Source: Acetivibrio thermocellus ATCC 27405 (GTDB taxonomy: Bacteria; Bacillota; Clostridia; Acetivibrionales; Acetivibrionaceae). Taken from it: a DNA stretch of 64,000 bases. The stretch lies in NCBI RefSeq assembly GCF_000015865.1, contig NC_009012.1:1488001-1552000 (forward strand). Direction: 5' to 3'. Of the stretch, positions 1 to 64,000 are shown piece after piece. Position 1 is the first letter of the stretch. Every line of letters starts with the position of its first letter. The notes beneath the pieces are model-generated. The model was not told the origin of the DNA and ran no database searches. It saw only the letters and a program-made list of their open reading frames with translations. A program made the position numbers and the translations under genes.

Positions 1-3000
1 AGTCGCAGCATAACCTCCGTTAAAGATCGTTGCCGTGACTTTAACTCTTTCCCCTTCTTTTGGATTATCGTTGCTCAAACTTATATCAGTAACTCTTAAA
101 TCCGCTCTCGTCTCATTAACCGTAACTTGCATTTCGGTTGTCGCTTCAACATAATTGTCATCAATAACAGTAAGTTTTACCTTATAAGTACCTGAATTAA
201 GATAAGTATGTACCGGAGCCACACCAAAAGCTGACTCACCGTCTCCGAAATCCCATATAAAGCTTTGGATGTAGCCATCTTTGTCAAATGAGCGCGAAGC
301 GTCAAACTTTGTGGGTTTCAACACATCAACCGAGAAGTCCGCACCCGCGTCTGCAAAAGGTTTAAAGTTCACTCGGGCTTTTGCCTCAGAAACTGCCTGT
401 GGAGAGCCATTTCCGGCAATTTTAGCTTTAAGTACGTATTCTCCTCCCTTCTCCGGAAGCCAATTAACATACACATAGGTTGAATTCATCGGTTCAAGGT
501 TATTAAATCGTCCTTCACCTATTTTTATTTCCTCTTCCACTTCACCTTTAAAATCAAGTTTCGTTGCAAAAAATTCCACAATGCCACCTTCAACACTGCG
601 GCCCTCATTATAAACAGCAGCTCTTACTCTGGTCATTTGACCCTCGTTTGGGTACACTCCGATATCATAATAAGCATATTTTTCTTCAACTTCTAAAGTT
701 TTAGGATTTACATCATAGTATATTCTTGCATATTCAACTGCACTTATTACAGCACCTGAAGTGAAATCTATCGTATAAGTTGAAGGATGATAATATCTAC
801 TTTGCTCATTATTGTAATCTCTAGGTTTTATACTTAATACAGGAATCTCATCCACTATATATATGTTTCCGTTGTTTTTCCAAACATTGTTTTTTCCAAG
901 TGCTACCGGTTCCGTACCCTCTGCATCCATTTCTCTTGTCACACTGCTTATCGGAGTGTCAGGCATTGGATCCTTCAGCATAAGTACTTGATATTTCGGC
1001 ATTTCAGGAGCATCAGGATTCTCTTCTATTGCTGGCACCGTAAATTTAAGAATCTTGTTTTCATCATCCGGCTGTCTCTCAACATTTAAAGTCTCCGGAA
1101 CATATATTGGGAACTTCATTCCTGTGTCAAGATTTATTAAATAATTGGGGAATCCTGTGTTGCCAACATCAATAAGGCTCAGTACACCATCTGTACCGCT
1201 TTTATCTCCGTAAATGTTGTCTTTTCCTATTATTTCCGTATCAACACTTACTATTAACGGGTTCAGCTGCACACCATTGTAATCTCGATGAGTTAGTGTC
1301 GCTTTAAAGTCACGGAATTCACCCTCAAAAGGTTTTGCTCTTTCCTCTTCCTCATACATAATCCATCTTACCAGCCAGTAGCCGCTAACTCTTCCCTGAG
1401 GTTCTATATCTCCTAAATTCAACCTGAAACTGTTGCCTGTCTTACTTCCAAAAGATGTATCCACTATTTCAAACTGAGTCAACAAACCGGATTGGTTGGT
1501 TTTTATTTCAAGTTGTCCGGATTCTATCACCAAATTCTTAGCCGTTCCATAACCTACATTTTCTGCAACTACCCCGAGTCTGAAAGGCTGTCCTGAAAGT
1601 ATCTTGCCCGGTACATAATAAGTTAGCTTAATCTTCGGCTGTGGCTTTATTGTTATTTCCTGAGGTTCTGTCTCGGTCTCAACATAACGTCCATTTACGT
1701 AATACGAGACTATCGCCCGTGCAAGATATGTTTGGCCTTCCGGGTCCTCTCCTCCCAATCCGTCACCAGGGATAAGCTGCCATGTAGCAGTTACTTGTTC
1801 TCCCGCAGACAAAGAAGCAGAACCGTCAAGAGCGGAAATTCCATTCAGACTTGTCAGTATTATAAAGTTTTGCCCAGTAATATTATTACCTTCAGTGTCT
1901 GTTATCAAAATCCTTACTTCCAAGTTTTGCAAAGCATCTTTAATATATCCGTTTTCTATCTTCAGGGTTGCATCAAAAGCTTGTCTCTCCAAGGTGGCCG
2001 TTTGGCTAAGTTTAAAACTTGCTATTTGAGTGTTTCCTGCTGCACCATCACCGTAATCAATATTATCATCTTCTATCGGAACAAAATAATCGAATTCCAC
2101 CAATTGTTCATTGGCAAGATTAACTTCCATCTTTTCTTCGCCTTCGCCGGTTTTGACTTTTAATACAGCATTCTTGTCTCCCGGATTTTGTAAAGGCAGC
2201 ATTCCTGTCACTTGATTTGCATGGAATACAGGTAATCCTGTATCACTGTCAAAGCTTACATATTTGCCCCGGAGTACAATTGCATTATATGGTAAACCGG
2301 TTTTATCGTTAATGCCGTATTTCAGGTTATAATAACCCGGCTTAACCATAATGCTTACACGTACACTTCCATGGGCAGGAATTTCACCAATATAACCTCC
2401 TCCAACAATGCTTATTCCAGTATCTTCATTATTTTCGCGAAGCACTGAAGCAGTAACGTCAGTAACCGCGACAAGTCCGGTATTTATTACTGTAGCTTCA
2501 ATAATTATTGGTTCGGTCACTTGCTTTGGTACCGTAAGCCACGGCGGAACAAATCCAAATTTCGGGCTTGGTATATTTGTTTCAAAAGTTAAATCAAGCT
2601 GTATGTCATATTTGTCTTCAATTGTAGTAGGTACTACACTCCACTCTATCTGCACCGGCTCAGTTTCCATGGTTACTTCCACCATGGCCGATTCATGCAT
2701 GGGCATTACATTGGCCGTGCCCGTCACATGCTTTTTAGCCTTAGCTCTTATCGTATAAGTGTACTCACCTATCGGAACATCTTCAAAGGTCACAATTCCA
2801 TTGCTGTCCGTTCTTCCGTAAAAGTTTTGATAATATGTTGTTTTCTGCCCTTTTATAATCTGAACATACGGCTCTTTCCCAACTATAGTTACTTCAGCAT
2901 TTTCAACCCGCTGGCCCATGTCATCCTTTACAAGGAACGTAAGTGAACCTATGTTGGCACTTGATATTTCCACTCCGACAGTAACCAAAGCTTTATACTT

Positions 3001-6000
3001 ACCGTCAGTAACCGTAATGCTGTCCTGATACTGTCCCAAAGGAGTACCTTCAGGCGGATTAACAACAATATCAAAGCTTGTTGATTCTCCCGGAGCCAGG
3101 AAAGTCTTTTCCAGATTAATTGCTTTCACCCATGGCAGATTTGCAGGTGGCAACAGTTTTATATTCTCCATTTCACCAAGACCCTTGTTGGTAACAGTCA
3201 CTCGTTTGGTAACAATTTTCCCAGGATTCACACCGACTTTTACACCTTTTGGGTCTGTTACAGGATTGGGTATTGCCGGTCTCAGATACACTTTTACATT
3301 TGCTGTGGCAACCGCTCCTTCAGAACTGCTGAATATTACCTGGTATTCCGCTGTATCTGCAGCATTCAACGGAGCATTGAAATTTAGCATAACACCGCTT
3401 TTGCCGTTAGGTCCAATTACAGATGAAAGGGTGGAAGTATCCATTACCGCTCTGACCCCACTGTCGGGTGTGAGATCTACAAGCACCGCACTTACCCCGG
3501 TAAGACTCTGTTCAGCTTTCGCCATATTATTCACTGATACAAAAGCTGAAAAGCTTGAGTTTTTCGAAGATACCACCGAAAGGGTTGACGGTGATGCTGT
3601 CATTCCCCATACGGTAAATTCTGAAACCGCAGCACTTCCAACGCCCTTTTCATAAGCAAAAGCATTTACTCTCCATTTACCGGCCCCAAGAGTAGTAGGC
3701 AAGAAATCATATTCAAAATATCCATTTTCATCGGTATTTACAAAACGTAACGTTTCTGCATGCCATGCTTTTATTATCATTTTTCCGTTGATATAACTTA
3801 TTATAGGGTCGGGAAGCCTTGGCTCAAGACATAAATCCAACACGATCCTTTGATTTGCCAAAGGAGTTCCGTCTCTGTATCTGAAGTAGCCGGATATATG
3901 AACCGTCTCCCCGTGCTGGTATTCTTTTTTGTCCGTTTCAACTGTGGCAACGGTCTCTTCAACAATCATAATATTACTTGTTGAAGTTATGCTTTCAATT
4001 CCGTCCCCCACCTCAATTGTCAGTATATAATTGCCCGAAGCAAGTCTCATAAGAGGTATTTGACCCTTGAATACAGATGAAGCATAATCAAATCCTATCT
4101 CTCCGTTCAACAAAGTGGTATCGTCTTTTCTCAGGATATAGTACGCCCTTATACCTTCATTAGGTCCTATCAGCTTTGAAAGATCGCTGGCTCTTTTTGC
4201 CTTAACTTCAAGGGGTATAAAGTTGTCTGTAGTGCAGTAAATATGCGCCATGAACTCGTCATTCTGTTCCTGCGGGCTCGGTCTGATTTCAGCAACCAGC
4301 GCATCAGCTATATTAAGATTTCCTTCCCAAATACGTATTACCTTGTCACTTGCAGGCTCCTGTTTTATCTGGTTGTATGGATCAACTACAATTTTTACAT
4401 CCGCATTTCCCAAGACTTCAGGAGTGCATGTCAAATCAACAACAGCCGTACTATGACCTCTCAAGCCTTTTATTTTCTTCTCATCTGACAGCTTTCCATT
4501 AATATACAATCCTACACTGAATTCTTTAAATATCGACGTAACACTTTGGTTGCTTACCCTTGCAATAAAGGTTACCGGCTGGCCATACTTTACGGATAAC
4601 GGTGACCACTGAACATCCGAAATATTCAAATCCGGATACAGAATTTTTATATAAGGTACAACAGCACTCACCTGGACTCCGTAAACACTGTCAGTAACGG
4701 TTCCTGAAGCGTCCGCAACCACACTCACATTATGAGTTCCCGGTTGCGCCATCCAGCGTGCCCATACCGTCTTTTCCTCGCCGGCGTTAAGTCCTTCCAC
4801 TGTTACAGTCTTGATTTTTACATTATCCACCACAAAATCTATATCAAATTTATTTCTGATATCCACCGTTCCGGTATTTTTAACCTTGGTTTCAAATGTA
4901 AGAGATGTTCCTTCTGTAAGGATTGATTCTTCCGGAAGCCATGTTACAGGTGAGAGCTCAATTTTCGGGTACGTTACGTTAAACTCCGGCGTAGTTACAC
5001 TTATTACGTTATTGTCATTATTCAATTCCACAAGTACGGGTACGGGGTCATCAACCTTTACCGTTACCTCATGCTTTCCGGATTTGGGTTTTACGATAAA
5101 AGTAAGCTCGCGAGTTTCCCCTGCTTCAAGAACATTTATATGCTGTTTTGCTGTCCACTCTCCGTCAACATAAAGGGATACAAAGAATTTCTCCGCTTTT
5201 TTCGTACCAATATTGGATATCTTAACCTTATATCCAAACGGACTTTCGCTGTCTATTTTTACATTGTCTCCACAAGTCCATGTAATTTCATCTGCCACGA
5301 CATCAGGGAAATTCACCTGCTGAGTTGTCAAGGCAACAGTCTTTGTATTATTTTCAACACTTATCTCCTTAAGATTGTCCAATATATCATTGGCTGCAAC
5401 CTTAAGTACATGAACACCCGGTTCCGCTTTCCATGTAAAAGGCACATCAATACTCTCACCGGGATTGATACTTTCATCCACCCTTACATAACCCATGTAT
5501 TTGTTATCTATATAAAATCCTGTTAAAAATCCTTGCCTGTTCGGACCTTTACCTACATTTGCAATTTTGGCGACAATGTTTACAATATCTCCTTCCTGTG
5601 GCTCTTCAGGATCCCATTGAATATCTGAAACAATCAAATCAGGACGATTGTCGTAAACATGTATTGAAACCGTTGCTGTAGAATTTGCTCCGTTGTTGTC
5701 CGTCACAGTAAGAGTTATGTTATAGATTCCCGGAATCTGATATGTATGGGTAATGTGAGCCCCCTTCTTTTCCACTCCATTTTCCAGATCCCATTTGTAT
5801 GACACAATTCTTCCGTCGCTGTCTTTTGAAAGACTTCCATCCAGAGTAAAGACATCGCCAGAATAAATCCATTCTTTAGTCTGGATATGAGCTTCCGGAG
5901 GTATATTAAGCCTTAATTCAGCAGTCAAAGAATTATTGTCTTCGTTAATATCCTCACTTCCGTCCATAGTATTTACTACAGCCATAACAGTCACAATATT

Positions 6001-9000
6001 ATCCAAATGTGAATCAGGAATCCATGTAATGGAAGCCTTCGAATTATCCATGCTCTTTACTTCAATAGTAGAGCTTCCAATTTTACTCCATTCTCCCTGA
6101 TTTTCAATATAGAAATCAACTCTTCCCTCTGCTTTTGCATAACCCAAGTTTTTAACTGTGCATATTATTTCAGCCTGTCTGTCATATGCGGGCACTTGCG
6201 GGTTTGCCTCCACACTTACGATGGTAAGGTCACTTAATGCTGAAGGAACAGAGGAAACCTGGTTGGATTTTCCACTCTCATTACCCGCGCTATCCACCGC
6301 AGTGACTACATAATAGTATATTTTGCCATCTTCAAGTCCTTTATCCGTATACACAAGGGACTTTGTTCTGGTCACTGCTTTAAAGTTCCCTCCACTTTCC
6401 GTAGCTCTATATACAACATAATGATCCACGTCGTCTGACTTGCTTCTTTCCCACGACAACTGGAGCTCTCCTCCAACTTTAGGATCTACAACCTTAAGGC
6501 CTGAAGGAGTTTGGGGAGCTTCTCTATCCACAATGTATTTCTTAATTAATGATGCCTCCTTATTTCCTTTGTTTACTGCTGTTGCCCGTACAGCATATGT
6601 TCCGGATGCAAGACTTGAAACATTCCAAATGCAATTGGAAACAAAGTAGTTTTCCCCTACTCCTATCTCAGGAAGTTCCTCTCCCTTCAATATTCTCTCG
6701 AGGAAGTCTTCCAAATCATATACTTTGCCCGGTACAGGAGAAGAATCTTCCCCAATCAAATGCCATGTCTCATCTCCGTCCACACCGCTTGACGGCGAGT
6801 CTCCCAAATAAGCATATTCATATATGACACTGACGCCCACCGCATCACTTATTACCGTCTCAATCTCAAGCGTACTGTTGGTTCTTGAAAGTTCCGCCGG
6901 TTTCATACTGAATATAAGCGGACTGGATGTCTGATGAAGCGCTCTTATGTCAATGCCCTCACTTATATTCTCATCTTTTGAATAATCATAAGTTCTTTCA
7001 CTTTCCCTGCCCAAATCATTTACTACCGAAACGGCATAGAAGTACTCTTTCTGCGGATCTCTCATTGTATCTATATATACATTTGATGTTGTATTGCTGA
7101 CTATCTTCTCCCAGGTTCCTTCTCTTCCCTCTTTTCTATACAAAACATAGTATCTGAAGTCAGGCCTTAGCACCGGTGACCAACTTACAACAAGCTGCCA
7201 CTCCCCTGCCTGTACATATAAATGCTCCGGCGGTGAAGGCGGATCGTTTGCCAAAAGATATGTATGAATCTTTTGTGAAAAGTTTCCTGCAGCATCACTT
7301 ACCATAACCCTTACTTGATAATAGCCGTCCGGATAAAGTTCCTCTCCTTCCGGGCCTGTTGCCAAAGTATCCCATTTAACCTGTACTTCATTCTTTCCGG
7401 GATTCTGGACATCTGCGATAGGCGTCCATTCACCATCTCCTATTGGATTACCGTTTTCATCCAAAGGCCTGAATTGGAAAGAATACATATTTACTTCCAA
7501 ATTATCTTTCGCATATGCTGTAAGCGTAACTCCACTTCTTATGGAAGAGCCGTCTTCCGGAGTAAATTTGATTATCTGAGGAGGTGTTGTGTCACTTCCC
7601 GGCCTTGCGCTTACTATATTCGAAGCCTCACTTTCATTCCCAAGCATGTCAACTGCTGTAACTTTGTAGAAACTATCCACATCAAGAGGAGCCGCAGTAT
7701 CTGCGTAAGAGAAATCCATAGTGTTTTCAATCAGTTCAAAGGTGTCTTCAGCACCGCCTTCAGTACTTCTATAAACCCTGAAATGGTCAAAATCCTCAGC
7801 CTTCACAGAAAGTTCCCATTCCAACAACACTCGTAACTCCGACGAACTTGCTTTAAGCACAGGTGCAGCCGGGGGAGTATTGTCCACAGTGTATTCTGAA
7901 ATAAATTCACTAATGTTGTCGGATGTATCACTTACAACTACTTTGACATAGTACAAACCGTCAACAAGCTCTTTTGTATTCCAATTTACAGAACCTGTGG
8001 TTGTTGCACCAATGCTTTCCCATGTTCCTTCTTCCTTATTGGAGGTAAACAAGAATTCCATAGCTTTAATCTTTACATTGTCAGAAGCTAAAACACTCAA
8101 CCTTGTTTCACCGTTCACACGGCTTCCGTCTGCCGGAACCATTCCGACAATAACAGGCGGTGTAATGTCAGGCAAAGGTTCCACTGCCTGACTTGTTGAA
8201 CCGGAACTTTCATTTCCATATATATCCACAGCCTTTACCATGTATATATATGTGTTACCATATAGAACATTGCTGTCAGTATACGACATTAACGCAGATT
8301 CATATATAAGTTCATAATCATGACCGTTTTCACTTCTGTAAAGCCTGTATTTCACAATATCGCTGTCATCCACCTTTGACCAGACAACATCTATCTTTCC
8401 TTCTCCGGCAACAGCCTCAATTTGCACCGGAGCCGCGGGCAGTACCAAGGTAACAGTCAAAGGTTGGCTTTCTGCAGAATAATTTCCTGCCATATCATAA
8501 GCTTTTACAGAATATGTATAGCTATGATCCTTGGTAACTTTCTTATCAATAAACAGGTTAGTATCAGACGTCCCAACCTCTATGCCATCCCGGTATATTT
8601 TATATCCTGCAACTTTTACATTATCTGTTGATTTGTCCCATGTGAGAGTAATAGAGGATTCAGATTTCGAAACCACTCTCAAGTTGCTAGGTGCGGACGG
8701 TGGTTCTGCATCTGAAGCCGCTACCACTGTGATACTTTCACTTTCAGGTGAAACGTTACCTGCATTGTCATAAGCTCTTATTATATAAATGTAAGTTTCA
8801 TCAGGAGTTAACCCTGTATCCGTAAACTTATTTCCTGTGACGTTTCTTATATGGACACCGTTACGGTATATTCTGTATCCGGCTACTCCTATATTATCCG
8901 TAGATTCAGTCCATTCGAGAGAAACTGAGGTTGTTGTTACAGATGTCACAAAAACGTTTTCCGGGGCCGTAGGCGGCTGATTGTCAAATACAACGGTATT

Positions 9001-11055
9001 ACTAACATCAGATACATTTCCTGACGCGTCGAAAGCTTTCACGTAATAACTGTAAGTTCCGGGTTCCAAATCGTAATCGGTATACCTTGTATTAACTGTA
9101 TCTGCAATATTAACTCCATTTCTATAAATTTTATAGCCTGTAACTGCAGCATTATCTGTTGAAGCTGACCATGTCAAAGTCACAGAAGTGTCGGTTCTCG
9201 AGCTTATGCCAAGATTTTTAGGTGCCGTAGGAGGTTCATTATCAACATCGGTTCTGACTTTGACAGCTTCACTAAAGTCCGACAAATTCCGGACTGCATC
9301 ATAAGCTCTGACAGTATACGTATACTCAGTATTGGGAACCAACCCATGGTCTATATAGCTTAAAGTTCTGGAATTTCCTACCCTGATACCGTTTCTGTAT
9401 ATTTCATACCCTTCCACATTCACATTATCTTCAGATGTATCCCATTGCAACGTCACAGTGGTTAAAGTTTTTGAAACCACCTGCAAATTCGTTGGAACAC
9501 TCGGAGGTTCACTGTCTATGACTTCTTCTTTAATAATATTCCAAAGAGGACTATGGCTGAAAATATATCCACTTTCCAAAGGCTTGGTTATAATCAATTC
9601 ATTAAATCCCGAATCCCCAGGATGAGTAAATGTAACTCTTTGCAGACTTTCACCGCTTAAAATCGTCTTATGAGTACCTGTTGCCCTGAAATTTGAGCTT
9701 GAGGAAGAATCACCCTTTTGTGTAAAATCCCCTTTAACTTCAAGAATTCCTGCTGTAAGATAAGAAGCATGGCTGTAATAACTTTGAGTTACAAAGTCTC
9801 TGCCAACCCTGACATAATCCTCTTCATTATTCATTCTTAAATATCCATAACATCTCCCATACTCAAAGGTACCATCCGCTTGATAATTTCTGCTCTGTAT
9901 TCTATAACTGCCTTCTACAAGAAGCTGACCTTTGTTTATATACATGGTACCTCCGCTTTGTATGAGATTTCCTCCCACCGAGAGCTTATATCCGTTCAGG
10001 TTAAGTATTCCATCGTTTAAAAACAGGCTTCCTTTTATATTTATATCTCTTACAAGAGTACGGTTGCCATCAATACACAGGTCATAATCCCAAGTATCCC
10101 AGTTTATTGCCGTATTTGTACCAATACATAAATATTCTCCTCCTGCTACAGGCGTGGACGTATATTTTAACGCTCCATTGACAAAAACCTTTGATGTAAA
10201 TCTGACACCTTTATCTGAAGAGTTTGTTATTTCAAGTATATTAATACAGGATCCTGACCCGGAAGAACTTTCGAAAGTTACTATTTGTAACTCTTCACCA
10301 CTTAACACAACTCTATGATTTCCTGTAGCTTTAAAGTTGTCATACGAATTATACCTTTTTTGTGTGAAATTGCCTTTCACTTCCAAAGTACCGTCTGTAA
10401 GGTAATTGGCATGACTATGTTGACTATAAATCAAAAAGTCTCCCTCTACCTTCAGATAGTCAGTAGGTTTTGTCATCTTCAAGTATCCGTTGCTATACAT
10501 ATTTATTGTCTGACCGTTACTTGAAGGAATTTCCGTTTGAATCCTGTAATCGCCTTTTACTGTCAGGCATCCGCCGTTTAAATCTATAACGCCTCCTGAT
10601 TGTATTAAATCCCCGTTAACTGTAAGATTAAATCCATTTAAATCCAGTACTCCTGCACCTATATAAAGATTTCCCGTATACTCCTCGTCCGCTGACAGCT
10701 TCCAGCCTCTTTTCTGCTCTCCCGGAAATTTTATCACACATCCATTATCTATGAAAGTATTCGCGTTTAAAGGTTGATTAAATTCCACCCCATCTTCCGA
10801 ATAGTTCCTTAATTCAAGTATGTTAAACCGGGATTCCGCTGTCTCAAAACTTACTTTCTGCAGCTTCTCTCCGCTCAATATAGTTTTGTGCTTCCCTGTC
10901 GCGTAAAAATTATCCCTTGCCCCGGAACCCGATAAATATTTTTTCTGTATAAAATCTCCCTTTACCTCCAACACTCCGTCCGTAAGACGGCTTGAATGGC
11001 TATAGTACGACTGTGTTACAAAATTCCCTTCCACGCAAACATAATCATTCTCCTT
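1..11055 (-). CDS. Giant surface protein, main body (FN3/CARDB/PKD), C-terminus off window
   Basis: Frame stays open from about 11055 to the window edge, over 3,680 codons. Reading from the N-terminal side I see: the rest of three ~200-residue repeats (to ~9520); about eight fibronectin type III domains between ~9515 and ~6240 with PPxxP starts, TW/SW strands and YxIYRxG motifs, interleaved with Ig-like TPP domains (~8175-7890, ~7610-7250); CARDB-like domains at ~6240-5920 and ~5655-4330 (openings such as PDLIVSDIQW, PDLNISDVQW); a PKD domain at ~5920-5660; MG2-like and NEW3-like beta domains (~3960-2990); a carboxypeptidase-regulatory-like domain (~2970-2700); a second PKD (~355-110, WDFGDGE); and another CARDB at the edge. 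No enzyme domain is visible. Such architectures belong to secreted adhesins and scaffolds. The anchor (SLH, dockerin or sortase signal), if present, lies outside the window. This frame has no start of its own; it continues the 11016-11777 reading frame after a frameshift. Confidence 0.85.
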
Positions 11056-11310
11056 CTCATGTAAAGATATCCGTCGCTACCACTATATGTTACTTGACCT
11101 TGCGCATTTACACTTTCCTTTTGAATTCTATAATCTCCTTTTACGATGAGCTTCCCACCATTTATATTTAAAGTGCCGCCGGAATGTATAAGGTTTCCCT
11201 CTATCGTCAAATTATAGCCGTTAAGATTAAGACTTCCGCTTTCGAGATATAAATCCTGATATATTTTATCTTCAAATAAAGCCATATTTGAATTAACACG
11301 AATTGATTCC
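9520..11310 (-). repeat. Three tandem ~200-residue beta-rich repeats in the giant protein
   Basis: Three consecutive units at about 11310-10770, 10770-10150 and 10150-9520 share an ordered set of motifs: LNLNGYNLTIEGNLI-like, a GG-L-VKGDYRIQ strand, GYLxM, DYVxVEGDF, SHxxYLTDGxLEVKGDF, NFxATGxHKxxLSGExLQ and FNxLEL. Their regular short strands suggest a beta-solenoid or stacked-sheet module. I do not recognise a named family. The units vary in sequence, which suggests old duplications rather than recent slippage. Confidence 0.75.
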
Positions 11311-11777
11311 CTAAGAGTTGTAACTACAAGTGTATTGCTGGGCGCTGAAACATTTCCGGATTCATCCACTGCTCTTACCGTAAAACTATATTGCGTAAAA
11401 GGTAAAAGACCGGAAACGGTACATGATGTGTTTTCTCCATACACAGCTTGTACAACTGAAGAACCATTATATATATTATAATAGCTTACGCCTGTATTAT
11501 CTTCAGCCGGAGACCATGACATCGATACCGTTGAACTTGTTTTGGATATCAACTGAAGATTGGCAGGTGGCTTCGGTGGTTCAATGTCCACCGGTATATC
11601 ATCATAAGTTTCAATTTTTTTGTATACTGATTCTGCAACCGATTCACCGGAATCAATTTGTTCCTTCTCAGCATAGACTTGTTGAATCCGATATGGAAAA
11701 AAAGAAGGCACATCAAACGTCATACCAATAAGCAAAACAACCAAAACAATTGCTACGCATCTGTTAAACTTTCTCAC
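11016..11777 (-). CDS. N-terminal part of the giant surface protein (frameshifted)
   Basis: GTG start at 11777 behind a GGGGGGAT ribosome site. Residues 1-36 form a Sec signal peptide (hydrophobic VAIVLVVLLIG core, QVYA cleavage region). Residues ~66-155 are a fibronectin type III domain, followed by the first copy of a repeat with NLNGYNLTIEGNLI and KLIVKGDYRIQ strands. The frame then runs into a spurious tail and stops at 11016. Translation in the next frame from 11055 resumes the repeat (KENDYVCVEGNF), so this is the 5' end of the gene covering 1-11055. Whether the break is a real mutation, an assembly error or recoding cannot be settled here. If real, the cell would make a 253-residue secreted fragment. 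Confidence 0.85.
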   Translation of the reverse strand: MRKFNRCVAIVLVVLLIGMTFDVPSFFPYRIQQVYAEKEQIDSGESVAESVYKKIETYDDIPVDIEPPKPPANLQLISKTSSTVSMSWSPAEDNTGVSYYNIYNGSSVVQAVYGENTSCTVSGLLPFTQYSFTVRAVDESGNVSAPSNTLVVTTLRESIRVNSNMALFEDKIYQDLYLESGSLNLNGYNLTIEGNLIHSGGTLNINGGKLIVKGDYRIQKESVNAQGQVTYSGSDGYLYMRRRMIMFAWKGIL

Positions 11778-11847
11778 AATTATGATCCCCCCTATATAAT
11801 AAAAATTAAAAAAAAATGATAGTATTTTCCTTTAATTTATAAACTAT

Positions 11848-11876
11848 ATTATATATTTCATTATTTAAAAAATCAA
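11848..11876 (-). promoter_or_regulatory. SigA-type promoter for the giant surface protein
   Basis: On the minus strand TTGATT (11876-11871) and TATAAT (11853-11848) are separated by 17 bases, about 70 bases upstream of the GTG start. The surrounding 11778-11985 is extremely AT-rich and holds no ORF. Confidence 0.55.
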
Positions 11877-11984
11877 TATATACAATTTATATAATTTTTA
11901 ATTTCATTTAACAAGATGATATATTTTTTTATAATTTTATAAAAAAAATAAATAAAAAATATAAAAAAAATTAAATTGTCAGAC

Positions 11985-12030
11985 AAAAAATCATATAAAA
12001 AGCAGGGAAGTTTATCAAACCATCCCTGCC
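11985..12030 (-). terminator. Rho-independent terminator after leuS
   Basis: Minus strand: a GCAGGGA/TCCCTGC stem with an inner GTTT/AAAC stem, followed by TTTTTATATGATTTTTT. It lies about 35 bases past the leuS stop and separates it from the giant gene. Confidence 0.8.
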
Positions 12031-12065
12031 AAAAAGTATAAAACCATACTCTGTTTACGCTAACT

Positions 12066-14543
12066 TTATTTCACAACAATATTCACCAGCTTGCCCGGAA
12101 CGGAAATAACCTTTACAACATTTTTCCCGGCCGTTTCAGCTTTAATCTTTTCACTATTCAAAGCCCGCTCCTCAACCTGCTCTTTTGTAAGATCCGACGG
12201 TACAACAATCTTGTCTCTCACCTTTCCGTTTATCTGAACCACTATTTCAATTTCATCCTTCACAAGAGCAGCCGGGTCAAATGAAGGCCACTTCTGTTCG
12301 TGCACGCTGCCTTCCTTTCCTATGGCGGACCAAAGCTCTTCTGTTGCATGAGGAATAAAGGGAGCCAGCATTATTATCAACTTTTCAATTACTTCCCTGA
12401 CAAGAGCCTTGTTCTTGCTGTCATCAGCCACTTTATCCTTGTAATAATACAAGGAATTAACCAGCTCCATAACCGCACTGATTGCAGTGTTGAAGTTGAA
12501 CCTCTGGCTGATATCATCCGTAACGCGCTTCAATGTGTTGTTCAGCATGTACCACAGCTCTTTATCAGCCTTGGTAAATGTGGAAGTGTCAATATTTCCG
12601 CCTTCCTTTACCGCATCGGCAAACTCATTGACTATTCTCCATACTCTGTTGATAAACCTATAGCAGCCTTCAACTCCCTGGTCACTCCATTCAAGGTCTT
12701 TTTCCGGTGGAGATGCAAACAGTATGAACAACCTTGCCGTATCGGCACCGTATTTTTCAATTATCTCTTCAGGACTTACAACATTCCCCAGGGATTTTGA
12801 CATTTTGGCTCCGTCTTTCAGCACCATTCCCTGAGTAAGGAGGTTTGTAAACGGTTCGTCATAATCCACATATCCCAAATCATAGAGAACCTTCATAAGG
12901 AATCTGGAATACAACAGGTGCAGAATTGCATGTTCAACACCGCCTATATACTGGTCAACCGGCAACCAGTATCTTATCCTTTCCTTGTCAAAAGGAGCCT
13001 TGTCGTTACATGGGTCACAATATCTAAGATAATACCATGAAGAACATACAAAGGTATCCATGGTATCCAATTCTCTTCTTCCCATCTTACCGCATTTAGG
13101 ACAAGGGGCTGATATGAATGTCTCACTTGTCGAAAGCGGCGACTCTCCCACACCGGAAAATTTGATGTCCGTCGGCAAAATAACCGGCAAATCCTCTTCC
13201 GGAACAGGCACAGCTCCACAATCATCACAGTAGATTATCGGTATGGGCGCACCCCAGTATCTCTGTCTGGAAATCAGCCAGTCTCTGAGCCTGTAATTTA
13301 TCTTTCTTTTTCCATAGCCTTTTTGCTCGATATAATCAATTATCTTTCCTATAGCCTCATCGCTTCTTACACCGTCAAATTCTGCGGAATTGACAAGATA
13401 ACCCACCTCAACGAAGGCTTCCGTCATCCTGGACGCATCAAGCTCCTGGCCTTCCGGCTGAATTACAACTTTAATCGGCAAATTATACTTCTTTGCAAAC
13501 TCAAAGTCTCTCTGGTCATGAGCAGGAACAGCCATGACAACACCGGTTCCATACTCTGCAAGAACATAATTGGCAAGGTACAACGGAACTCTGTCTCCGT
13601 TTAACGGATTAATGACATACCTTCCTGTGAAAACTCCTTCTTTCTCAACATCGGTTGCAGTTCTGTCTATTTCATTCAAAAACATCATCTTGTTTATAAA
13701 CTCGTTACATACCTGTTCCTGTTCCGTTCCCTTAATCAATTCTTTCACCACAGGATGCTCGGGAGCAATCACCACGTAGGTCACGCCATATATGGTATCA
13801 GGTCTTGTGGTATATACCCTGACGGCTTTGTCCATTCCGTCCACTTTAAAATCCACTTCGACACCTTCGCTCCGTCCAATCCAGTTTTGCTGCATAACTT
13901 TAACCTTGTCAGGCCATCCTTTGAGCTTTTCAATATCATCCAGAAGCCTTTGAGCATAGTCGGTTATCTTAAAGAACCACTGTTCCAAATCTTTTTTTCC
14001 GACTACCGACTTGCAGCGCTCACAAACTCCGTTTACAACCTGCTCGTTGGCAAGAACCGTCGCACAGGATGGGCACCAGTTTACATAGGCCTTTTTCTTG
14101 TACGCAAGACCGTTTTTATAAAGTTGAAGGAACATCCATTGAGTCCACTTGTAGTAATCGGGATGACAGGTGGCAACCTCTCTGTCCCAATCATAACTGA
14201 TGCCAAGTTGTTTTAACTGCCTTCTCATGTTGTCGATATTGGACCATGTCCAGTCATTGGGATGAACCCCTCTTTTTATGGCAGCATTTTCGGCAGGCAA
14301 ACCGAAAGCATCCCATCCCATCGGGTGAAGAACATTAAAACCATTCATTCTTTTAAATCTTGCCACAACATCTCCTATGGAATAATTCCTCACATGTCCC
14401 ATGTGAAGATTTCCGGAAGGATAAGGAAACATTTCAAGCACATAATATTTCTTTTTGCTTTCGTCTTCCCGGACGGCAAAAGCTTTTTCCTCCAGCCATT
14501 TCTTTTGCCACTTCTTTTCAATATCCACAAAATTGTAATACAT
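12066..14543 (-). CDS. leuS: Leucyl-tRNA synthetase
   Basis: Charges tRNA-Leu with leucine (ATP-dependent, cytoplasmic). It is 825 residues, normal for bacterial class I LeuRS. The HIGH signature appears as HMGH at residues 47-50 and KMSKS at ~580-584. Zinc-type cysteine pairs are present (CPSC..CERC near 157-177; CDDC and CPKC in the C-terminal half), as are the CP1 editing domain and the C-terminal anticodon-binding domain ending in VNIVVK. The ATG is preceded by GGAGGT. It stands alone between two terminators. No T-box leader is visible in the 116 bases upstream, although many Firmicute leuS genes carry one. Confidence 0.97.
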
Positions 14544-14631
14544 AAGACAACCTCCAGATCCAACTTGAAAATCGATTTAATTATATCAAAACTCCAATAA
14601 ACGTATCCTTAATGGAGTCCAATTACATCTT

Positions 14632-14671
14632 TTATAAAAAACACAGAGGGATCCTGCCCCTATTGTCTGTG
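14632..14671 (-). terminator. Terminator overlapping the rsfS stop
   Basis: Minus strand: CACAGA..AGGG / CCCT..CTGTG hairpin followed by TTTTTTATAAAAG. The upstream arm contains the rsfS stop codon, so translation end and transcription end are closely coupled. Confidence 0.75.
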
Positions 14672-15004
14672 CTTCATTACGCCGTCAGCCCACAACCTTT
14701 CAAGATTGTAAAATTGCCTGTCCTCTTCATGAAAAATGTGAACTACAACTTCTCCGTAATCCAATAATATCCACCTTGCGCTGTTATAGCCTTCCTTATG
14801 CAGAAGTTCTATACCGGCCTCCAACATTTTTTCTTCCACTTCATCTGCAAGAGTTTTTATATGTGTGGTAGATGTACCGCTGCATATTACAAAATAATCC
14901 GCAAGAATTGATATTTCTCTTATATCAATGATATTTAAATCCTTCGCTTTTTTCTCTTCGAGTATGCTTACAATCTTTTCGACCAGTTCCCTGGATTCCA
15001 ACAA
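14660..15004 (-). CDS. rsfS: Ribosomal silencing factor RsfS (Iojap family)
   Basis: 114 residues. It has the RsfS/Iojap core: ADYFVICSGTSTTHIKTLADEVEE followed by GYNSARWILLDYGEVVVHIF and FYNLERLWAD. Family members bind ribosomal protein uL14 and block subunit joining when nutrients are scarce. The start is TTG at 15004 or the adjacent TTG at 15001; GGAGG at 15010-15006 gives better spacing for the second. It lies in the widespread nadD-yqeK-rsfS neighbourhood, but here a hairpin terminator and its own promoter separate it from the preceding gene. Confidence 0.93.
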   Translation of the reverse strand: MLESRELVEKIVSILEEKKAKDLNIIDIREISILADYFVICSGTSTTHIKTLADEVEEKMLEAGIELLHKEGYNSARWILLDYGEVVVHIFHEEDRQFYNLERLWADGVMKHRQ

Positions 15005-15115
15005 GCCTCCATCCTTTCATCCTGAATTTTAATAATAATTTTTAATAAACATATTTTTATATAGTATATATTATTTACTTAATATATCCAATTAAATCAA
15101 CATTACATGTCTTAA

Positions 15116-15145
15116 ATTATAACACCAAAACAATGGTTTTGTGAA
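15116..15145 (-). promoter_or_regulatory. Promoter for rsfS
   Basis: Minus strand TTCACA (15145-15140), 18-base spacer, TATAAT (15121-15116). The spacer contains an inverted repeat, CAAAAC-CATT-GTTTTG, that could be an operator. The transcript would have a leader of roughly 105 bases with no recognised element. Confidence 0.5.
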
Positions 15146-15167
15146 TAAAAACTTGATAAAAATCAAG
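15142..15167 (-). terminator. Terminator at the end of the LytR_C gene
   Basis: Minus strand CTTGAT-TTTT-ATCAAG followed by TTTTTATTC. The stem includes the TGA stop of the LytR_C gene and the U-tract abuts the rsfS -35 box. Confidence 0.6.
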
Positions 15168-15759
15168 GATTAAAGTCATCTCCAAGTATTATTATAAAAT
15201 CAAATCGTGAACTTGGGTCAATTTCCTTTCTGATTCTTTTTATATTTAACAGGTTTCCCAATTCCTCTCCCGATACGTTTTCTTTCTTCTCAATAATTGC
15301 AGAGCTGACATGTTTTAAAGAGCTTCCGTTGCCCAAACTTACTACAAAACCATAGTTTTCAAGGGTCGTCCTGATTTCTTCTCCAAGATTTTTTTGTCCG
15401 GTATAGTTTATTACATGTATGCTTGCACCTTTTTGCTGAATAACAACCGGCGTCTCTTGAATATTCTCAGTCTCCTGAGGACTCTCCGTGCTTAACTTCT
15501 CCGCAGAAGCAGAAGTAACCGGCTCCACACCTGGAGTGCTTTCTGCAGTGTTTACTGCAGGTGAAGGACTTGTGGCCGCAGGAGTAGTCTCCGTTTTCAT
15601 AATTCTTGCCATTAATGCATCGAAATTGTTGTCAACTTCCACCGAAGAGTTTTTAAAAAAGTAGAAATAACAACCTGCTGCCAAAAGTAAAAACAGTACA
15701 ACACTAAAAAAACCGGAGCCTCTGTTTTTCTTTTTCCTCCTCACCTTTTTCTTTGCCAT
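15163..15759 (-). CDS. Membrane-anchored LytR_C domain protein
   Basis: 198 residues. A very basic N-terminus (KKKVRRKKKNRG) precedes one transmembrane segment (~16-34, FFSVVLFLLLAAGCYFYFF). A Thr/Ser/Pro/Glu-rich linker (~50-108) and a C-terminal LytR_C-type domain (~109-195, beginning ASIHVINYTGQKNLGEEIRTTL and ending FDFIIILGDDF) follow. In many Firmicutes this position is held by a full LytR-CpsA-Psr wall ligase; here the catalytic LCP domain is absent and only the C-terminal domain is present on a membrane stalk. A cell-envelope role is inferred. It is co-directional with yqeK, 28 bases downstream of that gene's stop. Confidence 0.8.
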   Translation of the reverse strand: MAKKKVRRKKKNRGSGFFSVVLFLLLAAGCYFYFFKNSSVEVDNNFDALMARIMKTETTPAATSPSPAVNTAESTPGVEPVTSASAEKLSTESPQETENIQETPVVIQQKGASIHVINYTGQKNLGEEIRTTLENYGFVVSLGNGSSLKHVSSAIIEKKENVSGEELGNLLNIKRIRKEIDPSSRFDFIIILGDDFNP

Positions 15760-15787
15760 GAATAATCAATCTCCCATGTGCAGAAAT

Positions 15788-16357
15788 CTATGACCTGCTC
15801 TCCTTGATTATAAAATTCCGGGCCAGAATAGTGTCCGGATGAATAAATGCTCCTTTGTTCATTACATATCTTATTGTGTTGTCCAAAGAAAGCAGTATGG
15901 ACCTGTTCAAATCACGATAAGCCAGCTCCCTTACTTCCTCAACCCCCGGAAACTTTCTTCCCGGTTCTATGTAATCTGCAATAAAAATTATTTTGTCCAG
16001 CAAAGTCATATTCTCTCTGCCGGTGGTATGGCATTCAATGGCTTTAAGTACATCTTCATCTTCAATGCCATACTCTTCGGCGGCAATAACCGCACCCACA
16101 GGGCCGTGCAAAAGCTCCGGCTGAGCCAACGTAATATAATCCACATTTATATGATACTTTTTACACAGTTCAAATACGGCCTGTCCCTTTATTTCCCTTG
16201 CACAATCGTGCAAAATCCCTGCCAAGGCCGCCTTTTCCACATTCCCGCCATATTTTTCCGCAAGGTTTATTGCCGTGTCCATAACTCCAAGTGAATGCTC
16301 AAATCTTTTAGGAGAAAGAACACTTTCAAGTTTTCGTTTTATCTCATCTATCGTCAT
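15788..16357 (-). CDS. yqeK: HD-domain bis(5'-nucleosyl)-tetraphosphatase YqeK
   Basis: 189 residues. HD-superfamily metal ligands are visible: H21 in RFEHSLGV, H50-D51 in GILHDCARE, the later H in LLHGPVGA, ECHTTGR, and D in IIFIADYIEPGR. YqeK enzymes hydrolyse the alarmone Ap4A symmetrically to ADP. The ATG is preceded by GAGGT at a normal distance. It follows nadD by about 145 bases in the conserved nadD-yqeK order. Confidence 0.93.
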   Translation of the reverse strand: MTIDEIKRKLESVLSPKRFEHSLGVMDTAINLAEKYGGNVEKAALAGILHDCAREIKGQAVFELCKKYHINVDYITLAQPELLHGPVGAVIAAEEYGIEDEDVLKAIECHTTGRENMTLLDKIIFIADYIEPGRKFPGVEEVRELAYRDLNRSILLSLDNTIRYVMNKGAFIHPDTILARNFIIKESRS

Positions 16358-16501
16358 GGCTAATTACCTCTGTATTAGAATTACTTCAAAATTATTAAAG
16401 TAAAAGTATTAAAAAATTAAAACATCTTTTAAATTAATTTTAAAACTATCTTTTAAAACCAATTACAGATTTTAATCATTTCAATTACAGCCCATTCTAA
16501 A

Positions 16502-17122
16502 TCATTTAAGATACAATCCTTCTTTTTTTATATAGTTCTCCACCGTTTCCGGAACAAGGTATTTTATGGATTTTCCTTCTTTTACCCTGTTTCTAATCAT
16601 GGTTGAAGATATTTCAATCAAAGGTATTTCAGCCTCCAGTATACTCGCCGAAAATCTGTCCTCAAGATACTTTATCCGTTCCCTGAAGCCTTCTTTGCCG
16701 GTCCCAGGCCTTAAAGCCGCGATAAACTTGCAGATTCCAAACACTTTCTCGTAATCTTTCCATGTAAGAAGGTCATACAAAACATCCGCACCAATTATGT
16801 AATACAAATCGGCAATTCCTCTGTATTGCTCATTCAAAATGCCCAGGGTGTCTATCGTATAAGTATACCCTTCCCTGTCCACCTCAATCCTTGACTTCTC
16901 AAAATAAGGGTTACCCTTTAAAGCTTCACAGACCATATTGTACCGATGTTCGGCATCGGTTACTGTCTGATTTTTTTTATGGGGAGGGTTGCCCGAAGGT
17001 ATAAAAAGCACCCTGTCGAGTTCAAAAGCCCCCCTTATTATCTCCGCCATTATCAAATGGCCGTTATGAATAGGATCAAATGTTCCTCCCAGTATGCCTA
17101 TTCTCTTAACATTTACTTCCAT
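16502..17122 (-). CDS. nadD: Nicotinate-nucleotide adenylyltransferase
   Basis: 206 residues. Transfers AMP from ATP to nicotinate mononucleotide in NAD synthesis. The nucleotidyltransferase signature [11 protein letters not shown] is at residues 12-22 and [10 protein letters not shown] near the C-terminus. In many Firmicutes nadD follows obg and an RNA-binding yhbY gene; here the upstream neighbour is an IS30 element, so the original context may have been interrupted. A SigA-like promoter lies between the IS and the start. Confidence 0.96.
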
Positions 17123-17183
17123 AACCCATTTCCTTCACTCACAAAAATCGGCTTGTGCGATTAAGAATCTTTTTCAAAAAATT

Positions 17184-17211
17184 ATTATAGCACACAATTG
17201 CCATGTTTAAA
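17184..17211 (-). promoter_or_regulatory. Candidate promoter for nadD-yqeK-LytR_C
   Basis: Minus strand TTTAAA (17211-17206), 16-base spacer, perfect TATAAT (17189-17184), about 62 bases before the nadD start. It lies between the insertion-sequence end and nadD, so it could drive the cluster independently of the element. Confidence 0.5.
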
Positions 17212-17221
17212 ATAAATAAAT

Positions 17222-18477
17222 CCATATAAATCCATACATATAAATTGCAATATTAAATGCCGTGCAAAATTTGGTAAATCCATTGCTTACTGGAATAAAT
17301 TCTATACATCATACCGCCATTTCTATGGCTGACCTATAACCAAACATTCTTCTTGGATATTCATTAATCCATCTCTCTATACTTTTTATTTTTGCTTTAC
17401 TTACTTTTGATATATCTGTTCCTTTTGGTATAAATCTTCTTATCAGTTTATTAATATTTTCGTTCGTTCCTCTTTCCCAAGAACTATAAGGATGAGCATA
17501 ATACACTTTCGTCCTGTCCTTGCCTGGCTCTGTTTTTGATTTCTCTATCCCTCTATAGTCCAAAAACTCTGTCCCGTTATCTACTGTTATCGTTTTAAAC
17601 TTCTCCCTAAATTTCCTTCTATACTTCCTTTCTAATTCATCTATTGCTTTGATTACTGATTCCTGCGTTTTGTCTGGTAGTTTAAGAATTATTTCTTCTC
17701 TTGTCTTTCGTTCACTTAATACCAGTAATACTGCTGCGCTATTTTTTCTGCCTACTACACAGTCCATCTCCCAGTGTCCATATTCCTTCCTATCGTTAAC
17801 TTCTTTCGGCCTTTCCTCTATGCTGCTTCCCTTAAGATTTTTCAGTGCTATCTTCTTTACCCTTTGATATATGCGTTTTTTACCATCCTTTTTCACTGGC
17901 AAATATTTATTCGTTAGTCTTAAAAATACATCCCCTCTATCAATGTAGTTATATAGTGTTTTCGTGCAGATACTCGTTTTAAACTTCAGTCCCTTTGCTT
18001 TTATTTGTCCAATAACAGCATCAGGAGAATATTTTTCATTTATTATCTTTGATTCTATATACCTCACTAATTCATGGTCATTTCCTATCTTTAACCGTGG
18101 ACCTTTATTCTTCCCGTTCTCTACATATCTCCTTTGGGCTACATCTGCACAATACTCTTTTCTGTATGTTAAATCACTATTTTGTAAATATATTGTCCCA
18201 CGGGTTATTTCTCTTTCTATTGTCCTTCTGTGCCTGCCCAACCTCTTTGCTATTTCCGTTACTGTATACTTTTCTTTTAGGTACAACTCTATGGCGTATC
18301 TTTCTCTTTCATTTAGGTGTTTGTTTTTTCTTGTTTCTGTGTTATTATTCATATATAACTCATGGTACTCCTTTGCTAATGTTTTTCTTTGGTTATTAAA
18401 CATTTTACAATGGATTACCATGAGTTTTCTATATATTACGGCATTTTATTTTACAACTTCCCATATAAATCCATACA
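17222..18477 (-). mobile_element. IS30-family insertion sequence with 17-bp flanking direct repeat
   Basis: A single transposase ORF is bounded by imperfect inverted ends: 17245-17263 (containing AAATGCCGT) and the complement of 18438-18456, with a second shared inner block resembling GGTAATCCATTG. Outside them an exact 17-base direct repeat, CCATATAAATCCATACA, occurs at 17222-17238 and 18461-18477. I read it as a target-site duplication. If so the mobile unit is about 17239-18460 (~1.22 kb). The transposase frame is intact, so the copy may be active or recent. Confidence 0.8.
17309..18421 (-). CDS. IS30-family transposase
   Basis: Up to 370 residues. N-terminal helix-turn-helix region: LNERERYAIELYL and TVTEIAKRLGRHRRTIEREI. 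C-terminal DDE integrase core: first Asp in YGHWEMDCVVG, second in TITVDNGTEF, Glu in SSWERGTNENINKLIRR. This spacing and the NENxNxxxRRF block are typical of IS30. All three catalytic residues are present and there is no internal stop. The start is uncertain: ATG at 18421 or the next ATG six codons later; neither has a strong Shine-Dalgarno site. Confidence 0.95.
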   Translation of the reverse strand: MVIHCKMFNNQRKTLAKEYHELYMNNNTETRKNKHLNERERYAIELYLKEKYTVTEIAKRLGRHRRTIEREITRGTIYLQNSDLTYRKEYCADVAQRRYVENGKNKGPRLKIGNDHELVRYIESKIINEKYSPDAVIGQIKAKGLKFKTSICTKTLYNYIDRGDVFLRLTNKYLPVKKDGKKRIYQRVKKIALKNLKGSSIEERPKEVNDRKEYGHWEMDCVVGRKNSAAVLLVLSERKTREEIILKLPDKTQESVIKAIDELERKYRRKFREKFKTITVDNGTEFLDYRGIEKSKTEPGKDRTKVYYAHPYSSWERGTNENINKLIRRFIPKGTDISKVSKAKIKSIERWINEYPRRMFGYRSAIEMAV

Positions 18478-18509
18478 GATTGGAAACCTTGACTTAAAAC
18501 TTATATCAT

Positions 18510-18971
18510 CTATTTGTTATCCTTTTTCATAAAAACCATAAATACTCCGTCAACATCTTTTACGCTTGTTTCAACATATCCCAATTTTTTATATAAAGCT
18601 ACAGTATTTTTACTGTTTAATCCGGTAAAAATTTCGTATCGTGTACAGTTTTTAAACACACTTTCAATTTCCTTCATTAAAGCTTTTCCAATCCCCCTGT
18701 TTTGAAACTCAGGATGTACAATCAGCCTTCCTATATGACAAACATTGTCATTATCCAAATGAGCACGCACAGAACCTATAATTTTCCCTTCCAATGTATA
18801 CTTTAAAAACAGTCTTTTTTCATATTCCTCAGTAATGCTTTCCAAGGTCTGGGTCATAGGAAGAATATTGAAATTGTTTTCTTCCATTGCCACCTTTTCA
18901 AAGGCTTTCTTTTGTAAATTCAATATATCCGGCAAATCTTCTTTTAATGCTTTTTCAATAATGCCTTCCAT
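18510..18971 (-). CDS. GNAT-family N-acetyltransferase
   Basis: About 153 residues from an ATG at 18971 placed eight bases after GGAGG; an upstream TTG at 18986 lacks a site. GNAT fold features are present: VCHIGRLIVHPEFQ strand, acetyl-CoA pyrophosphate loop QNRGIGKAL, and a C-terminal ALYKKLGYVE motif. It would transfer an acetyl group from acetyl-CoA to an unknown amine. It lies next to the IS30 element with no obvious partner. The substrate cannot be predicted. Confidence 0.85.
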   Translation of the reverse strand: MEGIIEKALKEDLPDILNLQKKAFEKVAMEENNFNILPMTQTLESITEEYEKRLFLKYTLEGKIIGSVRAHLDNDNVCHIGRLIVHPEFQNRGIGKALMKEIESVFKNCTRYEIFTGLNSKNTVALYKKLGYVETSVKDVDGVFMVFMKKDNK

Positions 18972-19661
18972 TTTACCATCCTCCAAAGTTTACTATGTAA
19001 TTTTATTAATTATACCATCAGTAGCAATTTGTGTCCAGTTTTTAACAGCAATATACCATAGTCCTTCTCTATTCAGTTTTGCACTCACTCAAAATGCTAT
19101 ATGAAAACTTTTAAGATACTTTAAATCTCCAATAATATCCAACAGTTTATACCCAATTCCCTTTTCTGTCCTGGTGCAAAAAGAACTGAAAAAGATTTTT
19201 CTATAATTTGATTGTCCATACAAATAACTGCGTAAGTATTTACATAAAAAACGTTTCATAAAACTCATGATAATTACCTGAAATTATCTGATAATTTATA
19301 ATTATAAATGTAAATAGTAAATAAAAAACAAGTCATTCTCAAAGAAGGAATTTTCAAAAAAATGTAGAACATCTCTATAATTAGAATCGAGTTGATATAT
19401 ATTTTTGAGTTTTATCAACAATAAATGAAGAATTCAAATATTAAATAATGAAATTTTTCATTATTTTAAAGAAACATCTGAAAATCTTTCGAAAAGCAAT
19501 GACTGTTTCATAGAGAATGATTGCTTCCATATACGTTTATTCCACATAAAATTATTAATTTCCAGTCGGAATTCAGTCAATATGAAAAAGTCATATTTCG
19601 GTACTCAAAAAATATATATTTGCTGTTTTAATAAAAAAAATAACTTTATAGTATTTTATAA
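18972..19661. other. AT-rich 690-base region without genes
   Basis: No credible ORF on either strand. It contains a perfect 16-base palindrome ATTTATAATTATAAAT at 19294-19309 and a GTTGATA/TATCAAC inverted pair around 19392-19421. It lies between the divergent GNAT and glycosyltransferase genes, so it must hold both promoters, but I could not identify convincing -35/-10 pairs. It may include eroded mobile DNA. Confidence 0.5.
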
Positions 19662-20834
19662 ATGAAAAGAAAGTATGGTGAGCAAAAATTGAATAAAGAG
19701 TTAGTTTCAGTAAGCATATGCGTTTACAATGGCGAAAAATATATAGAATCTTCTATAAAAAGCGCCCTTGCGCAAACATATCAAAACATAGAAATAATAG
19801 TAATTGATGATGGTTCGACGGACAGGACGGGCGAGATTGTAAAAAACTATTGTCCCGATGTTAAATATATCTATCAAGAGAATAAAGGTGTGTCAGAAGC
19901 CAGGAATACAGGACTTAGGCACTGCAGCGGAAATTATATTGCATGGTTGGATGCCGATGACTTATATTTACCGGATAAAATAAAAGAACAGGTTGATTTT
20001 TTACAACAGAATAAAGATATAGACTGTGTATACAATGACGCTTTTTTAATCGATGCTCACGACAACTTGGTTAAAGTGCTTAGAAGCGATTATGGCAATT
20101 TGGCTCCAAATGATTTTTTGGCACAGCTTCTTTTCAGACAAACCATTCCCTGTCCGCCAAGTACCTTGTATAGAAGAAAGTGTTTTGAAAACCTGCGTTT
20201 TATTCCCGGCATGAGGTATGCGGAAGATTATTGGAGCAGCATCCAACTGGCCCAAAGATTCAAATGTGGATATTTGCCTAAAATCCTCTACAAATACAGA
20301 AGGCATGACTCCAACCTGACCAATAACAAAGAAAAACAAGAAGAAATGGAAATCAAAGTAGTTAAAAGTCTTGGAATTGATAAAATAAAAGATATCGTAG
20401 AAAAGTCTTCTTATCCTGAGCATGAAAAGCTTTTATTGCTTGGTAAAATTTTTATCAAAATCAGTGAATACGAGGAAGCATGTAAAGCCTTGGAAAAAAT
20501 CCAAGTCCCGGACTATATTCAGGACAGAAAAACGAAATTTTTAAAATACTTTTACCTGGGAAATGTAAACTATTTGACAAAAGAATATAACAAAGCAAAA
20601 TTTTGCTACGAAAAATCGCTCCGAACAGACCCCGGCAAAGCAGAAGCATATAACAATTTGGGTGCGGCATTATATCACTTGTCAGAAACTGAGGAAGCAC
20701 TTGAAAATTTTAATAAAGCACTCGCTTTGAAAAAAGAATATCTCGACCCTCAGAACAACTTAAAAAATATAAAAACAGGCGGGGATTTAAAAATTACAAT
20801 CCGGGAGTTGAGAGAAAATTTGATGGTTTATTAG
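19662..20834 (+). CDS. GT2 glycosyltransferase with C-terminal TPR repeats
   Basis: 390 residues if started at the ATG 19662. GT-A fold: VSVSICVYNGEKYI near the N-terminus, the nucleotide-binding IIVIDDGSTDRT, then ARNTGLRHCSGNYIAWLDADD with the metal-binding DxD. A C-terminal region (~285-370) has tetratricopeptide-like helices (AYNNLGAALYHL, EEALENFNKAL). It would transfer a sugar from a nucleotide sugar, perhaps to a glycan or protein; the acceptor is unknown. The ATG has no ribosome site. TTG at 19689 sits six bases after GGTGAG and gives an N-terminus more usual for this family, so it may be the real start. It converges on purD and shares its terminator. Confidence 0.85.
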   Translation: MKRKYGEQKLNKELVSVSICVYNGEKYIESSIKSALAQTYQNIEIIVIDDGSTDRTGEIVKNYCPDVKYIYQENKGVSEARNTGLRHCSGNYIAWLDADDLYLPDKIKEQVDFLQQNKDIDCVYNDAFLIDAHDNLVKVLRSDYGNLAPNDFLAQLLFRQTIPCPPSTLYRRKCFENLRFIPGMRYAEDYWSSIQLAQRFKCGYLPKILYKYRRHDSNLTNNKEKQEEMEIKVVKSLGIDKIKDIVEKSSYPEHEKLLLLGKIFIKISEYEEACKALEKIQVPDYIQDRKTKFLKYFYLGNVNYLTKEYNKAKFCYEKSLRTDPGKAEAYNNLGAALYHLSETEEALENFNKALALKKEYLDPQNNLKNIKTGGDLKITIRELRENLMVY

Positions 20835-20854
20835 CAAGAAAGTATTTAAAGGAT

Positions 20855-20890
20855 AAAAAGTAAGAGAGCATTATGCTCTCCTACTTTTTT
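20855..20890. terminator. Bidirectional terminator between glycosyltransferase and purD
   Basis: AAAAAGTA-GAGAGCA / TGCTCTC-TACTTTTTT inverted repeat with T-runs on both strands. The purD stop codon lies inside it. Confidence 0.85.
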
Positions 20891-22140
20891 CCTATATCCT
20901 TTCGATAGTGCATATCCTGGAACTTAATCTTTCCTACGCCCTCGTAAGCCTTCTTTATTGCCTCATCCAAAGTGTTTTCCATGGCCGTAACTCCCAGCAC
21001 ACGTCCTCCTGCGGTGTAATATTTGCCGTTTTCACGCTTTGTACCTGCGTGGAAGACCACTATGTTGGCATCTCTTTCCGCATCTTCAATACCTGATATC
21101 TCATAGCCGGTTTTATACTCTTTTGGGTATCCTCCCGAAGCCATGATTACGCACACACATGCACTGTCATTCCAGCTTATTTCAACTTCATCCAATCTTT
21201 CATCAATAACAGCTTCAAATATATCAATTATGTCGGTATTAAGCCTTGGAAGCACCACCTGGGTCTCCGGATCTCCGAATCTTGCATTATACTCCAGTAC
21301 TTTCGGGCCGTCTTTTGTGATAATAAGCCCAAAGTACAATACTCCCTTAAACTTCCTGCCTTCTTTCTCCATAGCCTCAATCGTGGGCTTGTAGATTCTT
21401 TCCATGCAGTACCTGTCAATTTCCTCTGTATATATCCTGCTGGGCGAAAATGTTCCCATACCTCCGGTATTAAGCCCCTGGTCATTGTCCAAAGCCCTCT
21501 TGTGGTCCTGGGAGGAAACCATGGTCTTTATGGTTTTTCCGTCGGTAAAGGCCAGCATTGATACCTCCTGACCCACCAAAAACTCTTCAATTACCACCTT
21601 GTTTCCGGCTTCACCAAAGACCTTGTCCTCCATGATGCTTTGAACCGCTTGTTTGGCCTCGTCAAAATTCTGTGCAATTATTACACCTTTGCCCAGCGCC
21701 AAACCATCGGCTTTCACAACCACCGGATATTTCTGATCCTGTAAATAATTTATGGCATCGGCGCTGTTTTCAAAAATTTCATATCTGGCAGTGGGTATAT
21801 TGTATTTCTTCATAAGATTTTTCGCAAAAGCCTTGCTGCTTTCAATCACGGCCGCCGCCTTGTTTGGTCCAAACGCTCTGATTCCCGCTTCCTCAAGAGC
21901 ATCAACCATACCGGCTGCAAGAGGGTCGTCAGGCGCAACCACTACCATGTCAATTTTCTTTTCCTTCGAAAAGTTTACAATTCCCTCTATATCCATTGCC
22001 TTTATCGGCACACACTCTGCTATTGCGGAAATTCCTCCGTTGCCGGGAGCACAGTACACTTTCTCCACCCTGGGACTTTGAACAATTTTCCATACCAATG
22101 CATGCTCACGGCCACCGCTTCCTACAACCAGTACCTTCAT
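20881..22140 (-). CDS. purD: Phosphoribosylamine-glycine ligase
   Basis: 419 residues. Second step of purine synthesis: phosphoribosylamine + glycine + ATP to GAR. Starts MKVLVVGSGGREHALVWKI. ATP-grasp signatures are KADGLALGKGV, the GGMGTFSP motif and EYNARFGDPETQ. Full length. The ATG is preceded by AAGGAGGAG. It is the last gene of the purE-F-M-N-H-D series, about 24 bases after purH. Confidence 0.98.
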   Translation of the reverse strand: MKVLVVGSGGREHALVWKIVQSPRVEKVYCAPGNGGISAIAECVPIKAMDIEGIVNFSKEKKIDMVVVAPDDPLAAGMVDALEEAGIRAFGPNKAAAVIESSKAFAKNLMKKYNIPTARYEIFENSADAINYLQDQKYPVVVKADGLALGKGVIIAQNFDEAKQAVQSIMEDKVFGEAGNKVVIEEFLVGQEVSMLAFTDGKTIKTMVSSQDHKRALDNDQGLNTGGMGTFSPSRIYTEEIDRYCMERIYKPTIEAMEKEGRKFKGVLYFGLIITKDGPKVLEYNARFGDPETQVVLPRLNTDIIDIFEAVIDERLDEVEISWNDSACVCVIMASGGYPKEYKTGYEISGIEDAERDANIVVFHAGTKRENGKYYTAGGRVLGVTAMENTLDEAIKKAYEGVGKIKFQDMHYRKDIGKK

Positions 22141-22164
22141 TTTACTCCTCCTTAAAGTTAATCA

Positions 22165-23709
22165 TCAATGCTTAAAATGTCTCATTCCCGTAAATACCAT
22201 TGCAATGCCATACTTGTTGCATGCATCAATGGATTCCTGATCCCTTATCGAGCCTCCGGGCTGGATAATTGCAGTAATGCCCGCAGCAGCTGCCGCCTCA
22301 ACACAGTCAGCAAACGGGAAGAAGGCATCCGATGCAAGAACGGCTCCTTTTGTCCTTTCCCCGCCATATTCAATGGCAATCTTGCAGGCCGTTACTCTGT
22401 TGGTCTGACCCGGTCCGACTCCAATAGTCTGCTTGCCCTTTGCCAGCGCAATACCGTTGGATTTGGTATGCTTTACAACTTTCATGGCAAAAATGAGATC
22501 TTCCAATTCTTCCTGGGTAGGTTTCTTTTCCGTAACAACTTTCAAATCGTCCATATTAAGAAGTTCACTGTTGTAATTTTGCACCAGCAAGCCTCCCGGC
22601 ACTTTCTTCATGTCATAAGTTCCCTTTGGAATTTTAGCCGAAATGTCCTCAAGCTGAAGCAGTCTTATGTTCTTCTTCTGGGTAAGAATTTTTAATGCCC
22701 CTTCAGTAAAGGACGGTGCGATAACTATCTCAACAAAAATCTTGTTTATTTCCTCGGCCGTTTTTTCGTCAATTTCCCTGTTGGCCGCAATAATACCGCC
22801 GAATATGGACACAGGATCCGCCTCATATGCCTTTATATAAGCATCATATATATTTGAAGCACTTGCCACACCACACGGATTTGCATGTTTCACCGCCACC
22901 ACGGTGGGTTCGTCAAACTCTTTTATGATTTCTATGGCACCGTTTGCATCATTTATATTGTTATAGGAAAGTTCCTTTCCGTGCAGCTGTTTTGCAGCCG
23001 TTATACAGCCGACATTCGCTCCCACTTCTTTATAGAACACCGCTTTTTGGTGGGGATTTTCACCATATCTCATATCCTGGACCTTTTCAAAGGTCAGAGA
23101 AAGGGTTTGAGGGAACTCGTCTTCTCCGATTTGCTCTCTTAAATACTTTGCAATTAAAGTATCATAATGACTTGTATGTTCAAACACTTTATATGCCAGC
23201 TTGAACTTGGTTTTCAATGATACATCCTTCGTAGTCTTAAGCTCTTCCAATACGGCAGCATAGTCTGAAGGGTCAACAATTACAACCACGTCCTGATAAT
23301 TCTTTGCCGCAGCTCTAATCATTGTAGGTCCGCCTATATCAATATTTTCAATTGCCTCCGAAAGGTCAACGTTTTCTTTTAATATCGTCTGCTTGAACGG
23401 ATAAAGATTGATGATTACCATGTCTATTGTCTCTATGTTAAGCTCTTTCAGCTGTCTCATATGTTCCTCATTGCTTCTTATTGCAAGAATTCCCGCATGA
23501 ACTTTGGGATGAAGGGTTTTTACCCTTCCGTCAAGACATTCCGGAAAACCGGTAACATCCGATATGTTTATTACCTTTATACCGGCATCACTCAATGTCT
23601 TTGCAGTACCACCGGTGGAAATAATATCAACTCCCATGCTTTGAAGTTCACGGGCCATTTCAACAATTCCCGTCTTGTCGGATACACTTATCAGTGCACG
23701 CTTTATCAT
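22165..23709 (-). CDS. purH: Bifunctional AICAR transformylase/IMP cyclohydrolase
   Basis: 514 residues. Catalyses the last two steps to IMP. N-terminal MGS-like IMP cyclohydrolase domain (~1-195: [25 protein letters not shown]) and C-terminal transformylase domain with [29 protein letters not shown] and [10 protein letters not shown]. Length matches the family. The ATG follows AAGGAGTG. It is 63 bases downstream of purN in the same operon. Confidence 0.98.
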
Positions 23710-23772
23710 ACTATCACTCCTTTTTTAGTTTATAGCAAAACTTAAGCAAAATTCTGCAAACTTTCTGTCAAC

Positions 23773-24402
23773 TTAATTATCCTTAATTCTAACTTTCCTT
23801 CCATCGATTTCAAGCCTTCCTTCGGCAAAAAGCTTTATGGCCTCAGGGAGAATTTCCCACTCCGCCTCCTCCATCACCCTCTTCTGGAGAGTTTCGGGAG
23901 TGTCATCGTCCCTTATGTACACAGCTTTCTGCAGAATAATAGGTCCGCTGTCGGCTTCAACGTCAACAAAATGGACCGTTGCTCCGGTCACTTTGACCCC
24001 GTATTCCAGCGCCTTCTGATGAGGAATTATGCCATAATAGCCTTTGCCGCAGAAAGCAGGTATCAAAGAAGGATGAATGTTGATTATCCTGTTTTCAAAC
24101 CGTTTTACAAAGTTTTCTCCCAGTATGGACAAAAATCCCGCCATAACAATAAGGCCCACTTCGCAGCGTTCAAAATGCTGTATCAGCGCTTCCCCGTATT
24201 CATGCACCGAAGGATAATCTTTTCTGGCAATGCAAACCGCCGGAATATTGTGTTTTTTGGCTCTTTCAAGGGCATACACATTGGGTTTGCTCGACACAAC
24301 GGTAACAATCGAGCAGTCCTTTATATAGCCGCTTTCAATTCTATCAATTATAGCCTGAAGATTTGTTCCCCCTCCGGAAACCAACACACCAATTCTTAAC
24401 AT
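23773..24402 (-). CDS. purN: GAR transformylase (10-formyl-THF dependent)
   Basis: 209 residues. Formylates GAR using 10-formyltetrahydrofolate. [16 protein letters not shown] phosphate-binding N-terminus; catalytic Asn-His pair in [12 protein letters not shown] and the Asp of [11 protein letters not shown]; folate-site [12 protein letters not shown]. Its start overlaps the 3' end of purM by seven bases, which implies translational coupling. Confidence 0.97.
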
Positions 24403-25418
24403 ATTTCAAGCCCTTCCTTGTCTGATACAACTTCTCCGATTATGTAAGCCTGCTCTTTATCCTTGTTCAAATACTCCACAACACTGTTTGCAATTTCAGC
24501 ATCCACGGCAATTGTCATACCTATTCCCATGTTAAAGGTATTGTACATATCCATTTCGTCAAGGTTTCCAAGATCTTTTAAGAGAGTGAATATCGGAAGT
24601 ACAGGCCAGCTACCCCTGACTACTTTGACTCCCAAACCTTGAGGCAGCATTCTCGGTATGTTTTCAATGAATCCTCCGCCTGTAATATGGGCAATTCCCT
24701 TGATTTCAAACTTTTCTTTCAAATCCAGGATCGTCTTGACATACAGTCTTGTGGGCTTTATAAGCTCTTCACCCAAAGTGGTTCCAAGCATCTTAATCTC
24801 TTCCGCAAGTTTTTTCGCAGTAGGCGCCAAAATCTTCCTTACAAGGGAATATCCATTGCTGTGAATACCTGATGACGCAAGTCCTATTAATTTGTCCCCC
24901 GCCTTGATTTTACTGCCGTCTATAATCTTGCTTTTTTCCACTATTCCGACCGCAAATCCGGCCAAATCATATTCATCCTCAGGATAAAATCCCGGCATTT
25001 CCGCCGTTTCTCCTCCGATTAGGGCACATCCTGCTTCAACACATCCGTCGGCTATACCTTTCACAATCTGAGCCACTTTTTCGGGACGGTTTTTGCCCAA
25101 GGCTATATAGTCGAGGAAAAACAGAGGTTCCGCACCACTGCACACAATATCATTTACACACATCGCCACACAGTCAATACCAACGGTATCATGCTTGTCC
25201 AGCAGGAAAGCAATTTTCAGTTTTGTACCCACGCCATCAGTTCCTGATACAAGAACGGGTTCCGAATATTTATCTTTGTTTAAGCCAAACAATCCACCAA
25301 AGCCACCTATATCAGTAAGCACCTCAGGCCTGAATGTCCTTTTTACATCATTTCTCATAAGCCTGACCGCTTCATAACCGGCTTCCACATCAACACCCGC
25401 ATCTTTATATGTAGTCAT
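24396..25418 (-). CDS. purM: AIR synthetase
   Basis: 340 residues from ATG 25418, seven bases after GGAGG; an in-frame TTG directly before it is less likely. Converts FGAM to AIR with ATP. Motifs: [51 protein letters not shown] and the C-terminal TFNMGIGM. Full length. The gap to purF is about 90 bases without a terminator, so one operon is likely. Confidence 0.97.
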
Positions 25419-25510
25419 CAAAGTACCTCCTAATTACAAATGAAATAAATTATATATAATAGATTTCAGCAATTATTTTAGCAATTAACAAATATTATGT
25501 ACAACTATCA

Positions 25511-26977
25511 TTACCCGCAACTATACTTGCTGGCATCTTTAGGTACTTCCATCGGATATTTGCCTGTGAAGCATCCGGTACAAAAACCGCATTTTGCTCC
25601 CACCGGCGTTTTCAAGAGCCCTTCGAGACTTAAGTACCCAAGGCTGTCCGCACCTGTCATCTTTCTGATTTCCTCAACGGAACATTCCGCCGCAATAAGC
25701 TGGGACCTGCTCGATGTGTCAACTCCAAAGAAACATGGATACATATAAGGCGGAGAGCTGATTCTCATATGAACTTCCTTCGCACCGGCATCCCTTAAAA
25801 TTTGAACAAGTCTCTTGCTGGTAGTACCTCTGACTATTGAGTCATCTATCATAACAACCCTTTTACCGTTAACGGCTTCCTTCAAAGCATTAAGCTTAAT
25901 TTTCACTCCGCTTTCCCTCTGTCCCTGTTCCGGCTGAATAAAGGTTCTTCCGATATATTTGTTTTTTATAAGTCCCAAATCATAAGGTATTCCCGACTCC
26001 ATGGAATAACCCAGTGCCGCGGATACACCCGAATCCGGAACTCCGAAAACAAGGTCGGCTTCCACAGGATGCTCCCGGGCAAGCCTTCTTCCGGCCTCAA
26101 TTCTCGCTCTGTGAACACTTACACCGTCAATATAGCTGTCGGGTCTTGCAAAGTAAATATACTCAAAAATGCAAAGTGCCGTCTTTTCCGGAACTTCCGT
26201 TTGTATTGAAGTCATTCCGCTCTCTTCAATAACGATAATCTCTCCGGGATTTACATCTCTTACATATTCGGCATCTACTGCATCAAGAGCGCAAGTCTCT
26301 GAAGCAAGAACATAGGAATCATCTATACGGCCGATGCAAAGCGGTCTTATACCGTGAGGGTCTCTGATACCAATAAGCTTGTTTGGTGTGAGAATAACCA
26401 GCGAATACGCACCTTTTATCTCCTTCATTACCTTGACAATGGCCTCTTCAATATTGTTGCTGGTCAGCCTGAATCTTGAAATCAAATTCAAAATTACCTC
26501 GGAATCTATAGTCGACTGGAATATAATACCCTCTTCCTCAAGTTTTTCTCTTATCTTTGCGGCATTAACAAGATTGCCGTTATGAGCCATGGCCATCTGT
26601 CCGTTCTTGTACTTTATAACCATAGGCTGGGAGTTTTCCCTGCTGCTCGCACCGGTAGTCGAATATCTCACATGTCCTATTGCAATTTTGCCTTTGAGAC
26701 TGTTTAAAATTTTTTCATTGAAAATCTCGGGAACAAGCCCCATGTCCTTGTGAAAGAGAAGTGTCCCACCATTGTTGACGGCAATTCCCGCACTTTCCTG
26801 TCCTCTGTGCTGAAGCGCATAAAGGGCATAATAAGTCAGACGTGCGGTATCCAAATTACCTTTACTGTAAATACCGAAAACTCCACACTCTTCTTTCGGC
26901 TTGTCAAACCCAAACTCATCTTTTTTCAACAAATTGTGTACGTAATTAAAATGCTTTCCCCTTATTACATCAAACAT
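25511..26977 (-). CDS. purF: Amidophosphoribosyltransferase (Fe-S, B. subtilis type)
   Basis: 488 residues. Commits PRPP to purine synthesis using glutamine. A 30-residue propeptide precedes the N-terminal nucleophile Cys31 (ECGVFGIYS). Ntn glutaminase motifs RGQESAGIA and IGHVRYSTTG are present, and the PRPP loop is VVMIDDSIVRGTTS. Four cysteines at positions expected for the 4Fe-4S cluster of the B. subtilis class (ALCIFEY, YPCFFG, KCGFCTGC) mark an oxygen-sensitive enzyme, fitting an anaerobe. The ATG follows AAGGAG. Confidence 0.98.
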   Translation of the reverse strand: MFDVIRGKHFNYVHNLLKKDEFGFDKPKEECGVFGIYSKGNLDTARLTYYALYALQHRGQESAGIAVNNGGTLLFHKDMGLVPEIFNEKILNSLKGKIAIGHVRYSTTGASSRENSQPMVIKYKNGQMAMAHNGNLVNAAKIREKLEEEGIIFQSTIDSEVILNLISRFRLTSNNIEEAIVKVMKEIKGAYSLVILTPNKLIGIRDPHGIRPLCIGRIDDSYVLASETCALDAVDAEYVRDVNPGEIIVIEESGMTSIQTEVPEKTALCIFEYIYFARPDSYIDGVSVHRARIEAGRRLAREHPVEADLVFGVPDSGVSAALGYSMESGIPYDLGLIKNKYIGRTFIQPEQGQRESGVKIKLNALKEAVNGKRVVMIDDSIVRGTTSKRLVQILRDAGAKEVHMRISSPPYMYPCFFGVDTSSRSQLIAAECSVEEIRKMTGADSLGYLSLEGLLKTPVGAKCGFCTGCFTGKYPMEVPKDASKYSCG

Positions 26978-27027
26978 AGCTTTTACTCCTTATATCAGTT
27001 TGGTATAATTTACCTGAATATGAGTTG

Positions 27028-27549
27028 TTAAAGTTCTTTTATCTTTTCCTGAAGAGCTTTGTTCTTCTCTTCAACCTTTTTCTCAAGCTGCTTTTTATAT
27101 TCCTTCATTTTGTCCCTGAGATCCTTGTAAGCAGTTGACAATATCTGAACCGCAAGCAAAGCAGCATTTTCCGCACCGTCTATCGCAACCGTGGCAACCG
27201 GAATTCCTGAAGGCATTTGAACTATAGACAGCAGTGAATCAAGCCCGTCCATTGTAGATGATTTAATTGGCACACCGATAACCGGAAGGGGCGTAAATGC
27301 TGCCAGAACTCCCGGCAAATGAGCCGCTTTTCCCGCACCGGCTATTATAACATCAAAACCGTTTTCTTCGGCACCTTTAGCGAACTCAGCCGCTTTGTCG
27401 GGTGTCCTGTGGGCCGAGCAAACTATTGCCGAAACCTCCACATCAAACTGCTTTAAGACCTTGATGCAGTTCTGTAAAACTGAAAAATCGGAATCACTCC
27501 CCATTACAACAGCAACTTTTGGTTTTTTTTCAACATTGGTCACACCCAT
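27028..27549 (-). CDS. purE: N5-CAIR mutase PurE (class I)
   Basis: 173 residues. Core PurE domain: VAVVMGSDSDFSVLQ, CSAHRTPDKAAEFA, IAGAGKAAHLPGVLA and PVIGVPIKSS. These are class I mutase signatures, normally partnered with PurK, which is not in this window. A C-terminal extension (~140-173) is strongly charged and coiled-coil-like (KMKEYKKQLEKKVEEKNK). First gene of the six-gene pur run, with GGGGAGG before its ATG. purC, purB and the purL/Q/S genes are missing here, so they must lie elsewhere. Confidence 0.96.
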   Translation of the reverse strand: MGVTNVEKKPKVAVVMGSDSDFSVLQNCIKVLKQFDVEVSAIVCSAHRTPDKAAEFAKGAEENGFDVIIAGAGKAAHLPGVLAAFTPLPVIGVPIKSSTMDGLDSLLSIVQMPSGIPVATVAIDGAENAALLAVQILSTAYKDLRDKMKEYKKQLEKKVEEKNKALQEKIKEL

Positions 27550-27635
27550 AGTTCAACCTCCCCAAAAATTTGAAATATAGTTGTATTGTTGAATTATATA
27601 TTCTTACATAAATATCACGTACCAAAATTAGCCAT

Positions 27636-27682
27636 CAGAAAACATAAAAGTCTGATCCAATCGGATCAAACTTTTATGTGCA
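27636..27682 (-). terminator. Terminator after the purine permease
   Basis: Minus strand ACATAAAAGT-TGATCC-GATT-GGATCA-ACTTTTATGT, a long stem of about 16 pairs with a short T-run (TTTTC). It lies just past the permease stop and separates it from purE. The weak T-run may allow some read-through into the pur operon. Confidence 0.7.
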
Positions 27683-27686
27683 ATAT

Positions 27687-29084
27687 TCATAGCTTTAAAG
27701 CGGAAAATACGAAATTCAGTATAAAAAGCAACACTACTACATAAAGGATTGGATGTACCTCTTTTGCTTTGCCTTTTACAATTTTTGTTATTACATAGAA
27801 TACAAAACCTGCCGCAACTCCGTTTGAAATGCTGTATGTAAAAGGCATTACAACAACCGTGAAAAATGCTGAAACCGCTTCTTCAAACTCATCCCATTTT
27901 ATCTTGGCAAGGGACTCCATCATCAAAATACCCACTACAATAAGTGCCGGAGCAGTTGCGGCGGATGTTACCATACCGGCAATCGGTGACAGGAACAATG
28001 CCAGGAAGAAAAACAATGCGGTGAAAACCGATGTAAGACCGGTTCTTCCTCCCACGCTGATTCCTGCAGCACTTTCAACATAAGTGGTAGTATTGCTTGT
28101 ACCTAAAAGTGCTCCTATTGACGTTGCAGTTGAGTCTGCAAACAAAGCCTTATCCAGTCTTGATTTAAATCCTTTGCCTGAGTGAAGTGCTTTTTCGTCT
28201 TCTTCGTCAAAAATTCCGGTCTTTCTGCCAGTTCCCAGGAATGTTCCTATTGTATCAAAAGTATCCGATAGGCTGAAGGCAAGTATCGTGGCCAAGACTG
28301 TCGGTATCTTCGCCGGATCAGTGAAAAGTCCCGCCAAATCAAGCTTTAAGAAAGTCGGTGATATTGACGGGGGCAAAAAGTTTGACGCTGTCAGTTCCGG
28401 AATAGGTGTTATGCCCATAAACAGTCCAATCACTGTGGTTGCCATAATCCCCCAAAGTATTGCTCCCCTGACTTTTAAAAGCATTAAAACAACCGTAATT
28501 ACAAGCCCGATTAATGCCAATTGAGTTACCGGATCGGTAAAGTCGGCAAGAGCCGGAACAATGTCTCCTGAAACCACGTTTCCATTGGGAAGTGTAGTAT
28601 AAGTGCCGCTGCTGACTGTAAAATCCAATAAATGCGCCTGTTTAATTCCTATGTATGTTATAAACAGGCCTATTCCTCCGCTTATAGCATACTGGAGGGA
28701 TTGAGGTATTGCCGCTATCAGCATCTTTCTAATTCTTGTGACGGTAATAAGTATGTTTATCAGTCCGCAAAGAAAAACCAGTGCCAAAGCCTGCTGCCAG
28801 GTAAATCCCTGTCCCAAAACAACGGTGTATGCAAAGAATGCGTTAAGCCCCATTCCCGGAGCTTGGGCATACGGAACGTTTGCCACCAATCCCATTATCA
28901 ATGTACCGATTATTGCTGCAAGTATTGTTGCAACAAACACAGCACCTTTGTCCATTCCCGAAGCTTCCAGGGTATTGGGATTGACAAAAATAACATATGC
29001 CATCGTTACGAAAGTAGTTAAACCTGCTATAAATTCCGTCCTGACATTTGTGCCGTTTTCCTTGAGCTTAAAGAACTTTTCCAT
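27687..29084 (-). CDS. pbuG: Guanine/hypoxanthine permease, PbuG/AzgA type
   Basis: 465 residues, about 12 or more membrane segments. NCS2 AzgA-branch signatures are AQAPGMGLNAFFAY in the third segment, SDTFDTIGTFLGTG, and the SSIGALLGTSNTTTYVESA-type loop (here TATSIGALLGTSNTTTYVES). It would import hypoxanthine, guanine or adenine by proton symport. AGGAGGAG precedes the ATG. Its location directly upstream of the de novo pur operon, with a PurBox-like operator and an attenuator-like leader, fits control by purine supply. The exact nucleobase is not deducible. Confidence 0.92.
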   Translation of the reverse strand: MEKFFKLKENGTNVRTEFIAGLTTFVTMAYVIFVNPNTLEASGMDKGAVFVATILAAIIGTLIMGLVANVPYAQAPGMGLNAFFAYTVVLGQGFTWQQALALVFLCGLINILITVTRIRKMLIAAIPQSLQYAISGGIGLFITYIGIKQAHLLDFTVSSGTYTTLPNGNVVSGDIVPALADFTDPVTQLALIGLVITVVLMLLKVRGAILWGIMATTVIGLFMGITPIPELTASNFLPPSISPTFLKLDLAGLFTDPAKIPTVLATILAFSLSDTFDTIGTFLGTGRKTGIFDEEDEKALHSGKGFKSRLDKALFADSTATSIGALLGTSNTTTYVESAAGISVGGRTGLTSVFTALFFFLALFLSPIAGMVTSAATAPALIVVGILMMESLAKIKWDEFEEAVSAFFTVVVMPFTYSISNGVAAGFVFYVITKIVKGKAKEVHPILYVVVLLFILNFVFSALKL

Positions 29085-29123
29085 AAGACTCCTCCTTCAT
29101 CCTTTCGGACTTAATAAAAGTTT

Positions 29124-29256
29124 GAAATAAAAATGGGCTGGCAGAACCAACCCTCCAAACCGATACAACAAAACGATGTCCTTAACCGCCAAAACTTCTG
29201 CTTCTTCGAACAAAAGAACATTTTCATCCTTGTCCGAACTAAACCTGCCTTTTACA
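29124..29256 (-). promoter_or_regulatory. Structured leader with terminator, candidate riboswitch/attenuator for the permease
   Basis: Minus-strand transcript from about 29256. A stem UUCGGACAA/UUGUUCGAA pairs 29238-29230 with 29213-29205. Near the end GGGUUGG-UUCUG-CCAGCCC (29153-29135) is followed by AUUUUUAUUU, an intrinsic terminator placed before the permease ribosome site. GCAGAA at 29201-29196 can pair with UUCUGC inside the terminator (29146-29141), offering an antiterminator. The classical guanine-riboswitch core is not visible, so the ligand or protein is unknown. Confidence 0.55.
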
Positions 29257-29262
29257 TAAATA

Positions 29263-29292
29263 ATACTATCAAAACAAAGTACGGCTTGTCAA
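29263..29292 (-). promoter_or_regulatory. Promoter of the purine permease
   Basis: Minus strand TTGACA (29292-29287, perfect -35), 18-base spacer, TAGTAT (29268-29263). It lies about 180 bases upstream of the start codon, leaving room for the leader RNA. Confidence 0.75.
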
Positions 29293-29306
29293 CGAAAGTT
29301 ATCAAA

Positions 29307-29351
29307 AAATACGAACATTATTTTAAATTTTTGAGGTTAATATTCGTTTTT
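29307..29351 (-). promoter_or_regulatory. Inverted PurBox-like pair (candidate PurR operator)
   Basis: Two inverted copies of a PurBox-like element: AAATACGAACATT read on the plus strand at 29307-29319, and AAAAACGAATATT as the complement of 29339-29351, 19 bases apart, just upstream of the -35 box. B. subtilis PurR binds paired AWWWCCGAACWWT boxes at a similar distance upstream of its promoters. The first CG base is A here in both copies. Part of the distal box can also form a small TTCGT/ACGAA hairpin. Confidence 0.45.
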
Positions 29352-29378
29352 TTACGAAATTATAAGCTTACATAATAT

Positions 29379-30389
29379 TTATCCGGCCAAAGTCAGCAAA
29401 TAAACCACAAAGGGCATTGTCACAATCCCCAGTATTGTCGTTATAAACACGTTTTCGGTGGCGAGCCTGTAATCAGAACCGTACTGCTCCGCCAAAGCGG
29501 GAACAATTGTGGCACACGGCATCGAAAGCTGCAGTATGATTACCGCTTTCACAAGAGGTTCTACAAAATCCACAAAAGAAAATACGAACAAAGCAATACA
29601 CGGAATCAGGATAAGTTTAAACAAAGCTAAAACAAATATAGGGTATCTTTTTAATAAATCCTTCGTACTGCTTATTTTCGTTTCAGACAATATCAGGCCT
29701 ATAAAAAGCATTGACAAAGGAACCGTAGCCTCTCCTATAGGAGTAAATGCATTGGCTATGAATCCGCCTATATCATAAATGTATGGAATGCCGTCTATAA
29801 ATCCTTTGAAATTTGACTTTATCAGCATAATAACAAGACCTGTTGCAAAAGCTATGGTATTGGCATTTACAAGATGCTTTAAATTATCTTTCACACTCAC
29901 CTTGTTGTGCCTGTTTACGAGAAAAATTCCCAAAGTCCATAAAACAGCGTCATTCGCCAAATTGTAAAACACAGCATAGATTAAAATACCGTCTCCATAA
30001 AGTGACCTTAAAAGGGGAAAAGCCAGATAAATTACGTTTCCAAACATGAAATGCATTTTAAATACGTTCGCAGTTGCCCCTTCAAGTTTTAATATCTTTC
30101 CGGCAAAATGCCCCACTACAAAGGAAAACATTATAAATACTACCGCCAAAAGGAATATCCACATTCCGTTTATCAGAATGTCTTTAGTAAAATTTCGTCC
30201 CGCCAGGGTCGTAAAAATCAGGAGCGGTGCCGTAAGCTTTATTACCGTTCTTGAAAGCACTGATCCCGAATTATCCGGAAGATAACGGGTTTTACCTGCA
30301 ATAAACCCTATGAGTCCCATTATCACTAAAACAGAAATTTGATTGACTAAAATTCGTATTTGCTCCGTAAGGCTTTGAACATCGACCAT
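29379..30389 (-). CDS. AEC-family permease (auxin efflux carrier-like)
   Basis: 336 residues from ATG 30389, which follows GGGAG. An ORF extension to 30464 has no ribosome site, and the longer form would add a polar leader unusual for the family. Ten or so hydrophobic segments include ISVLVIMGLIGFIAGK and a C-terminal MPCATIVPALAEQYGSD, the conserved crossover region of AEC transporters. Members export or import small organic anions such as malate. Substrate unknown. It ends about 30 bases before the permease PurBox region. Confidence 0.85.
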   Translation of the reverse strand: MVDVQSLTEQIRILVNQISVLVIMGLIGFIAGKTRYLPDNSGSVLSRTVIKLTAPLLIFTTLAGRNFTKDILINGMWIFLLAVVFIMFSFVVGHFAGKILKLEGATANVFKMHFMFGNVIYLAFPLLRSLYGDGILIYAVFYNLANDAVLWTLGIFLVNRHNKVSVKDNLKHLVNANTIAFATGLVIMLIKSNFKGFIDGIPYIYDIGGFIANAFTPIGEATVPLSMLFIGLILSETKISSTKDLLKRYPIFVLALFKLILIPCIALFVFSFVDFVEPLVKAVIILQLSMPCATIVPALAEQYGSDYRLATENVFITTILGIVTMPFVVYLLTLAG

Positions 30390-30489
30390 TTTTATAACTC
30401 CCGCAAAATATTTGTCAAACTGCCTTGAGATACTCCGTTTAGCCGTATCCCCATATATCGACATTTTTTTAGCAGCGTGACCGAGTGAT

Positions 30490-30518
30490 ATGATAACATA
30501 TTAGCAGGAGCTTTTCAA
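30490..30518 (-). promoter_or_regulatory. Promoter for the AEC permease
   Basis: Minus strand TTGAAA (30518-30513), 17-base spacer, TATCAT (30495-30490), giving a leader of about 95 bases before the chosen ATG at 30389. Confidence 0.55.
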
Positions 30519-30715
30519 CAATTATAATTTGATATGTCAATTGTAATTTGGATATGTTCAGTCTAATGCAATGACTTCGTTTTTTTTAACCTGTCTAATA
30601 TCCGCCGATTTTTTAAAGCTTTACACATCCTGGTTTCCATCCGGTTTCAATGCCATTGAATGAAAAACAAACATCTTTTTTTATTTTTAAACTTAACCGT
30701 AATACTTTGTGACAG

Positions 30716-33298
30716 TTAAGAATTTACACCGCAAACTGCAGTTCTTTTCTTAAAATCAGCATAGAGGCTTAGTGATTTTGAAACACCAAATTCATATACT
30801 TTGATGATATCTTCATATGCTTCAGCTTCAGGAACAATCTTACCCAGAACCGAAGGCTCATTTTTGAAAAACTCTTTGTTAAATACTTCGGTACCGCTTC
30901 GCTCGGTGCCCATTACCGCCACATAAAACATTTCCGTTTCAACTATGTCCTGAAACATATGACTGCCATAAGACAACTCAGGAACAAATCCAATTTCAAT
31001 ATCCGCATACTCGCATAGGACTTTAAAATTGGATATATCCGAAAACACAACCGGAACTCCCAATTCAGGGGATGAAGTCCCAATTCGCCCCGGGCTTACA
31101 AGCATCAGTTTCTTATTCTTTCCTTCATAATATTTGTTAATTTTAGAGACTACACTGCACAAAGAGCTTTTCTGATTATAAGGATAACCATGATACTTTT
31201 TTGAGTCAATCCACACAACCACATCAATGTTCAACTCTGCGGAATTCCCCATAAAAGTCTGATTAACTTTAAACAGAACTTTATCTTTTTCAATATTCGG
31301 AATTTCCCGATTGGCAGCACTCTCCCATACAGCCATGGGCCTGCACTGAAGAAGATTTACGGTAAATGCTCCGTCCTTTCTGAAATTAATTGTGTATTCC
31401 ACATCCACAGGATTTCCGTAATGCTCCTGAAGAGTGGAAAGAATATCTTTCATCATTTTCATAAGCTCTCTTTTCTTAACAATCCCGTCACACGAAACAA
31501 AAAGAACATTTCGTCTCTGTCCTCTTTCATAAAACATTCTCTCAGTATCATAATCATGCTCACAGACAAGATTCACATACCAATCCGGAAGCTCAGGAAT
31601 CAGTTCACTTACATCAATATCTCTTACTTCATTTTTCTGTAAATCAATAACATCCACTCTTCGCTGTGAAAAACGATGTTTATCACTCGACCTCGTTAAA
31701 ATGGTACTTTCAGGATTATCCAGGTTTACCAGCCGGGGATAATCGACACCCGTTCTGTCCACCGCCTTTGTACCCAGACCTGCAACCAAACGCAGAAGTC
31801 CCGCATCTGCACTAAATTCATCACTCCAGCGGTATACACTATAGGAAAAACCAACTCCCGCAGCACATGGCATATAATATTTGTCAAATTTCGTTCCGCT
31901 GACACGCTGCACCAAAATCGCCATTTGCTCGTCCATTTTATCAAGTCCCCGTTGTCTGCGGTACTCCAAAGCAGACCTGTCCATCGTGCTTGCATATACC
32001 CTGCGCACCGCGTCTTCAAATTGCAAAAGCCTTTCTTCCGGATCGCATGCGTTTACGCAGAAAATCGACTCGTATTTTCCCGCAAAAGCATTTCCAAATC
32101 CGTCTTCCAGGAAACTGCTCGAACGCACAATGATAGGAATTTGTCCGAAATAGTTCAGCATTCTTCTGAATTGCGCCCTAATGGGCTCGGAAAATTTACC
32201 GTTTGATATCGCATTTTTCAGTTCTTCCGCCTTTTCAAAATAATACTTGTCATTACGCTGTAAAATACGTAATTTCCAGAGTTTGTTTTCCACGATATAT
32301 GAATAAAAGATATCAGTTCCGATATAATAGGAATCCTGAGGCTCCAAATACTTTACATACTGAGGCAGGTAGTTTGCAACCATTTTTCTTGCCAAAAGCA
32401 TACCACATGCCTTTCCCCCAATTGTTCCGGTACCGATCATTCTTTCTTTGATATGGAAATAATCCTCAGGACTGAATTCTTTTCTTATCAAATCAGCCAT
32501 TCTGTGGTCGCGGGTCATCATGCTGCGGGTTATTTTATTAAGAGTCCAGTCTGTAATTTCACCCCTGTAATAAGCTTCCCTGGCCTCCCTGAAAAACCTT
32601 TCATAACTGTCAATATTCTGCTCGGCGTGCCTCTTTTGCTCATTATGAATAAGATTGTAGTAATCTGCCAAATCCACACTGCCGGTCAGGGATTCCAGCT
32701 CGTTGTCGTCATTCAGCCTGTAAGGCATATACATGTCAGGCAAATAGCGGTTCCAAACTTTAATAGGATGTATAAACGTATCTTTTTCGTCCGAATACAC
32801 ATCAATAAACAGCTGTGTTGTCTCCTGAATACGGGCAATTGTTGCAAAATCGTGATGCCCTCTCAGTACAGGAAACAATGCCACAGTGTCAAGTTCAAAC
32901 AAATAGGGGCAGGTTACACAAAAGAAATTTCCCATCATCAAGTCTGTGGACCAGGCAACCTGCAGGTCGGAAAGGGAATCAAACACATAAAATGCCTCCC
33001 TTCCCTCCTTATCAATTATATTGTGGACCTCAACCGTAAAGGCCTCAAACCCTCGATTGGCATTCAGCTGATAAATTTTCAGCCCGTCCATGTATTCCAG
33101 TAAAGGTTCATGGTTGGAAAAACGGATATAAATAATATTTCTTTTGTCCTCAATGGATTGATTTACAAAGGGATGCACTATTCTTTTAAAATCATTCAAA
33201 CAAGTTACCTGTATGACCACATTATCTCCAAGTCTTATGTTGTCAAGAACCTTGTCCAAACTCGGTATACCTGATCTAACCCTTTCAAAAGCCGGCAT
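30716..33298 (-). CDS. KaiC-like / PEP-synthase ATP-grasp fusion protein
   Basis: 860 residues from ATG 33298 (AGGTGA five bases upstream). Residues ~1-200 look like a RecA/KaiC-type domain (RSGIPSLDKVLDNIRLGD, FYVFDSLSDLQVAW) but with no Walker A GKT/S loop. The middle, ~285-640, is a PPDK_N-type ATP-grasp domain: TGTIGGKACGMLLARK, PIIVRSSSFLEDGFGNAFAGKYES, VYASTMDRSALEYRRQRGL and AILVQRVSG. The His-swivel and PEP-binding barrel of true PEP synthase are absent, replaced by a C-terminal region (~650-860) I do not recognise. The chemistry is therefore unclear: it could phosphorylate a non-pyruvate acceptor or be regulatory. It is transcribed alone, divergently from ymaF. Confidence 0.8.
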   Translation of the reverse strand: MPAFERVRSGIPSLDKVLDNIRLGDNVVIQVTCLNDFKRIVHPFVNQSIEDKRNIIYIRFSNHEPLLEYMDGLKIYQLNANRGFEAFTVEVHNIIDKEGREAFYVFDSLSDLQVAWSTDLMMGNFFCVTCPYLFELDTVALFPVLRGHHDFATIARIQETTQLFIDVYSDEKDTFIHPIKVWNRYLPDMYMPYRLNDDNELESLTGSVDLADYYNLIHNEQKRHAEQNIDSYERFFREAREAYYRGEITDWTLNKITRSMMTRDHRMADLIRKEFSPEDYFHIKERMIGTGTIGGKACGMLLARKMVANYLPQYVKYLEPQDSYYIGTDIFYSYIVENKLWKLRILQRNDKYYFEKAEELKNAISNGKFSEPIRAQFRRMLNYFGQIPIIVRSSSFLEDGFGNAFAGKYESIFCVNACDPEERLLQFEDAVRRVYASTMDRSALEYRRQRGLDKMDEQMAILVQRVSGTKFDKYYMPCAAGVGFSYSVYRWSDEFSADAGLLRLVAGLGTKAVDRTGVDYPRLVNLDNPESTILTRSSDKHRFSQRRVDVIDLQKNEVRDIDVSELIPELPDWYVNLVCEHDYDTERMFYERGQRRNVLFVSCDGIVKKRELMKMMKDILSTLQEHYGNPVDVEYTINFRKDGAFTVNLLQCRPMAVWESAANREIPNIEKDKVLFKVNQTFMGNSAELNIDVVVWIDSKKYHGYPYNQKSSLCSVVSKINKYYEGKNKKLMLVSPGRIGTSSPELGVPVVFSDISNFKVLCEYADIEIGFVPELSYGSHMFQDIVETEMFYVAVMGTERSGTEVFNKEFFKNEPSVLGKIVPEAEAYEDIIKVYEFGVSKSLSLYADFKKRTAVCGVNS

Positions 33299-33609
33299 AT
33301 CTTTCACCTATATAGCTTTAACTATATTTGTTCCTTTCTTCCAGATTATTATCAAATGGGTAGAAATCTATTTTAAAGCTAAGGTAATTCTATATATTCA
33401 TTATAACATTTTTTATAAATTTATTATAATATAACGCTCAGAAAAAATACCAAGAAATCTCATAAAAAATTGAATTTTCCCCATTCCATTGAGCATCTCG
33501 CTACAATGGTTAACTTAAGGGTATTTACTGCTTAATGCACCATAAAATACGTTATTATAGAAGTAACACCCTCTACATAGTTAACATAATATGTATTGAG
33601 GTGATTATT
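33299..33609. other. Divergent intergenic region
   Basis: 311 bases, very AT-rich. On the minus strand a TATAAT lies ~110 bases before the ATP-grasp gene without a clear -35. On the plus strand TATTAT lies ~55 bases before ymaF. Beyond these weak -10-like boxes I see nothing specific. Confidence 0.4.
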
Positions 33610-33903
33610 ATGCAAAACAGTTTGCACAGTCATAGATTTATGGGAAGAACTACTTTTAATGACGGCCATATTCATGAATATTCAGGTATAACCAGTGTAA
33701 ACCTCAACAGTCCCGGTCACATACACTACATGGCTGGCGAAACCACCTTCGAAGACGGTCATATACATCGTTATAGCCTACAAACAGGTCCCAGTATACC
33801 CGTTAGCGGTGGACATATACACTATTACTACACTGCAACCTCTTTTGAGGATGGTCATATTCACTATTTATATGGGTATACAAGCGTTTATAATAATCAA
33901 TAA
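33610..33903 (+). CDS. ymaF: YmaF-family histidine-rich repeat protein
   Basis: 97 residues from ATG 33610, seven bases after AGGTGAT; an upstream in-frame ATG at 33535 has no site. The protein consists of about five repeats centred on GHIH: TFNDGHIHEY, SPGHIHYM, TFEDGHIHRY, GGHIHYYY, SFEDGHIHYL. The spacing places His-x-His pairs regularly, which suggests a beta structure with metal-binding edges. No signal peptide. B. subtilis YmaF is uncharacterised. It is followed by a decayed gene. Confidence 0.85.
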   Translation: MQNSLHSHRFMGRTTFNDGHIHEYSGITSVNLNSPGHIHYMAGETTFEDGHIHRYSLQTGPSIPVSGGHIHYYYTATSFEDGHIHYLYGYTSVYNNQ

Positions 33904-33945
33904 GACGGCTTAAAACTCGATTATTTTTGAGGCATTCATAATTAT

Positions 33946-34604
33946 ATGTTCGAAGAGAGACTAAAAGATGGCATAAAAGTTGCTCCTACTTCCGGTATTT
34001 CCATATCGGATAGAACAATAGATAATTCATAAACAAGACAAGGGGCAATGTAGCTGTCTACAAACTGCATGAATATTTACCCAATCTTCCCGGAAGAAAC
34101 ACTCTTGCATCCGACTATTTCGCATTTGATGTTTCAACAGCCCTTGGTGTGCCTTCAGTTCATCACTCAAGAGAGGTTTTTCATGAATACCATGACCAAA
34201 GATTTGTATTTGAAAACAAAAAGCGTTATTGGGAGGGAATTGCAAAATTTTCGGACTATTTCAATTTGTACATGTCCATCTTTAACGACAATTTGGATAT
34301 GAAATACGGAAATACCAGAAATAAAGTTATTTCCAATGACATTACTTTTGACATTGCAAATAAAATAAAAAACTTAAAAAATGAATCAAGGGTGGTTCGT
34401 GAGAACAGAATTAAAGATATTGCAAATCACATACTTTTACCCTTTGACGAAAAATATAATGCCATTGGAAAATTTATATTGCAAACAGCACAAAATATTG
34501 TCGATGAAGCCAACCGCGAATATCTTCTTCATGCTGAGTTGATTGATAAATGGCCTCAAATAGTAATTAAAGCCAAAAATATTAATCTTATGGATATCAT
34601 TTAG
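33946..34604 (+). pseudogene. Decayed gene of unknown function
   Basis: A short frame from ATG 33946 (MFEERLKDGIKVAPTSGIS...) stops after 28 codons. From about 34031 another frame is open without an ATG (NKTRGNVAVYKLHEYLPNL...), continuing through VPSVHHSREVFHEYHD to a TAG at 34604. The two pieces are adjacent and in different frames, so I read them as one gene broken by a frameshift and stop, about 215 residues originally. A GTG at 34149 could start a shortened 151-residue product. The helical C-terminal half is charged. No family recognised. Confidence 0.5.
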
Positions 34605-34608
34605 CTTT

Positions 34609-34716
34609 CTAATGCGACTTGACAAGCTCTTTTATAATGAGAACTATTCCTGTTAAAAAAGCCGCCAAAAAAGCTATTAAAACAAAGGCATAAAGAAATG
34701 TATTCACCGGCAGCAT
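34609..34716 (-). CDS. 35-residue small membrane protein
   Basis: ATG at 34716-34714 preceded by AAGGAGGAG at a seven-base spacing, the best ribosome site in this neighbourhood. The product has a short polar start (MLPVNTFLY), one hydrophobic segment of about 20 residues (AFVLIAFLAAFLTGIVLII) and a basic tail (KELVKSH). Single-pass small membrane protein of unknown role. It lies convergent with the decayed gene, whose stop is only five bases away. Confidence 0.6.
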   Translation of the reverse strand: MLPVNTFLYAFVLIAFLAAFLTGIVLIIKELVKSH

Positions 34717-34877
34717 CCGGATCTCCTCCTTCTTTCCCGTATTCACCCTGCCACAATTAGACAACGTACATTAAAAATCATGTTTTTTACATGCAAAAGT
34801 TTTTTGCTTTATATTTAATTATTTATTTTAATATATTACATAAAAATATTTAATATTATTCCATTTCTTAAATTAAA

Positions 34878-34921
34878 CAAAAGGTAATGCGAAGTTTTAT
34901 ATACTTCGGCATTACCTTTTA
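34878..34921. terminator. Bidirectional terminator after bglB
   Basis: AAAGGTAATGC-GAAGT / ACTTC-GCATTACCTTT inverted repeat, with T-rich flanks on both strands. It lies 17 bases past the bglB stop. Confidence 0.8.
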
Positions 34922-34937
34922 TCTGCACCAAACCCAT

Positions 34938-37205
34938 TTATTCCACGTTGTTTATTTTGTCAACCAGTTCCTCCAGCATTTCTTCGCTTAACCTTCCCTG
35001 AGAGTAACCGACAAGTGAGCGCAAAGGCATATTCTTTATATTGGCCGCCATCATGTCATGAGCATTGTCCATATCAATCTGCAGTGCATCGGTTATCTCT
35101 TTTAGTACAGGCCCTAAAACGGCCGCAGCCGAAGAATCGGACATTACATCTTCAACCGCTGAATTCACTGTGAATCTTTTTCTTATCTTCACCGTTGAAT
35201 TTACTCTCACTGATTCTTTTAAAACTATGTCCCTGGAGGACCTTCCTATTAATATCAGAAACTCTCCGCTTTCAACATGCCAGTCCTTAATCTGAGTATT
35301 GTAATATGCAAAAGCCCTTTTGTCCAAAGTAAATGTAACCGTCTTTTCTTCTCCCGGATTAAGGAAGACCTTTTCAAATCCTTTAAGCTCTTTCTCAGGT
35401 CTTCTGACGCTGCTTTTCACATCTTTTACATACAGCTGCACAATTTCTTTTCCTGCCATTTTTCCAACATTTTTGACTTTAACGCTGACATTTATGATGC
35501 TATTGTCCGAAACATCTTTTTTATCGACTGATATATCACTGTATTCAAATTTGGTATAGCTAAGTCCGTGACCAAAGGGGAACAATGGCTCAATTCCCTT
35601 TGTATCATAATATCTGTATCCGACAAACAACCCTTCTTTATACTCCACTCGGTCATCCTCTCCGGGAAAATTCAAATAGGACGGATTATGGCTTAATTTC
35701 ACCGGGAAGGTCTCCGCAAGTTTTCCCGACGGATTGACTTCACCGAATAGCACATCCGCCAGCGCGCCTCCCAGCGCCTGGCCTCCAAGATAAGCTTCAA
35801 GCACGGATTTTACCTTGTCAATCCACGGCATTTCAACCGGTGAGCCGTTAAGCAATACCACAACAATATTACTCTGGACTTCGGCCACCGCTTCTATCAG
35901 CCTGTTTTGATTTTCCGGAATACTCATGTGAGTTCTGTCAAATCCTTCAGATTCATATTCATCCGGAAGCCCTGCAAATACTACCGCAACATCCGAGCTT
36001 GATGCCGCCTTTTTAGCTTCGTTTATCAATTCCTCATCAATACCGTCATTTTCAAGCCTGTATCCTTCCGAATATACAAGGTTTACTTTGTCGCCTCCGG
36101 CCTTTTTTATCTCTTCATAAATATCATCAAGTCTTGTCGGGGTAATATGAGAACTGCCCGAACCCTGGTATCTTGGTTTTTTCACAAAAGCTCCTATCAA
36201 AGCTATGGTTCCGCTCTTTTTTAAAGGAAGCACATCGTCCTCGTTTTTAAGAAGAACCATCGATTCGGCCGCAGCCTGCCTTGCCAGTCTGTGATGAGCA
36301 TCTTTGTCATACTGCGCGTTTTCTTTTTTGTTTTCCAGTGCCATAAAAATTACTTTCAAAATTCTTTCCACAGCTCTGTTTAAAATATTTTCAGACAGCT
36401 TTCCGCTTTTTACGGCTTCAACTATCTTTTTATCCGTAATACCATGACTGGTGGGCATTTCCAGGTCAAGACCTGCATCCAGGCCGCTGACCCTGTCATT
36501 TACCGCACCCCAGTCGGATACCACAAAGCCGTCATGCATCCATTCATTCTTTAAAACTTCCGTCAAAAGATATCTGTTCTCCGAACAATATTCACCGTTG
36601 AGCTTGTTATATGCACACATAACCACCCAAGGCCGTGCTTTTTTTACAGCATTCTCAAAGCTTGCAAAATATATTTCCCTCAACGTTCTTTCATCTACAA
36701 TGGTATCAACGGTCATTCTCCGGTGTTCCTGGTTGTTTGCGGCAAAATGTTTAAGACATGCACCCACTCCCTGACTTTGAACTCCTTTTATATGGCTTGC
36801 CGCCAGCTCTGACGAAAGATAAGGGTCTTCGGAAAAATATTCAAAATTTCTTCCACACAAAGGTGAACGCTTTATATTTGCACCTGGTCCAAGCAGTATT
36901 GAGACATTTTCCGCCTGACATTCTTCTCCTAGTGCTGCACCTACTCTCTCAACCAGTTCTCTGTCCCAGGAACATGCCAAACCTGCTGCAGACGGAAAAC
37001 AGGTTGCTGGAACGCTGTTGTTGATGTCCGCAATCTCTGCATCTTCCCTCTGCTTTCTCAGTCCATGAGGTCCGTCAGTCATCATTATTGAAGGAATGCC
37101 CAGTCTCTCAACAGGCTTGGTATGCCAAAAATCCAGTCCCGAGCACAACCCTGCTTTTTCTTCCAAAGTCATCTGCTTTATTATTTTCTTGATATCTACC
37201 GCCAT
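34938..37205 (-). CDS. bglB: Beta-glucosidase B (GH3)
   Basis: 755 residues from ATG 37205 with AGGAGG just upstream; the five codons before it contain the ribosome site, so the ATG at 37220 is not the start. GH3 N-terminal barrel with [20 protein letters not shown] and the nucleophile Asp at ~231 in FVVSDWGAV. The GH3 C-terminal domain follows, and a fibronectin-III-like domain near 560-690 ([20 protein letters not shown]). No signal peptide, so it is cytoplasmic: it cleaves cellobiose and short cellodextrins after uptake. Length and N-terminus match the C. thermocellum BglB I remember. Only 66 bases separate it from the CBM3 gene, without a terminator. Confidence 0.96.
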
Positions 37206-37271
37206 TTCTATCCTCCTCATGCTTTGCGTTTATATGTGCATATATATGTTAAATCGTCTTTTGGCAACCCA

Positions 37272-40200
37272 TCAGTTTATATCAACCTTCATCGTGACAT
37301 TCACCGTCATGTCGTCAAAATGTTTGTCCACGCTCTTTGAATGAATGTTTCCTGCTCCGTCAACGTAATTAAAATTGTATCTTAGTCTGGAATCTGCCCC
37401 GTCAAATACTATTGTGCCCGGTTTGAGGAATTTTACTTTTATTTTGAAGCTTTCAACTACAAAACTGTAACCCGTGCCTGTAAACGTAAACGGAATGTTG
37501 TTTATCTCACCGGTAAGCTTTATCCTGTTAACTCCGCCCATCGGCACACTTTCCGTGCTTATCCACTCAGGAGCCTCAACCAGCAGCACTCCCTGCGGAA
37601 GAATCTCTTCGTACAAAACCTTGTCAAGCACAACATCATAATATATCTTCAAAGTCATATTGTTTAAAATATCCAGAAGTTCCAGGAAATTATTTGCCTT
37701 GTAATAGTGTCTGTCTGTTCCTTCTAACGGTTTTGCTCCGCTTTCTGCTGCAATTTCTTCCAGTACGTCGCCAATATCCTCTTCTGAAAAGTCTATAAAC
37801 ACAAGATTGATACCCTTTGAAGTAATGATTCTTCCCATATCCTTTGCATAATCCAGTGAATTGTATGACTCATTGTCAGCCTTTATAAAATCAGCACGTC
37901 CGTTGTCTGTCTTCGGTTCATTCTTTTTATTGTCCACTGCCGTCCACCGGTTCGGTACAGAGCCTGTAATAACGACTATATATTTTGAAATCTGACCTTT
38001 TGGAGGAGGACCATTAAGAATATGATAGGCTCTTCTCATTCCGTCACCCATGTTGCTCAGGCCTGATGTTCCGGGCTTAATTTTGTCAATAGTCTCCTTC
38101 AAAGCAGCTCCTTTATCAGGCAAAGACAAATCATACTTTTTAAAATCATTATCATTGGCAGAATCGGAATACTGAATAACGGCCATTTTGGTCTTAGAAC
38201 CCGCAAACTTGTCTACAAAGTTCTTTGCAGCATCTTTTACCAATTTTAAATAAGTGGATTTGTCAATATACTTTTCCTCAACAGTATCAAATTGCCCTTC
38301 AGTATGATTTACCACAAGGCCGCCGGCAAAAAAATCAAGTTCGTTCGCTGCAATAGAACCGTTAATTGTATTTTTGTCACCTGAGAAGAAAATTTTTCCT
38401 GAATTAGGGTTTGCAGGATTTCCAGGTGCATAAACTATTCCGTTTATAGTAGAGTTACTGGTCTGAAACTCTATATTTCCCCCTATGGAGTAAACATACA
38501 ACTTGTCATTAGGTCCGTTGGGATACAAGTTTTGTCCCTGTATAATTATATTTCCGTCAGCAACAATAAATCCCTCACCGACGTTATTGGTATTTGTCAG
38601 TGATATAAGAACATTGCCCATAAAATACATTGAAGAATTTATAACAAGTGTACCTGCTCCAAATATTTCAAACCGTCCGGCAATTAAGTTATAAAATATA
38701 AAGATATCTTCTTGACCCGGCATTGGCTGGGGGAACCAACTCAAAAAATAATCCTCGGGTCTGAAAACCATGGAATTGCGCATCGCATCATCAATAAGTT
38801 TAGAATGGAAATTGGGCATTTCTATTGGAATCGTAATGTTTTTATATTCATTTATATTTACGTTTTTACTTGTAATGTGGAAGCTGGCAGCTGAGCAAGT
38901 TTGAGAAATACTTATACTATCCGCTGTAGAAGTAAATACATCATTTGCATGCACACTTCCGTTAATGGAAGCATCTTTTCCCTGTACAGTTAAATTATGA
39001 TTTGAATATATTCCAAAGTCCAGCGGTGATAAAATATCTTCCACATAAGAATTTAACACACCTGAGTTATCCAATACAAGCACAATTTCTTTTTCTGTGT
39101 CCATCCTGCCTTCCAAAGCAATTTCTCCGCTTTGGGATAATGTTATGTCAACTTCTTCTCCAAGCTCCGCCTCATATACGGAACTTCTCGAAGCGGTGAT
39201 ACCGGCTCCCTGAGGGTCCTCCGACGGCACGGGCGATACGGAAGGCGAAGCTATTTTTTCAATATGTACATTGTCAAGAACAATGTCATGGGCTTTATCC
39301 GTCTCTGTTCCGATTTTCCCCATTTCAAACACAATCGCCACATTTGTACCTGTTGTGCTGTTAAATGTGAATTCACAGGTATAAGTCTTCATCTTTGGCT
39401 CAACTTCCACTATCTTGCCGAAATACTCAATCATACTGCTTGTGGCATTCTGCAATGACACCCTTATATTTCTCGGAACCGTTGACTTTGCATCAAAAGT
39501 AAGCCTGTAGGTTTTTAAATTTTCAAGTACAATTCCGTCATGCTTCAATTGAATTGCCCAGTGATTCGAGCCTGCATTCGTAATAGAAGTTTTGGACATT
39601 TTATTTCCGGAAGGCTCGGAATGGATCAAATTTGTGGCATTCGCACCGGATAAGCTGTCGCAGTAAAAACTCCAAAATACCGATCCGCTCTCAAAATCTC
39701 CGTTGGGAACTGCTTTTCCATCCCAATTTACAGGAGTCTCAAAACCTGAAGGTGTTGGCGTGGCCTGGTAAGTCGGAACAGACGAAGGTGTTGCAACCGG
39801 CGTCGGACTGATTTGCGGAGTCGGAGTTGACAAAGAAGGGGTGGGACTATACATTACCGGTTCCGTTCCACTGAACAAAACGCCGTTCAAATACCCAGTA
39901 ACCTTGTTCCATGCCGCAAAATCGTTATTAGACTGACAGAAAGAATAATCATTGGTTTGTGTAAAACTCTGTTTGTATTCGGATTGATAGGCTCTGGCTC
40001 TCATTAACACGGATGTATTGGGTTCAAGACTTCCCGCCTGAGCGTTAAATCCAAATTCAATATATTTGTTTGCTCCGGATGAATTTATATCTTTTATAGT
40101 ATAAGTAACATCGTTGTTAATTCCTCTGCCGTTATTGTTGGCATAATCGATAAAAACAGTAATTGGAGACACTCCGTCATCAGTAAAATAGTATCTTAAT

Positions 40201-40424
40201 TTAATGTCCGAAAGTGAAATTTGAGAAGAACCATTGTTGGTAATTCTAAAATTCATAGAAATGGAAGAAACAGAAGCACCAAAATCTCCATTATAGAATT
40301 CCAAACTTATGTTTGCAGAATTTGCATAGACATTCAAACCAAAAGAAGCTAAAGATATGATTTGTATTAATATACACACTGCAATAAGCAATGCACTTTG
40401 CTTATATGATAATCTCCGTAGCAT
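37272..40424 (-). CDS. Secreted CBM3 / CBM4_9 / split-vWA protein
   Basis: 1050 residues. Signal peptide 1-35. CBM3-type cellulose-binding domain ~37-187. Pro/Thr/Ser linker ~190-230. CBM4_9-like carbohydrate domain ~235-390 (VPNGDFESGSVFW..VLDNVHIEKI). A von Willebrand A domain starts ~446 (EIVLVLDNSG), is interrupted by ~250 residues of bactofilin-like repetitive strands (~465-715: NLTVQGKDASINGSVHAND, INGIVYAPGNP) and resumes at ~721 (AAKNFVDKFAG, MAVIQYSDSA, GTSGLSNMGDGM, KYIVVITG). A beta-rich C-terminal domain follows. The MIDAS reads DNSGV rather than DxSxS. There is no catalytic domain and no dockerin. Likely a cellulose-attached surface or matrix protein. It follows the stalk-domain gene and precedes bglB. 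Confidence 0.85.
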   Translation of the reverse strand: MLRRLSYKQSALLIAVCILIQIISLASFGLNVYANSANISLEFYNGDFGASVSSISMNFRITNNGSSQISLSDIKLRYYFTDDGVSPITVFIDYANNNGRGINNDVTYTIKDINSSGANKYIEFGFNAQAGSLEPNTSVLMRARAYQSEYKQSFTQTNDYSFCQSNNDFAAWNKVTGYLNGVLFSGTEPVMYSPTPSLSTPTPQISPTPVATPSSVPTYQATPTPSGFETPVNWDGKAVPNGDFESGSVFWSFYCDSLSGANATNLIHSEPSGNKMSKTSITNAGSNHWAIQLKHDGIVLENLKTYRLTFDAKSTVPRNIRVSLQNATSSMIEYFGKIVEVEPKMKTYTCEFTFNSTTGTNVAIVFEMGKIGTETDKAHDIVLDNVHIEKIASPSVSPVPSEDPQGAGITASRSSVYEAELGEEVDITLSQSGEIALEGRMDTEKEIVLVLDNSGVLNSYVEDILSPLDFGIYSNHNLTVQGKDASINGSVHANDVFTSTADSISISQTCSAASFHITSKNVNINEYKNITIPIEMPNFHSKLIDDAMRNSMVFRPEDYFLSWFPQPMPGQEDIFIFYNLIAGRFEIFGAGTLVINSSMYFMGNVLISLTNTNNVGEGFIVADGNIIIQGQNLYPNGPNDKLYVYSIGGNIEFQTSNSTINGIVYAPGNPANPNSGKIFFSGDKNTINGSIAANELDFFAGGLVVNHTEGQFDTVEEKYIDKSTYLKLVKDAAKNFVDKFAGSKTKMAVIQYSDSANDNDFKKYDLSLPDKGAALKETIDKIKPGTSGLSNMGDGMRRAYHILNGPPPKGQISKYIVVITGSVPNRWTAVDNKKNEPKTDNGRADFIKADNESYNSLDYAKDMGRIITSKGINLVFIDFSEEDIGDVLEEIAAESGAKPLEGTDRHYYKANNFLELLDILNNMTLKIYYDVVLDKVLYEEILPQGVLLVEAPEWISTESVPMGGVNRIKLTGEINNIPFTFTGTGYSFVVESFKIKVKFLKPGTIVFDGADSRLRYNFNYVDGAGNIHSKSVDKHFDDMTVNVTMKVDIN

Positions 40425-40543
40425 ATTGCATCCATCCCCCTTTATTTTTGCGTTGATAAGTACGAAGCAATTTTATGTCGATTGTGTAATGTCGACTGGT
40501 TGATTGCACTAATGCCAAACTATGACAAATTATAAAGGATGCA

Positions 40544-41323
40544 TTATAAATTATACTGTGAAATTTTAATCGGTTTATTGGAATCTCCAAGTGTCTTTAC
40601 AAGAATAGTCTTAGGATTAAAAGAAGCATTCAGGTAAATATTAACCTCAAACAAATTCATTCCACCGTCTTTACCTGTTATTTCCGCTATACCGCTCACA
40701 TATTTTCTTGAGCTGTCATACAACTCTATCATAAGCATCTTGTTTTCCAAATTCACTTTTCCATATACTTTTAATATTTTTCCGTCCGCTTCACTTTCCC
40801 ATCCGTCCACAGTAAACTCCAAATCTCTGAAGTAGGATTTCTCCCCTAAATCCCGTACTTGGTTAACATAAGAAATATAAACCGTTCTTCTGGCACCGTC
40901 CCAGGAAACATCTGCTCCCGCATTCTCACTTACAAATCGTAACGGAACAAAAGTTCTTCCTCCCACGATCTCAGCCTCAGCATCAAGATTTACTTTGTAT
41001 CCGTTGACATAAGCAAAGGCTTTCCCTATTTCAATATAAATCTCGGTGGTATCATTGGTTGCCAGAATGGTACGGTTTACTCCGTTCCAGCTTATATCCA
41101 CACCAAGAGCTTCGAAAATCGCTCTGAAAGGCACCATCGTTCTTCCGTTTTTTATGTACGGAGCCACATCAAACTTAATTTCAACCCCATTTAGAAAAAC
41201 CTTTATTTCATCCGCCGAAGCATAACTGTTTTGTACGGCAAATGAGAAGCTTCCCGTAAAGCTAAATATAATCAAAATGCAAAATACCACAAGATATGAA
41301 AAAAACACTCTTATTTTTTTCAT
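40544..41323 (-). CDS. Copper amine oxidase N-terminal (stalk) domain protein
   Basis: 259 residues from ATG 41323 behind GGAGGAGG; an ATG six codons upstream overlaps that site. Signal peptide ~1-35 (VVFCILIIFSFTGSFSFA). Two copies of the stalk motif: IKFDVAPYIKNGRTMVPFRAIFEALG and an equivalent VNLDAEAEIVGGRTFVPLRFVSE, each followed by a VSWDGARRTVYI-type strand. A C-terminal beta domain (~155-259) is unassigned. These domains occur on many exported clostridial proteins and are not enzymes. Probable first gene of a unit with the CBM3 protein and bglB (120-base gap). Confidence 0.85.
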   Translation of the reverse strand: MKKIRVFFSYLVVFCILIIFSFTGSFSFAVQNSYASADEIKVFLNGVEIKFDVAPYIKNGRTMVPFRAIFEALGVDISWNGVNRTILATNDTTEIYIEIGKAFAYVNGYKVNLDAEAEIVGGRTFVPLRFVSENAGADVSWDGARRTVYISYVNQVRDLGEKSYFRDLEFTVDGWESEADGKILKVYGKVNLENKMLMIELYDSSRKYVSGIAEITGKDGGMNLFEVNIYLNASFNPKTILVKTLGDSNKPIKISQYNL

Positions 41324-41420
41324 AATCACCCTCCTCCACATTGAGATTTTGAGAACAACACATACACAGGATTTAGGACTCTTTCGGATTTAAGAATCTG
41401 TCCCACACTTTCCTGAATCT

Positions 41421-41583
41421 GTCTAATTAACTATTGGTCTAATCAACTATTGATTGAACGAAAGAAAAAATCAGAAATGAAATAAATTTATGCAGGCCTC
41501 GATGAAAGTTCTATCTAATAAACTATTATAAAGTTACATTTTCCCTTATATTAATTATATAACGAATTTGGTGTTTAAGTCAA
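41421..41583 (-). promoter_or_regulatory. Promoter and repeat-bearing leader of the stalk-CBM3-bglB unit
   Basis: Minus strand TTGACT (41583-41578), 18-base spacer, TATAAT (41559-41554): a strong SigA-type promoter about 230 bases upstream of the stalk gene. The leader holds a 16-base near-perfect tandem repeat (plus strand GTCTAATTAACTATTG at 41421-41436 and GTCTAATCAACTATTG at 41437-41452) and a related TCTAATAAACTATT at 41514-41527. These could be regulator sites. The rest of 41324-41728 has no gene. Confidence 0.6.
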
Positions 41584-41728
41584 CTTTATGCAAGTCTTTG
41601 TAATTATATTGACATATTTTGATTGAGCAAAATTTAGTAATAACAGTATAATAATGGTATTGTTATGTAAACCTAAATAAAGATTTGTAAAAAAAATAAT
41701 TTATTTTAAAAGGATTTAATTATCCTCA

Positions 41729-42271
41729 TTATTTTGATTTCATTGTAAGTCTTCCAAACTCAATTGTATACATAAAAAAAGCAAACAATGTGGAACCAAC
41801 TGCGATTATAACGGCAATATTAACTATTATATCCGAGTAAGGATTTGCAAACAGCCCCGATCTTACAAGTATAGTTAATACTATTGCCAGGAAAAAAACA
41901 ACTGTGGCAAACTTACCATACCAGTCAGCCTGTACAACAAAATTTACCTTCTTGTATATTAAAATACTGCCGATAATCATAAACGACTCTTTTGCAACAA
42001 CAATTATCAAAACCGGCAACGGTATAATATCCTGTATGGTAAGAATAGTCAATGCTGTCAACTGCATCAATTTGTCCGCCAATGGATCGGCAAGCTTTCC
42101 AAAGGACGTCACCATATTGAATTTTCTCGCAATTATTCCATCCAATACATCAGTAACTCCCGCCAAAAGAAACAAAATCACGGCAACGGTATATCGTTCA
42201 TTATAGAGGTAGTATCCAAAAAACGGTATAAAAACAAATCTTATGGCAGTCAATATATTTGGAATATTCAC
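41729..42271 (-). CDS. pgsA: CDP-diacylglycerol-glycerol-3-phosphate phosphatidyltransferase
   Basis: 180 residues, GTG start behind GGTGGTG. Makes phosphatidylglycerophosphate at the membrane. The CDP-alcohol phosphatidyltransferase signature is complete: DGIIAR, then SFGKLADPLADK, giving the DGxxAR-x8-GxxxD-xxxD pattern. About five or six membrane segments. N-terminus MNIPNILTAIRF is typical of PgsA. It is 31 bases downstream of the thioesterase stop, probably co-transcribed. Confidence 0.93.
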   Translation of the reverse strand: MNIPNILTAIRFVFIPFFGYYLYNERYTVAVILFLLAGVTDVLDGIIARKFNMVTSFGKLADPLADKLMQLTALTILTIQDIIPLPVLIIVVAKESFMIIGSILIYKKVNFVVQADWYGKFATVVFFLAIVLTILVRSGLFANPYSDIIVNIAVIIAVGSTLFAFFMYTIEFGRLTMKSK

Positions 42272-42302
42272 CTATTCACCACCTTAAAAAAATTATAACA
42301 AT

Positions 42303-42719
42303 TTATAAAACAGCCTTATTTAACAATTCAAAAATATCCGGTGCATGTTTTTTAATATTTACAGGCTTAAGATTTTTGTTTGTCCATGCATGCACCGTCT
42401 CCCCCGTTGTTATCAGCGAATTGTCACAACATTTAAAAACCTCGTAGTAAAACGTTACCCTCGTATAAGACATTTGCCTGATACAAGTTTTTACAATGAG
42501 CCTGTCCTCATATCTTGCCGCGCCTTTGTATCTGCATGTAAGTTCAATCAGGGGAAGCATAAAACCTCTTTCTTCAATTTTTGAATAGGACATTCCCAAA
42601 TTTTTTATAAAATCCGTCCTTGCCGCCTCAAACCAGATAGGATAGTTCGAATGATGAACTATTCCCATCCGGTCTGTTTCAGCATATCTTACAATAATCT
42701 CCGTCTCCGATATGAACAA
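42303..42719 (-). CDS. Acyl-CoA thioesterase, 4HBT (YbgC/FadM) family
   Basis: 138 residues from a TTG start with AAGGTGA upstream. Hotdog-fold signature VRYAETDRMGIVHHSNYPIWFEAARTDF carries the catalytic Asp of the YbgC/4-hydroxybenzoyl-CoA thioesterase type (xTDxxGxVHHxxY). It hydrolyses acyl-CoA thioesters; the physiological substrate is unknown. Placement next to pgsA suggests lipid metabolism. Confidence 0.88.
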   Translation of the reverse strand: MFISETEIIVRYAETDRMGIVHHSNYPIWFEAARTDFIKNLGMSYSKIEERGFMLPLIELTCRYKGAARYEDRLIVKTCIRQMSYTRVTFYYEVFKCCDNSLITTGETVHAWTNKNLKPVNIKKHAPDIFELLNKAVL

Positions 42720-42840
42720 TGCTTATTCACCTTACCATAATATACAGCTCTTTATTATTATAAAAATATTATAAATAAAAATTATAAAAAATAATTGCGT
42801 AACAACTAAAGCAAATCAAATTGCATTCTGACGCTTATTA

Positions 42841-43815
42841 TTATAATGCTAATATTTTGCTAAGCTGAATCAAATCTTCCGAAATGGTCTTTTTAACCTG
42901 CAAAGCTTCTTCCAAATCCATATCACCTATCTGGTTGTCCTTAAAGACAATTACTCTGTTACGCTTGTTTTCCATCAAAACTTCAACAGCCTTCGCTCCC
43001 ATCTGACTTGCCATTACTCTGTCGTATACAGTGGGACTGCCTCCCCTTTGTATATGACCCAGTATGGTGGCTCTGGCTTCAATACCCGTCTTTTCCGTAA
43101 TCTCTTTCGCGATCTCGATGGCTTTGCCTTCTCCCCCTTCGGCAACTATAACAAGGTAGTGCTTTTTGCCTCTGTTCCTTCCCTCAATTATGGGCTTTAT
43201 GACATCGGTATCCATATCAAAAGGTTTCTCAGGCAGAACGACAGCCTCAGCACCTCCGGAAATACTTACATTCACAGCAATATATCCGGCATGTCTTCCC
43301 ATAACTTCCAGCACACTGCATCTTTCATGGGAATATGCAGTATCGCGTATCTTGTCTATCGCATCCTGGACAGTGTTCATGGCGGTATCAAAACCTATGG
43401 TATAATCGGTGCAACCAATGTCATTATCAATCGTCCCGGGTATTCCTATGACATTAAGTCCAAGTTTGCTGATGTCTCTTGCTCCTCTGTAAGAACCGTC
43501 ACCGCCTATTACCACAAGAGCGTCAATACCAAATACTTTTGCCATGGACATGGCTTTTTTAAGTCCTTCCTCGGTCTTAAACTGGGGTGATCTGGCTGTC
43601 TGGAGAATGGTACCTCCCCTGTGAATTATATCTCCCACTGATCTTGCCGTCAGTTCTTCAATATCTCCGTTTATAAGACCGTTAAAACCCTTTCTTATTC
43701 CCAAAACCTTAAAGCCATAATACAGTCCTGTTCTCACAACCGACCTTATGGCCGCATTCATTCCGGGAGCGTCTCCACCGCTTGTCAAAACTCCAATCGT
43801 TCTTACACTGCTCAT
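42841..43815 (-). CDS. pfkA: ATP-dependent 6-phosphofructokinase
   Basis: 324 residues, the size of bacterial PfkA. Phosphorylates fructose 6-phosphate. TSGGDAPGMNAAIR (11-24), ATP loop GGDGS (104-108) with the Gly that favours ATP over pyrophosphate, catalytic TIDND (128-132, Asp130), MGRHAGYIA, and GHIQRGGSPT. A conserved Arg-rich effector site is present. C. thermocellum also uses a PPi-dependent enzyme, so the share of flux through this one is uncertain. GGAGGG precedes the ATG. Confidence 0.96.
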   Translation of the reverse strand: MSSVRTIGVLTSGGDAPGMNAAIRSVVRTGLYYGFKVLGIRKGFNGLINGDIEELTARSVGDIIHRGGTILQTARSPQFKTEEGLKKAMSMAKVFGIDALVVIGGDGSYRGARDISKLGLNVIGIPGTIDNDIGCTDYTIGFDTAMNTVQDAIDKIRDTAYSHERCSVLEVMGRHAGYIAVNVSISGGAEAVVLPEKPFDMDTDVIKPIIEGRNRGKKHYLVIVAEGGEGKAIEIAKEITEKTGIEARATILGHIQRGGSPTVYDRVMASQMGAKAVEVLMENKRNRVIVFKDNQIGDMDLEEALQVKKTISEDLIQLSKILAL

Positions 43816-43844
43816 CTACGACAACCCTCCTTAATAGTATTAAA

Positions 43845-43871
43845 CCCGTGTTTTAAGAGGCTAAACACGGG
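43845..43871 (-). terminator. Hairpin between the 65-residue gene and pfkA
   Basis: Minus strand CCCGTGTTTA-GCCTCT-TAAAACACGGG followed by TTTAATA, a stem of 9-10 pairs with a weak U-run. It may partly terminate before pfkA or stabilise a processed end. Confidence 0.5.
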
Positions 43872-43900
43872 ATAATAAAAAAAACTATATTAACTTTAAC

Positions 43901-44098
43901 TCAATATCCCTTTTCAATTATTACACTATGGGCCTCTTCCACTTCGGCTTCAGGGACTAAAACTTCGTAATAGTTGTCATTATTGTCGTGATTTTTGCTG
44001 ATAGGTCTTAATTTAACCAAAATCCCTTCGCTCGTCAACAATTCCTGCATCGTAGTGGCGATCTCTTTGCTTTGAGCCATATACACCACTGTCCACAT
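43901..44098 (-). CDS. Small DUF2007-like protein
   Basis: 65 residues: MWTVVYMAQSKEIATTMQEL, then EGILVKLRPIS, and a YYEVLVPEAEVEEAHSVI end. This resembles the putative-signal-transducing-protein family (DUF2007), ferredoxin-like ACT-type small domains. Soluble, no motifs for an enzyme. It lies between mtrB and pfkA with gaps of 21 and 85 bases. A GGGGCG site lies nine bases upstream. Function unknown. Confidence 0.65.
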   Translation of the reverse strand: MWTVVYMAQSKEIATTMQELLTSEGILVKLRPISKNHDNNDNYYEVLVPEAEVEEAHSVIIEKGY

Positions 44099-44119
44099 AT
44101 AAACACGCCCCTTTTTACG

Positions 44120-44353
44120 TTATTCACCGGAATAAACTTCTCCATGCCTGCTCAGTATCCTGGCTTTTCCTCTGATTTTTATCGCAGAAGTATTATCGGT
44201 AAACTGGGCAATAAGAACTTCACCCTTATCCAGTTTCTCGGTATGGTGGAACTTCGTATCTTTACCTCTGGTAAGGCCAATAATATTCACACCATTTTCT
44301 TCAGCCTTAATCACAATATAATCCTCATATATTCTTTCCATATTCGAATCCAA
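44120..44353 (-). CDS. mtrB: trp RNA-binding attenuation protein TRAP
   Basis: 77 residues from TTG 44353, which lies five bases after AGGTGGT; an upstream ATG at 44371 has no site and gives a longer N-terminus than known TRAPs. The core is nearly identical in layout to B. subtilis Mtr[17 protein letters not shown] and [27 protein letters not shown]-contact residues Lys37, Lys56 and Arg58 of B. subtilis correspond to K40, K59 and R61 here. The 11-mer ring binds (G/U)AG repeats when charged with tryptophan and regulates trp genes. No trp gene or anti-TRAP is in this window; its neighbours are dnaE and pfkA. Confidence 0.93.
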
Positions 44354-44420
44354 AGAGAACCACCTCGACATAACTATATATTAATTTGCACCAAAAATCA
44401 ATATGAATTTTAGGCAAAGG

Positions 44421-47400
44421 TTACGAGACTTTGACATTTTCCTCCCCTATAAGTAACTTCAATTCATTAATCACGGTGTCATTAAGGCTTACCCAGCAAT
44501 CCCTTTCCAACACCTTGATCTTTTTTTGGCTTTCATTGTAAAGGCATACAGGAGTGTTCCCACCAAAAAACTTCAGCATGCAAATTATTGATTCCATCAG
44601 CTCGTTGTCAATGTTATCGTCCACTCTCAAATAAAGCTTTACCACTTTTCTTTTCAGCGGATTTGCGCCGTCTTCTTTTCTTAACGGCCTTACTTCCTCG
44701 CATATTATTTTTGGCTGTTCCTCTTCTTTTATACTTATACTTCCTTTTATCAGAACAATGTTTTCCACCTCCAGAAGGTTCGAAAACCTCTCCAAAACAG
44801 CAGGAAAAACTATTATCTCCATTGTGCCATACAAATCTTCCAATGTCACAAAAGCCATCAAATTGTTATTCTTCGTGGTTTTTGTCTTCCTTGAAGTAAT
44901 TATTCCCCCAACCGTCACAGTCATACCGTCTTTTAAACCTTTGTTTCCTTCAACAGTTATTACCTCACCGTTTTCATCCGCATCCGACACCATATCCTTG
45001 CTGTACAATGTAACCACTTCACTGAATTCCTTTTCAAATTCACTCAAAGGATGTCCCGATATATAAAGGCCCAGCATTTCCTTTTCCATTGACAGAAGTA
45101 TCTTCTGCGAATATTCGGGAATATCGGGATAAATATCTTCATCTTCCGGATATAGCTGATGCTTCTCATCCTTTTTGCCATCCTCGGTGTTAAGTGCCAT
45201 GTCAAATATGGAAAGCTGGCCTTCCATGCTCTTTTTCCTCTGGCTGGATATTCCTTCCATCATTTTCTCATAAGCATTCATAAGCCTTGAACGGTATACT
45301 CCCATTGAATCAAAAGCTCCGCTCTTTATGAGGCTTTCAATGCATCTTTTGTTTACATCCTTTCCGTCAACTCTCTCCAAAAAGTTCCTGAAACTTTTAT
45401 AGTTTCCGTTTATATTCCTTTCATCAATAATTGACCTGACTGCATTCTCACCGACATTTTTAACCGCTGCAAGCCCAAATCTTATCTTTCCGTTCACAAC
45501 GGTAAATCTGACATCGCTTTCATTTATATCCGGAGGAAGTACTTCAATACCCAGCTTGCGGCACTCATGCACATACTGGGATATTTTATCGCTGCTTCCC
45601 ATAAAACTGTTTAAAAGCGCTGCAATAAATTCCACAGGATAATAACATTTGAGCCATGCAGTTTGATACGCTATAACTGCATAAGCAGCTGCATGGGATT
45701 TGTTAAACGCATAGCTTGCAAAGTCCATCATCTCATCAAATATTTTGTTTGCTGTCTCTTCATCCACACCGTTTCTGACAGCTCCCTTTACTATAATATT
45801 TCCATTATCGTCATCTATTCCATAAATAAAATTTTTTCTCTCCTGTTCCATTACACTGACCTTTTTCTTGGCCATTGCACGCCTTACAAGATCGGACCTT
45901 CCCATTGAGTAACCGGCAAGGTCGCGGACTATCTGCATTACCTGCTCCTGATAAACCATGCATCCATAAGTTACATTCAGTATGTTTTCCAGCAAAGGAT
46001 GGTCATACTTTACAAGCTCCGGATTGTTTTTGTTTCTAAGATATCTTGGAATCTGATCCATAGGACCCGGCCGATACAGGGATATGCCGGCTATTATATC
46101 TTCCAGAGACGCCGGCTGAAGCTCCTTCATGAACTGGGTCATACCCGCACTTTCCAATTGGAACACTCCCGCCGTCCGTCCCTCTCCTATGAGTTTGAAC
46201 ACATTTGGGTCATCCATTTGAAGCTCGTCAATTTTTACATCTATATTGTGATTCTTCTTTATAAGAGCCACCGCATCCCTTATTACCGTAAGAGTCCTAA
46301 GTCCCAGAAAGTCCATCTTGAGAAGTCCCAGTTCCTCCAAAATTCCCATGGGAAATTGAGTCGTGATACTGTCCTCACTCCTTTGAAGGGGAACATATTC
46401 CGTCAGAGGTTCCCGGGAAATAACCACTCCCGCGGCATGGGTGGAAGCATGTCTCGGCATGCCTTCAAGAAGCTTTGCGGTATCAATCAGCTCCTTTACC
46501 CTTTCATCATCATTATACCTCTGGCGAAGCTCGGGATTTAGCTCCATGGCCTTTTCTATACTCATGCCAATCTGAAAAGGTATCATTTTGGCAATGGCAT
46601 CAACCTCTCCATAGGGTATGTCAAGGGCTCTTCCCACATCCCGTATAACCGCTCTTGCAGCCATGGTTCCAAAAGTAATTATCTGTGCAACCCTGTCCTT
46701 TCCATACTTTTCGACAACATAATCTATAACTTCCTGCCTTCTTTCGAAGCAAAAGTCTATGTCGATATCCGGCATGCTTATTCTCTCCGGATTTAAAAAT
46801 CTCTCAAACAGAAGATTGTACTTTAACGGATCAATATTTGTAATTCCAAGGCAGTAGGCCACAAAACTTCCGGCCGCGGAACCCCTTCCGGGTCCCACCA
46901 TTATCCCTTTTTCCTTTGCATATCTGATAAAATCGCTCACAATGAGGAAATAATCCACATAACCCATCTGCTTTATTACCGAAAGCTCATATTCAAGCCT
47001 GTTTATTTTCTCCTCATCCCGGTTGTCTTTTCCGTAAATTCTTTCAAATCCCTCATAGCACAGGGCCCTTAGATATTCGAAAGGGTCTTTTCCGTCCGGC
47101 ACGTCAAATTTGGGCAGGTGCAGCTTGTTAAACTCAAGCTCGACATTGCACATGTCCGCAATCCTTACGGTATTTGAAATTGCTTCGGGAATGTTTCTGA
47201 AAAGACTGATCATTTCTTCAGGGGACTTTATATAAAAATCATCCGAAGAAAACCTCATTCTGTCTTCGTCATTGATACTCTTTCCCGTTTGTATGCAAAG
47301 AAGGATTTCATGGGCACGGGCATCCTCTCTTCTAAGATAATGGGCGTCATTGGTGGCAACAAGGGGTATTCCCGTTTCCCTGCTAAGCTTTATAAGCTGC

Positions 47401-47966
47401 TGGTTGACTATGTTCTGCTCTTCGATACCGTTCATCTGAAGCTCAAGATAAAAATTATCCTGTCCGAAAATGCTGTTGAGCTTAAGTGCCAGCTCCTTTG
47501 CCTTTTCATAATTGTTGTTTAAAATCGCTTTGGGTATGTCTCCGGAAAGGCAGGCACTCATAGCAATCAAGCCTTCACTGTATTTTTCGAGAACTTCCAT
47601 GTCAACCCTGGGTTTATAGTAAAATCCTTCGGTAAAACCTATGGATACAATTTTCATCAGATTTTTGTATCCCGTATTATTTTTTGCCAAAAGCACCATA
47701 TGACCGGGATCCGAATCCCAGCCTCCCTGTTTGTCAAACCTTGACCCTTTGGCAGTATATATTTCACACCCAAGTATGGGTTTTATTCCATTATTGACGG
47801 CTTCCTTGTAAAAATCAACAACTCCGTACATTACACCATGGTCGGTTATTGCTATACTGTCCATTCCCAGCTCTTTTGTACGCCTTATGAGGTCCTTTAT
47901 TCTGTTTGCCCCGTCCAAAAGACTGTATTCAGTATGGACATGAAGGTGTACAAATTTCTGCAACAT
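44421..47966 (-). CDS. dnaE: DNA polymerase III alpha subunit DnaE
   Basis: 1181 residues from ATG 47966 (AAGGGTG upstream); the extra 21 codons back to 48029 lack a site. PHP domain at the N-terminus (FVHLHVHTEYSLLDG, SIAITDHGVMYG). Polymerase core with GPGRGSAAGS and catalytic PDIDIDF, HASTHAAGVV, and MDFLGLRTLTV. Helix-hairpin-helix region, then OB-fold (VTVGGIITSRKTKT) and C-terminal domain. DnaE-type, without the exonuclease insert of PolC; in Firmicutes it works alongside PolC. Upstream of mtrB by 67 bases. Confidence 0.97.
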   Translation of the reverse strand: MLQKFVHLHVHTEYSLLDGANRIKDLIRRTKELGMDSIAITDHGVMYGVVDFYKEAVNNGIKPILGCEIYTAKGSRFDKQGGWDSDPGHMVLLAKNNTGYKNLMKIVSIGFTEGFYYKPRVDMEVLEKYSEGLIAMSACLSGDIPKAILNNNYEKAKELALKLNSIFGQDNFYLELQMNGIEEQNIVNQQLIKLSRETGIPLVATNDAHYLRREDARAHEILLCIQTGKSINDEDRMRFSSDDFYIKSPEEMISLFRNIPEAISNTVRIADMCNVELEFNKLHLPKFDVPDGKDPFEYLRALCYEGFERIYGKDNRDEEKINRLEYELSVIKQMGYVDYFLIVSDFIRYAKEKGIMVGPGRGSAAGSFVAYCLGITNIDPLKYNLLFERFLNPERISMPDIDIDFCFERRQEVIDYVVEKYGKDRVAQIITFGTMAARAVIRDVGRALDIPYGEVDAIAKMIPFQIGMSIEKAMELNPELRQRYNDDERVKELIDTAKLLEGMPRHASTHAAGVVISREPLTEYVPLQRSEDSITTQFPMGILEELGLLKMDFLGLRTLTVIRDAVALIKKNHNIDVKIDELQMDDPNVFKLIGEGRTAGVFQLESAGMTQFMKELQPASLEDIIAGISLYRPGPMDQIPRYLRNKNNPELVKYDHPLLENILNVTYGCMVYQEQVMQIVRDLAGYSMGRSDLVRRAMAKKKVSVMEQERKNFIYGIDDDNGNIIVKGAVRNGVDEETANKIFDEMMDFASYAFNKSHAAAYAVIAYQTAWLKCYYPVEFIAALLNSFMGSSDKISQYVHECRKLGIEVLPPDINESDVRFTVVNGKIRFGLAAVKNVGENAVRSIIDERNINGNYKSFRNFLERVDGKDVNKRCIESLIKSGAFDSMGVYRSRLMNAYEKMMEGISSQRKKSMEGQLSIFDMALNTEDGKKDEKHQLYPEDEDIYPDIPEYSQKILLSMEKEMLGLYISGHPLSEFEKEFSEVVTLYSKDMVSDADENGEVITVEGNKGLKDGMTVTVGGIITSRKTKTTKNNNLMAFVTLEDLYGTMEIIVFPAVLERFSNLLEVENIVLIKGSISIKEEEQPKIICEEVRPLRKEDGANPLKRKVVKLYLRVDDNIDNELMESIICMLKFFGGNTPVCLYNESQKKIKVLERDCWVSLNDTVINELKLLIGEENVKVS

Positions 47967-48210
47967 TATCACCCTTCGTATTATCATCCATCGGCATATT
48001 TTTCGGTATATTATAAAAAATATTTTCATGAATATTCATGAAAACTTACGGCATTCAAATCATGTAAACTTCACAACAAATATCACGTTTTTTTATTTTC
48101 AATTATAACGAATATTTTTGGCTGTTATATTTAATTATAACACACTATAAAACACGGTAAACAAATTACTTTTTAAAATGATAAATTATTAAAAATCTCA
48201 AAACAAATAA

Positions 48211-48256
48211 TGTGCATGCAGCACCTTTAACAACGGAAGGTGACGCATGCACATAT
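48211..48256 (-). terminator. Terminator after pgcA
   Basis: Minus strand TGTGCATGC-TCACCTT / AAGGTG-TGCATGCACA, a long imperfect stem, followed by TTATTTGTTTTG. Located about 35 bases past the pgcA stop. Confidence 0.7.
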
Positions 48257-48289
48257 TTTTCATGCCAAAATATACAATATATTTTACAA

Positions 48290-50026
48290 TCAGTCTTTAA
48301 GAAGCGGTTCTATAACTGACAGTACATTATCCTGCAAATGTTTCAATTTCTCTTTTGCAGCATCCATACTCTTTTCTGTAACACCATAATAAATCTTTAT
48401 TTTCGGCTCTGTGCCGGAAGGTCTTATACAGAACCAGGCTTTATCCTTAAGCTCATAATACAACACATCCGACTCAACAAGTGTAAGTTTCTCTTTCGCA
48501 CCCGTTGCCACTTCATACCGTTCACTTGTCAAATAGTCCCTTACGGCAACGGCTTCATATTCTCCAAATTTTACAACTCTGTTTTCTCTAAGGTTTTTCA
48601 TAGCCGACTTTATCTTTTCCACGCCGTCTTTTCCCTTGAGAGTAAACGAAGTAATTCCTTCAAGAGTGTATCCATATTTCTCAAGTAACTCCATCAGTCC
48701 CTCGTAAAGAGTCAGACCTCTTGATTTGTAATAAGCCGCCATTTCGGCAATAAGCATGGATGCAACAACAGCGTCCTTGTCTCTTGCAAAAGTTCCTGCA
48801 AGGTATCCATAGCTTTCTTCAAAACCAAAAAGATATTTTTTGTCTCCAAACTCATCCAGCTGCTTAATTTTCTCGCCTATAAACTTAAATCCCGTCAAAA
48901 CTTCCACAAGTTCCACATTGTAAGCATCAGTAATAGCTCTGGCAAGCTCCGTTGTAACTATTGTCTTTACGACAAATCCGTTTTCAGGAAGCTCTCCTCT
49001 TTGCTTCTTTTGAGACAGTATGTACTCAAGCAGCAAACAACCCGTCTGATTACCCGTAAGAGGCACATACTCGCCTTCTTTGTTTCTTACGACAATACCC
49101 ACTCTGTCACAGTCAGGGTCGGTACCTATGATAAGGTCAACATTTTCTTTTTTTGCCAGCTCAATGGCAAGCTCAAACGCTTCCCTTTCCTCCGGATTGG
49201 GTGATTTTACCGTGGAAAATTCGCTGTCCGGAAGCTCCTGTTCTTTGACCACAAGTACATTTTTAAATCCAATTTCGTCAAGTATTCTTCTTACAGGTTT
49301 GTTTCCTGCGCCATGCAACGGCGTGTACACTATTTTGAAAGTTTTGCCTATTTCTGCAGCCAGTTCAGGGTTTGCAGAAAGAGTTTTTAATTTCGATATA
49401 TACTCATCGTCAATTTCCTTGCCTATAATCCTGAGCAAACCCTTCTCTATCGCTTCGTCCTTTTCCATAACCTTAACCTGAGTTATATCCTCAATTTTAT
49501 TTATATAGGATATAACTTTGTTTGATGCCTCTACAGGAAGTTGTCCCCCGTCTTCTCCATAAACTTTGTATCCATTATACTCCTTGGGATTATGGCTCGC
49601 CGTAATAACCACACCGGCAGCTGCATTTAAATGCCTTACGGTAAAAGAAAGTTCCGGTGTTGGTCTCAATTCATCAAAAAGAAACGCTTTTATGCCGTTT
49701 CCCGCAAAAACCTTGGCAGCTTCCAAAGCAAATTCCGGGGATTTGTAACGGGAATCATAAGCAATTGCTATTCCCCTGTCTTGCAATCCAAGACTCTTTA
49801 TATAATCCGCAAGTCCCTGGGAAGCTTTTCTGACGGTGTAAATATTGATTCTGTTGGTCCCGGCACCGATAATTCCCCTAAGTCCGCCGGTACCAAATTC
49901 CAAATCCTTGTAAAACCTCTCTTCTATTTCCTTCGGATTGTCTTTAATACTCAAAAGTTCTTTCTTTGTTTCCGCATCAAAATAATCATTCTCCACCCAA
50001 AATTTATAAAGCGCGCTACTTCGCAT
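48290..50026 (-). CDS. pgcA: Phosphoglucomutase/phosphomannomutase
   Basis: 578 residues, alpha-D-phosphohexomutase family of the PgcA type. Interconverts glucose 1-phosphate and glucose 6-phosphate, which links cellodextrin phosphorolysis to glycolysis. Phosphoserine loop TASHNPKEYNGYK (Ser144), metal loop DPDCDRVGI, sugar-binding GFEESYGYLAG, and phosphate-binding RPSGTEPKIKIYYG. Full length. The ATG follows AGAGGGAGAG. Single-gene unit bounded by a strong downstream hairpin. Confidence 0.95.
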   Translation of the reverse strand: MRSSALYKFWVENDYFDAETKKELLSIKDNPKEIEERFYKDLEFGTGGLRGIIGAGTNRINIYTVRKASQGLADYIKSLGLQDRGIAIAYDSRYKSPEFALEAAKVFAGNGIKAFLFDELRPTPELSFTVRHLNAAAGVVITASHNPKEYNGYKVYGEDGGQLPVEASNKVISYINKIEDITQVKVMEKDEAIEKGLLRIIGKEIDDEYISKLKTLSANPELAAEIGKTFKIVYTPLHGAGNKPVRRILDEIGFKNVLVVKEQELPDSEFSTVKSPNPEEREAFELAIELAKKENVDLIIGTDPDCDRVGIVVRNKEGEYVPLTGNQTGCLLLEYILSQKKQRGELPENGFVVKTIVTTELARAITDAYNVELVEVLTGFKFIGEKIKQLDEFGDKKYLFGFEESYGYLAGTFARDKDAVVASMLIAEMAAYYKSRGLTLYEGLMELLEKYGYTLEGITSFTLKGKDGVEKIKSAMKNLRENRVVKFGEYEAVAVRDYLTSERYEVATGAKEKLTLVESDVLYYELKDKAWFCIRPSGTEPKIKIYYGVTEKSMDAAKEKLKHLQDNVLSVIEPLLKD

Positions 50027-50133
50027 ATATTTCTCTCCCTCTATAAAAAATTAATTCATTGATTTCGCATAAATGCTTTTTCTCCTTCCCTAGTATACCA
50101 CATTTTATCCATATTACAATATAAATATTACGT

Positions 50134-52602
50134 TTATATTTTAAATATGTTAATGGTCTGTTCAAGTTTTACAGACAATTCACTCAAATTTTCGGAGAGG
50201 GAGAGAAGATGTTTTATCAAATCCACCTGTTCATCCATTGCGGCAGAAATATTCTGTATATCCCTGATATTGTTTTTCGTACTTTCATTCAGTCTTTCCA
50301 TTGACTTGATAATATTGCAGCGGGCTTCTTCTATATGCTGCACATAATCCGTAATACTTGTGATCGCACTAAATACGTTATCCATAAATCCTACAATATT
50401 GTCGAACTTGTTTATTGTTTCAACAACGGCAAGGTCATGCCCGCTTATTACCTCGCCGGAAGACTTGACAGCCTCATTGGTTTTTTCAATGGTCTTGCCT
50501 ATATTTTTAAGTTTGGATTCAATATAATTTGCAGACACTTTCGACTGGTCGGCAAGTTTCTTGATTTCCGACGCAACTATACTAAAGCTTTTTCCCGCTT
50601 CTCCCGCTCTTGCAGCCTCAATGGTTGCATTAAGCGCCAAAAGATTGGTCTGGCTGGAAATGCCTTTGATGGTGGAAGTTATTTTTGAAATTTCCGCAGA
50701 CTCTCTTTTGAGACTTCCAATTAGTTCTGAGAATTCTTCTATGGTCTTTTTTACCTCATCGGCATTGTTTTTCAGCATATTGACAGTTTCTTTTCCAGCT
50801 TCGCTCAACTTTTTGGCTCCGGTAACCATATTGCTGACATTTTTGAAATCATCGATAATCACTTGAATTTGCTCCGACAATTCATTTACTACATTATCAT
50901 TGTTCATTATTTCCTGGGTCTGGGGATTAATCTCATTTTTCATTTCATCCAACATAGCTGAAAATTCCTGGATCGATGCATAGCTCTCCTGACAGGTCGC
51001 AGATACCGTTTGCGATGATTCAACGGCTATATTGGAAGCATTTTTTATGCTTCCTATGAGCTTTTTCAAGTTTTCCACCATATCCACGAAATTTATTCCC
51101 AATTTTCCTATCTCATCTTTTCTGGTGGTATCACATTCTACTTCAAGATCTCCCTCTTTTATTTTATTCATTAATTTTACCAGTTTCCCGATACCTGAAG
51201 AAATATCGCCGGTAATCAGCACTGAAAGCATTATTCCTATTATAATGCATACAACGCCTATAAGTACTATAAACCCGGCTACCAAATTTACATCCCGGGT
51301 TATGTTTTCCAAAGGCGTTATAGATATCAAAGTCCACTCCAAAGGGGTGCCTTTAATTTCTCTTATAGTGTAAAAAGTAACCATCATTTTTTTGCCGTTT
51401 ATAATAACATCATCTTCAATTATACCCCCAAAAGCGGTGGCCTGTCTGTTTTTCGTTTGAATCTCATCTATACTTTTCCTTACCTTTTCAAGAATACGAA
51501 GATTTATATAGTTGTCCCTTTCCCTCAAGTCTTTGAGCGTTTTTTCATCAAGTTCCACTCCTGTATCAGCTTTATACAACAACTCTTTTACTTCCGAATC
51601 TTTTAGATCCAATAATTCCGTTTTCTTCAGCAATTCCGCTTTGGTCTGTCCCTTGCTGTTTACATAACACAGATCCTCAATCAAAAGCCCGTTGTCTCTT
51701 TTATCCTGGGGATTGAATATCATATTGTCTTTGCTTCCCACTATAAAAAAGAATCCGTTATGAGGAATATGTATGTCTTCGAGCATACGAGTCAGGTAAT
51801 CCTCCCTGAGGTTTACTTGAAGAACACCGACACTTTTCAGGCTTGTTGATTTGTAAACCGCTTTCATAAGGGCAATCGTAGTGTTGCCGCCCTTTCTTCT
51901 CAGGTAGAATAAATCGGCTATATGTGTATCAATCCACAACGATTTTGCGCCGCTTTCCACAAATTCGCGGGCAGCCACGGTATCATAGTAATCTTTTTTC
52001 ACGTCTTCAAATGTTCCTTCTCCTCCAAGAATTACATAACCATTGTTGGAAGCCAAAGTGAGATTTGAAATTGTGTCAACTCTGTAACTTTGGTAAGCAT
52101 TCAAATAGGGCTTTATAATCCCGGCCCATCGCGCACGCATGTACTCACTTTCCGCACGATTGATTTCATCCAAAGCCGGTGCAATTGTAATATCCCTGGT
52201 GATAGTCATTGCCAAATTGTCAACTTCCTCAAGAACAATTTTTATTTTGTTCCCCGTTTGCTCCATAAGTCCCAAAGTACTTTCTTTTGCCTGTTGTATC
52301 ATGGTATTTGACAGAGTAAGAAGAGAATATCCCAAAACCACTGACAGAAGAAGAATTGTTATAACAAAGGAAAGATTTATTTTTATTCCTATTTTTATTT
52401 TATTTACTCTGGACAGCCGGATTATTTTTTCAAACCGGTTTTTATCATAAACTTTATAGGTATCGTTTCTTTCCTTTTTCTTTGTATCATTCTGCAAAGT
52501 TTTCATTGATTTTCTTTTTAATTTGGATTTGGTTAATTCTCTGACTTTAGAAGTTGCCCTGGCAATTACAACTTTTATTCCGTTAACAGGACCAAAACTC
52601 AT
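50134..52602 (-). CDS. Methyl-accepting chemotaxis protein
   Basis: 822 residues from ATG 52602 with GAGGTGG upstream; a farther ATG at 52653 has no site. A long basic cytoplasmic N-terminus (~75 residues, KSKLKRKSMKT) precedes TM1 (NLSFVITILLLSVVLGYSLL). A large extracellular sensor (dCache-like) ends before TM2 (VAGFIVLIGVVCIIIGIMLSVLI). HAMP follows, then a methyl-accepting signalling domain with the hairpin tip region KSFSIVASEIKKLADQSK. The N-terminal extension is unusual. Ligand unknown. No chemotaxis genes adjoin it. Confidence 0.92.
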   Translation of the reverse strand: MSFGPVNGIKVVIARATSKVRELTKSKLKRKSMKTLQNDTKKKERNDTYKVYDKNRFEKIIRLSRVNKIKIGIKINLSFVITILLLSVVLGYSLLTLSNTMIQQAKESTLGLMEQTGNKIKIVLEEVDNLAMTITRDITIAPALDEINRAESEYMRARWAGIIKPYLNAYQSYRVDTISNLTLASNNGYVILGGEGTFEDVKKDYYDTVAAREFVESGAKSLWIDTHIADLFYLRRKGGNTTIALMKAVYKSTSLKSVGVLQVNLREDYLTRMLEDIHIPHNGFFFIVGSKDNMIFNPQDKRDNGLLIEDLCYVNSKGQTKAELLKKTELLDLKDSEVKELLYKADTGVELDEKTLKDLRERDNYINLRILEKVRKSIDEIQTKNRQATAFGGIIEDDVIINGKKMMVTFYTIREIKGTPLEWTLISITPLENITRDVNLVAGFIVLIGVVCIIIGIMLSVLITGDISSGIGKLVKLMNKIKEGDLEVECDTTRKDEIGKLGINFVDMVENLKKLIGSIKNASNIAVESSQTVSATCQESYASIQEFSAMLDEMKNEINPQTQEIMNNDNVVNELSEQIQVIIDDFKNVSNMVTGAKKLSEAGKETVNMLKNNADEVKKTIEEFSELIGSLKRESAEISKITSTIKGISSQTNLLALNATIEAARAGEAGKSFSIVASEIKKLADQSKVSANYIESKLKNIGKTIEKTNEAVKSSGEVISGHDLAVVETINKFDNIVGFMDNVFSAITSITDYVQHIEEARCNIIKSMERLNESTKNNIRDIQNISAAMDEQVDLIKHLLSLSENLSELSVKLEQTINIFKI

Positions 52603-52966
52603 AGTTTCCCACCTCTGTGCGTTTTTTTGGACGCGCTCACACAAAAATTTCAAAAGTCCATTGGGAGCTATGTAGGAATTGCGTTATAACTGCAGCAATT
52701 TTACGACAAATACAACAAGTATATAAGGTAAACAGTGAATATACATACATATTTCAGTATTGATATGCAGAGTAATTTATAAATTACATATGACTTATAT
52801 TATGATTTATCGTTTCAAACTTTTATCAACTTTATAGAAAATTTCATTTTAAAAGATTCAAAAACAAACACTATATATCCTTTTATGTAAAATCAGGCAA
52901 CAAGTACCAGCTCTGACTTAAGCAAATTTACAACTTTGAACAAAGTTTGAGGCAGGAATTTGAAGA
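52603..52966. other. Region upstream of the chemoreceptor with a 16-bp palindrome
   Basis: No gene. Contains a perfect palindrome GTAATTTATAAATTAC at 52772-52787, about 170 bases before the chemoreceptor start. It could be an operator, although AT-rich palindromes arise by chance. No SigD-type (TAAA..GCCGATAA) promoter was found. A weak TTTG-ACA-AAGT hairpin near 52930-52950 may end the degSU transcript. Confidence 0.4.
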
Positions 52967-53617
52967 TTATTTCGTGATATTGTGCTTATAGGCATAGATT
53001 GCGGCCTGTGTCCTGTCTGACACATTAAGCTTTTTGAAAATGTTTGAAACATGATTTTTGACTGTCTTTTCACTAATAAAGAGGCGTTTTGCTATCTCCT
53101 TGTTGATAAGGCCCTGAGCTATAAGCTCCAAAACTTCAAGTTCCCTTGGCGTCAAATCATTTTCCGTTTTTTTGGCCTTCTCATTTACCGTTACTCTGTT
53201 AAACTCCCTGACAAGCTCTTTGGTCATATTGGATTGAATATAAGACTCGCCTCTGTTTACGCTTCGTATTGCCTCAACCAATACCGTGGAATCGGCATCT
53301 TTCAACACATATCCTTCCGCGCCCATCTGCAAAGTTTTAAACAGATACTCTTTATCTTCATGGATGGTAAGCACAATTATTTTGACTGCAAGATTCTCAG
53401 CCTTTATTTTTTCTATTGCCTGCAAACCGTTCATTCCAGGCATGTTAATATCCATAAGAACTACGTCCGGCTGACATTCCTTTGCCAATTTTACAGCCTC
53501 TTCGCCGTTTGACGCCTGCGCTACCACAGCGATGTCCTTTTCAAGCTCCAATATTTGCTTGAGACCTTCTCTGACCATGGCATGGTCATCTGCAATTACA
53601 ACCCGTATCTTATCCAT
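52967..53617 (-). CDS. degU: NarL/FixJ response regulator, DegU type
   Basis: 216 residues. Receiver domain with acidic pocket VVIADDH and phospho-acceptor Asp56 (VVLMDINMPGMNG), Lys in the VLKDAD loop. C-terminal LuxR-type helix-turn-helix (~150-210): LTPRELEVLELIAQG, NKEIAKRLFISEKTVKNHVSNIFKKL. The start overlaps the kinase stop region by eight bases, so the pair is translationally coupled. In Bacillus DegU controls degradative enzymes, motility and biofilm; the regulon here is unknown. Confidence 0.93.
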   Translation of the reverse strand: MDKIRVVIADDHAMVREGLKQILELEKDIAVVAQASNGEEAVKLAKECQPDVVLMDINMPGMNGLQAIEKIKAENLAVKIIVLTIHEDKEYLFKTLQMGAEGYVLKDADSTVLVEAIRSVNRGESYIQSNMTKELVREFNRVTVNEKAKKTENDLTPRELEVLELIAQGLINKEIAKRLFISEKTVKNHVSNIFKKLNVSDRTQAAIYAYKHNITK

Positions 53618-54788
53618 TTGAGACCCCCTCTTCCGGTAATAAAGGTACAGTTATATTAAGTCTGGTTCCTTTGCCAACGGCAGAATCAATCTCAAATTTG
53701 CCGTCCAAAAGCTCAACCCTTTCTCTCATGCTTATAAGACCGAAGCCTTTGTTTATATCCTCTTCGTTTGATTTTAAAGAATCAAAGTCAAAACCTACTC
53801 CATTGTCTGCTATATAGAGCTTTAATTCTTTTTCCAAAAATTCGAGATTTATAGTTACTTTATCGGCACGGGCATGCTTTTTAATATTATTGACTGCTTC
53901 CTGGACAAGTCGGAAAACGGTCAAAGAAACCACAGGTTTCAATTGCTCACATGTACCTCTTGTCTTAAACGTTATTTTTATTCCGGATTCTTCCCGACAA
54001 GTCTCTATATACCTTTGAAGGGTTGGTATCAAACCCAAGTCGTCCAATGACATTGGTCTTAAGTCATATATTATTTTCCTTACATCCCGAAGAGTGTCTC
54101 TGACAACGGATTTTAAAGTTCTAAGCTCATCTTTTGCCTTTTCCGGGTCAGAGTCAACCAATCTTTCGCATATTTCCGCTTTTAAAACAATATTGGACAT
54201 CGATTGGGCAGGACCGTCGTGAATTTCCCTTGCAACCCTCTGTCGCTCCTCTTCCTGGGCTTTTATTATCCGAATCCCCAAAAGCCGCCTTTGTTTCATA
54301 TCTTCAATCTGCAAACTGACATTCTCAAGATCTCCGGTAAGATAGCTTAAGGAAATTCCAATCTGGGAGATAAGGTTGTCCGCCTTTTCAACGGTTTTAT
54401 AAGCCTCTTTAAGCCTCATTTCCAATTCATTTCTTCTTTTGATATAGTATTGCTCACGCTCCCGTTTTATGGCAAGCTCAACCCTGATATTGTCTGCATT
54501 TTCATAAGCTTCCCTTAATTCCTCTTCAGAATATTTATCGTAATTTCTGCTCACATGCATTAGCCGTTTCTTGCTTTCATAAAGTGCAACCTCAAGGGTT
54601 TCCACACTTTTGATAATTTCGGATGTCCTGCGCTTTAACTCCTCCAGTTCTTTTTCAAGCCTTACGCATTCATTTCTCGCGTTTTCGGCTATGTCAAACA
54701 ATTCGGCTTTACTGTTATTTATGGCTTCAATTGTTTTCTTAATTATTTTATCCAAATTAGCTGTGTCTACTTTTTTATAACCGGCCAC
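53610..54788 (-). CDS. degS: Cytoplasmic sensor histidine kinase DegS
   Basis: 392 residues, close to the 385 of B. subtilis DegS. No membrane segment. Residues ~1-170 form a long coiled-coil sensor. HisKA_3 box with the phospho-acceptor His190 in EEERQRVAREIHDGPAQSM; RKIIYDLRPMSLDDLGLIPTL; HATPase with ADNGVGFDF and GFGLISMRERV. This region is very like DegS. GTG start behind GAGGT. Phosphorylates the DegU encoded downstream in the same operon. Confidence 0.93.
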   Translation of the reverse strand: MAGYKKVDTANLDKIIKKTIEAINNSKAELFDIAENARNECVRLEKELEELKRRTSEIIKSVETLEVALYESKKRLMHVSRNYDKYSEEELREAYENADNIRVELAIKREREQYYIKRRNELEMRLKEAYKTVEKADNLISQIGISLSYLTGDLENVSLQIEDMKQRRLLGIRIIKAQEEERQRVAREIHDGPAQSMSNIVLKAEICERLVDSDPEKAKDELRTLKSVVRDTLRDVRKIIYDLRPMSLDDLGLIPTLQRYIETCREESGIKITFKTRGTCEQLKPVVSLTVFRLVQEAVNNIKKHARADKVTINLEFLEKELKLYIADNGVGFDFDSLKSNEEDINKGFGLISMRERVELLDGKFEIDSAVGKGTRLNITVPLLPEEGVSNG

Positions 54789-55013
54789 TTTGATACCTCA
54801 CCATTTTTCCAATTGATATTTATTTTACACAACACCATGAAATCCATTGATATTTGACGCCGCTTAGCAATTAAAAAATTCCTCACTAGTTATATCGTCT
54901 TATGCCTGTCCATTGTTAAATCCGATTTTTTAAATGCATATTATTCCCCTATTTGTCTTTTGTAAAATGTGTTATAATGTTTTAAAAAAAAAAGAAGAAA
55001 GGACAAGCAAAAG

Positions 55014-56297
55014 ATGAAGTCAAAGGTAGCAATTGTCAGAACCAAACCGTCCACGGTACTTGAAGATTATCATAGACTGATGAATCTTGCCGAATATCAA
55101 AACTATATTTCCAAAGACGTTGACACTGCACTTAAAATAAATATAAGCTGGCATTTTTTCTACCCGGGAAGTTCAACAACGCCCTGGCAGCTGGAAGGTG
55201 TTATCCGGGCTTTAAAACGTGACGGATATAATCCTGAGCTTATTCACGGCTGCCACAACAGAACGGTGGTAATTGACGCTCACCTGGGAGAGCGGGAAAA
55301 CAAACAGATTAATGTTATAAAAGCCCACAATCTTCGAAACATTCATCTCTACGAAGGCGAGGAATGGATTGACATAAGGGAGGCAGTGGGAGATCTTACA
55401 AAAAAATTTTTGTGTCTGAACGAAGTTTATCCGAAAGGATTTTCCATACCCAAAAGGTTTATTGGTGAAAACATTATACATCTTCCCACTGTGAAAACCC
55501 ACGTATTTACCACCACTACCGGAGCAATGAAAAACGCTTTCGGCGGACTTTTAAATGAAAAAAGGCATTGGACTCACCCGGTGATTCATGAAACTTTGGT
55601 GGATCTGCTTATGATACAAAAAAAGATCCACAAAGGGATTTTTGCAGTTATGGACGGAACTTTTGCAGGAGACGGACCGGGTCCCCGCTGTATGGTTCCC
55701 CATGTAAAAAACGTGCTTTTGGCTTCGGCGGATCAGGTAGCTATCGATGCCGTGGCGGCAAAACTGATGGGTTTCGACCCGCTAAAGGACTGTAAATACA
55801 TCCGTTTAGCCCATGATGCAGGCCTTGGCTGTGGCGACGTAAGACAAATCGAAATTGTCGGAGATGTTGACGCCTTGAATGAAAACTGGAATTTTGTCGG
55901 CCCCTATAAAAAAATGACCTTTGCAAGCAAATGCCAGCACCTGATTTACTGGGGACCTTTGAAAAAGCCGGTGGAATGGACATTAAAAACAATCCTGGCC
56001 CCCTGGTCCTACATTGCCAGTGTTGTTTATCATGATATGTACTGGTATCCGAAAAACTATGGCAGGGTCGAGGAAATTCTAAATTCGGACTGGGGACGGT
56101 TGTTTGCAAACTGGGAGCAGCTTCAGCTGCCTGCGGATGACCTGTCGGTTCCGGGCTGGGAGCACGTCGGAGACAAACCGCTAAAACTTGACAAAGAAAC
56201 AAGTAAAATGATACGCAAAGCTTTCAGAGTTCTTGGAACCGCAATCAGGGAAGCTCCGGAGTTTAGCGCAAAGAAATCAAAAAAAGCATGCAAATAA
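55014..56297 (+). CDS. DUF362 family protein
   Basis: 427 residues. DUF362 core: ALKINISWHFFYPGSSTTPW, the HLPTVKTHVFTTTTGAMKNAFGGL segment and VMDGTFAGDGPGPR. This family is found in clostridia, often near iron-sulfur proteins, and has no firmly established biochemical role; this copy lacks a CxxCxxCxxxCP ferredoxin tail. A C-terminal region (~300-427) rich in aromatic residues (YWGPLKKPVEW) is specific. No signal peptide. A TATAAT lies about 35 bases upstream. It is followed 80 bases later by the serpin gene. Confidence 0.82.
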   Translation: MKSKVAIVRTKPSTVLEDYHRLMNLAEYQNYISKDVDTALKINISWHFFYPGSSTTPWQLEGVIRALKRDGYNPELIHGCHNRTVVIDAHLGERENKQINVIKAHNLRNIHLYEGEEWIDIREAVGDLTKKFLCLNEVYPKGFSIPKRFIGENIIHLPTVKTHVFTTTTGAMKNAFGGLLNEKRHWTHPVIHETLVDLLMIQKKIHKGIFAVMDGTFAGDGPGPRCMVPHVKNVLLASADQVAIDAVAAKLMGFDPLKDCKYIRLAHDAGLGCGDVRQIEIVGDVDALNENWNFVGPYKKMTFASKCQHLIYWGPLKKPVEWTLKTILAPWSYIASVVYHDMYWYPKNYGRVEEILNSDWGRLFANWEQLQLPADDLSVPGWEHVGDKPLKLDKETSKMIRKAFRVLGTAIREAPEFSAKKSKKACK

Positions 56298-56377
56298 AAA
56301 TGTCTTGTCCAATGGAACTTTATTTCATTACTTACGTCAAAAAGCCAGTGAGGATAAATCTGACGGGGGTGGAGAAA

Positions 56378-57601
56378 ATGAAAAGAACAGCTTGCGCAGT
56401 TTTATGCATATTTGTTTTAACATTTTTATTTTCCGGGTGTTCAAGGGAAAAAAAGGTTTTTGACGAATTAAAACTTGACACCGAACTTGAAAAGAAAAAT
56501 ACAGAATTTTGCTTTGACATATTCTCAAAGCTGAACGAAGAGGACTATAATAAAAACATTTTTATTTCTCCCTTGAGTATTTCAACCGTACTCTCCATGA
56601 CCGTGCAAGGTGCCGGAACCACAACAAAAGACGGTATGCTGAAAGCTTTGAAATATGACGGTATGGATCTCGATAAAATTAACGAATCCTACAGATATAT
56701 ACTCGACTATTTAAGCAAAACTGATAAAACAATTGAACTTGAGATTAATAATTCCATCTGGATAAGGGAAGGAAAGCAAATCAAAAAAGATTTTATTGAC
56801 ATTAACAAAGATGTATACAATGCATACGTTACCGAGCTTGACTTTTCAAGCCCAAATGCAGCAGACAGGATTAACAAATGGATTTCCGACTCAACGAAGA
56901 AAAAAATCACAGACATAATTGATTCACCAATACCTGAAAATACTGCAATGTTTCTTATAAACGCCATTTACTTCAAGGGAGACTGGGCGGAAAAGTTTAA
57001 AAAACAAGATACGTTCACCGCCAAGTTCCAATCGGGCAACGGCCAAACAAAAGAAGTTATGATGATGGAAAGAAAAGATACAATAGAATACGGAGCCAAA
57101 GAGGATTTCAAGGTTGTAAGGCTTCCTTACGGAAAAGGCACAACATCAATGTATTGTGTTTTGCCTGCCAAAGACGTTTCAATAAATGATTTCATAAAAA
57201 CCCTTGATGTCAATAAATGGGAAGAGATAAAAAACAGTATTTCTAAAGCTGAAAACGTAACCTTAAATATTCCAAGGTTTAAAATAGCTTATGGAACTAA
57301 AGAATTAAGAGACTGTCTTATTGCCATGGGAATGGAAGAAGCATTCACCGAGCGGGCTGATTTTTCCGGAATAAGTGAGGGCCTTCTCTTCATAGACAGT
57401 GTAATTCATAAAGCAATAATTGAGGTTAATGAGGATGGAAGCACGGCGGCAGGCAGTACAGTGGTCAGAATGATAGATGGTGCTGCAATAGGAGAACCGC
57501 TTTCTTTCATTGCAGACAGACCGTTTCTGTTTTTCATAACCGAAGATGTTACAGGTACTATACTATTTATGGGCAAATTGTATGATTGTGAAAAATATTA
57601 A
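56378..57601 (+). CDS. Lipoprotein serpin (serine protease inhibitor)
   Basis: 407 residues from ATG 56378 with GGGGGTGG upstream. Signal peptide with near-lipobox FLFSGC (Cys21), so membrane-anchored. Serpin fold: NIFISPLSISTVLSM, AIYFKGDWAEKF, FLFFITEDVTGTILFMG. The reactive loop hinge EVNEDGSTAAGSTVVRM has the small residues needed for insertion, so it should be inhibitory; P1 lies within RMIDGAAIG but cannot be fixed because the loop is a few residues longer than that of antitrypsin. Known C. thermocellum serpins carry dockerins; this one does not. It may protect the envelope or cellulosome from proteases. Confidence 0.93.
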   Translation: MKRTACAVLCIFVLTFLFSGCSREKKVFDELKLDTELEKKNTEFCFDIFSKLNEEDYNKNIFISPLSISTVLSMTVQGAGTTTKDGMLKALKYDGMDLDKINESYRYILDYLSKTDKTIELEINNSIWIREGKQIKKDFIDINKDVYNAYVTELDFSSPNAADRINKWISDSTKKKITDIIDSPIPENTAMFLINAIYFKGDWAEKFKKQDTFTAKFQSGNGQTKEVMMMERKDTIEYGAKEDFKVVRLPYGKGTTSMYCVLPAKDVSINDFIKTLDVNKWEEIKNSISKAENVTLNIPRFKIAYGTKELRDCLIAMGMEEAFTERADFSGISEGLLFIDSVIHKAIIEVNEDGSTAAGSTVVRMIDGAAIGEPLSFIADRPFLFFITEDVTGTILFMGKLYDCEKY

Positions 57602-57649
57602 ATGAAATTACACATATATTATAATAAAATCAAAAAAACACATCAATGA

Positions 57650-57692
57650 AAGGGGTATATGGCTTTGCATATATCCCTTGTTTTATTTTCAA
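57650..57692 (+). terminator. Terminator after the serpin gene
   Basis: AAGGGGTATATG-GCTTTG-CATATATCCCTT hairpin followed by GTTTTATTTTC, ~50 bases beyond the serpin stop. Confidence 0.75.
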
Positions 57693-57716
57693 CTTCATTT
57701 TAAAAAAATCAAAATT

Positions 57717-57745
57717 CCCAACCCAAACTTGCCATATGTTTCGTA
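57717..57745 (+). promoter_or_regulatory. Candidate SigI-type promoter for the GH43 gene
   Basis: CCCAACCCAAA (57717-57727), 14 bases, then CGTA (57742-57745), about 80 bases before the GH43 start. SigI promoters are reported with C-rich/AAA -35 and CGWA -10 boxes. The gene is next to sigI5-rsgI5, which makes regulation by that pair plausible. Confidence 0.5.
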
Positions 57746-57811
57746 CAAATAAATTGAACAGAAAAAAATAATGCTAAATCAAAATTAATTTAAAACAATA
57801 AAAATTTATAA

Positions 57812-59863
<2,052 letters not shown>

Positions 59864-59913
59864 GTATTCATTATTTTGGTTTTTACAATTCAATATATTT
59901 TTTAAACGATGCA

Positions 59914-59962
59914 TTTTATACTCGGGCATAAAAACCATGCCCGGGTATAAAATCAATTTTTT
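59914..59962 (+). terminator. Terminator after GH43 gene
   Basis: TTTTATACTCGGGCAT-AAAAACC-ATGCCCGGGTATAAAA, a 16-pair stem, followed by TCAATTTTTTATTT. It separates GH43 from sigI5. Confidence 0.85.
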
Positions 59963-59994
59963 ATTTATTACGTTGTTGATGAGGGAAGAGAGAT

Positions 59995-60732
59995 ATGCTA
60001 TTTGTTTCTGCTATTATAGATTATGCCGGTGAAACAGCAACTCACATTGTTGAAAAAATCAAAAACGGGGACAAGCATTTAAAAGAAAAGTTCATTAAAG
60101 ATTATATCCCGTTTATATTAAATATTGTTTCAAGCTTCTACTCTTCAAAAACAGGAGATCTAAAAAGCAGCGATGAATATAGTATTGGCTTGATGGCCTT
60201 TAATGAGGCTATCGAAAAATTTGATGTTAATAAAAGCAAAAGTTTTCTCAAATTTGCAGAAATGGTTATAAAAAAGCGAATGATAGACTATTTTAGAAAA
60301 ACATCCTCAATCGGCAGAAAAGAAATCCCTTTTTCCTATTTTAACAGCAATAACGAAACTGAATTTAGAAAAAAAATAAATAACCTTGACATCGAAGAGG
60401 AATTTAACAGTTATGAATTTATTTGCGAATTAAGGGACTTTTCCAAAAAACTTGAAAGCTTTGGACTTAGCATAAACAATTTGCCTGATTACATGCCCAA
60501 ACACAAAGACTCAAGAGAAATGTGCATAAACATAGCCAAAAAAATAGTTGAAAACAAGAGTATTTTTGACAAATTAAAGACAAAAAAGTACATACAGATG
60601 AAAGAGCTTTCCAAAATAATTGATGTTCATCCAAAGACCGTTGAAAGAAACAGGGCTTTTATCATATGTTTATGTATATTATTTGATAATGATTATGGAA
60701 ACTTTAAATCGTATTTAAATAAAATATTTTAA
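59995..60732 (+). CDS. sigI5: RNA polymerase sigma-I factor (SigI5 type)
   Basis: 245 residues. Sigma-70-like region 2: IVEKIKNGDKHLKEKFIKDYIPFI, DEYSIGLMAFNEAIEKFD, FLKFAEMVIKKRMIDYFRK. SigI-specific C-terminal domain with a helix-turn-helix: MKELSKIIDVHPKTVERNRAFI. GAGGGAAGAG precedes the ATG. In C. thermocellum SigI factors control cellulosomal genes in response to polysaccharides sensed by partner RsgI. The RsgI gene follows by 97 bases. The number 5 is assigned from the CBM42 partner, from memory of the published set. Confidence 0.92.
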   Translation: MLFVSAIIDYAGETATHIVEKIKNGDKHLKEKFIKDYIPFILNIVSSFYSSKTGDLKSSDEYSIGLMAFNEAIEKFDVNKSKSFLKFAEMVIKKRMIDYFRKTSSIGRKEIPFSYFNSNNETEFRKKINNLDIEEEFNSYEFICELRDFSKKLESFGLSINNLPDYMPKHKDSREMCINIAKKIVENKSIFDKLKTKKYIQMKELSKIIDVHPKTVERNRAFIICLCILFDNDYGNFKSYLNKIF

Positions 60733-60829
60733 TAAATAGAAATTTTATGGACCAAAAAGTACTTTCAAACACGAAATTATTAAATAGAGATATTCAATAT
60801 GTGCAACGGGCACTTTTCGGAGGGTAAAA

Positions 60830-62275
60830 ATGAAACACAAAGGCATTGTATTAAAGCTGACAAAAAGCAAAGCCATAATAAGTACCAATGATTTTCAATG
60901 CTACTATATCAAAAGAAGCCCTACAATTTATGTAGGAAAGGAAGTTGAATTTACAAATAAAGATATTGTGACAAAGAAGTCTGTTTTAATAAAACCGGCT
61001 TTAAGCGTTGCCTGTTTTATATTGTTGATAGCTTGTGTTTTAAGCCTTTCAAAAATAATCAATAATATTAGCCCTAAAGTTTTTGCCTATATCAGCGTTG
61101 ATATAAATCCCAGCTTTGAAATTGAAATCGATGACATGGGAAATGTTTTGAATTTGCTTCCGTTAAATGATGATGCAAAGGTTATTGCCGATAAATTGGA
61201 AATTGATAAAATCAACGTTTCCAATGCCATTGATATTATAATAAATGAAGCAATAAAAAGCAATGTTATAAATGAAAATGAAAAGGACTTTATATTAGTT
61301 TCAAGCACCCTGAATATTAAAAAAGAGGAGAACAGCCAACAGTATCAGAGTGAAAAAGAAAAACTTGATATTATCATAAATTCCCTGAAAGACAGCATAG
61401 AAAAAAGCGGAAAAGCGGATGTTTACATTGTCCAGGCTGACGTGAATGAAAGGGAAGCCGCACGAAGTAAAGGAATATCTACAGGAAGATACGTTTTATA
61501 TAACAAGTATAAAGATCTGGAAAACGATCTGTCTTTGGAAGATGCCAAAGATGCTGATGTCAATGTGTTAATAAAAAGTATGTTGGATGTGGCATCAGAA
61601 GAAAGAAATCCGGAAGAATCACCAAAAATGACCCCAACTCCAACACCGACACATACAGCAACACATACACCGACAGATGCACCAACGCCGAAACCGGCAA
61701 ATACACCAACATCAACACCGGCAGCAAAACCTTCACCAAAAACGGCATCGAACTCAGCCTCGACATCAACACCTGCCCCGAAACCTACATCAACACCGAC
61801 ACCAACATTGATGCCAACACCTACTCCAACACCGACACCTGCTGATAAAATCGCATATGGTCAGTTTATGAAATTTGAATCCAGCAACTACCGCGGATAT
61901 TATATACGGGTTAAATCGTTTTCCGGCCGTATCGACCCATATGTGAATCCTGTGGAAGATTCCATGTTCAAGATAGTTCCCGGTCTTGCAGACCCAAGCT
62001 GTATTTCTTTCGAGTCGAAGACTTATCCGGGATATTACCTCAAACATGAAAACTTCAGAGTTATTCTTAAAAAATATGAAGATACCGATTTATTCAGAGA
62101 AGATGCAACTTTCAGAGTTGTACCGGGTTGGGCGGATGAAAACATGATTTCTTTCCAGTCATATAATTATCCTTACAGATATATCAGGCACAGGGATTTT
62201 GAGCTTTACATAGAAAACATAAAAACCGATCTTGACAGAAAGGATGCAACATTTATAGGGATTAAAGTTGATTAG
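60830..62275 (+). CDS. rsgI5: Anti-sigma-I factor with CBM42 sensor (RsgI5 type)
   Basis: 481 residues, GGAGGG before the ATG. Cytoplasmic RsgI_N domain 1-50; one transmembrane helix ~56-78; extracellular conserved region with YISVDINPSFEIEI, whose Asn93-Pro94 corresponds to the self-cleavage site described in clostridial RsgI proteins; a helical domain to ~250; a Thr/Pro-rich linker ~265-345; and a C-terminal CBM42 (AbfB-like beta-trefoil, ~346-481) with three repeats around KFESSNYRGYYIR, SFESKTYPGYYLKH and SFQSYNYPYRYIRH. Binding of arabinose side chains of arabinoxylan would release SigI5. Product of the neighbouring GH43 acts on the same substrate class. Confidence 0.94.
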   Translation: MKHKGIVLKLTKSKAIISTNDFQCYYIKRSPTIYVGKEVEFTNKDIVTKKSVLIKPALSVACFILLIACVLSLSKIINNISPKVFAYISVDINPSFEIEIDDMGNVLNLLPLNDDAKVIADKLEIDKINVSNAIDIIINEAIKSNVINENEKDFILVSSTLNIKKEENSQQYQSEKEKLDIIINSLKDSIEKSGKADVYIVQADVNEREAARSKGISTGRYVLYNKYKDLENDLSLEDAKDADVNVLIKSMLDVASEERNPEESPKMTPTPTPTHTATHTPTDAPTPKPANTPTSTPAAKPSPKTASNSASTSTPAPKPTSTPTPTLMPTPTPTPTPADKIAYGQFMKFESSNYRGYYIRVKSFSGRIDPYVNPVEDSMFKIVPGLADPSCISFESKTYPGYYLKHENFRVILKKYEDTDLFREDATFRVVPGWADENMISFQSYNYPYRYIRHRDFELYIENIKTDLDRKDATFIGIKVD

Positions 62276-62331
62276 CATATTTCGGGACAAAGGAATCTGT
62301 TTTGAGTGGCGGAACTGATTGGATTAAAAGT

Positions 62332-62354
62332 CAGGTAATTGTACCTGTTTTTGG
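62332..62354 (+). terminator. Terminator after rsgI5
   Basis: CAGGTA-ATTG-TACCTG hairpin followed by TTTTTGG, ~57 bases past the rsgI5 stop. Six-pair stem, moderate strength. Confidence 0.6.
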
Positions 62355-62361
62355 CACTGCA

Positions 62362-62391
62362 AGTATAATTTTACCGCCCGCACAATATAAT
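62362..62391 (+). promoter_or_regulatory. Possible sporulation-type promoter for ylbJ
   Basis: AGTATAA (62362-62368) and CAATATAAT (62383-62391) about 14 bases apart resemble a mother-cell SigE promoter. B. subtilis ylbJ is SigE-controlled. The match is loose. Confidence 0.3.
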
Positions 62392-62423
62392 CTATAAAGC
62401 AGACTTTTTATTGCGGGTGGACT

Positions 62424-63731
62424 ATGAACCTTTACAGGCTGACAATAATCATACTTATCGCATTGGTATTGGCCATTAATATAAAATCCATAAAAACCAT
62501 AAAGGTTATTTACCTTAAATCCCTCGTGCTTCCTTTAGTGTGCATAACTTTCATCCTTATGCTCATTATTTTTTCCGACACCGCGGTAAAATCCGCCGGC
62601 AGCGGGCTTAACCTGTGGTTTAATGTTGTATTTCCTTCCCTCTTCCCCTTTTTTGTTGCATCCGAAATCCTTTACAGGACAGGGTTTATTAAAGCCATAG
62701 GAATACTTTTGGAACCCATAATGCGTCCTCTTTTCAATGTGCCCGGCTGCGGCTCCTTTGCTTTTGCCATGGGAATAACCAGCGGTTATCCCGTCGGTGC
62801 CAAAATCACCGCAAGCATGAGGGAAGAAAAACTCCTTAGCAAAACAGAATCCGAAAGGCTTTTGTCTTTCACCAACAACTCAGGCCCCCTCTTTATTATC
62901 GGCGCCGTTGCCGTAGGCATGTTCAAAATGCCTGAGCTTGGACTTCTGCTTTTAGCCTGTCACATCCTTGCAAGCATCACCGTGGGAATTCTTTTTCGCT
63001 TCTATGGCAGAAACAATAAGAAAATCAAGATGAAAGACGACAAAAATCTCTGGAGAAGATTTAAAAAAGAATTGATTTATACCTGCAAACAAGAATTAAA
63101 CCCCGGAACAATGCTGGGAGAAGCCATAAGAAACTCCGTTAACGTGCTGCTTTCCATTGGAGGATTCATTACTCTTTTTTCAGTTATTATTAATATTCTG
63201 ATTGAAATCGGGTTTATATCCTGCCTGGCGTCTTTTATTTCGCCGTTTCTGTCACCCTTTGGAATAAGCAGAGAAATAGTTTTGGCGGTATTAAGTGGTT
63301 TTTTTGAAATGACAACAGGAACAAACATGGCAAGCAAAGCGGCAAACGCAACCCTCCAGGGACAACTTGCAGCGGTGAGCCTGTTGCTCGGCTGGGCTGG
63401 CCTTTCTGTGCATTTTCAGGTTTACAGCATTATAAGCCACACCGATATAAGCATAAAGCCTTATTTATTTGGTAAAATGCTTCAGGGAGTGTTTGCAGCA
63501 ATTTATATATCAATAGCAATGAAATTACCGTTTACGGCTTCTTTGACAGCAAAAAGCGTTCTTAGTGTTATAACACCTTTTTCAGACTTTACATGGTACA
63601 ATGCCTTCATATATTCGGCTCAGAATGTGTTTATTTCATTTTTGATCCTTTTGATTTTGACGGCAATATCACTTATATTTCATTTTATAAAACACGTATG
63701 CAAGACTCTTTTGAAACGTTCCGTATTTTAA
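62424..63731 (+). CDS. ylbJ: Sporulation integral membrane protein YlbJ
   Basis: 435 residues, about ten membrane segments in two Gate-domain halves: GLNLWFNVVFPSLFPFFVASEIL and SVNVLLSIGGFITLFSVIINIL. MGITSGYPVGAKI and GFFEMTTGTNMAS are characteristic of YlbJ/SpmA-like nucleoside-recognition proteins. YlbJ is required for spore cortex formation in B. subtilis. Its presence supports a spore former. It sits beside the coiled-coil gene at the right edge, on the opposite strand. Confidence 0.9.
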   Translation: MNLYRLTIIILIALVLAINIKSIKTIKVIYLKSLVLPLVCITFILMLIIFSDTAVKSAGSGLNLWFNVVFPSLFPFFVASEILYRTGFIKAIGILLEPIMRPLFNVPGCGSFAFAMGITSGYPVGAKITASMREEKLLSKTESERLLSFTNNSGPLFIIGAVAVGMFKMPELGLLLLACHILASITVGILFRFYGRNNKKIKMKDDKNLWRRFKKELIYTCKQELNPGTMLGEAIRNSVNVLLSIGGFITLFSVIINILIEIGFISCLASFISPFLSPFGISREIVLAVLSGFFEMTTGTNMASKAANATLQGQLAAVSLLLGWAGLSVHFQVYSIISHTDISIKPYLFGKMLQGVFAAIYISIAMKLPFTASLTAKSVLSVITPFSDFTWYNAFIYSAQNVFISFLILLILTAISLIFHFIKHVCKTLLKRSVF

Positions 63732-63753
63732 AACAGCCTGAAACTTTTTGCCT

Positions 63754-64000
63754 CTACTTCAGTTCTTCCCTGTTTTCCCTTATTACCTGCAATGTTTCTT
63801 CCAAAATTTGTTCAACCTTGCTTAAAATACTGTCGGCATACTCCTTTGTTCCAAGCCTTATTTCCCTTGCATTTTTCTGGGCATTGGAAATAATTTCATT
63901 GGACTGTTCGTATGCTTTTTTTGTAATTTCATGTTCGTCAATCAAAGATGCAATCTTGTTCTCCGCATCTTTTATTATATTATTGGCTTCCTTCTGTGCT
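63754..64000 (-). CDS. ATP-synthase-B-like coiled-coil protein, N-terminus off window
   Basis: The frame is open from the window edge (AQKEANNIIKDAENKIASLIDEHEI) to a stop at 63754, 82 residues visible. Almost wholly charged helix with heptad-like spacing (AYEQSNEIISNAQKNAREIR, YADSILSKVEQILEETLQ), resembling the F0F1 subunit B-like proteins found between coaD and ylbJ in clostridia. It converges on ylbJ with 22 bases between stops. Role unknown; partial. Confidence 0.7.
   Translation of the reverse strand, partial: AQKEANNIIKDAENKIASLIDEHEITKKAYEQSNEIISNAQKNAREIRLGTKEYADSILSKVEQILEETLQVIRENREELK

Follow-up and report, generated by a model that had tools for sequence, protein, structure and literature searches.

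A candidate SigI5-dependent promoter in front of the GH43 gene Cthe_1271 of Clostridium thermocellum and its possible role in sigI5 expression

The gene Cthe_1271 of Clostridium thermocellum, which encodes a GH43-CBM6-CBM6-dockerin protein, is preceded by a SigI-type promoter which, judging from the comparison of related genomes, is probably used by SigI5, the sigma factor encoded directly behind this gene. The promoter as such is already in print: Table 2 of PMC4711584 (2016) predicts it for Cthe_1271/Clo1313_0987, letter for letter identical to the site described here, without attributing it to any SigI factor. The present analysis proposes that it belongs to SigI5 and has a role in the autoregulation of sigI5; judging from literature searches, this assignment and the reading as an operon are both new. 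No reported SigI5 target was recognised in these searches, which covered the open-access literature in part. The signature, its conservation, its co-occurrence with SigI5, the agreement between sigma factor residues and promoter bases, and the gene order were computed directly; binding by SigI5, read-through into sigI5 and the inducer are what we infer.

The Cthe_1271 locus and its relatives

The window, i.e. the whole 64 kb stretch of DNA analysed, comprises positions 1,488,001–1,552,000 of the 3.84 Mb C. thermocellum genome (G000 in the comparisons below). A hairpin lies between a serpin gene and the promoter motif, after which the GH43 gene, sigI5 and rsgI5 follow on the plus strand (Table 1). 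The motif, CCCAACCCAAA followed by 14 bases and CGTA, is matched exactly and only once in the window, even with 2 mismatches allowed (0.14 matches expected from shuffled sequences), and it shows the AAA tract, the 13–14 base spacer and the CGWA of the SigI promoter consensus taken from PMC4711584. The GH43 start codon lies 78 bases 3′ of CGTA, so the sequence-only reading, which had placed the motif about 80 bases before the gene, had its position right.

Table 1. Features of the GH43-sigI5-rsgI5 locus (positions within the window)
Feature	Position	Strand	Basis
Terminator-like hairpin between serpin gene and promoter	57650..57679	+	12-pair stem, then T-rich tail; hairpin scan with matches near chance in number (6 found, 4.4 expected)
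ATT immediately 5′ of the -35 element, SigI5-type extension	57714..57716	+	ATT counts over signature matches
-35 element CCCAACCC-AAA, region of specificity and A-tract	57717..57727	+	Identical to PMC4711584, Table 2
-10 element CGTA	57742..57745	+	Sequence match; PMC4711584
GH43-CBM6-CBM6-dockerin gene Cthe_1271, proposed target	57824..59863	+	Domain scan, PDB match
Hairpin of 17 pairs plus T-run between GH43 and sigI5, proposed as partial terminator	59913..59953	+	Fold energy, hairpin scan
sigI5	59995..60732	+	Reading frame, domain scans
Codon of SigI5 K94 (SigI6 R97 by alignment)	60274..60276	+	Residue number counted by eye
Codon of SigI5 A221, -35 recognition helix	60655..60657	+	Alignment; residue number counted by eye
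Separate SigI-type promoter of rsgI5 (ATGGACCA-AAA-N14-CGAA)	60747..60775	+	Sequence; SigI6-activated in B. subtilis
rsgI5, anti-sigma factor with C-terminal AbfB (CBM42) sensor	60830..62275	+	Domain scan

Domain scans find GH43, two CBM6 stretches and a dockerin in the Cthe_1271 product, sigma-70 region 2 in SigI5 (SigI subfamily in NCBIfam), and RsgI_N, RsgI_M and a C-terminal AbfB sensor in RsgI5, which makes the two latter a SigI-RsgI sigma/anti-sigma pair. This agrees with the earlier description of a GH43-CBM6-dockerin gene beside a SigI/RsgI pair with a CBM42 sensor, the name CBM42 for AbfB being that of published papers. The best solved-structure match of the enzyme is PDB 5a8c/5a8d, followed by 3c7e-type GH43 entries, and its second CBM resembles CBM6 modules of xylanases. 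These structural relatives point to arabinoxylan debranching as its probable activity.

Orthologues of SigI5 occur in 15 of the 60 relatives (best match 62–90% identity); together with that of C. thermocellum, the 16 sequences form a 100/100 clade separate from six paralogues. A recognisable promoter precedes the GH43 gene in 8 of 10 SigI5-bearing species (GH43 orthologues of at least 83% identity), in strict form in G000, G003, G004, G005, G011 and G017, and in near form in G002 (CCCACC, 13 bases) and G040 (CCTAAC, found by eye after the regular search had missed it, while SigI5-less genomes were searched by pattern only). In G011, the signature is present even with the GH43 gene on another contig than sigI5. 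None of eight GH43 homologues (63–75%) in SigI5-less genomes carries the signature, nor do six further homologues (45–52% identity). The promoter is therefore present with SigI5 and absent without it, except that the GH43 genes of G007 and G009 show no signature although these genomes bear SigI5.

A second comparison concerns the promoters of sigI5 itself. Among 14 SigI5-type copies outside the GH43-sigI5 arrangement, nine have an upstream self-promoter of one kind, approximately ATT-CC[C/G]AACNNAAA-N13/14-CG[T/A]A, found with patterns that required CC (or a C), an A-tract and CGNA but left the AA[C/T] core free. The bearers are G002, G007, G008, G009, G010, G011, G017, G040 and the G031 copy on contig C75. 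No self-promoter was found for G006, G012, the second G017 copy and two more G031 copies, the upstream region of the third G031 copy being inspected by eye only. The C75 copy stands 415 nt behind a GH43 homologue and has its own promoter within that gap; the homologue shows no site in the ~220 nt upstream, which reach to the contig end. Of the copies devoid of a self-promoter, one in G031 is preceded by araA and the second one in G017 by araB-araD. At locus L098 (G031, 6981–11336), a SigI5-type copy adjoins genes for L-arabinose isomerase and transketolase, and at L094 (G017, 6372–11453) genes for ribulokinase, AraD and GH43.

The -35 and -10 elements of the Cthe_1271 site resemble these self-promoters in alignments and by rank. 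A matrix made from the nine self-promoters places Cthe_1271 first among the 40 published C. thermocellum promoters, followed by Cthe_2197, xyn10Y, the GH30 gene Cthe_3012 and Cthe_2137, with Cthe_0015 eighth; the Fisher values computed along with it treat related genomes as independent and are descriptive only. CGTA is found in the promoters of Cthe_1271, 2197, 2137 and 0015 (PMC4711584).

Expression of sigI5 and rsgI5

According to the literature, sigI5 has no predictable promoter (PMC4711584), and 5′-RACE for the gene failed (PMC6056542). It directly follows the GH43 gene in five genomes (G000, G001, G003, G004, G005), with no SigI-type site of the sought kinds in the gap of any of them, hence the GH43 promoter probably doubles as the autoregulatory promoter that has been missing for sigI5. 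On gene order and gap sequences, we incline towards co-transcription of sigI5 from this promoter. Within C. thermocellum, the 137-nt gap region gives a z of -3.94 for a hairpin fold, and the 17-pair hairpin with its T-run can be aligned between G000, G004 and G005. It is not found in G003 or in G001, where only ~70 nt separate the two genes. With a hairpin in some species only and no promoter found in the gap, we think that sigI5 is fed by read-through.

The same hairpin could stop transcription before sigI5. SigI5 would then drive GH43 here, with sigI5 having a promoter of another type, possibly a housekeeping or otherwise unrecognised one, and the hairpin ending the GH43 transcript. This alternative deserves to be taken seriously, although we think it rather less probable than co-transcription: the hairpin with its T-run in three species is what speaks for it, but G003 and G001 are without such a hairpin, a sigma-70 scan yields no plus-strand site inside the gap, and the 2016 and 2018 papers (PMC4711584, PMC6056542) report neither a promoter nor a start site for sigI5.

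The architecture of SigI5/RsgI5 is that shared by SigI-RsgI pairs of cellulosomal clostridia, and an N-terminal fragment of RsgI5 is degraded by ClpXP in vitro (PMC12203970). Unlike in other such pairs, 97 nt lie between sigI5 and rsgI5 and contain a promoter of rsgI5 that is activated by SigI6 in B. subtilis (PMC4711584), and sigI5 stands behind an enzyme gene. The rsgI5 promoter looks, by eye, conserved in G003 (TGGACGAAAA..CGAA, locus L035, 3′ of sigI5). Sensor and sigma factor may for this reason answer to different signals, and activation of rsgI5 by SigI6 would couple the arabinose sensor gene to xylan sensing. The sequence-only reading needs to be corrected in three respects: its promoter had been printed in 2016, the direct test of SigI5 in B. 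subtilis had been negative, and the same promoter may also transcribe sigI5, with rsgI5 having a separate one that SigI6 activates.

Assignment among the SigI factors

The main obstacle to the assignment is a negative reporter test. When SigI1–SigI6 were tested in B. subtilis (PMC6056542, 2018), SigI5 activated none of the 40 predicted promoters, in a screen that ran without a known SigI5 target as positive control. The site might be a real SigI promoter used by another paralogue, most likely SigI3 or SigI6, its place beside sigI5 being incidental. SigI3 also reads CGTA, and its promoters (sigI3, pl11, ce12; PMC4711584) have the A-tract, the 13–14 base spacer and CGTA in common with Cthe_1271; however, SigI3 prefers CCC two bases before the A-tract, where Cthe_1271 has AAC (bases -5 to -3), while the core in sites of the present kind is CCCAAC further upstream, often after ATT. 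The promoters of SigI6 (xyn10Z, xyn11B, xyn10Y and others; PMC4711584) have a similar -35 element, and the SigI6-activated xyn10Y has the identical core CCCAAC, but they carry CGAA instead of CGTA, and SigI6 fails to recognise a CGTA mutant of the sigI6 promoter in the Bacillus system. Of the 40 promoters predicted in 2016, SigI3 activates four and SigI6 ten, Cthe_1271 being in neither set (PMC4711584), and the signature tracks SigI5 across species. Use by another paralogue appears unlikely to us.

The third -10 base may be read by a defined residue. R97 of SigI6 contacts the third base of CGNA and wedges the duplex open; this base is suspected by the authors of contributing to specificity, and section 8 of their paper states no residue rule. 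We compared 86 SigI paralogues other than SigI5 (80 of those in the relatives and six from C. thermocellum). Candidate promoters had to show C at -7 or -6, AAA, 13–14 bases and CGNA at most ~420 nt from the conserved core, and 41 of the 86 paralogues had no candidate under this filter and were left out. In the remaining 45, residue 97 and the third base pair as R with A (34/34, one of these loci also having a farther CGTA candidate), H with C (6/6) and S with T (4/4). The pairing holds in 44 of 45, the exception being one K97 with CGAA. Within the SigI5 clade, T accompanies K or S in G000, G002, G003, G004, G005 and G010, and A accompanies R in G007, G008, G009, G011, G017 and G040; G006 departs from this, with R in the sigma factor but CGTA at the neighbouring GH10 gene. 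CGAA also occurs at several GH30 and xyn10Y sites of K-type genomes; these sites may belong to SigI6. According to the tree, the residue changes follow clades, so that few independent events underlie these counts.

By this rule, the CGTA readers among seven aligned C. thermocellum factors (SigI1–SigI6 and SigI8, with SigI7 left out) would be SigI3 (S) and SigI5 (K). We regard it as evenly balanced whether residue 97 (R; H; S or K) sets the third CGNA base (A; C; T) and SigI5 is a portable arabinose-sensing module with a changing neighbour enzyme. If residue 97 does so, a one-base change can pass a gene between sugar-sensing sigma factors. The xyn10Y genes keep a SigI5-like -35 element, their -10 element being CGTA in some species and CGAA in others.

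Residue 222 (SigI6 numbering) was also considered as a code for base -6 and was rejected. SigI5 orthologues with A have C at -6 and those with E, R or K have G, but three other SigI proteins that carry E222 do not follow this pairing, and G at -6 is also seen at some GH30 sites of genomes whose residue is A.

Gene context of the signature and the proposed module

It is hardly credible that the motif arose by chance and does not act as a promoter. It is kept before GH43 in several species, including G011 with its separate contigs, and fits the published consensus (PMC4711584). Raw counts taken alone could be read otherwise. The genome scan proposed in the sequence-only reading was run: the loose form CCCA-N18-21-CGTA is not enriched (155 matches, 178 in the reversed control), and such loose scans were dropped as evidence. 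For the tight form CCCAMYNNAAA-N13-14-CGTA, the 3.84 Mb genome has 3 matches versus 1 in the control; the three are the published promoters of Cthe_0015, Cthe_1271 and Cthe_2197, on which the pattern was modelled, so this excess is partly circular. Over 17 genomes, the strict signature CCSAAYNNAAA-N14-CGWA has 51 matches, barely more than the 41 of the reversed control, and was discarded as evidence by count alone.

Gene context and ATT do separate the groups. Of the 51 strict matches, 29 stand before sigI5 or a gene for a cellulosomal enzyme, as opposed to none of 27 control places examined; the number falls to 28 if L164 is left out, the xyn10Y gene of C. thermocellum, which has 1.85 kb between site and reading frame. 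The control places derive from 41 matches (30 of these became loci, 27 were matched by script). Without the 11 sigI5 or GH43-orthologue matches that shaped the pattern, the proportion is 18 of 40. The enzyme genes are GH43, GH2-CBM6, GH10 of xyn10Y type, GH30-CBM6, a CBM35-dockerin protein and others; some were labelled by similarity or by the same gene elsewhere (GH2 at L148, L152, L157 and L167; GH43 at L146, L150, L159 and L176; GH10 at L140). A Pfam scan of the next genes at ten control places found none cellulosomal, one glycosyltransferase and one fucose-isomerase-like. ATT, which was not part of the search pattern, directly precedes the -35 element in 25 of the 29 matches and in 4 of the 22 others. 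With ATT included, C. thermocellum has 3 matches, as has its reversed control, and the 17 genomes have 49 versus 13, of which 12 are one repeat family in G040.

This family, ATTCCCAGCTTAAAAACCC..CGTA at G040:C1:6753209-6854056, forms six inverted pairs ~2.4 kb apart and looks like a repeated element, not promoters. One chance-type match with identical flanks in three species (L139, L142 and L161 in G012, G005 and G004) suggests a shared mobile or highly conserved stretch. At L173 (G031, 501–2280), a full ATT-type signature lies 150 nt upstream of a response regulator that has an AraC-type domain. At L164 (1090390–1094918 in C. thermocellum), the published xyn10Y promoter stands ~1.85 kb before the reading frame, although the leader is given as 277 nt in PMC4711584; an insertion between them is likely.

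The enzyme beside sigI5-rsgI5 varies: GH43, GH10 or GH10-GH62, and araA or araBD genes in distant relatives. Behind rsgI5, genes with the signature or its near form encode GH43 (G002), GH10 (G006, G010, G012) and a GH10-GH62-CBM6-dockerin protein (G008, L095, 11518–14607); GH30 (G001, G003) and GH43 or GH127 (G031 copies) also occur in this position. AbfB is kept in 16 of the 17 scanned frames of RsgI5, the one without it being a broken one from G004 (L081, 7168–8653). There, rsgI5 falls into two frames, perhaps through an error in the draft sequence, perhaps through a genuine break. Hemicellulase genes with the signature lie beside sigI5-rsgI5 in several species, and the species comparison supports the compact module of the sequence-only reading, whose target would have been exchanged over time.

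Several observations count against use of the site by SigI5 besides the reporter test: the failure of 5′-RACE for sigI5, the exceptions to the residue rule and its few independent evolutionary events, the five SigI5-type copies without a self-promoter, the GH43 genes of G007 and G009, the raw counts near control, and Cthe_1271 being unchanged (1.5-fold) on pretreated poplar versus cellobiose (PMC3990059). The earlier idea of sensor, sigma factor and target in one module nevertheless appears likely from the shared self-promoter signature, the co-occurrence with SigI5 and the residue/base agreement, with the B. subtilis test standing against it. Based on the domains and the RsgI literature, we hypothesize that RsgI5 holds SigI5 until its CBM42 meets an arabinofuranose-bearing polysaccharide, whereupon RsgI5 would be cut and SigI5 freed, following the general RsgI mechanism. 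SigI5 with RNA polymerase would then read ATTCCCAAC..AAA-14-CGTA and transcribe the cellulosomal arabinoxylan enzyme GH43. Transcription would probably run on into sigI5, partly stopped by the hairpin, which would keep the sigma factor level below that of the enzyme and make the site an autoregulatory promoter as well.

As SigI5 recognised no promoter in the 2018 screen of SigI1–SigI6, a concrete set of candidate targets, consisting of Cthe_1271, 2197, 2137, 0015 and perhaps xyn10Y, together with predictions for single residues, brings its regulon within reach of experiment. The reason why no promoter of sigI5 was found may be that it lies one gene upstream. The finding bears on the separation of paralogous sigma factors, on SigI factors as orthogonal switches, and on the control of arabinoxylan enzymes in a biomass-degrading organism.
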